Shown: positions 1 through 41,501 of the stretch, piece after piece
Layout: each line of letters starts with the position of its first letter
Numbering within the stretch: position 1 is the stretch's first letter
Origin: Nanobdellota archaeon
GTDB lineage: Archaea; Nanobdellota; Nanobdellia; Pacearchaeales; GW2011-AR1
Reading direction: 5' to 3'
Length of the DNA: 41,501 nucleotides
Assembly (NCBI GenBank): GCA_027858295.1
Contig: JAQICZ010000063.1
Location: forward strand, 1 to 41,501
Notes under the pieces: generated by a model
The model's database searches: none
Seen by the model: the letters and a program-made list of their open reading frames with translations, nothing else
Told to the model about the DNA's origin: nothing
Translations under genes and position numbers: made by a program

Positions 1-88
1 TTTATAAAAAATTTAAAATATCTAACAACTAACGACTAAGAACTAAAAACTCGCCCACCTTCTCTCTCAAAATCAAAATCCAACCCAA

Positions 89-181
89 TTATTCAAAATC
101 TTCTGAAATCTCGTCATCCAACTGAGCTAAATCTTCAGCTTCGTCATATTTCGAGAGGGGTGGCTCACTATCTATATCCAT
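89..181 (-). CDS. possible small acidic protein, 30 aa (MDIDSEPPLSKYDEAEDLAQLDDEISEDFE)
   Basis: Open frame with ATG (complement of 179-181) and TAA (complement of 89-91), just downstream of vapC; below the length cutoff of the supplied ORF track. Confidence 0.35.
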   Translation of the reverse strand: MDIDSEPPLSKYDEAEDLAQLDDEISEDFE

Positions 182-246
182 TTTACTAGAAATACAAATA
201 ATTCCCAACTTTTAAAGTTTTAGACATCAAACTACCCCACCAAAAA

Positions 247-636
247 TCAGTAACTCAAAACCTTCAACCCCTTAATCTTCTCAAAATGCCTATCTTTTGT
301 AATAATTTTATTCACGCCTGCAGAAATAAAACTAGCAGCTATGACTGAATCCATTTTACCAACTTCCATCCCCAAAGATTTCATTTTCCAAAACAACCTA
401 GAAGACTTCTTCAACAATTCATTATTCATTTCAACAACCTTAAACATTTTAAATAAATCATCATAAAAACTTTCTTCTTCCAAATGAAACTTAATATTAG
501 GATTAATCCCAAAACTCAACTCCAAATAACTCGCCTGGCACAAACAAAACTCCTCATTCAAACCATTCATCAAAAAAACCAACCGTTCTTCTCCTCTTAA
601 TAAATCAATCAATGCACAAGTATCAAGCCCTATCAT
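247..636 (-). CDS. vapC: PIN-domain ribonuclease toxin, VapC-like
   Basis: MIGLDTCALIDLLRGEE N-terminus, later acidic residues (KMDSVIAASFISAGVNKIITKDRHFEKIKGL) typical of PIN domains; overlaps the upstream small gene by 4 nt. Confidence 0.85.
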   Translation of the reverse strand: MIGLDTCALIDLLRGEERLVFLMNGLNEEFCLCQASYLELSFGINPNIKFHLEEESFYDDLFKMFKVVEMNNELLKKSSRLFWKMKSLGMEVGKMDSVIAASFISAGVNKIITKDRHFEKIKGLKVLSY

Positions 637-887
637 CTCCTATTCCCTCGACTCTCCAACTCAGAATCAAGACTCTCCCTAACATCCTTATATTCATTCT
701 CTCTATCTTTCCAATAAGTCTCTCCCCTCTCTTTCAAAACCCCAGCAAATTTCATGATATCCCTGTTCCTCTTTTCTTTTTCATTAACAACTTCAATAAT
801 AATATCTGAAAAACTCTTACCCTTACCCTTCAAAGAACATAATAAATCATATGCTTCCTGCTTAATCGAAATATTCATACTACCCAT
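633..887 (-). CDS. vapB: VapB-like antitoxin
   Basis: Small gene coupled to vapC; N-terminal MNISIKQEAYDLLCSLKGKGKSFSDIIIEVV resembles archaeal VapB/DUF217-type antitoxins. Start probably at 887 or 878, not the ORF-track start at 956. Confidence 0.75.
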   Translation of the reverse strand: MGSMNISIKQEAYDLLCSLKGKGKSFSDIIIEVVNEKEKRNRDIMKFAGVLKERGETYWKDRENEYKDVRESLDSELESRGNRR

Positions 888-900
888 ATATGTATGGGTA
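881..900. promoter_or_regulatory. candidate VapBC operator palindrome TACCCATA-tatg-TATGGGTA
   Basis: Perfect 8-bp inverted repeat with 4-bp spacer at the vapB start codon, about 15-20 bp downstream of a TATA-like element (tttatatat on the minus strand). Confidence 0.6.
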
Positions 901-961
901 TTTTGCCATATATAAAATTTGCGACTAATATATTTATAAAAATTAAAACACTTCATATTTT

Positions 962-1507
962 ATGGTAGATTATAAAAATAAAATACAAGAGATTAGAACA
1001 AATATCCAAAATTGTCATTTGTGTGAATTACATAAAACAAGAGATATAACAGTCCCAGGAGAAGGTCCTATAAGTTCTACTATAATGTTTATCGGCGAAG
1101 CACCTGGTAAAATAAACAATGAAGTCGGGCTACCATTTGTTGGTCATGGTGGAAAAATATTCGATAAAATATTATCTTTATGTGGAATAGAAAGAAAAAG
1201 TATTTTTATAACTAATATTTTAAAATGTTGGCCGCCCGAAAATAAAAAACCAAAAACAAAAGAAATTCAATATTGTAAGAAATATCTTTTTGACCAAATA
1301 GAAGTCATAAAACCGAAAATCATCTTTGCATTAGGAACAACAGCTTATGAAACATTAACAAACAAAAAAATAAAAATAAAAAAAGAACATGGTATTCCCA
1401 TAATTATCAATAATATAAAAATAGTTCCAATATTTCATCCAAATGGAATAAGATATATCAAAGGCGGAATAAAAACAATAGTTGAAGATATTGTTAAAAA
1501 TATTTAA
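962..1507 (+). CDS. type-4-like uracil-DNA glycosylase (Fe-S)
   Basis: CHLCELHKTR, GEAPGKINNEVGLPFVGHGGKIFDKIL, NILKCWPPENKKP and FHPNG motifs of the family 4/5 UDG fold. Confidence 0.9.
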   Translation: MVDYKNKIQEIRTNIQNCHLCELHKTRDITVPGEGPISSTIMFIGEAPGKINNEVGLPFVGHGGKIFDKILSLCGIERKSIFITNILKCWPPENKKPKTKEIQYCKKYLFDQIEVIKPKIIFALGTTAYETLTNKKIKIKKEHGIPIIINNIKIVPIFHPNGIRYIKGGIKTIVEDIVKNI

Positions 1508-1637
1508 TTTAAAAATGTTCTTACTCTCGAACCCAAATTGTTATTTCTGTTGACTATTTTGAATTGTTGAGATTTTTTGCAACCAGACGGTTTACAAAAA
1601 ATTTCAAAATTCAAACTAGCAGAACATAAATAACAAT

Positions 1638-2960
1638 TTACGGTGAGAGCCTACGCATCTTTCGCGGAAACGCAATCGCATCCTTAATATCAGTAAGCCC
1701 ACAAATCCAAGAGATAACTCTCTCAACACCCATCCCAAATCCACCATGCGGAATTGAACCATAACGTCTTGAATCAAAATAAAATTCATAATTCTCCAAA
1801 TTCTCCCCTACCTTAATCAAATTTTCCTTAATCACTTCAAGACTTTCTTCTCTCTGTGAAGCTCCGAACAATTCACCATAACCTTCAGGTCCAATCATAT
1901 CAAATCCCTGAACAGTCTTTTCATCTTCAGGCTTATCAATTGTCTCAGGAGATTCCTTCATATAGAAAGCCTTAACAGCCTTAGGATAATCAGTGACAAT
2001 CACAGGAGTGTCATACAAACTACTCAACTTATCTTCTTCAATAGTTCGAAGGTCCTTACCCCATGGAATATCAAAATCAAACTCTTTCTTCAATAATTTA
2101 ATAGCTTCCGTATAAGTAAGATGAGGAAACCTCTTTGAAATAGTAGCTTCTAAAGTCTTTGTGTCTCTTTCTAAAATCTCTAAATCTTCCTTATTAATTT
2201 CAAAAACTTTTTTTACAACATGTCTCATTAAATCTTCAGCATAATCTTGTAGCATTCCAAAAGTTGACCAAGGAACTTCCATTTCAGCATGCCAATATTC
2301 TGTCAAATGTCTTGAGGTATTAGATTTCTCAGCTCTGAACGAAGGAGCAACACAATAAATCTTACCAAGAGCAAAAATTGCAGTCTCTGCATGAAGCTGC
2401 CAAGTCTGTGCCAAATATGCCTTTTTATCAAAATACTTAACTTCAAAAACACTAGAACCACTTTCTCCAGCAGCACTCAAAATTGTGGGAGACTGGAACT
2501 CGGTAAATCCTTTATCACGATAGAATTCATGAATAGCCCCAAAAATCGTAGACCTAATCTTCATAATAGCAGTCATCTTCCTAGAACGCAACCAAAGATG
2601 TCTTCTGTCCCCCAAAAGATCCTCATTCAAATCCTTGTTAATCGGATAATCTTCAGCAATATGAACAATCTCAATATCTTTAACAGTTACTTCAAATCCA
2701 GTAGGAGCTCTTTCATCAGGTTTAATCTCGCCAACCAACCTAACACTCGACTCAATCTTCAATTTATCAATTTTGTCCCATAACTCCTCAGAAAAATTCT
2801 CCTGCTTCAAAACACATTGAACAATATCAGTAGAATCACGCAAAACCAAAAACTTAATCTTATTAGAACCTCTAAACCTGTAAACCCATCCACGCAAAGC
2901 TACTTCACCTTCTCCAATCTTCATAGCACCTTTAACGGATATAAATTTTTTAGTGTTCAT
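1638..2960 (-). CDS. asnS: asparaginyl-tRNA synthetase (archaeal class IIb)
   Basis: GWVYRFRG, FRAEKSNTSRHLTEYWHAEME, GPEGYGELFGASQREE, RRYGSIPHGGFGMGVERV. Confidence 0.9.
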   Translation of the reverse strand: MNTKKFISVKGAMKIGEGEVALRGWVYRFRGSNKIKFLVLRDSTDIVQCVLKQENFSEELWDKIDKLKIESSVRLVGEIKPDERAPTGFEVTVKDIEIVHIAEDYPINKDLNEDLLGDRRHLWLRSRKMTAIMKIRSTIFGAIHEFYRDKGFTEFQSPTILSAAGESGSSVFEVKYFDKKAYLAQTWQLHAETAIFALGKIYCVAPSFRAEKSNTSRHLTEYWHAEMEVPWSTFGMLQDYAEDLMRHVVKKVFEINKEDLEILERDTKTLEATISKRFPHLTYTEAIKLLKKEFDFDIPWGKDLRTIEEDKLSSLYDTPVIVTDYPKAVKAFYMKESPETIDKPEDEKTVQGFDMIGPEGYGELFGASQREESLEVIKENLIKVGENLENYEFYFDSRRYGSIPHGGFGMGVERVISWICGLTDIKDAIAFPRKMRRLSP

Positions 2961-3021
2961 AGTAATTAATAGAATAAACCGTTTTTAATTATTTTGATTA
3001 TAAAGAATAACTAAAGAATAA

Positions 3022-3366
3022 CTAAAGATCCAAAAGATTTCGCCCTATATTAGGAGACAAATCAATCGGTTCTATTTTTTCTAACTTAATAGGTTTTATT
3101 TCCGGCAACTCGATGGGCTTTCTTACTGGCAATTTAAATGGTTCAATTTTTGGAAGCCTAACCTTTGCCAACTCAAATATTGGAAACTCTACAGGCTTAT
3201 ACCCTCCAATTCCATATTCTAACTGATTTGGTAATCTATTATAATATCCCTCAGAGAAACTAGAGTCAAAAAAATCCGAACTCAAAGGTGTAACGTTATT
3301 ATTCCGACAATACTCCCCTCGAGATAAAGAATTAAACCTTCTTCTTAATAATTCGTCATCATTCAT
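3022..3366 (-). CDS. hypothetical protein with a (K/E)P(I/F)xL-type short repeat region
   Basis: ORF between asnS and aspS, same strand; C-terminal half is PKIEPFKLPVRKPIELPEIKPIKLEKIEPIDL. Confidence 0.6.
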   Translation of the reverse strand: MNDDELLRRRFNSLSRGEYCRNNNVTPLSSDFFDSSFSEGYYNRLPNQLEYGIGGYKPVEFPIFELAKVRLPKIEPFKLPVRKPIELPEIKPIKLEKIEPIDLSPNIGRNLLDL

Positions 3367-3575
3367 AAAATCCCAAAGAAACCATTTATTAAAAACTTAT
3401 CTATACTCCCTACCAAAATTCACTTAACTCCACCAGTATTTCAGGCGAAGGAGGGAATAACCAATATCTCCTAAAATAGATAACGACACCAACGGGTGAG
3501 TGGGAAAAGAAAATTCCCGCAAGAAAAATTAGGGGGAGGTAGAGGAAGAGTTCTTTTCTAAAAACTAATTACTAA

Positions 3576-4958
3576 CTACTCTTTCTTTTCTTCTTTCTTT
3601 AACAAATCCAAACCAACTTCAGTTAACTGCTCCTTAGCCAAAGCCGAAGGCGAATCAAGCATTAAATCAACTGCATCCTTATTTTTAGGAAAAGCAATAA
3701 CCTCTCTAATTGATTCTTCACCAGTCAAAATCTGAGCTAACCTATCCAGTCCAAATGCAAACCCACCATGAGGCGGAGCACCATAAGACAAAGCTTTCAA
3801 TAAGAAACCAAACTTTTCTTCAGCTTCTTCTGGACTAATCTTCAAAATATCAAAAACCTTAGATTGAATCTTATCATTATGAATTCTAATAGAACCACCA
3901 CCAATCTCTGATCCATTTAAAACTAAATCATAACCATAAGACAAAGACTTCTCGTTAAATTCTCCATTCTCATCTAAAACAGGTTGAGTAAAAGGATGAT
4001 GAACAGCCTTGTATCTATTCTCTTCTTCATTATGTTCAAAAGCAGGAAAATCAACAACCCAAGTAAAAGAAAATTCTTCTCCAGTATCAGGCCTAGTATC
4101 AGGATTATCACGACCATACTTCTTCATAGCTTCTTCATATGTTATTCTTGAAAAGGGAATCTTTAATTCAATTCCACGAACTTCTTTAAAAACTTGAGCA
4201 ACCATTCCTTCAATAATATTCAAAACATCTTCTTGTTCAATAAAACTCATCTCCAAATCAATTTGAGTAAACTCTGGTTGTCTATCCTTTCTAGAATCCT
4301 CGTCTCTAAAACATCTAGCAATTTGAATATATTTATCAAACCCAGCAACTTGAGATAACTGCTTAAATAACTGTGGAGATTGAGGCAAAGCATAAAATTC
4401 ACCAGGATGTTTTCTTGAAGGCACAACAAAATCACGAGCACCCTCAGGAGTAGACTTCCCTAAAATCGGAGTTTCAATATAAGCAAAATCTTGCTTTCTA
4501 AAATAATCAAGAACGCTAAACATAATATCACTACGGACCTTCAAATTCCGTTGCATTCTGTCAGTTCGTAAATCCAAGAATCTATTCTTCAAACGAGTAT
4601 CTTCATCATTATTATCATTCTTTAAATCCATAGGCAGAACAGGAGCAATATTGAAAGCTTCAACACTATCGGCCCTAACCTCAATCTTGCCTGACGCCAT
4701 ATCCTCATTAAATTGGTTTTCAGGCCTCATATTAACAACACCCTTAATCTTAATAGAAGACTCAATAGTCAACTCCTTAAATGATTCAAAATTATCAACA
4801 GACTTCGGAACAATACACTGAACCTTACCATATCTGTCACGCAGAACAATGAAAATCAAATTCTTCATAACCCTAATAGAATCAATCCAACCACACAACT
4901 CAACATTCTGATTAGCAATATCTTCATTCACTTCATCCAATTTATGACTTCTTAACAT
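3576..4958 (-). CDS. aspS: aspartyl-tRNA synthetase, bacterial-type, apparently lacking the GAD insertion domain
   Basis: RFLDLR, GKSTPEGARDFVVPSR, FRDEDSRKDRQPEFTQ, NGSEIGGGSIRIH, YGAPPHGGFAFGLDRL. Start adjusted to MLRSHKLDEV at 4958. Confidence 0.92.
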   Translation of the reverse strand: MLRSHKLDEVNEDIANQNVELCGWIDSIRVMKNLIFIVLRDRYGKVQCIVPKSVDNFESFKELTIESSIKIKGVVNMRPENQFNEDMASGKIEVRADSVEAFNIAPVLPMDLKNDNNDEDTRLKNRFLDLRTDRMQRNLKVRSDIMFSVLDYFRKQDFAYIETPILGKSTPEGARDFVVPSRKHPGEFYALPQSPQLFKQLSQVAGFDKYIQIARCFRDEDSRKDRQPEFTQIDLEMSFIEQEDVLNIIEGMVAQVFKEVRGIELKIPFSRITYEEAMKKYGRDNPDTRPDTGEEFSFTWVVDFPAFEHNEEENRYKAVHHPFTQPVLDENGEFNEKSLSYGYDLVLNGSEIGGGSIRIHNDKIQSKVFDILKISPEEAEEKFGFLLKALSYGAPPHGGFAFGLDRLAQILTGEESIREVIAFPKNKDAVDLMLDSPSALAKEQLTEVGLDLLKKEEKKE

Positions 4959-5354
4959 AACACAAAAAGAGCCATTTTGTTTATAATAATTTCGGGTCAC
5001 AAAATGACTCTTTTTGAACCAAGAGCTAGAGGATAGAAACTTGAAGCTAAATCAAGAATAAACAACCCAAAAATAATAGCTCGCGGATAAAACAAATTAG
5101 GCGGATAAAGACAAACAGAACTCCATAAATATTAAACAAAAAAAATCAATCCTTAACCACCAAAAACAAACACACCCTCCATGCCCCAAACGGAGCGAAT
5201 AATTTAACTTGTCTTCAGGTGGTTGAGGTTGGCGGGCTTTTATATCAGCGCCATTCCACAAAACAAAAAGATGAAATGAATTTCCCGGGAGGGAATCACT
5301 GAGTGAAGCGAAGCAATTTTACAAAAATCAATCCAGACAACTAAGAATCACCAA

Positions 5355-5834
5355 CTAATTCCTTCCCCGTAAAGGGAACCCTTGACTTTGCCTCAAACAT
5401 TCATACAGAACAATTCCAAATGCCATAGGCAAACTCAAACAATGACTCATCCCAATAGTCGGAATCACAACATTCTCAAACCTACACAACTCCCTCGGAA
5501 TACCCCGCGTCTCAGCCCCGAAAATAATCAAACCATCCTTCTCAAATTTTAAATCATATTCATCAACCCCAAGCTTCTTAGCTCCCTTTCGCAATGTCGT
5601 AGAATAAACATTCTCATACTTCTTCAAAAAAACATCCAAATCATCAACAACACAAATCTCAACCTCATCAAAATGCCCCATAGAAACATCTTTCATCCTC
5701 CGTAATGAATCTTCCTCCTTCATCAATTCTTGTTTATCAAATAAATAAATCTTATAAATCCCAAAAGAAGCAGCAGTCCTAATAATACTACCAAGATTAG
5801 CCGCCTTTTCAGTTCCATATAATAAATAATCCAT
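5355..5834 (-). CDS. SpoU/TrmH-family RNA 2'-O-methyltransferase (SPOUT)
   Basis: NLGSIIRTAASFG; IIFGAETRGIPRE; VVIPTIGMSHCLSLPMAFGIVLYE. Confidence 0.9.
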   Translation of the reverse strand: MDYLLYGTEKAANLGSIIRTAASFGIYKIYLFDKQELMKEEDSLRRMKDVSMGHFDEVEICVVDDLDVFLKKYENVYSTTLRKGAKKLGVDEYDLKFEKDGLIIFGAETRGIPRELCRFENVVIPTIGMSHCLSLPMAFGIVLYECLRQSQGFPLRGRN

Positions 5835-6038
5835 ACACTAAGAGATTAAGACTAGTTTTTAGTTGTTAGTTATTAGTTTTCTTTTTATTAGAAGGTCACA
5901 AACTCAGAAATCAAAACATAACATTATCGACTCCGTAAGGAGCAAAGGCTGAGTATTCCTTACAGTGGAGTCTTCCAACAACCACATTTAATAAAACAAA
6001 AATGTATAATGTATCAAGACTTCTCTGTTATAATACTC

Positions 6039-6192
6039 CATCCATGCACGCACCGCGAGGAATAATTAAATTATATTAGTGGGTAAAGGTAGATAGGTGG
6101 GCTTTCATATCAGCGCTATTCCAAAAAACAAAAAACTGAGATGAATTTCGGAAGGGAATAAAAAAATGCCTCAGCATTTTTACTATTTTTTA
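6039..6192. repeat. dispersed repeat, family P
   Basis: CATGCACGCACCGCGAGGAATAATT...GGGCTTTCATATCAGC...CTGAGATGAATTTCGGAAGGGAATAA-hairpin; related copies at 5171-5320, 20848-21030, 24093-24220 and 41068-41210. Confidence 0.88.
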
Positions 6193-6205
6193 AACAACCC
6201 AAATA

Positions 6206-6835
6206 CTACCGAAAAACCCCTTCACGATAAGCCCAATCAACAACCTGCGGCATCTCAACAAATTCCTTCATCAAAATATCCTTCCTACCCTCTAACCCAA
6301 GCTCACCAAACCTACCATTATGACGATTCAAAGAATCCGCAAAATCACAAAGTTCAATAATTCGACCATACTTTCGACAATCATCTTCACTCAAAGTCTC
6401 ATGACCTGTCCTCTCCGGAAGAACCTCAGGATAACCTCTACTCTGCATATGATGATACAACATAATCCTAGCTTCATCCGGCAACGCTTCCTTGATTTTT
6501 TCATAACCAAAAACAACGTGTTCCTTAATTTTTTCATAATCTTCAGTCGTAAAATTACTATTAGAGATATCAGCCTTAGCAACAACTTCGACATCAACAT
6601 CCAAAACACCAACATCATGAAGATACGAAGCTACCATTAGTTTATCAACAGGAAAACTAGAAAAATACTTATTCGTTATCTTCTCCGCACTAATACCAAC
6701 ACGAACAGAATGCCCCCATTTATATTCGTCATATTCTCGAAGCTCATTTAAGCAAGAAGCAACATAAGCCCTTCTTCCATTAAACACACCAGCACGATCG
6801 AATGACTCATTCACCTCTTTTTCAAGACTAATCAT
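6206..6835 (-). CDS. HD-domain hydrolase, degenerate HD-GYP-like
   Basis: HSVRVG, YLHDVG, EHVVFGYEKI, YHHMQSRGYPEVLPE follow the HD/HD-GYP motif order. Confidence 0.8.
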   Translation of the reverse strand: MISLEKEVNESFDRAGVFNGRRAYVASCLNELREYDEYKWGHSVRVGISAEKITNKYFSSFPVDKLMVASYLHDVGVLDVDVEVVAKADISNSNFTTEDYEKIKEHVVFGYEKIKEALPDEARIMLYHHMQSRGYPEVLPERTGHETLSEDDCRKYGRIIELCDFADSLNRHNGRFGELGLEGRKDILMKEFVEMPQVVDWAYREGVFR

Positions 6836-7060
6836 TAAAATAGCGACAATAAAACCCCTTATAACCTTTTATATAATTCAAAATCACACCATAAATTTAT
6901 AAACGGAAATTTAGGAAAGTCAAATTTTCACATCAGAATTAATTAGGTATTCAAATCGACAACTCCCTCAGATTAAAAGGAACAATATTCTGTTCTAATA
7001 AATCTAACTTGCTCTTAACCAGAACAAAAACAATTAAATATTTAGGTCTCTAACTCCCCA

Positions 7061-7280
7061 TACAAAATTTCGTTAAATCGTTTCGCATCGATTTAACCTG
7101 CCTGAAATTTTGGCACGCCATATTCCAAAAATGAATGGCTAATACAAAATTTCGTTAAATCGTTTCGCATCGATTTAACCTGCCTGAAATTTTGGCACGC
7201 CATATTCCAAAAGTGAATGACTGATACAAAATTTCGTTAAATCGTTTCGCATCGATTTAACCTGCCTGAAATTTTGGCAC
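7061..7280. repeat. 82-bp tandem repeat, about 2.7 copies (TACAAAATTTCGTTAAATCGTTTCGCATCGATTTAACCTGCCTGAAATTTTGGCAC...)
   Basis: Copies start at 7061, 7143 and 7225 (period 82). Each contains a nested hairpin AAATTTC/GAAATTT and TTAAATCG/CGATTTAA. Confidence 0.95.
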
Positions 7281-7283
7281 CCT

Positions 7284-7315
7284 AAATAAAATGCAGAAAT
7301 CAAGACATTTTATTT
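7284..7315. repeat. hairpin AAATAAAATG-N12-CATTTTATTT
   Basis: 10-bp perfect inverted repeat; same arms at 36054-36085. Confidence 0.9.
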
Positions 7316-7534
7316 TCCCATATTCAGGATGCGAATGGTAATTCCACTTATACCAAAGTGAATGGTGCTTGGTTTAGCCAGATATATAGAAACAATACTT
7401 GGTTCTCATAATACTCAATTGTTCAATCAAAAAATACCACCATAGAATCAAACACTCTCCATGTACGCAGCGCGAACGACTATTTTAACTTGCCCTAATA
7501 ACTGAGCTATGTTCAGCAATTTCCCTCCTCACCC

Positions 7535-8122
7535 CTAAGGCAAATCAACACTAGTATACAAACCCTTTTCCTGAATAAACCTCTCAACAGGCAACGGAAC
7601 AAACTCCCTAATAGAAGTACCTTCAATAACTCTCAACCGAACTCCAGCCGAAGAAATAAATTTAGCACTCGGCTTCAAAATATCAATAATTCTCATATTC
7701 TCAACTTCCCTCAAAGGATAATTCTTCTTCTCAAAAATAATAAAATCAACCATTTTTAGAACTTCAGGAAACCTATACCATTTAATCACATCATGACACA
7801 AATCACTCCTGCCCAACCAAACAAAATCATAATCAAACTTCTTCCGAAGACGATTAAGAGTATCGTACTGAGAAAGCATTCCAGGAAAATCTATCTCCTC
7901 ACGACATAACTTAACATTTGGCACTCCATCCAAAGCAAGCTTTATCATATCAATCCTCAATTCCGCATCCACAAGCTCCCAATCAAACTGATGCTGCATC
8001 CCAGGCACCATCCAAACCTCATCTACGAGACCCTTCGCAACCACTTGTTTTACCATATCAACATCACCATTAGTAATCGGATTAAAATCCTCCCTAAACA
8101 AAGCAACTTTTTTTCTTTCCAT
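7535..8122 (-). CDS. nucleotidyltransferase-fold (NadD/NMNAT-like) protein with degenerate active-site motifs
   Basis: MERKKVALFREDFNPITNGDVDMV...VDEVWMVPG...IEGTSIREFVPLPVERFIQEKGLY. Start adjusted from 8197 to 8122. Confidence 0.75.
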   Translation of the reverse strand: MERKKVALFREDFNPITNGDVDMVKQVVAKGLVDEVWMVPGMQHQFDWELVDAELRIDMIKLALDGVPNVKLCREEIDFPGMLSQYDTLNRLRKKFDYDFVWLGRSDLCHDVIKWYRFPEVLKMVDFIIFEKKNYPLREVENMRIIDILKPSAKFISSAGVRLRVIEGTSIREFVPLPVERFIQEKGLYTSVDLP

Positions 8123-8389
8123 TATCACAATTAAATTGCAATCATATCTTATAATATTTTGGAATTCATAAAATTCAAATCTATTCACTCCGTTCAAATA
8201 TTAATCTAGTTGAATTCTCCACTACACTACAGACATCAATTGCTCTAGACAAACAGAAAAGTATAAACATTCTCATAAAAAAATAAAACTAACGAGCCTA
8301 GTTAACTCAACTTGCCTTAGGGCGGCTAATCGTGGAACGGACGATGATGACACTCCTCCCCCTAAAGGATTGCTCGCATTAGCGAACAA

Positions 8390-8409
8390 CTCACGGCATC
8401 AGCCGTGAG
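8390..8409. repeat. hairpin CTCACGGC-atca-GCCGTGAG
   Basis: Perfect 8-bp inverted repeat; the adjacent TTGCTCGC-atta-GCGAACAA forms a second hairpin. Confidence 0.85.
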
Positions 8410-8740
8410 CAAAGTATTATCCCTTGTAGGAATCAGATTTTCAATTTCACTTGAACCTTGTAAAAATAATCATAAAACATTCTACTTGTCACGAACAATT
8501 TCTGCCCGCGCCGCAGGTGATAATTTAATTGCCTTAATAGCTAAGCAACAGCGAATTAATTTTTTAAAATACATTCTTATTTTTTATCCCCTCGGACTAA
8601 AACTCCGAGACCCCTAAATTTGTTGTGAAAATCTTCTGTAGCCATCAATTAAAAACATCTCAGAGACACGAAACTCGAATAGGCAGACCAGTCTTAAAAT
8701 ATGCTTCTTCTCCAAATTTTGACCAAAAATACAATTATTT

Positions 8741-9139
8741 CTAAATCTCAACATAACTTACATAACCTGAAAAAATTGTTCGCTCCGCTCATATAAATTT
8801 TGAATTATCGCCGCTGGCAGAAGCAAATAGTGTAAATTATTTTTTTAAAATTTATGGTATTTTTCTGTTTGAAATATAATATTTGTCCCTGACGAAGTCG
8901 ATAATTAAAGTGTCTTTATTCTGATGCCTTCTCTTGTTTTCACTCTTCAGTTTTCTGAAGCTAAGTGAAAGTATGGTTTACCACGAAATCTATTGAAGGA
9001 ATAAATCCCGAAGCGATTTATGTTAGTAGAGGTACTTGTGAAACGGCGGTAGCGAAGGTCTTTTTTATCTTTAATGAGCTAATGTTGGTAAATATCAATA
9101 AACTAAACTTTTGAGTTAGTCAAAATTGGAAGAAGAACC
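8741..9139. repeat. long dispersed repeat, copy A (inverted relative to 41222-41500)
   Basis: Reverse complement of 41222-41500 with few differences plus a ~121-bp extra segment (8925-9045). Confidence 0.93.
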
Positions 9140-9188
9140 TAAAATATTAATACCATATAATTTATTCTATACAATTCCCAAAATCAAA

Positions 9189-11021
9189 TTATCCAAGAAT
9201 CTTCCCAATTATTTTCATAACTTCCCCAGCCTGAACCTTCCCATCAAATTCTTTCATAATAATTCCCATATAAGCATTAGGTCTTAAGCCAGGCTTATCC
9301 TTAATCAAGACAGCAATCCGACCTTCAATCTCAGAAGAGTCAACCTTCTCAACTTTAACAGCCTCAAGAGCAGAAACACCATTAACTATTTTTTCAAGAA
9401 TCATTTTCAAATCACCCTCATCAATCTTCCCTTTCACTAATTCTTCCATAACAAAAGTCAAAACTTCAACATCCAAAATTTCTTCAACTTCAGTTATATC
9501 CTTATCAGTTTTAGCCGCAATTTCTCCAGTCAACAACAATAATATTTTTCCAACAACCTTCGGATGACCAACAACAGAACTAATCGCTTTAAAATCTTCA
9601 AATTTATCTCTCTTAAAAAGAATAGTAATCATATCTTCTGATAAACCTTCTTTCTTCAATCTAGCCTCAACAACAGAACGCAACTCAGGTAAATTCTTTT
9701 TAGCCTTATTAATTAAATCTCTATGAATATGCAAAATCTCTAAATCAGTTTCAGGATACATTCTAGCAGAACCAGGCATCGGCCTAAGAAATTCAGTAGT
9801 AGCGTCAGGCAAACAATTTCTAACTTCACTAGAATTAGGTTCATTCAACTTTAACATTCTAGGAAACAAAACTTCTTTAAACATTTTTTCAGCATTAACC
9901 TTATCACCAAGAACCATCAAAAAAGCATCTCCACTAGAAGCACCAAACTCTTTTTTAATACGGGCTATATCTTCTGAAGAAAATTTATATTTCCCAACTA
10001 AATCCTCATCACTATGAATTACTCCACCGAAACCACGAGTTTTAGCATAACGAGCAAGGTCTGTTCCAAGCCTATAACCAGAAAACAACTCACGACCGAA
10101 TAAACCTTCATAACCTTTAACAGAACATCCAACAAATTTAGCTCCGCCTTTAATTGCCTTCTTCATCCATTCCAATTCAACAGCTAAAGAGACCTCCTTA
10201 ATATCTCCAATTTTAACTTTAAATATTTCCTTACTTAAATCCAATAAACCTTTCTGTCGAAGAATCTCATTATCAACACATAACTCCATAATTTTTGGAT
10301 CCTGAAAACCTTTAATCTCAACTCGATTAGAGCCCTTAACTGAAATATTAATGTCTTGCCTAATAGTTCCAATCCCACGACGAACCTTACAACTTCTCAA
10401 AATTTCTCCAATCTTCAAAGCAGTTTCCTTTGCGTGTGCTGCATCTTTTATATCAGGCGCCGTCACAACCTCTACGAGTGGCAAACCTAATCTATCAAGT
10501 TTATACACAACTCTATCCTTCTCACGACTAACAGGCCGAGCAGAATCCTCCTCGAGTAAAATAAAACTAATTCCAACCTTTCCTCTAGAAGTCTCGACAA
10601 AGCCATCACGGGCAAACATAACAGTCCTCTGGAACCCAGAAGTGTTCGAACCATTAATCACAGTCTTTCTCATAACCTGCGCCATTGGAATAATCTTACA
10701 ATTCAAAAGCTCACCAATTTGTAAAGCAATATACAAAGCCTCCTGATTAATTTTATGTGGTGGTTCCTCATCTAACTCCACAAGACAAGTAGTGTCATTA
10801 CCCTGATAGACAAAGGTCTTGTCCTCTAAATGCTGATACTTCGCCGCAACATCAATCTCACCAGATTCTCCAGAAACCAAATGCAATTTCCGACTAACTT
10901 CAAAGAGAGGCTCATCACTTCTCAGAACTCCAGGACAATTACAAAACAACTTTCCAGTGTCAAGCTGCTGATGAATTTCAATCCCAGCCTTAAATCCTAA
11001 TTTTTCATAATCAACTACCAT
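9189..11021 (-). CDS. gatE: glutamyl-tRNA(Gln) amidotransferase subunit E
   Basis: LGFKAGIEIHQQLDTGKLFCNCPG, YQGNDTTCLVELDEEPPH, GTIRQDINISV; long GatB/E protein with C-terminal YqeY-like tail. Confidence 0.93.
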   Translation of the reverse strand: MVVDYEKLGFKAGIEIHQQLDTGKLFCNCPGVLRSDEPLFEVSRKLHLVSGESGEIDVAAKYQHLEDKTFVYQGNDTTCLVELDEEPPHKINQEALYIALQIGELLNCKIIPMAQVMRKTVINGSNTSGFQRTVMFARDGFVETSRGKVGISFILLEEDSARPVSREKDRVVYKLDRLGLPLVEVVTAPDIKDAAHAKETALKIGEILRSCKVRRGIGTIRQDINISVKGSNRVEIKGFQDPKIMELCVDNEILRQKGLLDLSKEIFKVKIGDIKEVSLAVELEWMKKAIKGGAKFVGCSVKGYEGLFGRELFSGYRLGTDLARYAKTRGFGGVIHSDEDLVGKYKFSSEDIARIKKEFGASSGDAFLMVLGDKVNAEKMFKEVLFPRMLKLNEPNSSEVRNCLPDATTEFLRPMPGSARMYPETDLEILHIHRDLINKAKKNLPELRSVVEARLKKEGLSEDMITILFKRDKFEDFKAISSVVGHPKVVGKILLLLTGEIAAKTDKDITEVEEILDVEVLTFVMEELVKGKIDEGDLKMILEKIVNGVSALEAVKVEKVDSSEIEGRIAVLIKDKPGLRPNAYMGIIMKEFDGKVQAGEVMKIIGKILG

Positions 11022-11055
11022 AAGAGAAGAAGAAAAAACCTATTTATTAAATTAT

Positions 11056-11418
11056 TCAATCGAAACGTTTCAGTATACTGGACCTATAATAACGAAAATT
11101 ATCCTTACCATTAAATCTTTCTAAATCTTCAAGAGTCTGATATCTAAAAACACCAGCCTGAGAATGAGCAATAATAGTAGAGTAAGTCCCTACACCCAGA
11201 ATTTCACTCTTATCATCAACAACAACACCTACATGGTTTTTATTCAGAGCATCCTTCCAAGAAACAAAATAGCCATCTTTCGCAACAGAAGTTTTTTCAA
11301 AGTCCATAGATTTTCCAAACTCCGATATTCTACTCAAAGCATTTACCTTCAAAAGAGCATCATCAGAAATTGTTCTCCCAACCAGACCAGTGATTCTAGA
11401 GAAGTTTTTACTTTTCAT
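11056..11418 (-). CDS. hypothetical protein, possible papain/NlpC-like fold without a Cys nucleophile
   Basis: DGYFVSWKDALNKNHVGVVVDDKSEILGVGTYSTIIAHS resembles the core of the neighbouring ORF; no cysteine present. Confidence 0.6.
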   Translation of the reverse strand: MKSKNFSRITGLVGRTISDDALLKVNALSRISEFGKSMDFEKTSVAKDGYFVSWKDALNKNHVGVVVDDKSEILGVGTYSTIIAHSQAGVFRYQTLEDLERFNGKDNFRYYRSSILKRFD

Positions 11419-11482
11419 TAAGACTCCTAAAAAAAAACACTACTTAAAGATTATTGAACTCAAAAACATATTAAATAAAAAA

Positions 11483-11881
11483 TCATTCTATCAATTCCAA
11501 TTTACTCGGAACCTTATATCTCGTAGATATACCCGCAGAATTAAATTCTTTACTCATTTCACTCAAATCCGTTAAAGTTAATCTTCCACCACCATTTTGA
11601 AGAGACCCATTTCTATGCAAAACCTTATATGGGTTCTCCTGAAAAATTACTCCCTCGTGAATAGGGTTACCATCAGTACCCCAAACAACTAAGTATCCTT
11701 TTTCTGGTTTAAACTTTGTAGATAAATTAAAATTTATTTTTTTTGCATCTTCTCTAGAGATCATCCTATCAGAGTCTATTTCTCCAACGAGATATGAAGC
11801 AGTACCTGCACAATTTGAGCCAATGCTCTCAGCTGTTTTTACTCTATGCTGCATAAATTGATAAAAATCTTTATTTTCCAT
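11483..11881 (-). CDS. hypothetical papain/NlpC-P60-like protein
   Basis: Cys-His order: SNCAGTASYLVGE ... KPEKGYLVVWGTDGNPIHEGVIFQENPYKVLHRNG. Confidence 0.6.
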   Translation of the reverse strand: MENKDFYQFMQHRVKTAESIGSNCAGTASYLVGEIDSDRMISREDAKKINFNLSTKFKPEKGYLVVWGTDGNPIHEGVIFQENPYKVLHRNGSLQNGGGRLTLTDLSEMSKEFNSAGISTRYKVPSKLELIE

Positions 11882-11882
11882 A

Positions 11883-12209
11883 TTATTGTGACTCCATACC
11901 TGAGACTAAATCATAAACTGTTCTTATCCCCATTTTTTGTAAATTCTCAGCATCATCAACAATAGTCGTATGATTATACCCAAAAGGTGTAAGTTCTCCA
12001 CGATACTTAACTAACATTTCAGATTCCCCTTCTTTTGCTAAAAAATAAGCCCTATTATTGCCATCACTAATAACATTCCCAATATTTGTTTTCCAAACTT
12101 CTGGCAAACGTTCTATCTCGGAAATTCCATTCTTTTCAAAATATTCCTGACTACTCTTACGTGGAGTATCCGATACCAATAAATCCTTTAAGCTCATCTT
12201 CTTTTCCAT
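11883..12209 (-). CDS. hypothetical protein, first gene of the three-gene set
   Basis: Tight spacing to 11483-11881; GYNHTTIVDDAENLQKMGIRTVYDLV. Confidence 0.6.
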   Translation of the reverse strand: MEKKMSLKDLLVSDTPRKSSQEYFEKNGISEIERLPEVWKTNIGNVISDGNNRAYFLAKEGESEMLVKYRGELTPFGYNHTTIVDDAENLQKMGIRTVYDLVSGMESQ

Positions 12210-12327
12210 AAAATATACACGAAAAACATCTATTTAAACCTTTCTTTCTGACACTACACCAAAGGGACAACAATAAAATAAAACTATTCGAATAAAGCTT
12301 TATAATCTCAAAAATCCAAATAAACTT

Positions 12328-12735
12328 ATGAAGAAAGTGGTAAAAAAAAAAGTGAATAAAAATAAAAAAGGCCAATTAGCCCCAACTACTCTTGCATCAA
12401 CAAAATTTGGACAAAGAGCCGCAGACCAAGTAACAAAATGGGCTGGAAGTTGGACATTCATTCTTACATTTATCGGGTTCCTATTACTCTGGATAGTAAC
12501 AAACACATACGCCTGGCTTCACGAATGGGATCCTTTTCCATTTATTCTATTAAACCTAGTATTATCTTGCATTGCCGCACTTCAAGCCCCCATAATCCTT
12601 ATGAGCCAAAATAGAGCTGCAGAAAAAGACCGCCAGCGAGCTGAATATGATTACGCAGTAAACAGAAGAGCAGAAAGAGAAATCTCAGACCTAAAAAAAC
12701 AACTTACAAGAATTGAAAAATATTTGCACAAATAA
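12328..12735 (+). CDS. DUF1003-family membrane protein
   Basis: GQRAADQVTKWAGSWTFILTFIGFLLLWIVTN ... DPFPFILLNLVLSCIAALQAPIILMSQNRAAEKDRQRAEYDYAVNRRAEREI. Confidence 0.88.
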   Translation: MKKVVKKKVNKNKKGQLAPTTLASTKFGQRAADQVTKWAGSWTFILTFIGFLLLWIVTNTYAWLHEWDPFPFILLNLVLSCIAALQAPIILMSQNRAAEKDRQRAEYDYAVNRRAEREISDLKKQLTRIEKYLHK

Positions 12736-12962
12736 GACAGTCAATCGCAAACCGCCAAAACAAAACCTATTCTCGAAAAAACATAGTACACAGATTAAAG
12801 AGACTCAAGAGATAATATACTCAACCACAAAATCCCTTAAATCCCAAAAATCCGTGTACCAAATGGCTAAACATTCATTAAATCAAAATCCATTAACACA
12901 ACCTGTAAACAGATTATCGGGCAAAACACTCCCAAAGAAAAACACTCCATTATTTTCGAGCA

Positions 12963-13074
12963 GCGTACAGTATGCGGCTTACAGTTTGTGGCTCACGGTC
13001 AACGGTTTACGGCTTACAGTTCACGATCAACAGTCTACGGTCAACAGTCTACGGCTTACTGTCTGCGGTCTACT
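12963..13074. repeat. degenerate 7-bp tandem repeat, about 16 units (consensus about GTCTACG/GTCAACA)
   Basis: Read in register: GCGTACA GTATGCG GCTTACA GTTTGTG GCTCACG GTCAACG GTTTACG GCTTACA GTTCACG ATCAACA GTCTACG GTCAACA GTCTACG GCTTACT GTCTGCG GTCTACT. Confidence 0.9.
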
Positions 13075-13174
13075 ATTCTAAAATCCGGTCATTAATCTCC
13101 TTCCGACATTTTTATCTAAAAAACTTTCCCAAGAGTTTTTTAGTGCCCATAAAATCGTCGCATGAATTAAATCC

Positions 13175-14449
13175 TTATTCTGTAATTCTAGGATTTAATT
13201 CCTTAGCAAAATTAAATAACATCTTCTCTTTCACAACTTCCTTATCCTTGGCCCAATCTTCATGACCTAAAACCCAACTTAACTTTACAAACGCCGTCTC
13301 AGTCAGCATATCCTCTAAAAATATAATCCCTGAATTAGCAAGCTCACGACCAGTAACATATACGAGAGGCTGTAAACGACCATTCATAGTCTGAGGTGTA
13401 GCACAAACAATCATCCCCTTATCCATAACTTCCTTCAACTTCTTTGTCCACGGTAACCTAGCACCACTAACAGCGATATCTCCAATTCCCATAAATTCAA
13501 TAATAATACCCTTGTATCCATTTTCAAGGTAATAATCCAAGATACTCGGATTTTGCCCAGGAATAAACTTAATCACTCCAATCTTTTCCTCAAAAGAAAC
13601 ATCCAGAATAACTTTTTTCTTATTCTCTCGAGGATTAAAATTAGAAAGATATTCCAGCTTTTCAGGAGAAATTTTCAATATAGGCTCAGAATTTACAGGC
13701 CTAAAAGCATCCCTTCTTGAGGAATGTAATTTCTTAACTTTAGTTCCGAGAATAGCATAACAAAAATTATCATTTGAATTCGCATGACCAACCGTCATAA
13801 CCTCAGCAACATTTGAAATTGCAGCTTGAACAGAACATTCTAAATTCAAAGAAGCATCCGAAGAAGCCCGGTCAATACTCCTCTGAGAATAAGTAACAAT
13901 AACCGGCTTATTCAAATCTCGCAAGAAGAAAGACAAAGCCGCAGACGTATAATGCAAAGTATCAGTCCCCTGGGTCAAAATAACTCCACTAATTGATTTA
14001 TCATTAAGCATCTTCCCAATTACTTTGGCAACCTTCTGCCAATCCTTAAAATCCATATTCTCAGATCCCTTCATAAAAGGCGATTCCACCTTCACATTAA
14101 CCTTGTTGAATAGATTAGGATAAATCTTGAAAAGTTCCTCAGGAGTATCAACCCAATCAACTCCACCTTTACCAGGATTCAACTTAGCAGAAATCGTTCC
14201 ACCAATCATAACAAGCCCAATCGTAGGCTTCGAGCCATCACTAACAATCTCGAAATGAGTTTCAACTTCCTTTCTCTTCTTAATTAATTTAATCTCATTT
14301 ACATCTTTACGATTAAATCCAATATTATATCCGTTATCAAGTTTCAAAAGAAAAGTTCCAGCTTCAGGACTAGGTAAATAAACACCCTCATAAATTTCCT
14401 TAATCTTATGAACTTCAACTCTATCTCCAAATTCAGCATTACATTTCAT
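13175..14449 (-). CDS. gatD: glutamyl-tRNA(Gln) amidotransferase subunit D (asparaginase-type)
   Basis: VMIGGTISAKLNPGKGGVDW, ILTQGTDTLHYTSAALSFFL, HANSNDNFCYAILGTKVKKLHSSRRDAFRPVN. Confidence 0.93.
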   Translation of the reverse strand: MKCNAEFGDRVEVHKIKEIYEGVYLPSPEAGTFLLKLDNGYNIGFNRKDVNEIKLIKKRKEVETHFEIVSDGSKPTIGLVMIGGTISAKLNPGKGGVDWVDTPEELFKIYPNLFNKVNVKVESPFMKGSENMDFKDWQKVAKVIGKMLNDKSISGVILTQGTDTLHYTSAALSFFLRDLNKPVIVTYSQRSIDRASSDASLNLECSVQAAISNVAEVMTVGHANSNDNFCYAILGTKVKKLHSSRRDAFRPVNSEPILKISPEKLEYLSNFNPRENKKKVILDVSFEEKIGVIKFIPGQNPSILDYYLENGYKGIIIEFMGIGDIAVSGARLPWTKKLKEVMDKGMIVCATPQTMNGRLQPLVYVTGRELANSGIIFLEDMLTETAFVKLSWVLGHEDWAKDKEVVKEKMLFNFAKELNPRITE

Positions 14450-14574
14450 ACTTTAAAGAAAAAAACATAAGTTATAAGGTTTTTTCTTATCTTGCATAAA
14501 ACTATCCAACCATAAGACTATCAGCTATCACATATACCTAACCCTTAAAAACCAAAATTACCTAAAAACCCAAT

Positions 14575-15120
14575 ATGACAATAAAAAACCCCTGGCATGA
14601 TGTTCCAACCCATCCAAAATCACCAGAAATAATAAAAGCTGTAATCGAAATTCCAAAAGATTCAACAGTAAAATACGAGCTAGACAAAGAAACAGGAATG
14701 CTAATGCTTGACAGATTTCTATATTCTGCAGTTCACTACCCCGGAGACTACGGCTTTGTTCCACAAACCCTCTGGGACGACGGAGACCCACTAGACATCA
14801 TTATTCTAACTGGAAGACCAGTATACCCAATGATACTAGCATGTGTGAGAGTAATTGGTGTCCTTCGAATGATAGACGGAGATGAAAGCGATGACAAAAT
14901 AATCGGAGTTTACAACCAAGACCCTAGATTCAACGAATATACTGATCTAAAAGATATTCCAGAACATACACTAAAAGAACTAAAATACTTCTTCGAAAAA
15001 TACAAAAAACTACAAGGCAAAACATGCCAAGTCCCAGAGATAGAAGGTAAAGAAGAAGCCCTAAAAGCCATTAGACGATCTCAAAAAATGTATGACGAAA
15101 AATATGGCAAAAGAAAATAA
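14575..15120 (+). CDS. ppa: inorganic pyrophosphatase (class A)
   Basis: YPGDYGFVPQTLWDDGDPLDIIIL; YNQDPRFNEYTDLKDIPEHTLKELKYFFEKYKKLQGK. Confidence 0.95.
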   Translation: MTIKNPWHDVPTHPKSPEIIKAVIEIPKDSTVKYELDKETGMLMLDRFLYSAVHYPGDYGFVPQTLWDDGDPLDIIILTGRPVYPMILACVRVIGVLRMIDGDESDDKIIGVYNQDPRFNEYTDLKDIPEHTLKELKYFFEKYKKLQGKTCQVPEIEGKEEALKAIRRSQKMYDEKYGKRK

Positions 15121-15156
15121 ACTCTTTTTTTGACAAGCATAGAATCTAAAAAAAAA

Positions 15157-17694
15157 TCATTCTTTAACTCTCTTAATAATAATCTTCGTAATCCAGATTG
15201 CTAAGAAATAACCAATTAAAACACCAGAAATCAAAATCGCCCAAGAAGTAAAATGTAATGGTACAATTCCAAACAACTTACCAATTGGCGTATAAATAAC
15301 AACCAACTGCAATATCAACGAAATAATCAAGGCCCAAAACAAAAACATATTAGAAAACCAACCAAGATTTTCTTGTTTTCTTATAACAGCAACCCTAACA
15401 AATTCATATAAAATAAATCCAGTAAATAAAGTTGTCCTTGCAATCCCACTATCCTTTGTAAAATAAAGTGAAACGAAGAATGTCGCAAATAAAATAATTG
15501 TCTTTTTAGCACCAATAACTCCAGTCAACCAATATAGTTTTTTATCAAGAATAGCCGCAGATTTTTTACGAGGTGACTCTTCCATTATCTTTGGACGTGC
15601 AGGATCTACCCCTAAAGCTAAAGCAGGAAAACCATCTGTTAAAAGATTAATCCACAACAACTGAATAGGTAACAAAATAGGTTCCTTCAAAGCCAAAAAC
15701 AATGTCGCCAAAAATATAATTGCAACTTCTGCAAAATTACTTGTCAAAAGATAATTTGTAAATTTCTGAATATTGTTAAAAACTCTTCTTCCTTCCTTTA
15801 CTGCAGAAACAATAGTTACAAAATTATCATCAAGCAAAATCAAATCAGATGCCTGCTTCGCAACATCAGTTCCACGTATTCCCATTGCAACACCTACATC
15901 AGCTTTCTTTAATGCAAGCGCATCATTAACACCATCTCCAGTCATCGCAACAATATTTTCATTGCCTTGAAGTACAGTCATTATTCTCAACTTATGCTCT
16001 GGAGTTAATCTCGCAAAAACCCTACAGCCACCAACAATCTTAGAATATAACTTTTTATCATTTATCTTTTCAATCTCAACACCAGTCAACACACTGCTGC
16101 TTTCAATCCCAACCTGTTTTGCAATCACCTTAGCTGTCAAAGGATTATCCCCCGTAAGCATCAAAACAGTAATCCCAGCAGTCTTACATTTCACAATAGC
16201 CCCAGAGACTCCCTCCCTAGGAGGATCTATTATACCTTCAAGCCCAATAAAAATTAAATTCTTTTCAATAGAAGAATCATTCTTCTCCTCCGAGCCAGCA
16301 GGCCTATAAGCAAAACCAATCACACGTAAGCCTAGAGATGCAAAACGAGTATTCGTCTCAAGTATTTTTTTCTTCTCAAGAGATGTCAAAGCAACCACCT
16401 TTCCGTCAATCAAAATATGACTACAAACATTGACTATACTCTCAGGAGCTCCCTTAGTATAGACTACATTTTTCCTGTCCTTTGAAGACACGACAACACT
16501 AACCATTTTTCTATTTGCATCAAAAGGAACCTCAAATATTCTTTTATATTTCAAGTCATATTTTTTTTTATCAAACCCTAAACTCATCCCGAAATTTCTA
16601 ATCGCAATATCTGTTTCATCTCCAACAACCTTTAACTTCTCATCATATATCTCCTTTGAATTATTATCCAAGACACCACAAAGACAAAGCTCTTCAATTT
16701 CAGATTTAACAATATCTTTAATTTCAACTTCTTTGCGATTCGAATAAATCTTTGCAACAGACATTTCATTCTTTGTTATAGTGCCTGTTTTATCTGTACA
16801 AATATAATTTACACTTCCAATAGATTCTATCACAGAAAGTTTCCTAACAAGAGCATTTTGCTTCAGCATTACTTTTGACCCAACAGCAAGACTTAACACC
16901 AAAACCGCGGGAAGCCCTTCTGGAATAGCCGCAACAGCCAAAGCAATCGCAATCAAAATAGAATTGGTCAAGCTATATTTTATCAACCCAAAAAGGGAAG
17001 TCATAATAGCAACAAAAAGAACTATCCAAAATAACTTATTACTCAATTTATCCATCTGTACATAGAAAGGTGTTTTTTCTTCAACAATATTTTCAATCTG
17101 GTGAGCAATCTGCCCCATCCTTGTTTTCATTCCAGTTCTATACACTTCAGCATATCCATTCCCAGAGACAGCATAAGTATTCATATAGATCTCATTCCCA
17201 ATCTTCTTATTCACAGCCATAGATTCTCCTGTTAAAGACGATTCATCTATCTGAAGATAATTTGCTTCAATCAATTTCGCATCTGCAGGAACAATATCCC
17301 CCTCTTCAAGAACCAATAAATCTCCAGGAACTACATTCTTAGTAAAAATTAAACTAACAACACCATCTCTTAGAACTTTTGTTTTCGGATTTGACATTTT
17401 CTTCAAAGCTTCTATACTTTTTTCCGCCTTATAATCTTGAATAAATCCACTAACTCCAGAAACAATAACAATAACAACAATCAAAATAACATCCAAGAAA
17501 CCTTCAGATTTACCAAAATAATTAACAGCTGCAAGTATTAACGCAGAAACCATCAAAAGAATCAAAAGTGGAGATTTGAATTGCTCAAAAAAAATCTTAA
17601 AAGGGCTCACCTGTTTCTCTCGAACAAGAATATTCTCTCCATATTTTAAAAGAGACCTCTGTGCTTCCTCAGATGATAAACCTTTATTTTCCAT
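15157..17694 (-). CDS. cation-transporting P-type ATPase (P2A / Ca2+-type)
   Basis: DESSLTGESMAVNK, AIPEGLPAVLVL, CTDKTGTITKNEM, MTGDGVNDALALKKADVGVAMG, NLLTDGFPALALG. Start adjusted to MENKGLSSEEAQ. Confidence 0.93.
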   Translation of the reverse strand: MENKGLSSEEAQRSLLKYGENILVREKQVSPFKIFFEQFKSPLLILLMVSALILAAVNYFGKSEGFLDVILIVVIVIVSGVSGFIQDYKAEKSIEALKKMSNPKTKVLRDGVVSLIFTKNVVPGDLLVLEEGDIVPADAKLIEANYLQIDESSLTGESMAVNKKIGNEIYMNTYAVSGNGYAEVYRTGMKTRMGQIAHQIENIVEEKTPFYVQMDKLSNKLFWIVLFVAIMTSLFGLIKYSLTNSILIAIALAVAAIPEGLPAVLVLSLAVGSKVMLKQNALVRKLSVIESIGSVNYICTDKTGTITKNEMSVAKIYSNRKEVEIKDIVKSEIEELCLCGVLDNNSKEIYDEKLKVVGDETDIAIRNFGMSLGFDKKKYDLKYKRIFEVPFDANRKMVSVVVSSKDRKNVVYTKGAPESIVNVCSHILIDGKVVALTSLEKKKILETNTRFASLGLRVIGFAYRPAGSEEKNDSSIEKNLIFIGLEGIIDPPREGVSGAIVKCKTAGITVLMLTGDNPLTAKVIAKQVGIESSSVLTGVEIEKINDKKLYSKIVGGCRVFARLTPEHKLRIMTVLQGNENIVAMTGDGVNDALALKKADVGVAMGIRGTDVAKQASDLILLDDNFVTIVSAVKEGRRVFNNIQKFTNYLLTSNFAEVAIIFLATLFLALKEPILLPIQLLWINLLTDGFPALALGVDPARPKIMEESPRKKSAAILDKKLYWLTGVIGAKKTIILFATFFVSLYFTKDSGIARTTLFTGFILYEFVRVAVIRKQENLGWFSNMFLFWALIISLILQLVVIYTPIGKLFGIVPLHFTSWAILISGVLIGYFLAIWITKIIIKRVKE

Positions 17695-18856
17695 TATTAA
17701 CCTTCCACTTAACAATTAATTTTGAAAACAAAATCGGTATTACTAGGGTAAAAATAACACTTGAAGCTACAATTATAGAATAAAGTCCTTCCTGAATTAA
17801 TCCACTATCTAGAAGTATTTTTATTATAACAATACTTGTACTAAATCTTGCGGAAAGCCCTATTCCCAAAAGAATCGCGTCTTTCTTGCCCAATTTTTTA
17901 TATGCAAACATATAACTAGCTACTAATTTGGAGACTGTTGAAGCAAAAAAGATAAGAAGCAGCAACCAAAAAGATGAAACAATATAACCAACATTCAATG
18001 CTAATCCAACAGAAAGGAAAAATATCGGAGCAAAAAATCCGTAACACAAACTCTTCATTTCACTTTCAATACTTTTTATTCTACTGACTGGCAAAAAAGT
18101 CTTCAAAGAAATACCTGCAAGAAGGGCTGCAAGAGCCGAACTACCAGAAAATTCACCAATACCAATAAACAAGAATAAAACTGCCAGTGAGAGTAGAAAC
18201 AACGTTTCTATTCTAAAAGAACTAAACTTCTGCCCCTTACTCTTCAATCTAATGAATAAACTAGTCAGCACAAATAACGATACAAATGCAATAATTGTCA
18301 TCAGAATTCCTCCTGTTGCAATTGCCGGAGACTCTATACCATAAAATAAGACAATAATGACCAAAATCATAATTTCAAAAATATCATCAAAAGACCCTAT
18401 ACCTAAAATCACTTGACCAAGCCTTGTCTTAACAAATTTAAACTCATCAAGAATTGGTATTAGAATCGCCTCTCCAACAGTTGCAAAAGAGGCTCCTACA
18501 ATAAAAGAAATAAACCATCCATAATTAAAAACAAAATGGATTAAAAACATCCCGACTAAACTTTCTACAAGAATTATAAAAAAAGTTCCTTTTACAATAA
18601 ACCCTGCAAATTTTCTCATTTTTTTTAAATCAATTTCAAAACCAATTATGAACAACAGAAAAAGCATTCCTAAATTAGCCATAAACCCGAATTCTACTGA
18701 TGATGTTATACTTCCAAATGGATTTTTAATTGCCAGAAGAACACCAATCAAAAGCGAAGAAAAAATCCATGGAATTTTAAATTTCTCAAATAGTCTCCCG
18801 AGTAAAAAAACCGATATGAAAAAGACTGCAAGAAAAATAAAAATATTCACATCCAT
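17684..18856 (-). CDS. cation:proton antiporter, CPA2 family
   Basis: Multi-TM Na+/H+ exchanger-like protein (FIIGFEIDLKKMRKF, GIGEFSGSSALAALLAGISL, SVGLALN); overlaps the start of the ATPase gene. Confidence 0.85.
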   Translation of the reverse strand: MDVNIFIFLAVFFISVFLLGRLFEKFKIPWIFSSLLIGVLLAIKNPFGSITSSVEFGFMANLGMLFLLFIIGFEIDLKKMRKFAGFIVKGTFFIILVESLVGMFLIHFVFNYGWFISFIVGASFATVGEAILIPILDEFKFVKTRLGQVILGIGSFDDIFEIMILVIIVLFYGIESPAIATGGILMTIIAFVSLFVLTSLFIRLKSKGQKFSSFRIETLFLLSLAVLFLFIGIGEFSGSSALAALLAGISLKTFLPVSRIKSIESEMKSLCYGFFAPIFFLSVGLALNVGYIVSSFWLLLLIFFASTVSKLVASYMFAYKKLGKKDAILLGIGLSARFSTSIVIIKILLDSGLIQEGLYSIIVASSVIFTLVIPILFSKLIVKWKVNNGK

Positions 18857-18918
18857 GCATACAACTAGGTAGAACCGTTTTAAAATATTTATGGAAAGCT
18901 ATTCGTGTTATAACAATT

Positions 18919-20046
18919 TCAAATAAGCTCAATAATAACCCCAAAAACAAATATTAAAATCAAAAATCCCAAAATCCACCAATTACTATTCATTGAATAT
19001 TCGGCTTTTCTATTTCCCTTTTCTTTTGCTTTATTTATCATTAGAAGTGCCAATATTGCAACAATCCCACCAGAAACAACACCACCAATAGATAGAATCC
19101 TAGAAAAAGAAAAGAAATCTGTTAATTGAGACAAAACAAACAAAACAATCGGCACCAACGATGCAAGTATCCAGCTTTTATTTTCACTACATCTCTCATC
19201 AAACTGAAAACTTTCACAAAGAGCATTTCCATTTGCTAAATATGAAGTAAACATTGTAAATATTCCAAGGATAACAAATACTGACCCAAGTCCTAATGTT
19301 GCTACCTCTGGAGTACCCCCCCCTTCACTTCCTAAGACAACCAAAGTAAATAAAGAATAAAATATAATAGAGACAATTGTACCAGTCAAAAGAACTTTTT
19401 TAAATTGATGTTCATTATTCTTCAATACAATCTTAATCTCTGGAATAGAATTAAAGCTCATAAAAGCAAATAATACAACCCCAAAAGGCAACAGTAGATT
19501 TGCCTGATTAAAACCTAACAAGTTAGACATAACAACTTTTGGTATAAACAAACCAATAATAACTACAAGAAGCCCCAAAACAATCAGAACCCCTATTTTC
19601 TCAAATTTCTTCAACGATTTTATACCATCTTTTAATAAATAAGCCATGACAACTCCAGCTAAGATACCAAAATGAATCTCATAACTAACATTTCCAAAAA
19701 ATAAATAACTCAAACTCTTACCCATTCCTAACATATACGCAATCAAACCCGCATATATACCAAAAACAACTGCAAATTCCATTATATGCCGAGCTTTCAT
19801 TCCCAAGTATTTTTGGACATAACCAATCAGTTGATGATCTCCTTTTGTTCTCAAAGCAACCTCACCCAAAAAAGAATTCACAGTATAAATCAAAAAACCA
19901 ACAAAAAGGATATACGCTAAAGCAACAAAAAAACCAGATTGAGCAGCAATATACGGAATACCAAGAACTCCTGCCCCAATACAAGTTCCCACTAAGATAG
20001 AAGATGCTGTCAAATATTGTTTGGTACTACTTTTCATTTTAATCAC
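18919..20046 (-). CDS. amino acid permease (APC superfamily, aromatic amino acid type)
   Basis: SSILVGTCIGAGVLGIPYIAAQSGF; about 11 predicted TM segments. Confidence 0.85.
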   Translation of the reverse strand: MIKMKSSTKQYLTASSILVGTCIGAGVLGIPYIAAQSGFFVALAYILFVGFLIYTVNSFLGEVALRTKGDHQLIGYVQKYLGMKARHIMEFAVVFGIYAGLIAYMLGMGKSLSYLFFGNVSYEIHFGILAGVVMAYLLKDGIKSLKKFEKIGVLIVLGLLVVIIGLFIPKVVMSNLLGFNQANLLLPFGVVLFAFMSFNSIPEIKIVLKNNEHQFKKVLLTGTIVSIIFYSLFTLVVLGSEGGGTPEVATLGLGSVFVILGIFTMFTSYLANGNALCESFQFDERCSENKSWILASLVPIVLFVLSQLTDFFSFSRILSIGGVVSGGIVAILALLMINKAKEKGNRKAEYSMNSNWWILGFLILIFVFGVIIELI

Positions 20047-20197
20047 CTCAGATTAAAATTTGAAAGACAATTTTACTTTTAATAGTTTTTATTCTCAATC
20101 CTTTACCCAAAGCCATACCAGCCCCCTTTTTTCTATTATTTTGCTTTATGCCCGAAGAAACCTTTTTTCTTTTTTAGTGATTTAGACGAGGCAAGTG

Positions 20198-20228
20198 ATT
20201 TTCCGTAAATCGTCTGATTACGGAAAAT
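20198..20228. repeat. hairpin ATTTTCCGTAA-atcgtctga-TTACGGAAAAT
   Basis: 11-bp perfect inverted repeat; the loop sequence recurs at 37745-37781 with different arms. Confidence 0.85.
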
Positions 20229-20257
20229 TGCTTAACGAAGTATAAATTGCTGAAAAA

Positions 20258-20278
20258 GAAAAAAGGGATTGCCGGGAT
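20258..20278. repeat. partial direct repeat of the tRNA-Arg 3' end (GAAAAAAGGGATTGCCGGGAT)
   Basis: Matches 20383-20402 (GAAAAAGGGATTGCCGGGAT), the 3' end of the tRNA gene, apart from one extra A. Confidence 0.85.
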
Positions 20279-20387
20279 AAGTTAATAGATTTTTCGCAAA
20301 AAATATATTGACTTGTGGGAGAATTTCGTCACGATTTCCCAAGGGAGTGACAAATTCTCGCTCTCGTTCGAAGCTCGGCATAGAAAA

Positions 20388-20459
20388 AGGGATTGCCGGG
20401 ATTCGAACCCGGATCAACAGGGCCGAAACCTGTTATTCTATCCATTGAAATACAACCCC
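20388..20459 (-). tRNA. tRNA-Arg (anticodon UCG), 72 nt, no encoded CCA
   Basis: Manual fold: acceptor GGGGTTG/CAATCCC, D-loop AATGGATA, anticodon arm ACAGG-TTTCGGC-CCTGT, T arm CCGGG-TTCGAAT-CCCGG. Confidence 0.9.
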
Positions 20460-21176
20460 ATACCATGCTTTGATTGTAGTTCTCCCATACGCACAAAGCG
20501 AATGGCATTCAACTGAGATACAACCCCATGGAGTAAAACAAGAAACTAAAAACGATTTAAATAACTTATGAAAGCCAACAAATCAAGATATCAACCAGTA
20601 AAGCACTAACAAACCTTCGCAAGCTCAGTAAGAAATTAATAATAATATTATCCACTGCGTTGCGGGCATAAACTGTTCAATTATAACAAAGCAATATTAA
20701 TTTCAATTTCTACCAAAAACAATGCCCCCAGCGGAGCGAATAATTCAAAATATTTTGGCAATAAATGAGACTCCCCGGCCTAAAGCAGTATCTCCGATAT
20801 ATAAAATAAATAAGTGATTTATACAAAAACGATTCTGTCAAAAACACACCCTTCATGCACGCACCGCGAGGGATAATTTAATCCGTCGTTCTGGGTGGGT
20901 GAGAATCTTCTGAAAGTTCTAATAAATCTCAAATGTCAGAGATTTAAAGAAACTTTTACGAAGTTAGAATATTGAATATCAGCGTCATTCCGCAAAAAAA
21001 AAGCTGAGATGAATTTTTGCAATAATTACAAATGATTACAAAATGACAAAAAGTCATCGGAGATACTGTAAAGACGCGGGGTATATCTAAGATAGGCTAG
21101 AGCTTCAATTTTTGTTAATCTTTATCAGAGGAAATAATACCTAACCCTGTTTATCTCCAACCAAGTATGCAACCCT

Positions 21177-21300
21177 GATACAAAATTTCGTTAAATCGTT
21201 TACCAATCGATTTAACCTGTCTGAAATTTTCGGCTAAACAAAGTTTACTTTGTTTTCCCATAAGCCAAGGCAAATGGTTCTTAGCCATATTCCAAGGTGA
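21177..21300. repeat. dispersed hairpin repeat, family T
   Basis: TACAAAATTTCGTTAAATCG-tttaccaat-CGATTTAACCTGTCTGAAATTTTCGGCTAAACAAAG-ttta-CTTTGTTTTCCCATAAGCCAA. Confidence 0.9.
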
Positions 21301-21483
21301 ATGACTATACAGCATTACTAATTCAATTTGCCCTAATAACTGAGAGGCAGCGAAGTGATTTTGCAAAAAATACATTATTATATTTTTACACCCTCGGACT
21401 GGAACTCCAAGGAACTAAAAGACATTTATTAGGGTGAGAGAGGACGCGTGCCCAAAGAGGGCGTGAATAGAATTGCCAAAACT

Positions 21484-21562
21484 GAGGCCCAGCTTCCCAT
21501 ATCGGGTCATCCCTTGTGAAGGCCCAGCTTCTCCTATCGAGTCATGCCATTGGTACCTTCTG
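21484..21562. repeat. tandem GC-rich module (GGCCCAGCTTCCC-TATCGGGTCATsCC) x2
   Basis: Near-identical at 36271-36350; one inverted single unit at 27681-27724. Confidence 0.9.
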
Positions 21563-21618
21563 CCTTCACGAATTTATTCGCCCCTTTCCATAAATAAAAT
21601 AAATCCCTTTATTCAACA

Positions 21619-22503
21619 ATGAGAAGAAGACATAAGGTAGCCATCGGTGCATTCACAACATTGACAATAATATTTATGGTTCTAACAGTTATTGTAATGA
21701 ATAGTTTAATTATAAAACAGAATGTAGAAAACAGAAATCTACAAGAAGAAATTAGAGAGCTACAGGAACAGACAGACGGGAAAATAAACGAAGTAGCAGC
21801 AGACCTAATTAATACAAAAAACTCAATATCAGACAAATTCAATATATTAGATAAAGACCTTTCATCAACTAATAAAAAAATTGGAGAATTATCCGTAACA
21901 ACAAACAAGGACTTTTCAAGCATAATAGAACAGAGTATCCCCGCTATAACAACCGTTAGGACGCTCTCAATGCAAGGCTCTGGATTTTTCATATCAATTG
22001 ATGGATATCTCATAACAAATACTCACGTCCTTCTAAATGACATTCAAGAATTTTCAAACTTAATTCAAGTAGTTACAAGCGATAATCAAATTTATTCCGC
22101 CGAAGTAATCGGTGCCATAAAAGATTTGGATTTAACTCTCCTAAAGATAGAAGCAACATATCCATACCTAGAGCTCGCAAACTCAGACGAATTAGAAAAA
22201 GGCGAAAATGTCATCGCCATCGGTAATCCTGAAGGTTTACAACTCTCAGTAACAGATGGTATAATCTCAGCCACAAAAAGAATAGGCCTTAACAACCAAC
22301 CATATTACATTCAAACAAATACAGAACTAAATCAAGGAAACTCGGGAGGTCCACTAATTAATAAAAAAGGCCAAGTTGTTGGAATGAATAATTTCAAAAT
22401 TGCAAACAGTGAAGGCTTAGGCTTCGCACTAGAATCAAACTATATCAAGGAAGGTGTAAACCTCATAAGTCTGGAAATGTTAAATCAAACATTAATAGAA
22501 TAG
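21619..22503 (+). CDS. membrane-anchored trypsin-like serine protease (HtrA/DegP-like, S1C), no PDZ domain
   Basis: N-terminal TM plus coiled coil; GSGFFISIDGYLITNTHVL, KDLDLTLLKIE, TELNQGNSGGPLINKKGQVVGMN. Confidence 0.9.
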   Translation: MRRRHKVAIGAFTTLTIIFMVLTVIVMNSLIIKQNVENRNLQEEIRELQEQTDGKINEVAADLINTKNSISDKFNILDKDLSSTNKKIGELSVTTNKDFSSIIEQSIPAITTVRTLSMQGSGFFISIDGYLITNTHVLLNDIQEFSNLIQVVTSDNQIYSAEVIGAIKDLDLTLLKIEATYPYLELANSDELEKGENVIAIGNPEGLQLSVTDGIISATKRIGLNNQPYYIQTNTELNQGNSGGPLINKKGQVVGMNNFKIANSEGLGFALESNYIKEGVNLISLEMLNQTLIE

Positions 22504-22770
22504 CCGTCAACTTACTGCTAAAACCAAAGAATAACTTATTGATAAAATTGGATTATGCCCCGCGATGCATACAAATATTCTAGATTCGCAGGAAAAAGTT
22601 ATATATATTATTCTCCAACAGAATCAAAATCGAGATAGAATCCAGATAATTCAACTTGCCTTTAGGGTGGGCCGTGCTATCAGTGAAACTGAGAGTACTT
22701 ATCTTGGTGAGAATAAGAAAATCTCCGATTTTCCTATCATTAACGCTAATTCATCACCGACCCCAAAGAT

Positions 22771-23124
22771 TTATTTATTATTAAAAACTTTCGCAACCAA
22801 ATAAATCAAAAGCACAATCAAGAAGATTGAAATTATTGTATAAGGAATTGCCTGAATAAACATACCAAGTGCAGATGAACAATTAGCGCCAGATTTACAT
22901 TGTACTAATGGCTTAGAAATATAATAAACAACTAATAAAACAAATTCAACCACCAAAGTAATCAAAAAAGATTTTCTAATAGACTTCCAAACTTGCTTAG
23001 AATTATATTCCAATTTTTTGAACATGAAAATAATTGCACCAACAATCAGAACTACAGCTAACAATAATATTAAAAAAATCGGAGACAACCTACTACTTGA
23101 TTCAACTACTATTTCGCCAACCAT
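22771..23124 (-). CDS. hypothetical membrane protein
   Basis: Three to four hydrophobic segments; same strand as the following ORF. Confidence 0.6.
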   Translation of the reverse strand: MVGEIVVESSSRLSPIFLILLLAVVLIVGAIIFMFKKLEYNSKQVWKSIRKSFLITLVVEFVLLVVYYISKPLVQCKSGANCSSALGMFIQAIPYTIISIFLIVLLIYLVAKVFNNK

Positions 23125-23191
23125 AAAAGAACTATCTCAAAAATATATATAAATCTACCTAAGACTTAAAAACAAATTGAACCGAAGAAAA

Positions 23192-23605
23192 TTAATGCTT
23201 TCTTCTAATATGCAAAAAAGCAAATACAATAACCAAAACAATTACCCCAAAAATCCAATAGAAATATTGAGAATTCTTTGGCTGACAACTTTGCTGACCA
23301 ACCATATTATTTGGAATATACGGCTTCAACCCAGGACAACATTTATCTTTATCCCAAACAGAATCACCCTCTGCTACACAATAATCTTCAATCATAAATT
23401 CACTTCCACATTCCCCATAATTAAACTCATCAATCAAACATTTGGAACCATTATCAAACACGCAATATGAAACCCCTTGGTCAAAATTATTTTCAATTTG
23501 ATATCCTCGTTGCATACAATCTTTATATCTTGGATCCATTGAAGCAGATACTGAAACTGTTGCCAAAATTAGAACAAGAATAAATAAGATAAACGAATAT
23601 TTCAT
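23192..23605 (-). CDS. hypothetical secreted Cys-rich protein with C-terminal TM anchor
   Basis: N-terminal signal-like FILFILVLILATVSVSA, about 10 cysteines, C-terminal FYWIFGVIVLVIVFAFLHIRRKH. Confidence 0.65.
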   Translation of the reverse strand: MKYSFILFILVLILATVSVSASMDPRYKDCMQRGYQIENNFDQGVSYCVFDNGSKCLIDEFNYGECGSEFMIEDYCVAEGDSVWDKDKCCPGLKPYIPNNMVGQQSCQPKNSQYFYWIFGVIVLVIVFAFLHIRRKH

Positions 23606-24092
23606 ATTATAACTATCTCAATAACTTATATAAACATGCCTAAGACTTCAGAATAAATTGAAGTAACCCTACTAACAAAGCTTGTAAAAATCATCGAGCA
23701 AATAAAGACACCACCAAAAAAAACACAGAACAATAAAGAATAAACACACCCCATGCACGCAGCGCGAACGGATAATTCAATTCATATTCTCGCTTTCGCA
23801 ATAATTCAGCAATTTCTAAAATACTTCGCAAGATCAACAATTAAGACATCATATTATCCACTGCGTTGGCGGGCATAAATTGTTCAACTCAGATAAAGTA
23901 GTATATATTCAACCACCGACTTTCAAACAAGTATGCCCGTATAATTAACTCAACTTGCCTTAGGGCGGTGGGCTGGGAAACGGACGGTTGTGGTGAGAAT
24001 CTTCTGGTACTCAACTACAAACCTTTCGGCAACACGAAGTTCAAGTAAGGACACTACTATAAAAAAACATAGAACAACCAAAACAAACACCC

Positions 24093-24220
24093 CCTTTGCA
24101 CGCACTGCGAGGGATAATTCAACCTGCCTTAAAACGGGTAGGCTTTCATATCAGCGCCATTCCAAAAAGCTGAGATTAATTTCGGTGGGAATAACAAAAA
24201 TTTAGAATTTTTGCTATTTA
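24093..24220. repeat. dispersed repeat, family P
   Basis: GCACGCACTGCGAGGGATAATTCAACCTGCCTTAAAACGGGTAGGCTTTCATATCAGCGCCATTCCAAAAAGCTGAGATTAATTTCGGTGGGAATAAC-hairpin. Confidence 0.88.
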
Positions 24221-24307
24221 ATCAATAAACAACATTATACTGACATGAAAACTCAACCGTAATTCTTCCCCCAAAATACATTTAAACCCCAGCCACTTTT
24301 CTTAATT

Positions 24308-25747
24308 ATGGCAAAAGTAGAAGAAAAAGGCATTCAAACAAAGAAAGCAGAAGACATGTCTAAATGGTATGAAGAAGTTTGCTTAAAATCAGAAATCGTA
24401 GAATTCTCAACAGTAAAAGGCTGCATGGTAATTAGACCAAGAGGTTATTCTATTTGGGAAAAAATAAAAGAACATTTTGAATTAACAATCAACAAACCAC
24501 TTGGAGTAAAAAACGCATATTTCCCCTTATTCATTCCAGAATCATTCTTCCACAAAGAAACTGAACACGCAGAAGGCTTTAGCCCAGAAGTTGCCTGGAT
24601 TGACAAAGAATTAACTGGTGATGGTGAAAGACTAGCAATCAGACCAACCTCAGAAACAATCATGTACGATTCCTACTCAAGATGGATTCGGTCATACAGA
24701 GACCTCCCCTTAAAGATTAATCAATGGTGTAATGTTGTAAGGTGGGAAACAAAAGCAACAAGATTATTTTTACGTTCAAGAGAATTCTTATGGCAAGAAG
24801 GTCACAACGTTTACGAAACACCAGAAGAATGTGAAACAGAAACAATCGACATAATCAAACGATACGCAGCACTATGTGAAAACCTTTTAGCTATGCCCGT
24901 TCTAGTCGGAAAAAAATCAGAAAAAGAAAAATTCGCAGGAGCAGTACATACATACACAATCGAAGGGTTCATGCCAGACGGAAAAGCCTTACAGTCAGGG
25001 ACTTCTCATAACTTAGGAGATGGTTTCGGAAAAGCCTTCGGAATATCATTCTTAGGGAAAGACGAAAAGAAACACACACCCTTCCAAAATTCATGGGGCC
25101 TTTCAACAAGACTAATCGGTGGACTAGTAATGACTCATTCTGACGACAAAGGATTAGTGCTGCCTCCAATGGTTGCAGAGAACAAACTAGTGATTATCCC
25201 ATTAATTTTCAAAAAAGATAAAGAAGCAGTTTTAGAAAAAGCAAAAGAATTAACAGACGACCTAAAAGCATTCAATCCAATCCTAGACGACTCTGAAGAA
25301 TATTCACCAGGATACAAATATGCAGAATACGAGTTACAAGGAATTCCCTTAAGAATTGAACTAGGACCTCGAGATTTAGAAAACAACCAAGTAATGATAA
25401 AAACAAGAATCGGTGAAGAAAAAATTGCAGTTCCATTCTCAGAATTAGAAAAAAGAATCCCAGAAATTTTAGAAGAAATGCAAAATGAATTATTGAGAAA
25501 AGCGAAAGAAAGAATGGACTCACAAAAAATGTCAGTTTCATCAACAGAAGGATTTGAAAAGGCAATCGAAAAATCAAAATTAATCAGAATGAACTGGTGT
25601 GGAGAACCCCCTTGTGAACTAGACATAAAAGAGAAAACAGGTGCCACAACAAGATGTACTTTGCTTGAAGAAGAAAAAGCTGAAGGCGAATGCCCATTCT
25701 GTAATAAAGAAGCAAAAGAAGTTATGTATTTTTCTAGAAGTTATTAA
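24308..25747 (+). CDS. proS: prolyl-tRNA synthetase (archaeal/eukaryotic type)
   Basis: KGCMVIRPRGYSIWEKI, RPTSETIMYDSYSRWIRSYRDLPLKINQW, LFLRSREFLWQEGHN; C-terminal Zn-type CPFCNKEAKEVMYFSRSY. Confidence 0.95.
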   Translation: MAKVEEKGIQTKKAEDMSKWYEEVCLKSEIVEFSTVKGCMVIRPRGYSIWEKIKEHFELTINKPLGVKNAYFPLFIPESFFHKETEHAEGFSPEVAWIDKELTGDGERLAIRPTSETIMYDSYSRWIRSYRDLPLKINQWCNVVRWETKATRLFLRSREFLWQEGHNVYETPEECETETIDIIKRYAALCENLLAMPVLVGKKSEKEKFAGAVHTYTIEGFMPDGKALQSGTSHNLGDGFGKAFGISFLGKDEKKHTPFQNSWGLSTRLIGGLVMTHSDDKGLVLPPMVAENKLVIIPLIFKKDKEAVLEKAKELTDDLKAFNPILDDSEEYSPGYKYAEYELQGIPLRIELGPRDLENNQVMIKTRIGEEKIAVPFSELEKRIPEILEEMQNELLRKAKERMDSQKMSVSSTEGFEKAIEKSKLIRMNWCGEPPCELDIKEKTGATTRCTLLEEEKAEGECPFCNKEAKEVMYFSRSY

Positions 25748-25750
25748 TTT

Positions 25751-25972
25751 TGGCTCTTCTTCCAATATTGACAAAAAAAGATAATCATCAAATTTAAAGA
25801 AAATATATTCGCTACCGCTCATGATTGATAGGGTGGGCAGTTGATTTAATCGAAAATCATACGAGGGCTTCTATTCTTGATGAAAATATTATTATAATTT
25901 GTAACGACTATTTATCTTACTCTGATTCTAATACAATGTTTGTCTCTGCCAGCGGCGATAATTCAACTTATC
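25751..25972. repeat. dispersed repeat, copy C1 (GGCTCTTCTTCCAATATTGAC...TTCGCTACCGCTCA...CTCTGCCAGCGGCGATAATTCAA)
   Basis: Near-duplicate at 27599-27850; shares end modules with 8741-9139 and 41222-41500. Confidence 0.9.
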
Positions 25973-26054
25973 ATTTCTGAGCGACAGCGAAGTTATTTTT
26001 TCCTTAAATGACTAAAACCAAAATATTTCTCTAGAAGCTATTAATCAAAAAAAA

Positions 26055-27494
26055 TCAAGACAGAGCAAATCGACAATCTCCTTGGTCAGTAGCCTTTTCT
26101 TTAGCATTCATAGGCTCACTCCCGATACTGGCTGTACTAAATGAAATATTAGCAGCCTCAAGATAATAATCATCTGTAAAATTTGCATAATAATCAGAAT
26201 ACTCATCTCTAAAAGTTTCATTGATTTTACAATATTCATAAGACTGCCCCATATTTTCAGAATAAATATGACAAATTCCATCTTCCTCAATAATAACTCC
26301 CATATCATATTCGCCACCAAAAGGATGAGTATAAGTGCATTTGTGAGGTTCACAAAAACGAATCTTCTCAGAAAAATTCTGAACACAATATCCAGATGAG
26401 ATTAAAGAATTCCAAGAGTCATTAAACTCACCACTCAGAATGAATTTATCATAAACATTTCCGACTTTACAGCATTCAACATCATCACCATTAAATTCGA
26501 ACAAAGAACTAATTCCTGTGCAAATTTGAGTAGAATTTATATAAATACCCTCTTCATATTCACAAAACGATTCCTTTGTATTCTCCGCAACAGTATCTTC
26601 TACACAACAAGAAATCACAGTACCATTAAAAGGAAATTCCACAGAATCATTACAAAAATGAGTTTCGTTATTTGAAAAATAAAAATAATCAACCGTACTA
26701 TTCGATTTTCCAATACAAAATTCTTTCACTGTTTCATTCACTTGTTTTTCAACCTCACACGCCCTAAGAACAGAAGGCTTATTCAAAGTTGTATTACAAC
26801 CCGCATTATCAACACAAGTCCTTGCCTTCTCCTCATCAGTACAATTACCCCAATCCCCACAAGTCCAATTTTCAACACATGTACTATTTACCACAACAGT
26901 AAAATTTTCTGGAATAGTTTCATTTACAATCGGAATCGTATAATTAATTAAAGTAACAACCCTATCCAATTTCTTCAAATAAATTTCAGGAATACCTCCG
27001 CTAATTTTTTCAAGCCTAATAATAATGTCATTAATTCCATCTGAATCCAAATCAACTTTTTTATCTTCACTTAAATTTAGAGTAACCGATACCCCATTTA
27101 TTTTAATTTTAGTATAATTAGAATAAGCCTCCTCCAAAGTGATTGTTGAGGTTTTCCCATTCAGATTTATCATAACAGACTCTCTAATAAGCTTAATTGA
27201 TTGTCCCTTCTCCAAATCATCCTCTGTTAATGACGTACCCTTATCATAAAAAAGAATAAAAAAGAAAGATCCAACAATTAAAACAAAAAGAAAGCCAACA
27301 AGCAAAATACCTGGTTTCAAAATTGGAGAAGAAGTATTACTAACCTTATTACCTCCAATAAAACTTAATGCTGATTGAACATCTTCAGGACGCCAACCAT
27401 TCTCTAAAAGATCACTCTTCAACTTTATCAAAGAAACCCCTCGATTCATCCCCTCTTGAAAATATGTAACCAGTTCCTGATTAACCATAACCAT
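26055..27494 (-). CDS. hypothetical membrane-anchored extracellular Cys-rich protein (paralog 1)
   Basis: ELVTYFQEGMNRGVSLIKLKSDLLENGW N-terminus, TM, DLDSDGINDI (Ca-binding-like), WTCGDWGNCTDEEKARTCVDNAGCNTTLNKPS. Confidence 0.8.
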   Translation of the reverse strand: MVMVNQELVTYFQEGMNRGVSLIKLKSDLLENGWRPEDVQSALSFIGGNKVSNTSSPILKPGILLVGFLFVLIVGSFFFILFYDKGTSLTEDDLEKGQSIKLIRESVMINLNGKTSTITLEEAYSNYTKIKINGVSVTLNLSEDKKVDLDSDGINDIIIRLEKISGGIPEIYLKKLDRVVTLINYTIPIVNETIPENFTVVVNSTCVENWTCGDWGNCTDEEKARTCVDNAGCNTTLNKPSVLRACEVEKQVNETVKEFCIGKSNSTVDYFYFSNNETHFCNDSVEFPFNGTVISCCVEDTVAENTKESFCEYEEGIYINSTQICTGISSLFEFNGDDVECCKVGNVYDKFILSGEFNDSWNSLISSGYCVQNFSEKIRFCEPHKCTYTHPFGGEYDMGVIIEEDGICHIYSENMGQSYEYCKINETFRDEYSDYYANFTDDYYLEAANISFSTASIGSEPMNAKEKATDQGDCRFALS

Positions 27495-27530
27495 TCAAAA
27501 AAAAAGAACTTAATAAACTTTAACATAAGA

Positions 27531-27596
27531 AAGGCGAATGTCCATTCTGCAACAAAAAGGCAAAAGAAGTTATGTATTTCTCCAGAAGCTATTAAT
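27531..27596 (+). pseudogene. displaced 3' fragment of a proS gene
   Basis: aAGGCGAATGTCCATTCTGCAACAAAAAGGCAAAAGAAGTTATGTATTTCTCCAGAAGCTATTAA reads GECPFCNKKAKEVMYFSRSY*, matching the proS C-terminus. Confidence 0.9.
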
Positions 27597-27598
27597 TT

Positions 27599-27850
27599 TG
27601 ACTCTTCTTCAATATTGACAAAAAAAAAGATAATCATTAAATTTAGAGAAAATATATTCGCTACCGCTCATGATTAATAGATGGTGCCAATGACATGACC
27701 CAAGATGGGAAGCAGGGCCTCAATTAAATTAATCTAAAGGCATACGGTTAGTGTATTTTTGATGAAAATATTATTATAATTTGTAACGACTATTTATCTT
27801 ACTCTGATTCTAATACAATGTTTGCCTCTGCCAGCGGCGATAATTCAACT
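27599..27850. repeat. dispersed repeat, copy C2
   Basis: Highly similar to 25751-25972 but with a different internal segment (27681-27755). Confidence 0.9.
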
Positions 27851-27978
27851 GATTTAATTCTTCGCGGTAGCAAAGATCTCTTTTTGTATTTAATGCTGCA
27901 ATAGCAGAACATCTTAAAGAATTAAACAATAATCTACTCAAAATTTGAATAAACTACATTTTCTAAAAACTACTATTT

Positions 27979-29445
27979 CTATATAACACTAACTGCCCCA
28001 TAACCATAATCATATTCCCAACCATCCAATGCTCCACCTATCTCATTCTCAGAAACAACACAGTCAGAAACTCCCAATTTATCATTAACAACACGACATA
28101 AATATACATAATATTCATATTTATAGTCCCCAGTTACATTAAAGCCATCAAAATTTAATTCAGAATATCCCTCATCATCAATATAAAAACCAGACAAATC
28201 TCCAATAGTAACAAAAGCCATGCTATCTGATATTTCATTATCACAATACCTCAAAGAGTCTTTAGAATAACACATCAATCGCGTAGTATTAATATTTGAT
28301 TGTATAATAGAAACAGAATAATTTCCAATAGGATATTCATCAATAGAATAATTGTCCTTAAAGATATTTACTATAATTTCTGAGTCCACTGATTCCCCAT
28401 CCAAAAGAGTATTGTTAACCACAGCACTATTATTCTCCACAACATACCCTTCCTTACAACAAGAAATCATACTTCCATTAAAAGGGAACAATGTAGAATT
28501 ACTACAAAAATGTGTTACATTATTTTCAAAATAAGAATAATCAGTTCCGATTACAGATTTCTCAGAACAAAAGTCATCTAAATCAAACTCCAAACAACGA
28601 CCAGAACAACAATAAGGATCATATTCATCTGCATCCCAACCTTCATCACAGAAAAAACCCTCCGGCTCAAAACAAGCATCATCTTCAATAAAACAACCAT
28701 ATTCATCCGTCCCACAATTTCTACTCACAGAAGGCTTCTTCAATGTTGTATTACAACCAGCATTATCAACACAAGTTCTCACTTCTTTATTATTAGTACA
28801 ATTACTCCAGATAGTACATGCCCAATTTTCAACACAACTACCATTCAAATAAATTGTAAAATTCTCTGGAATTTTAAAATCATCAAGAGAAGAATTAGAT
28901 TCATTAACTACGTCTTTTTTTTCAAAAAGTCTCAAATAAATAGTTGGAATGCCACTTTTAATCTTATCAATACGAATTAATATATCATTAACACCATCAA
29001 AATTCAAATCTAATTTTCTCTCAGTCTTCTCAATTTTAATAACAACTCCGTTCACATTAATCCTAGCATAATTAGAATAAGTACTATCCAAAGTCAGGGT
29101 TGACACCTTCCCATCTAAATCTATTATCACAGGCTTACGAACCAATTCCACATATTTTCCAGAACTCAAATCAGACTTAGTCAAAACAAGCCCATCACTA
29201 TTGAGATTAGAAAACAAAATAACTGCACCGATTAAAACAAAAACTACAGCAACAATAATTAAAATTTTATAATCAAACTTCAAAGAATGCGTCGTCGTTT
29301 TAATCCCCGTAACATATTCATTAAAAGCATCAACAATTTCTGTTTTAGACCAACCACTATCTAAAAGATTATTCTTTAACTGAACTGAAGAAGCACCTCT
29401 ATCCATCCCCTCTTTAAAGTATCTAACCAATTCCTCATTAGCCAT
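27979..29445 (-). CDS. hypothetical membrane-anchored extracellular Cys-rich protein (paralog 2)
   Basis: Same architecture as 26055-27494: ELVRYFKEGMDRGASSVQLKNNLLDSGW, TM, LNFDGVNDI, WACTIWSNCTNNKEVRTCVDNAGCNTTLKKPS. Confidence 0.8.
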   Translation of the reverse strand: MANEELVRYFKEGMDRGASSVQLKNNLLDSGWSKTEIVDAFNEYVTGIKTTTHSLKFDYKILIIVAVVFVLIGAVILFSNLNSDGLVLTKSDLSSGKYVELVRKPVIIDLDGKVSTLTLDSTYSNYARINVNGVVIKIEKTERKLDLNFDGVNDILIRIDKIKSGIPTIYLRLFEKKDVVNESNSSLDDFKIPENFTIYLNGSCVENWACTIWSNCTNNKEVRTCVDNAGCNTTLKKPSVSRNCGTDEYGCFIEDDACFEPEGFFCDEGWDADEYDPYCCSGRCLEFDLDDFCSEKSVIGTDYSYFENNVTHFCSNSTLFPFNGSMISCCKEGYVVENNSAVVNNTLLDGESVDSEIIVNIFKDNYSIDEYPIGNYSVSIIQSNINTTRLMCYSKDSLRYCDNEISDSMAFVTIGDLSGFYIDDEGYSELNFDGFNVTGDYKYEYYVYLCRVVNDKLGVSDCVVSENEIGGALDGWEYDYGYGAVSVI

Positions 29446-29593
29446 ACCTCTTCTAAAAAAACAGACTTAATAAATCTTAATAATCATTTTTCATTTAAGA
29501 ATAGCAAAATACCATACCACCTACTAGTTACAACCACCAAAATTCAACTGCGAAAGTAACCCCTAAAGGTAAAGTAATTCTTCTATCCATTCA

Positions 29594-29698
29594 CTATTCT
29601 GTTTTCAATAAAGAATTTAGTTCATCTTCCCAAGACAAAGTCTTTGACAGAAGACTCCCAAGTTCCCTTTCTACTTCTTTTCTTTCCATTTCTTCCAT
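29594..29698 (-). CDS. possible small charged protein, 34 aa (MEEMERKEVERELGSLLSKTLSWEDELNSLLKTE)
   Basis: Complete frame with ATG and TAG; amphipathic-helix-like composition; no overlapping longer ORF. Confidence 0.35.
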   Translation of the reverse strand: MEEMERKEVERELGSLLSKTLSWEDELNSLLKTE

Positions 29699-30083
29699 TT
29701 TTGTAACCGCTAAGCGGCATTGCCCAAAAAAATTCAATCATCTCCATGGGACCTAAATTTAAATTAGAAATCTTTTCTTAATTTAATTCAGGTTTTTGGA
29801 TAAGTCTGAACTAAATCAAGCGAGTTTAGCATCGATTAAAGTAGTCACTGAAAAGACATACATGTTGCACGAATTCCAGTGTTTAATCATAATAGAATAA
29901 AGAATCACTACTTTAAATATCTTATTGAAAAACTATGTATTCACGACGCCAAATATACAACATATAGTATCAAACTAAAAGATTTCTTGAATTTTCTACA
30001 AATTTTGGAAGTTCATCCGGCATTTTCTAATAGAAAGCTTTTCCAAGAGTTTTCGACTGTTCTGAAATTGCCGCATGAGCCTT

Positions 30084-31118
30084 CTAACATAAAAGCTTCA
30101 AATTAGAAATAAATTTATCAAGCTCATCAACATCCAGCTGAGCGCCAACAGCCTTCTCATGCCCACCACAAGTCGCCATAGAAAATTCCTTTATTACGGA
30201 CGTTGCTTTATCACGAACACCATCACCTCGTAAAGACAGATTTACACGAACCCCTCTAATAAAAGCAACAAGAATTGTTTTATCAGGATACAAATAAGAC
30301 AATTTATTAGCAATATCCGCACTCATACTTGTTTCTCCAGAGTACCTAAAAACCAAAAGAGGTCCACCATCAAATTCTTCTTTAGCTTTACCAATATATT
30401 TCTTAAATTTAGTATCAATTTCTGCAAATCTTTTATGCATTGTGTGATTAGTACTCGTCTCTTCAAGAGCTTCGTAAGGAGTCTTTGTATCAATCAAAAA
30501 TTTAATCATCTTAATTACATTAGTAGTCCTGTCCTTTAGACCAACTCCTACCATTCGAGAAATCCTTCCAATAGAAGAATTATAAAAAATTTCAAAAGCA
30601 TCTTCTGACTCTAAACTTAAATCAGGATATTTTTTAACAAATTCCTCATAGAAAGGCATTACAAATTTATCTGCAATTGTCCCCACCACAGCTATCCATA
30701 GATCTTCTTTTCTCCTAGATATCTCATAGCATACCGCAGTAACCGGAATATTCTCCTTCTCTCCAGAATAAAGTGGATTATAATAATGAACATTATTTGG
30801 AATTGCTTCAACATCATTTTCATGATGGTCAATCCAAACAACCTTTATACCATCCTCTTCCAACTTTTCAAAGAATTCATTCAAAACTGTTGGTTGATCT
30901 AGAATAAAAACAATATCCGGATTGAATTCACCAACCCTTCTATAATAACTCATATCAAGAGGCGAAGTTTTTACAGGTATTCCATTACCACGTCCAATCA
31001 TCCGACGTAGCAATAAGTAACTACTAAGTCCATCCTGGTCATTATCAAAATAAAACAAAGGTTTTGCTGCATTTTGCAAAAGTTCTCTAACTTCTCCAAC
31101 TTCTTGTATCGTAATCAT
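30084..31118 (-). CDS. DHH/DHHA1-family phosphoesterase (RecJ-like)
   Basis: YFDNDQDGLSSYLLL, VWIDHHEND, TIADKF, GGHEKAVGAQL. Confidence 0.88.
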   Translation of the reverse strand: MITIQEVGEVRELLQNAAKPLFYFDNDQDGLSSYLLLRRMIGRGNGIPVKTSPLDMSYYRRVGEFNPDIVFILDQPTVLNEFFEKLEEDGIKVVWIDHHENDVEAIPNNVHYYNPLYSGEKENIPVTAVCYEISRRKEDLWIAVVGTIADKFVMPFYEEFVKKYPDLSLESEDAFEIFYNSSIGRISRMVGVGLKDRTTNVIKMIKFLIDTKTPYEALEETSTNHTMHKRFAEIDTKFKKYIGKAKEEFDGGPLLVFRYSGETSMSADIANKLSYLYPDKTILVAFIRGVRVNLSLRGDGVRDKATSVIKEFSMATCGGHEKAVGAQLDVDELDKFISNLKLLC

Positions 31119-31159
31119 ATAAAGAAGACAAAAGAGTCAATTAAAAATGTTTGGAACAC

Positions 31160-31582
31160 TCAATCCAAACCATATTCCACAACCTGCTGATCCTTAATCG
31201 CGGACTGATTTCTCGTACCAACACCTTCATAACGCTCCAAAGTCGCATCGATATGCTTTACTTCTGCCTTAGCAATCCTAGAATCTAACCAAAAATAGAA
31301 ATAATACAAAAAAACCATTGCAAACAAGCCAAAAATAAAATAGAATGCGATTTTTATAGCAGCAGAAAACTTAAAGACAGTCTCATCAGAATTATCAACA
31401 ATGATATACTCCGTACCCTGTTCAACACCAGTTTTTATATCTTCTAAAAAATAATCACTTAAGACTCTCTCTTTCAATACATTAAAAATTCCTATCCCAA
31501 ATCCTATTATGAAGACTATCGTCATTCCAAAGAATATCCAAAACAACCACTTCCTCTTAGTTTGCATAAAGAATATTACCAA
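31160..31582 (-). CDS. hypothetical protein with two TM segments
   Basis: WLFWIFFGMTIVFIIGFGIGIF and AFYFIFGLFAMVFLYYFYFWL. Confidence 0.6.
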   Translation of the reverse strand: MVIFFMQTKRKWLFWIFFGMTIVFIIGFGIGIFNVLKERVLSDYFLEDIKTGVEQGTEYIIVDNSDETVFKFSAAIKIAFYFIFGLFAMVFLYYFYFWLDSRIAKAEVKHIDATLERYEGVGTRNQSAIKDQQVVEYGLD

Positions 31583-32040
31583 ATATCCTATTTAAACATT
31601 ATTACTCAATATGGAATCAAAACAATAATAACCACAGCACAACTAAAGGACTACAACCTCTGCTGATAGGATAAATAAATGAGAAAATGAAAAATAGCTA
31701 ATTGATATAATTGAATTATTCAGTCGCGCTGAATGCAAATAATAATAGGATTTGTCATAGAAGTTTTATATTATTCAACAAAAAACCAATCAACCCCAGA
31801 ATCCAGATAACTAAACTCGGTCGTTGGTGGCGGAGGGGGCGGACCTATGCAATTTGCCTTCTCTCTTCAATTTATTGAAGGAAATAAAACATCGCAGAGT
31901 TTTATGTTAGTAGAGGTACTAGCAAGCAAAATAAAAATTCAATCACGAAGCTAGAACTTCCTGTCTTAATGCATATTGCGGGAGGGAAATAAGAAGTGCC
32001 ACAGCATTTACAATAATTATATAATAATTAATCAAAGAAC

Positions 32041-33141
32041 TCAAATTCTTCGACCCAAAGAAACCTTTTGTCTCAAGTTATACATCTCCTCTTGGAAGAA
32101 TGCAACCATAGCCTCAGATTCCAAAACATCCAACAGATTGGCCCTACTTGCACTCAAAAGAACATTAAAATCATTAAAATTACCAATCAACAAATCAACA
32201 TACCGATCCAAAAGATTAGTCTTGCCCAAAATTCTAATCCCCTTCGGAGAAATACTTTTATCATGCAACTCCTCAAAAACCAATCTTGAAATATTCATGG
32301 GCTCAAGCAAGAAATCAAAATCCATAGTCTCCAAAACATTCAGCGCATGAGCATGATTCGCCCCAAAATAATCTCTCAAAATCAAAGACTCTTCCTTCTC
32401 AATACTCCCAGTTAATTCTTTCAATCTCATTTTAACAATTGATCCCTCACGACCCAACTCAATCAAATATCTTTTAACAACCTCAGAAATCCTCTTGATA
32501 ATTTCAACCCTTTGAAGAACTAAACAAACATCTTTAATTGCCGCACTTTTCTCAAATTCCCTAGAATTCAAAGTGTCGAGCAAATCGTCAAAAACATCTC
32601 TCTGCTTTTCAAGAATTTGCAAAGTTTCAGAGGCACGCCTTAAAATCTCACTACTTATCTCAAGCAAATGATATTGATCCCCATAATAAACTGAAATCTT
32701 ATTCTTTCTTTCTGAAACCGCAATAACCAAAGTCTTTGCCTGCTTTGCAGTCCTCTCTCCAGATTTATGTCGAGTTCCAGTTTCCCTTGACGGAACTTCA
32801 ATGTTTGGAAACAACATAGAATTTGCCCTAATAATCCTCTTCCCATCCTTAGATAAAATAATTGCTCCATCCATTTTCGCAAGCTCTACAAGCCTCTGCG
32901 CACTAAACTTCACATCAATCTTAAACCCACCTTCTATAATAGGAAGAGTAAAATCATTCTCAAAAACAACCAAAGCCCCCATCTTAGCACGCAATAAATC
33001 ATCAAGAGCAATTCGGAGGCTCGTACCAGGAGAAACCATTCTAAGAATATCTTCAAAATCTTTCTCCATTTTCCTACCATCATCAGGATTACTAGAAAAA
33101 CTCACAAACATTTCCTCTGTATTTTCATTTTCCTCTGCCAT
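32041..33141 (-). CDS. disA: DisA-like diadenylate cyclase (c-di-AMP synthase), bacterial DisA architecture
   Basis: MVSPGTSLRIALDDLLRAKMGALVVF, ELAKMDGAIILSKDGKRIIRANSMLFPN, SRETGTRHKSGERTAKQAKTLVIAVSERKNKISVYYG; linker and degenerate HhH C-terminus. Confidence 0.88.
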   Translation of the reverse strand: MAEENENTEEMFVSFSSNPDDGRKMEKDFEDILRMVSPGTSLRIALDDLLRAKMGALVVFENDFTLPIIEGGFKIDVKFSAQRLVELAKMDGAIILSKDGKRIIRANSMLFPNIEVPSRETGTRHKSGERTAKQAKTLVIAVSERKNKISVYYGDQYHLLEISSEILRRASETLQILEKQRDVFDDLLDTLNSREFEKSAAIKDVCLVLQRVEIIKRISEVVKRYLIELGREGSIVKMRLKELTGSIEKEESLILRDYFGANHAHALNVLETMDFDFLLEPMNISRLVFEELHDKSISPKGIRILGKTNLLDRYVDLLIGNFNDFNVLLSASRANLLDVLESEAMVAFFQEEMYNLRQKVSLGRRI

Positions 33142-33235
33142 GCAAGAAATAAAGACGTTACTTATATAAAACTTTATTTACAAAAGCACAACAATCACCT
33201 AAACTGTTTACAGTTCACAGTCAACCGCCTACACT

Positions 33236-34270
33236 TCAATCAACAATCAAAGTCTCAATCATCGGCAAATCACAAAAATTAGTAGTAAAATTATAAGCCC
33301 CAGCATTCAGAAACACCAACTTATCTCCAACCTTCGGTTCTTTCAAATAAACTCTATATCTAAATAAATCCATAGAACAAGGAGTAATCCCCTTAACAGC
33401 ATAAACTTCGCCCTCACCTTTCTCAAGCTCCCCTTCAACAAGCAACTTAACAGGAACAATCACTGCATCCAAATCCGAATTGTAGACAGAGGCATCAACG
33501 ATAATATTCCCCTCATAAATAGCCTTAATATTTGTTTCAAGTTTTACAGCCGGAGCAGAAATAAATCTTCCAGGCTCATTAATTACTTTAACACCATATC
33601 CATTAAGCCAATCACGAAAGCTCCGAATCTTATTATAAATCCCTTCAAACACCTTAACATTAGTATTAGCATAAACACTAGGCAATCCTCCACCCATAAC
33701 CAAATAATCAATCCCCTCTAAAGTTTTCCTATCCAAAACATTCTCAATCTCACGCTTCAAATCCCACTCCGCCATATTCTGCGTCTTACGATGAAAATGA
33801 ACACCAACACCAACAACTCCATGAACATCTTTCAATTCCAAAATTTCATCATTAACAAAATCAGAACCAAACCCAAAAACAAAATGCTTCTCCGTCCTCA
33901 AAGTATTTTCCTTCAACTTCAATCTCAAAAACAAAGTAATGCCCTCAACCTTATTCTCATTCAAATATTTCTTTAACGTCTCTAAATCTTGAACATTATC
34001 AACAACAAAAAACCGAACACCTTCACCAATCAAATAAGAAATCTCTTCATTCTCCCAACCCTGAGAAAGAAACATGATTCTTGACTTATCTTTAATATTC
34101 TTTAACTCATGAACAGAATGAATGCTAAACATAGAACTCGTATTATCTTCCAGAATCCCCGTAACAATTGGATTCGTCTTCGAAGAATAAGAAACAATAT
34201 CAACTAAACTCTCAGCCTTTTCATACTGCTCCAGAACAACCTTCTTAGATAAAATAAATTTAGGCTTCAT
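33236..34270 (-). CDS. fold-III PLP-dependent amino acid decarboxylase (ornithine/arginine/DAP decarboxylase superfamily)
   Basis: VSYSSKTNP (PLP Lys), GVGVHFHRKTQNMAEWD, LVMGGGLPSVY, VINEPGRFISAPAVKLE, ITPCSMDLFRY. Confidence 0.88.
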   Translation of the reverse strand: MKPKFILSKKVVLEQYEKAESLVDIVSYSSKTNPIVTGILEDNTSSMFSIHSVHELKNIKDKSRIMFLSQGWENEEISYLIGEGVRFFVVDNVQDLETLKKYLNENKVEGITLFLRLKLKENTLRTEKHFVFGFGSDFVNDEILELKDVHGVVGVGVHFHRKTQNMAEWDLKREIENVLDRKTLEGIDYLVMGGGLPSVYANTNVKVFEGIYNKIRSFRDWLNGYGVKVINEPGRFISAPAVKLETNIKAIYEGNIIVDASVYNSDLDAVIVPVKLLVEGELEKGEGEVYAVKGITPCSMDLFRYRVYLKEPKVGDKLVFLNAGAYNFTTNFCDLPMIETLIVD

Positions 34271-34272
34271 CT

Positions 34273-34632
34273 TTAGTCAACAGTAGACGGTTTACGGTCA
34301 ACCGACTGAACCTCCACAATAAAATCTGTAAAATAAATCACATCATCAACATGAATCGGGAAATTATCAAACTTATTATCCCCTTCTTCCGGAATATCAG
34401 TCACACCCTCACCTTCTAATCTAATCCCATGAAAAATAACTCGAAGCTCCTTAGCTTCTTCATAATCAATTCCTAACTTCATCAAAACACCCTGATAAAA
34501 AAACTGAGTCCTCGGAAACATAGCCTGATTTTCAATTGAATGTTCAATCAAATATTCCTGAACAGCCTCACTAATTTCAAATCTAAATCTCAAATTTCCA
34601 TATCTAATTACTCCAACTTCTTCTGTTTTCAT
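34273..34632 (-). CDS. conserved-looking hypothetical protein embedded in the polyamine/hypusine operon
   Basis: 3-nt spacing to the decarboxylase gene and 4-nt ATGA overlap with the deoxyhypusine synthase gene. Confidence 0.7.
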   Translation of the reverse strand: MKTEEVGVIRYGNLRFRFEISEAVQEYLIEHSIENQAMFPRTQFFYQGVLMKLGIDYEEAKELRVIFHGIRLEGEGVTDIPEEGDNKFDNFPIHVDDVIYFTDFIVEVQSVDRKPSTVD

Positions 34633-35627
34633 TTTTGCTCTCCGCCTGTCTTAGCTGACAACTGACGACTGACAACTGATGACCCTTCAAGAAGTCCTTC
34701 TTCTTGAAGTTCTTCTAAAGCAGCAGACATCGCCAAAGGAAACATAATTGTCACATCTCCAATAACAGTCGCAATATCACTCTCATCCTTAACCTTACCC
34801 CAAGACTTCGCCTCTTGAGTCGTCGCACCACTCATCGAACCAGAACTTCTATGCGCAGTCGTCATATAAACAGCATATTCAGCCCCACCATTCAAAAGAG
34901 TCGCCAGAATAGCATGATGCTTTGAAATAGAACCACCAAGGGCAATCACAGCCTTCTTATCATCATAACTTGTTCCAAGAAGAATATTCCCAAAATCCTC
35001 TACAACATCAACAATAAAATCCTTATGCTTCTGTTGGAATAAATACAAATGGAAACCAATTCCTGCATCAGTAATCGCCGGACAGAAAATAGGCACACCC
35101 TTCTTCGCTGCTTGATACAAAATAGAATCCTCATCATTCAACATTAAGCCAAATTCTCTCAGCAATTCAGAAACAGACCATCTTTTCTTTTTAGCATAAC
35201 ATTTTTCCAAAGCACCCAAAATCCAATCTTCAAAAGCCATATACCCTTCAGTGTCAATCATCAAATTACCAACACGATTAATTCCCTTCTCATGAAGTTC
35301 AACATCATCATTGTCAAAAGAACCAACATCAAACTTCTCACCACTAGCTTTCATAATATCTTCCTCAATAGCCCCAGCAGTTGTAACTAAAAAATTCGGA
35401 ATCCCGACCTTAACCAACTGAGCAAAAAAACCACGAAGACCAGATGTCACCATATTAGAAGTAAAAGTCAAAAACACTTTCGCATTATCTTTCTTCATCT
35501 TAACAATAACATCCTTAGCCTTAGCAAGCTCTACACTCTGGAACCCAACTTGCCCAAGTTCCTCTACAAGTTCCGAAACCTTCATGCCTTCATGCCATAC
35601 AAAATCTTTAACTTTCATCTTAATCAA
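34629..35627 (-). CDS. dys: deoxyhypusine synthase
   Basis: TFTSNMVTSGLRGFFAQLV, TTAGAIEEDIMK, CPAITDAGIGFHLYLFQQKH, ALGGSISKHHAILATLLNGGAEYAVYMTTA. Confidence 0.95.
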   Translation of the reverse strand: MIKMKVKDFVWHEGMKVSELVEELGQVGFQSVELAKAKDVIVKMKKDNAKVFLTFTSNMVTSGLRGFFAQLVKVGIPNFLVTTAGAIEEDIMKASGEKFDVGSFDNDDVELHEKGINRVGNLMIDTEGYMAFEDWILGALEKCYAKKKRWSVSELLREFGLMLNDEDSILYQAAKKGVPIFCPAITDAGIGFHLYLFQQKHKDFIVDVVEDFGNILLGTSYDDKKAVIALGGSISKHHAILATLLNGGAEYAVYMTTAHRSSGSMSGATTQEAKSWGKVKDESDIATVIGDVTIMFPLAMSAALEELQEEGLLEGSSVVSRQLSAKTGGEQK

Positions 35628-35830
35628 TATACTAAATAGAATTTAATTTAAGAAAGTAACGACTAATCTAATTCTTAGGAATTGGAATAGCTTTATCGTT
35701 CACTTTCATAAAAATAGAATCAAACCTTCTTTTTTAAAAGTTACTATTTGAAACAAGTGACAAAAAAGCATGGCTAACGACTAACTGCCAACAGCCAAAA
35801 CCCAATTAAATATTTAGATTGATAACTCAC

Positions 35831-36150
35831 ATACAAAATTTCGTTAAATTGTTTTCCAATCAATTTAACCTGATTGGAATTTTGGCTAAACAAAGTTTAT
35901 TTTGTTTTCCCATAAGCCAAAGTGAATGGCTAATACAAAATTTCGTCAAAACTTTGCCCCGACTGATTTACATTGAAAACTTTTCCAAGGGTTTTCAATT
36001 GCCTGTAAATTTGTCCACAAGGGTTTTAACCTGCCTGAAATTTTGGCACCCTAAATAAAATGTAGCGACTAAGACATTTTATTTTCCCATATTCAGGATG
36101 CGAATAGCAATTCCACTTATTAACTAAGCGAATGGTGCCTTCTTATGGAT
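35831..36150. repeat. dispersed hairpin repeat, family T (composite copy)
   Basis: TACAAAATTTCGTTAAATTG-ttttccaat-CAATTTAA ... AAATAAAATG...CATTTTATTTTCCCATATTCAGGATGCGAAT. Confidence 0.9.
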
Positions 36151-36270
36151 CCAGACATGTTAAAACAATACTCGGTTTCAATAAATCTCAATTGCTCCAC
36201 ATTCAATGTTTTCAAACCACCAAGAAATCAAACTCAAACGACCGAACCCGAAGGGTAACATTAACTCAAC

Positions 36271-36350
36271 TGAGGCCTAGCTTCCCCTATCGGGTCATCC
36301 CTTGTGGAAGGCCCAGCTTCCCTTATCGGGTCATGCCATTGGTACCTTCT
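36271..36350. repeat. tandem GC-rich module x2, second copy
   Basis: TGAGGCCTAGCTTCCCCTATCGGGTCATCCCTTGTGGAAGGCCCAGCTTCCCTTATCGGGTCATGCCATTGGTACCTTCTG. Confidence 0.9.
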
Positions 36351-36426
36351 GTTACTTGCCCTGCAACCAAAAACATATCCCCTTCCATGCATAAATCTTT
36401 TTAAAACATAATGCTGTTAACAAATT

Positions 36427-36618
36427 ATGAAAAAGGTTTTAAAAATTTTATTAGGATTAATCCTTGCAGCAGGACCACTATACTTCATCCTGCCAGGAAT
36501 GAGTATGGCTTCATGGGGAAGAGCTGCAGTTAATTTAATCAAGGGCGGAATTACAATTATTGTTCCACTTATTGGATTAGCTCTAATTGCTATGGGCTTC
36601 TCAGAATTAAAAGAATAG
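36427..36618 (+). CDS. small membrane protein, 63 aa
   Basis: Two hydrophobic segments (ILLGLILAAGPLYFILPGM; GGITIIVPLIGLALIAMGF). Confidence 0.65.
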   Translation: MKKVLKILLGLILAAGPLYFILPGMSMASWGRAAVNLIKGGITIIVPLIGLALIAMGFSELKE

Positions 36619-36858
36619 ATTTTCAAAATCCACTCTAAATATAATTATTATTTTTATTATTAGCTGTTGCTTTCTATATTTACTTAACAATTAATTACTA
36701 CACCAACAATTTTGATTTGTTTTTGAATTTAGACTAGGCATTTTCTTACGTTGTGTACTTCCCGTACACGAGTAAGGAAATAACGAAGTATAAATCAAAA
36801 ATGCCTTCTCTCTACAATTTATTTTAGTTAGTAGAGGTACTGGCTTGCGGAAACAAAA

Positions 36859-37653
36859 TTATCCAAGAACTATTAATCCACCTTCAATTATTGCCGCAGC
36901 TATTAACAAAGGAATAACAATATAAAAGAAAGTTCTAATTGCCATCTGGAACTCTCTTCTCAAAGCATTATCTTTCATAAACAAAAAAAACGCTGCAAAA
37001 AACACTAAAAAAGCAACTACAATCAAAAATTTACCAATCAACAAATAAAGAGAAGCCATTAATAAAAAAAATACAACTCCAAACCCAAAAATAAAAAATA
37101 CCTGACCATAAATATTCTTAATTTTAAAATATTTCTCAACAAACTTTCCACCCAACCTCAAGCCGATTCCCAATGAAATGAACAAAGCAGGGAGCTCAAA
37201 AATACCATGAGGGAATAATCTCCACAAGGAAATAATCCCACTTTCTGTTACACTTAAACTAGAAGCAAATCCTAAAACAAACCCATTCATGATTCCATTA
37301 AACAAAGGAAATATTCCAAAAAATAATCCGCCTGCAAGCCCCATAAAAGAAGCTCCCACATTATTTTGAAACAAGAACCCCATCATCTTCAAAGCACCAT
37401 AATCCTTAGTCTGCTCAACTAATTGCTGAAAATAAGCCAAAAGCTGCATACTAATCTCTTCCGGCAAAGGAATAAAAAACCCAAGCAAAGCAAAAAAAAC
37501 AAATATCCCAATCATCATGTTAATATGCTTCTTAGAGTCAATCAAATAAGATTTAGCTTCCTTATATCTACGAGCAAGGAACGAGCCCTTCACCAATGAC
37601 TTACTACTAACAACTGACGACTTTTTCACAACCTTCTTCACACTCTTTACCAT
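36859..37653 (-). CDS. SpoIIM/DUF95-family membrane protein
   Basis: FLFQNNVGASFMGLAGGLFFGIFPLFNGIMNGFVLG; WRLFPHGIFELPALFISLGIGLRLG. Confidence 0.9.
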   Translation of the reverse strand: MVKSVKKVVKKSSVVSSKSLVKGSFLARRYKEAKSYLIDSKKHINMMIGIFVFFALLGFFIPLPEEISMQLLAYFQQLVEQTKDYGALKMMGFLFQNNVGASFMGLAGGLFFGIFPLFNGIMNGFVLGFASSLSVTESGIISLWRLFPHGIFELPALFISLGIGLRLGGKFVEKYFKIKNIYGQVFFIFGFGVVFFLLMASLYLLIGKFLIVVAFLVFFAAFFLFMKDNALRREFQMAIRTFFYIVIPLLIAAAIIEGGLIVLG

Positions 37654-37813
37654 AATAAATACAATTAACTATTTCTTTTAAAGGTTATTAAGAATAATAG
37701 CTCACCCCCAATTTTGGAATTAGTTTTTATCAAGATGCTGTTGATTTAATTTTAGTAAATCGTCTGATTGTTAAAATTAAATTAATAGTATATTGGTGAA
37801 AAATAAACCAAAA

Positions 37814-38467
37814 TCACCTGAAGTGTTGTTGAACCATGCGTATCTTATTCGGAAACTTCTTCCTCAACAACAAACCATAAGCAAGACCAGCGATAAGGCC
37901 ACCTAAATGAGCAACATTACCAATAGGAGCACCAGTTCCTAAAGTAATTAACCATAATAATACAAGCATCCCAGGTGCAGCATATTTCATTTTTATAGGA
38001 ATAGGTATGAACATCATATACACTGGCAAATCAGGAGTCAAAAATATAAGCACTCCAATAAGTCCAAACAAAGCCCCACTAGCACCAACGGCAGCAGAAA
38101 CATTAAATACTATATGCAAAATTCCAGCAAACAATCCAGACAAAAGATATAACCAAATATATCTCTTCCTTCCAATAATCTTCTCAACCAAGCTACCAAC
38201 AAAATATAAAGAAATCATATTTACAAATAAATGTAAAAAATTGCCATGCATAAACATACTAGTAATAAAAGTCCAAAAATATCCACTCTCAATACCAATA
38301 CGACTTATTTGTATGAATTGCATCGGGAGAACATTCAAAATAATCAATAACCTAAAAACTATAAAAGCAGTGACATTAATACCAATCAACTTTTTCGTTA
38401 AACTAAGACTTCTCCAAAACGGAAAAATTTCTTTCTTCTTTTTAGGATATATTTGGTGAATTGACAT
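37814..38467 (-). CDS. rhomboid-family intramembrane serine protease
   Basis: FMHGNFLHLFVNMISLYFVGSLVE, AVGASGALFGLIG, NVAHLGGLIAGLAYG. Confidence 0.92.
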   Translation of the reverse strand: MSIHQIYPKKKKEIFPFWRSLSLTKKLIGINVTAFIVFRLLIILNVLPMQFIQISRIGIESGYFWTFITSMFMHGNFLHLFVNMISLYFVGSLVEKIIGRKRYIWLYLLSGLFAGILHIVFNVSAAVGASGALFGLIGVLIFLTPDLPVYMMFIPIPIKMKYAAPGMLVLLWLITLGTGAPIGNVAHLGGLIAGLAYGLLLRKKFPNKIRMVQQHFR

Positions 38468-38517
38468 TTTAATAATATTAGTGAATCATCGAAAAATAAA
38501 TTATCGATTTATCTAAC

Positions 38518-39513
38518 TTACTTTCTTTTCTTTTTAACGACTTTTTTATTAGAAGTAGTCTTCCTTGAAACTTTCTTAACTAAATTCTTAAATGTTTTTT
38601 CAACAGAAGATTTCTTTACTGGTCTTTTCTTGACAACTTTCTTTCGATGAATGATTGCATTTGTCGATGCCGCGGACTTTGGCCGTGAGCTTTTAGCAAC
38701 AACCTTCTTCTTAGCAACTTTCTTAACAGCCTTCTTGGCAACTTTCTTTTTAGCAACAACTTTCTTCTTGGCAACTTTCTTAACAGCCTTCTTAGCAACT
38801 TTCTTAGCTACCTTCTTTACAGTCTTCTTTTTAGTAGGATTCTCTTTTTCTTTTAACACCTTTTCTGCTGCCTTTATCTTATCTCTTTCCGCCTTCCTTT
38901 CTTCTCTCTTCTTCTTAGCATCTTCCTTCTTCTTAGCATTTTCTTCTGCTTCTGCCTTTAATCCAACCATCCGTCTCCTATCCTTTTTCTTTTGTTCCTT
39001 AACAACTTCAATCTCAATTTCTGCTAGCTTTTTATCAATCTTTTCTAAATTTTTCTTTAAACCTTTCAATAATACAGAATTATCCTTTGTCGTAAACAAT
39101 TCACCACATTCATCACATGTAAATTCCATTAAAAGTGCTTCATCTTCACTATATTCCAAATTACAATCTTCACAAATATAATATTGCTTTTCTTCACGAC
39201 GATTGATTTGTGTTTCAAATCTCTCTCTCGTTTCCAATAATCTCTTTTTCAAGAACTCTAAACATTTCAAAATTTCAAACTTCCAATAATAGGTATACCA
39301 ACCCTTCTTTTTATCCTTCTTTCTCTCCGAAGAAACAAGCCCATAATCTTCAATTTTGTAAAGAATATTCCTAGTCTGATTAATTGTAATCCCTAACTTT
39401 TTAGCGATATTAAATTCATTTTGATGCTTGTTAGCATATAATAATTCTGCAATTGGTTCACTACCTTTACCTACTGCAAGAACAACAATCTCCTCAAGAA
39501 AATCAATTAACAT
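38518..39513 (-). CDS. tfe: transcription initiation factor TFE (alpha) with long Lys/Ala-rich C-terminal tail
   Basis: Winged helix (NIAKKLGITINQTRNILYKIEDYGLVSSERKKDKKKGWYTYYWKF), Zn ribbon CEDCNLEYSEDEALLMEFTCDECG; C-terminus (KKVAKKAVKKVAKKKVVA)n. Confidence 0.88.
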   Translation of the reverse strand: MLIDFLEEIVVLAVGKGSEPIAELLYANKHQNEFNIAKKLGITINQTRNILYKIEDYGLVSSERKKDKKKGWYTYYWKFEILKCLEFLKKRLLETRERFETQINRREEKQYYICEDCNLEYSEDEALLMEFTCDECGELFTTKDNSVLLKGLKKNLEKIDKKLAEIEIEVVKEQKKKDRRRMVGLKAEAEENAKKKEDAKKKREERKAERDKIKAAEKVLKEKENPTKKKTVKKVAKKVAKKAVKKVAKKKVVAKKKVAKKAVKKVAKKKVVAKSSRPKSAASTNAIIHRKKVVKKRPVKKSSVEKTFKNLVKKVSRKTTSNKKVVKKKRK

Positions 39514-39814
39514 GTTTTATATAAAAAACTCTCAAATAAAAAGCTTTTGTTTTGGATTTCCAGATTTCTGACCAAAAACTCAGACAGTTTTGTTGAAAAA
39601 GCCAACAAAGTAGCTGGAAACCTGAGGTTTGAAGCCTAAAAATATTCCGAATTACCTTGTAACTCCTATAAATACTTACCCTGACGAGTCGAGAGATTCT
39701 GGCCTCAAGCATCCAACTTCTAGCAGAGAAGTTGAAACCAGAAATTTTCAACAGAGCCAATTAGACATCAAATTTATAAACTATATACTCCAATGTATAT
39801 ATCAGAGGTGTAAG

Positions 39815-40489
39815 ATGTCATTATTTGGAAAAAAAGAAAATCCCGCAAGTTCTGTACCACAGTTGCCAAAACTGCCAATATTACCAAGATTGCCAGAACG
39901 TCCTTCTTCTCCCACACCTGCATACAACGATTCTCAAGTTCCCCTAAAAGAATTCCCTACACTAGATCAATCTGATAATCCACAAGATTCTTACGAAGAC
40001 GAAAAAGAAATTCATCAATTGCCTAGTTTCCCAACAAATCAGTTTGAAGAAAAATTCTCTCAGAATACTATTAAAAATGCCATTTCAGGAAGAGATAAAA
40101 TGACTAACGTAAGTAATAGAATACCAGGAGAAAATCTTCCAGAAATGAGCCATCCTATTGAAGGTTATCAAATCGCTCATGAACCAATGGAAAAAAATCC
40201 AGAATTAGAAAAACGATTTATTCCAAAAGATGAGGATGAAGAAGAAGTAAGACAACCATCAACAAAAAGAGAAAAGCCTATTTTTATTAGAATTGACAAA
40301 TTCGAAGAATCATTAAAAATCTTTGAAAAAACAAAAGACAAGATTTCTGAAATTGAGCATTTATTAAAAGAAACAAAAGAACTCAAAAAGAAAGAGCAAG
40401 CAGAATTATCTATTTGGGAAGAAGAAATTCAAAAATTAAAACTACAAATAGAAAAAGTTGATCAAGATATTTTTTCTAAAATAGAATAA
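39815..40489 (+). CDS. hypothetical protein with Pro-rich N-terminus and coiled-coil C-terminus
   Basis: MSLFGKKENPASSVPQLPKLPILPRLPERPSSP; ATG at 39815 preceded by aggtg; TATA-like element upstream. Start moved from 39629. Confidence 0.75.
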   Translation: MSLFGKKENPASSVPQLPKLPILPRLPERPSSPTPAYNDSQVPLKEFPTLDQSDNPQDSYEDEKEIHQLPSFPTNQFEEKFSQNTIKNAISGRDKMTNVSNRIPGENLPEMSHPIEGYQIAHEPMEKNPELEKRFIPKDEDEEEVRQPSTKREKPIFIRIDKFEESLKIFEKTKDKISEIEHLLKETKELKKKEQAELSIWEEEIQKLKLQIEKVDQDIFSKIE

Positions 40490-40490
40490 T

Positions 40491-40865
40491 ATGACCAGCA
40501 CAGAAGAAAACCTAATTCATCTAAAGCTTGACTATTCTCAAGCTAAAGACGCAAAAAAACATATTCTCTCATCAGAAATTAATCTATTGAAAATTACTCA
40601 ATCAATAAAAAAATATAAAAAATTAAGATTAGAAGAATTAAAGCAAAAAGAAAAAATTGCATCAAAATTAAAGTCTACAAGAGCTGATATTCTGTCATTG
40701 CAAAAACTTATGCCCAAAGTAAAAATACCGAAAATATTAATACGAAAAGATGAACCCCAATCACAGCCACTAGAAGAAAACGGTCAAAAGATTACAAGAT
40801 ACGGAACAGTTGAAGACCAACTAAGAAAAATTCAAAGAAAACTAAAAGACCTCGAAGAACATTAA
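40491..40865 (+). CDS. hypothetical coiled-coil protein
   Basis: Start lies directly after the upstream stop; heptad-rich Lys/Glu/Leu sequence. Confidence 0.7.
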   Translation: MTSTEENLIHLKLDYSQAKDAKKHILSSEINLLKITQSIKKYKKLRLEELKQKEKIASKLKSTRADILSLQKLMPKVKIPKILIRKDEPQSQPLEENGQKITRYGTVEDQLRKIQRKLKDLEEH

Positions 40866-41067
40866 TTCTTAAGAATCGCCTGTCACAAACCACTAACCAC
40901 ATACTTAAGCCAACTTGAAAAGAATCAAACTACTAAATTCCCCACTAATTAAACTGCCCAAGAGCTGAGAAGCCTCTCCAATATTTATAACAAACTTCAA
41001 CTAAAATCGACAAGTCATACAACATAGCGTTAACGCTTTCTAAGAACCACCTTATTTATCAAGAACA

Positions 41068-41210
41068 ATTTATGCACGCACTGCGAGGAATAATTAAACT
41101 GCCTTAAAGTGGGTGGGTGGGCTTTCATATCAGCATTATTTCACAGAACAAAAAGCTGAGATGAATTTTGGGAGGGAATAACAAAAATCCCTAAAGGATT
41201 TTTGCAATTA
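41068..41210. repeat. dispersed repeat, family P
   Basis: GCACGCACTGCGAGGAATAATTAAACTGCCTTAAAGTGGGTGGGTGGGCTTTCATATCAGC...GCTGAGATGAATTTTGGGAGGGAATAAC-hairpin. Confidence 0.88.
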
Positions 41211-41221
41211 TAAAAAATAAT

Positions 41222-41500
41222 GGCTCTTCTCCCAATTTTGACTAACTCAAAAGTTTAATTCATTGATATTTAGCAACATTAGCTCATTAAAGACAAAAAA
41301 AGACCTTCGCTACCGCTCAGAATAAAGACACTTTAATTATCGACTCCGTCAGGGGCAAATATTATATTTCAAACAGAAAAACACCATCAATTTTAAAAAA
41401 ATAATTTACACTATTTGCCTCTGCCAGCGGCGATAATTCAAAATTTATATGAGCGGAGCGAACAATTTTTTCAGGTTATGTAAGTTATGTTGAGATTTAG
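41222..41500. repeat. long dispersed repeat, copy B (inverted relative to 8741-9139)
   Basis: See copy A. Confidence 0.93.
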
Positions 41501-41501
41501 A

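Follow-up and report, generated by a model that had tools for sequence, protein, structure and literature searches.

A short folded element, here named M, was found in a 41,501-nt window of archaeal DNA (the whole stretch analysed, equivalent to contig C40 of its assembly), and with a probability of about 0.7 it belongs to a community of mobile hairpin elements that are non-autonomous and depend on structure, and in which at least eight modules insert into each other. The structure of M, its copy number, its precise filled and empty sites, its independent insertions and its nesting were observed directly, and its mobility is well supported. The assembly is a single fragmented, Pacearchaeota-like metagenome bin (1.35 Mb, 64 contigs, 88% complete). 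Archaeal-type chromosomal genes are present in the window, and the sole GTDB match to one window protein was a Candidatus Pacearchaeota genome at 56% identity.

Filled and empty copies of a host repeat

The composite of host repeat A/B and inserted M (filled site; 8744..9139, + strand) matches the reverse complement of 41222..41497 (empty site, − strand), apart from a clean 121-nt insert at 8925..9045 (+); in the empty copy the junction falls between 41316 and 41317. The inverted arms are 97% identical between 8740-8924 and 41317-41501, and 87% identical between 9061-9152 and 41209-41300. The junction is unambiguous, reading TTCTGA^TGCC...AACG^GCGGTAGCG in the filled copy and TTCTGA^GCGGTAGCG in the empty copy, and no target-site duplication was present. 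Both the clean 121-bp difference and the lack of duplication, claimed in the original prediction, were borne out. The same prediction treated the two copies as a pair and raised an inversion of the 32 kb between them. No evidence for inversion was found, and the 396-nt composite gave 81 matches in its own genome: the A/B repeat is a high-copy dispersed family, with dozens of pieces in the genome, and not a special pair. Copies of arm A (8744..8924, +) are 94-98% identical on many contigs, and arm B (9046..9139, +) was placed by comparison of the composite within its own genome. Since numerous contigs terminate inside the composite, it probably limited the assembly. A search of 38 relatives with the composite gave no match.

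Structure of the inserted element

M is about 76 nt long, the longest form reaching about 104 nt, and consists of a closing stem, P1, enclosing hairpins P2 and P3, these three helices of about 68 nt being followed by a 3' mini-hairpin. The consensus fold was derived from an alignment of 21 short-form copies, in which 97% of the pair cells hold standard pairs and both sides change in 10 of the 18 pairs. All three helices covary, with a score of 0.441, compared with 0.155 after shuffling and no more than 0.124 when the pairing partners were slid. Among divergent copies, the covarying arms of P1 include TGCTCCCACT/AGTGGGAGTA and TGTTTTTTCT/AGAAAAAGTA, and further CTCCCACT/AGTGGGAG, TTTTTTCT/AGAAAAAG, CCTAGTCT/AGAATAGG and CCTAGCCT/AGGATAGG. 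For P3 of the type at 9001..9021, both-sided changes were found in six of seven pairs, and the compensated hairpin noticed at the outset (ATAAATC/GATTTAT versus ATAAAAC/GTTTTAT) is real. The conserved single-stranded core comprises TTAG and the AATTTATT loop. In the helices of the M strand, G-T wobbles exceed A-C mismatches (92:3 in P1, 10:1 in P2, 6:4 in P3), and this excess suggests that folding takes place on the strand that reads TGCC...GCG; folding energies gave no clear preference for the M strand over its complement.

The ends of M, TGCC... and ...GCG, were located by the empty/filled comparison and by copies lying head to tail. The mini-hairpin that closes the element shows, by inspection and apart from any statistical test, the compensated pairs TGC-GAA-GCG, TGT-GAA-ACG and TAC-GTA-GTG. 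In longer copies its loop carries the extra sequence GAGTTCTTGTTCATTGCAGAAAATTGGC, and two of these, again by inspection, hold yet another module.

In the insert at 8925..9045, the 5' arm of P1, TGCCTTCTCT (8925..8934, +), pairs with the covarying 3' arm, AGTAGAGGTA (9025..9034, +); the former was placed by anatomy, as the model aligned the nested copy from 8935 on. Between them lie a nested hairpin module (8935..8986, +) and P3 (ATAAATC...GATTTAT, 9001..9021, +). The mini-hairpin TGTGAAACG, of the GNA triloop type (TGCGAAGCG / TACGTAGTG in other copies), forms the right end of M at 9037..9045 (+), an end fixed by the C16 pair described below. The insert had been predicted to be a repeat module. 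It does contain such an element, M, but is not a single unit, because its 121 nt are M plus a nested 48-52-nt hairpin module. The latter was recognised from filled/empty pairs and from M copies without it in C7, C17, C22 and C45; at homologous sites in C7 and C17, the M inserts measure 73-76 nt. Solo relatives of the insert were present as predicted, with refined limits: one at 31855..31927 (+) has P1, P2 and P3 intact (covariance model 87.5 bits, E 9e-20), and the other, at 36802..36850 (+), is truncated, lacks P3, the second hairpin, and stands directly behind the stop codon of a SpoIIM-family gene on the opposite strand (36859-37653).

Independent insertions of M

A 92-nt repeat occurs twice on contig C16, 1.56 kb apart, and 88 of the 92 flanking bases are identical after removal of 76 nt. 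The filled copy (C16:3850) holds precisely one M of 76 nt, whose P2 sequence is different, and the pair has no target-site duplication. This is an insertion independent of that in A/B, for which several empty counterparts exist; the two targets have TGA^GC in common. A lack of independent insertions, named in the original prediction as something that would speak against it, is contradicted by this second exact pair in an unrelated context. At neither the A/B nor the C16 junctions were direct repeats found that could drive slippage.

One M copy, without P3, lies in frame within the gene for the 407-aa pseudouridine synthase TruD (L062 3702-3767, equivalent to C45:23702-23767), just before the conserved C-terminal strand, and adds about 22 residues. 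It must be a gain by the gene. A search of 24 other genomes gave no truD match. The view of the insert as a mobile or exchangeable cassette gains support from the C16 pair, from the at least 12 unrelated flank contexts of M and from its presence inside the conserved truD. A structured, nested hairpin element describes M better than a cassette exchanged at one site.

Candidate enzymes

The absence of target-site duplication, the hairpin structure, the GTAG-containing core, and the intergenic and nested positions are all features that M and its sister modules might owe to descent, as REP- or MITE-like derivatives, from an IS200/IS605-type Y1 (RAYT) transposase missing from the bin. Y1 genes (PF01797) are present in 5 of the 20 genomes searched, some relatives included. 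No IS200/RAYT-type PF01797 match was obtained in the 88%-complete assembly, however, and the ends of the modules have neither a common sequence nor a fixed 5' target, so that we consider this origin unlikely. Like M, the REP, BIME and REPIN repeats are intergenic structured sequences arranged in mosaics (PMC3116915, PMC2817692). In contrast, REPs are single palindromes of 20-40 bp associated with a Y1 transposase (PMC3116915, PMC2817692), which was not found in this genome. M departs from the REP/RAYT group in having a three-helix fold and a mini-hairpin in place of a single imperfect palindrome of 20-40 nt with a conserved end tag, and in the missing PF01797 match. Nor does it fit a DDE-type MITE, as two independent filled/empty sites show no target-site duplication and the arms of P1 are covarying stem arms, not fixed TIRs.

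Two reverse-transcriptase matches were detected, of which one is an intact DGR reverse transcriptase and the other a decayed relative. The intact DGR (L207 1294-3508, at about 14 kb of C51) encodes a 360-aa reverse transcriptase and a 247-aa variable protein, and 13 of the 14 differences in its 70-nt TR/VR pair fall at template A. A second, decayed locus lies in L208 (about 48 kb of C20). The genome also has four tyrosine-recombinase matches. No link of the reverse-transcriptase, DGR or recombinase matches to M was found.

Copy number and genomic contexts

With the covariance model, 48 copies of M were detected in this genome at E<1e-6, while a search of 140 further genomes from the family gave none. 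Because no close relative carries M, its movement has never been seen between strains. Except for two copies, all (46/48) are located outside ORFs of at least 90 aa, non-ORF DNA being 33% of the sequence. Relative to the neighbouring genes, M has the same or opposite orientation in 21 and 19 cases for the 5' gene, and in 16 and 26 cases for the 3' gene. Six copies (window 36802-36850, C4:14111, C30:10416, C43:3043, C3:20224 and C59:3742) stand 4-12 nt behind an opposite-strand stop codon in a common AAAAA^GGAATCAAAA-like context, and window 37790-37813 looks like an M-less version of this context.

These six copies, together with covarying helices that tolerate G-U pairs and the conserved single-stranded core, would fit a structured RNA or a UTR element that is functional (a regulator, a terminator-like element or a small RNA), selected on transcripts and dispersed by duplication. 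Such a role is quite unlikely for M, given its inconsistent orientation to the flanking genes, the lack of any Rfam similarity (five M loci searched with Rfam covariance models, nothing at E<=0.5), its absence from all 140 other family genomes, and the copies in another repeat and in truD, which have no common UTR role.

A viral origin of M was also considered and rejected: a 15-mer of M matches 48 viral contigs, but the covariance model scored these no higher than 19.9 bits, and the best viral match inspected (L092), which is without the conserved TGCCTTCTCT arm, probably arose by chance.

The 48 copies occupy 40 distinct contexts if both flanks must match and 12 if either flank suffices, and several filled/empty pairs could be deletions or could have spread by recombination of the composite. 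It is very improbable that empty sites arose by exact loss of M, through slippage or excision of the hairpin, and that copies spread by composite-repeat recombination, with no transposition. Many copies do travel within A/B and 33 of the 48 can be chained through one similar flank, but the A/B and C16 junctions lack direct repeats for slippage, the members of the C16 pair have 92 nt of unrelated flank in common with a single M as the exact difference between them, the truD copy must be a gain, and at least 12 contexts are unrelated.

Nested modules and insertion into hairpin loops

Insertion of the at least eight module types into one another was recognised by inspection, and often takes place in the hairpin loops of other modules. 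A 57-nt module splits the loop CCACACCCTA^TAAAGGGATGTGG, a 62-nt module the loop GTCAAAACTTT^CAAGGGTTTTGAC, and a 121-nt module the loop CCACATGCTT^TAGCGTGTGG. The 48-52-nt module type nested in M also occurs elsewhere within ATAATAT^ATTATCCACTGCG elements, and a 36-44-nt module, TACCAATGGCATGACCC...GGGCCTCA, was found in A/B and elsewhere.

Filled/empty statistics were taken from an ungapped-HSP scan of the stretches around matches (about 340 kb of the 1.35 Mb). The scan gave 71 filled/empty groups, some of which are tandem repeats or gene repeats. Further empty and filled copies, for which the original prediction had proposed a search, were thus found in this genome; the composite gave no match in 38 relatives, nor M in 140 other family genomes. 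Clustering left 24 near-exact target contexts, and 22 remained after two had been set aside as coding or tandem repeats. The insertion point falls in a predicted hairpin loop in 14 of the 22, as against 8.0 expected (P 0.006, either strand allowed); the median pairing rank of the insertion points showed no effect. A modest preference for loops is suggested by these predicted structures, but is not proof, because some of the contexts are related to one another and intact parents are both easier to detect and favoured by selection.

Another modular hairpin family (ATACAAAATTTCGTTAAATCG...) is present in the window as tandem 82-nt units with nested modules, at 7026-7305, 21171-21277 and 35798-36120.

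A possible mode of propagation

Based on these observations, M may be described as a short mobile element, non-coding and non-autonomous, that would be defined by its single-strand fold. Its insertion would be precise and free of target duplication, and directed mainly to intergenic DNA and other hairpin elements. The A/B repeat would have received M at TTCTGA^GCGG and then been copied in both filled and empty forms. We infer recognition of the folded single strand by an enzyme acting in trans, which would meet M as ssDNA while DNA is being replicated, or as an RNA copy, and would join it to a target that is unpaired or exposed. As a tentative extension, doubtful at present, these elements could represent an as yet undescribed transposition system of DPANN archaea. 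Numerous unrelated hairpin modules would in this case be recognised by fold and not by end sequence and be joined without target duplication into the loops of other folded elements, perhaps via ssDNA or via an RNA/cDNA copy made by the resident reverse transcriptase, building branched intergenic mosaics. Our literature search found no paper linking such hairpin elements to DPANN archaea; its coverage was limited and the result is weak evidence of absence.

The behaviour of M is closest to that of mitochondrial double-hairpin elements and GC clusters, and in part to that of Rickettsia palindromic elements. Repetitive hairpin-forming elements occur in the mitochondria of sponges, and the double-hairpin elements of Allomyces mitochondria are reported to lack flanking duplications (PMC2800124). 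These mitochondrial elements (DHE/RHE) and M are alike in being short dispersed hairpins, intergenic and occasionally in genes, with multiple hairpins in tandem (PMC2800124). M likewise has empty and filled sites and no duplication, a likeness of behaviour and not a demonstrated homology. M differs in its location on an archaeal chromosome, its three-way-junction fold with a covarying closing stem and its many nested module families. An organellar location and shared ancestry with DHE/RHE were rejected in view of the archaeal-type chromosomal genes and the Pacearchaeota GTDB match. The GC clusters of yeast mitochondria are palindromic modules that merge and shuffle (PMC4478555), and like the modules of M they have stand-alone and merged forms at homologous sites (PMC4478555). 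They are flanked by short AG/ACT direct repeats (PMC4478555), whereas M has none. The Rickettsia palindromic elements resemble M in being small and palindromic and in forming several families, and they insert in frame into genes (PMC10969869). They are about 150 bp and often genic (PMC10969869), in contrast to M, which measures about 76-104 nt and lies outside ORFs in 46 of its 48 copies; an in-frame position is seen in the one truD copy of M, nearly all others being intergenic.

Hairpin elements that move without duplicating their target have been described chiefly in mitochondria. The dozens of M copies and the several sister modules, with stems that covary and filled and empty sites that are exact, provide a dataset for tests of structure recognition, of loop targeting and of the choice of strand.

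Repeats in the genomes of the family

Repeated sequence makes up about 31% of the non-ORF DNA in 79-kb samples of this genome and 0-15% in five relatives, the samples being unequal in size and some of the relatives' repeats lying inside genes. Repeats amounting to about one third of the sampled non-coding DNA may help to explain why the genome is about twice the size of those of its genus relatives. A 1.2-Mb genome of another genus (G018) has its own unrelated, intergenic-looking hairpin repeats, GGCAACCTT...AAGGTTGCC, at 5900-18100 of L200 (contig 2), and the large genomes of the family may therefore share the phenomenon with different sequences.

Follow-up and report, generated by a model that had tools for sequence, protein, structure and literature searches.

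When an aminoacyl-tRNA synthetase gene is replaced as a whole, phylogenetic trees usually show only the finished state. At icd of Escherichia coli, integration of e14 or phage 21 brings in a gene end that preserves the protein and differs mostly at silent sites, and the displaced end remains. Archaeal mobile elements insert into the 3′ ends of protein-coding genes, and tandem insertions occur too, as described for thaumarchaeal iMGEs and tandem casposons (PMC6563490).

The locus analyzed here surrounds the 3′ end of proS, the gene for prolyl-tRNA synthetase (ProRS), in a DPANN-type archaeon. As in icd, the protein is kept, the differences are mostly silent and a displaced end is left behind, but no phage genes or integrase were found at the proS locus. 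It shares with the thaumarchaeal iMGEs and tandem casposons (PMC6563490) a restored gene end, further end copies downstream and a serial arrangement; unlike in those elements, no integrase or casposase was recognized, there appears to be no fixed core, and homologous DNA follows two of the copies. Xenologous gene displacement in situ offers a third comparison, with an essential aminoacyl-tRNA synthetase, retained flanks and three distant ProRS types in the same slot of the genus, whereas the window repeats only the proS 3′ end and its ends are closely related and of the same ProRS type. We tentatively propose, at a little short of even confidence, that the locus may preserve an exchange at proS that was never completed, in which DNA came in from a relative and patchy gene conversion followed.

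Results

Gene organization around proS

The window, that is, the whole stretch of 41,501 nt analyzed, is contig 40 in an assembly of 64 contigs and 1.35 Mb (G000), roughly double the genome size of its congeners (0.6–0.8 Mb). The nearest relatives of its proS come from MAGs labelled Nanoarchaeota, Woesearchaeota, Pacearchaeota or just archaeon. From left to right, the locus holds a trypsin-like protease gene (21619–22503, plus strand; Pfam Trypsin_2), which by synteny is the conserved upstream neighbor of proS; the intact proS (P0001; 24308–25747, plus strand; Pfam tRNA-synt_2b, HGTP_anticodon and ProRS-C_1); MITE-like element A; a 22-nt proS end; P0002 on the minus strand; a 66-nt proS end; MITE-like element B; P0003, a 34-aa ORF and a DHH-family gene, all on the minus strand. 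The DHH-family gene (30084–31118), the conserved convergent neighbor of proS, was recognized by synteny and by Pfam DHH/DHHA1 matches just below the curated cut-offs. The 34-aa ORF (29594–29698), translated as MEEMERKEVERELGSLLSKTLSWEDELNSLLKTE, has similar sequences in several congeners. A DisA-type diadenylate cyclase with a DisA-linker domain lies at 32041–33141; this arrangement, present here in a DPANN-type archaeon, is bacterial in style. Across the window, third-position C/(C + T) is near 0.5 in most plus-strand genes (0.25 in one) and 0.03–0.12 in minus-strand genes.

Three copies of the proS 3′ end

By direct repeat and alignment, the 3′ end of the intact proS (tail 1; 25683–25748, plus strand) recurs downstream as tail 3 (27531–27596, plus strand), which is in frame with the proS end (KGECPFCNKKAKEVMYFSRSY, then stop) and repeats about the last 22 codons, corresponding to about codons 458–480. 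The two differ at 8 of 66 nt; all differences are transitions and seven fall at third codon positions. The initial annotation had listed six synonymous C/T third-position changes plus GAA/AAG, and exactly these were recovered. It had not included a third proS end, the 22-nt tail 2 (26024–26045, plus strand). The 22-nt end of proS, TATTTYTCTAGAAGYTATTAAT, had three matches in the window, at 25727, 27575 and 26024, where 0.01 was expected in shuffles; with up to 3 mismatches, the whole 1.35-Mb genome contained exactly three, all at the proS locus, and the control none. These 22 nt are common to all three tails; of the two displaced copies, only tail 3 continues to match for another 44 nt in the 5′ direction. 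The displaced copies begin at different proS codons, 458 for tail 3 and about 474 for tail 2. Within the overlap, tails 2 and 3 both read TTC and AGC where the intact end differs, and TCT is common to tails 1 and 2.

A fourth tail at about 27957–27977 was rejected, since its best score ranked only 160 among 8,290 windows. Tail 2 was also rejected as a target-site duplication: complete MITE copies have duplications of 8 bp rather than 22, and no comparably long repeats flank the other MITE copies. In the congener G001, the contig (L082, JAHJRS010000003) stops 6 nt before the start position of the displaced fragment; this is probably a coincidence, because an assembler overlap would carry the contig into the repeat.

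Elements A and B belong to a MITE-like family

The repeat scaffold of the initial annotation turns out to be a MITE-like element whose terminal inverted repeats are 21 bp long. Dispersed copies share the terminal inverted repeats GGCTCTTCTCCCAATTTTGAC, and a search with the terminal repeat CTCTTCTCCCAATTTTGAC, allowing up to 3 mismatches, gave 45 genome matches against 1 for the reversed control. Complete copies are flanked by 8-bp A+T-rich target duplications, for example TAAAATAT at window positions 8703–9139, ATTTTTAT (C6), ATAATTTT (C32) and ATATATTT (C45). In these duplications, in their shared terminal inverted repeats and in their length of about 280–560 bp, the copies resemble MITEs; unlike in MITEs, no partner transposase was found when the IS1595 type was tested, that type being absent from the genome. 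The copies themselves are too short to encode a transposase. Copies also occur at 8703–9139 and 41222–41501 of the window, and many contigs, including the window, end in or next to one. A literature search on MITEs in DPANN returned no paper.

Element A (25752–26023, plus strand) retains an intact left terminal inverted repeat, matched at 25754, and lacks its right end, where tail 2 is found instead; element B (27600–27957, plus strand) is nearly full length by alignment of the copies. No 8-bp target duplications are visible at these two decayed copies. Both begin at the same base, right after the TTAATTTT that follows tails 1 and 3, and this identical start indicates that A and B most likely descend from one insertion. 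The blocks 25748–25831 and 25876–25969 are 95–97% identical between A and B (4% divergence over 178 sites), and the parts 25832–25875 and 25970–26022 are only 48% and 60% identical.

The membrane-protein genes and the junction between the units

P0002 (26055–27494, minus strand; 479 aa) is a membrane-anchored, Cys-rich protein without a known family in profile and database comparisons. P0003 (27979–29445, minus strand; 488 aa) is its paralogue or homologue: the two align over about 310 aa, with unrelated C-termini. Over the first 260 alignment columns, they show 44% amino acid identity, a dS of 0.82 and a dN of 0.47, and 16 of 38 fourfold sites differ. The locus had been read as two units whose cargo is far more diverged than the intergenic DNA. 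Two homologous units are indeed present, with blocks that are 95–97% identical, but the intergenic DNA is not uniform, other parts of it being only 48–60% identical. Neither a donor nor a relative with a single unit carrying the P0002/P0003 gene was found among 143 family genomes, in which long matches to either protein reach at most about 31% identity. A viral origin of P0002 was rejected after no relative was found in viral contigs and no significant match in PHROG, NCBIfam, Pfam or PDB.

The units meet at a single junction (27524–27531), where homology between the regions upstream of P0002 and P0003 stops (27523/29480) and proS homology starts at codon 458 (27531). The genome is fragmentary (64 contigs), MITE copies frequently lie at contig ends and the two units look like alleles, as would be expected if an assembly had joined in tandem the versions of the locus from two co-occurring strains. 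A false join of this sort should fall within the MITE; the observed junction instead connects sequences without an evident shared stretch of k-mer length, and no Ns are present, so an artefact of this kind is very unlikely.

Site-specific integration at the proS 3′ end had also been suggested; in such a reading, a mobile element would integrate there by an integrase or a casposase, once or in tandem, displacing the old end each time. Three gene ends in a row do look like a tandem array of att or target sites, integration into the 3′ ends of protein-coding genes is known for archaeal elements (PMC6563490), and tyrosine recombinases are encoded elsewhere in the genome. Against this, neither between the proS ends nor in the main ORFs of the window did Pfam scans recognize an integrase, Cas1 or transposase, the inserts hold only P0002 and MITEs, and no P0002 relatives were found in viral contigs. 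The displaced copies also begin at two different codons rather than at one crossover point, and the DNA to the right of tails 1 and 3 is homologous (a MITE and a gene after both ends), not element versus chromosome. Integration of this type is therefore unsupported and appears highly improbable here.

Tail 3 most likely diverged inside a functional proS

Between tails 1 and 3, dN is 0.02 and dS is about 2, that is, saturated, and 6 of 11 synonymous pyrimidine sites differ. Over the whole of proS, synonymous pyrimidine sites differ at 29 of 62 against L088 and at 40 of 81 against G004 (47–49%); L088 is the closest proS relative, with a contig that ends inside proS at residue 315. Silent sites in G004 match tail 1 in some cases and tail 3 in others and are uninformative at this saturation. 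Changes between the tails affected 7 of 22 third positions versus 1 of 44 first plus second positions (P value = 0.0014), in a comparison that spans 66 nt and 8 differences and was chosen, like the others, after the data were seen. A single change in 44 first and second positions has a P value below 1 × 10−5 at 30% neutral divergence. The one amino acid difference is Lys in tail 3, the commonest residue at that column (18 of 51 relatives), and Glu in the intact proS (6 of 51); because its Lys is the commonest residue in relatives, tail 3 does not look like a product of decay. The claim of the initial annotation that tail 3 is more than a decaying duplicate, with divergence of the coding type, is thus upheld, and tail 3 most likely evolved inside a functional proS, judging from its codon pattern. 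It is probably without function today.

An ordinary local duplication of the proS end, MITE and gene, followed by gene conversion, would have the simplest topology, with one junction at 27524–27531, and would fit MITE blocks that are only 4% diverged. The synonymous pattern would then reflect chance together with change in the intact copy, to which the TTC and AGC shared by tails 2 and 3 against the intact end may point. However, the tail synonymous sites (6 of 11) far exceed the adjacent MITE blocks (7 of 178) in divergence (P value = 1 × 10−5), and in an unselected fragment as old as the split between the genes the codon pattern should have disappeared, which is not so in tail 3 (1 of 44 first and second positions changed). 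A conservative test that assumed duplication with later selection acting only on the intact copy gave the excess at third positions a P value of about 0.035, from the tail data only. Simple duplication is accordingly disfavored, and we regard it as unlikely.

The main rival of the exchange is a tandem duplication of a region that included a complete proS, after which both genes would long have been functional until the second was deleted up to codon 458. Such a loss would account for the coding-type divergence of the tail, for tails and genes that have diverged to a similar depth and for the two units having their MITE at the same base. Against it, no displaced proS end was found among about 50 proS loci of relatives and no 5′ proS remnant was found in G000, and we consider it rather unlikely.

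An empty site and repeated replacement of proS in the genus

In G004 (L081 and L027, MAG CG_2015-01t_29_42), proS is followed by 354 bp with the same small ORF and then by DHH. In the readable congeners proS and DHH are likewise convergent and mostly lie about 15 to 390 bp apart; in G002 (L051) the gap after proS measures 1.2 kb and contains an unrelated gene. The region from the proS stop to about 29590 is an insertion in the lineage of the window, because the congeners have an empty site; the ancestral downstream DNA resumes at the 34-aa ORF, a similar sequence of which directly follows proS in G004.

The trypsin–proS–DHH order is kept in the readable congeners while ProRS falls into three distant groups, consisting of G000, G001 and G004; of G005 and G007; and of the rest, which are 34–38% identical to the window. 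The slot loci listed for the three types were L081, L041, L043, L044, L047, L048, L050, L051 and L055. A tree uniting the ProRS of the genus as one clade was rejected (p-AU = 9 × 10−43), whereas the DHH proteins of nine of the same genomes formed one clade with 100/100 support. In the DHH tree, G004 pairs with G007 (92/90), though G007 carries another ProRS type. With flanks conserved and the gene tree in conflict with that of the neighboring DHH, repeated in-place replacement of proS within the genus is documented. This makes incoming proS DNA credible at the present locus, though tail 3 is of the window's own ProRS type.

Discussion

Neither one recent nor one old duplication can easily explain the unequal divergence across this locus. 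One recent duplication seems unlikely because saturated synonymous sites adjoin non-coding DNA of 4% divergence, and one old duplication because 43 of 44 first and second positions are unchanged in an unselected fragment. Since neither single duplication fits, what remains is that the tails would come from separate functional genes and that the MITE blocks were converted later.

Under the exchange reading, the ancestral order would have been trypsin, proS, small ORF and DHH. The MITE and the membrane-protein gene would have arrived after proS in the lineage of the window, and homologous DNA of a related lineage with the same layout (proS end, MITE, gene) would then have recombined into the locus. 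One version of the 3′ end would then complete the intact proS and the other would be stranded between the two genes, with the single junction at 27524–27531. Later gene conversion may have homogenized the two MITE blocks, and the genes, the middles of the MITEs and the tails would keep the older divergence.

We infer the foreign origin of one tail, the direction of replacement and the order of events. The 4% divergence of the MITE blocks requires a separate conversion step under the exchange reading, and a single exchange event leaves tail 2 unexplained. Incoming DNA from a relative gives the best account of the arrangement, but a former second complete proS would produce the same pattern. As for direction, codon endings in the last 40 codons of the intact proS are 4 C to 13 T, against about 0.5 in the whole gene; as a sign of foreign origin this leaning is suggestive only, as other stretches vary too. 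Together with the Lys and Glu frequencies, it weakly hints that the displaced end may be the original proS end.

A broader reading, which we regard as improbable, is that the trypsin–proS–DHH slot may be a standing exchange site in DPANN-type archaea, where proS segments would come in time and again through the 3′ end, with displaced ends left behind, the window being one half-finished exchange that carries membrane-protein cargo. Overall, the locus is a real relic; the initial annotation was right that it holds more than a decaying duplicate, and the origin it proposed is plausible.

A second gain is a MITE family that has recently spread in a DPANN-type archaeon with a genome about twice the size of its congeners'. 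A locus with a restored and a displaced gene end beside a conserved synteny anchor could show how replacements of aminoacyl-tRNA synthetase genes start, and population sequencing could directly test such an onset of replacement at the proS locus.
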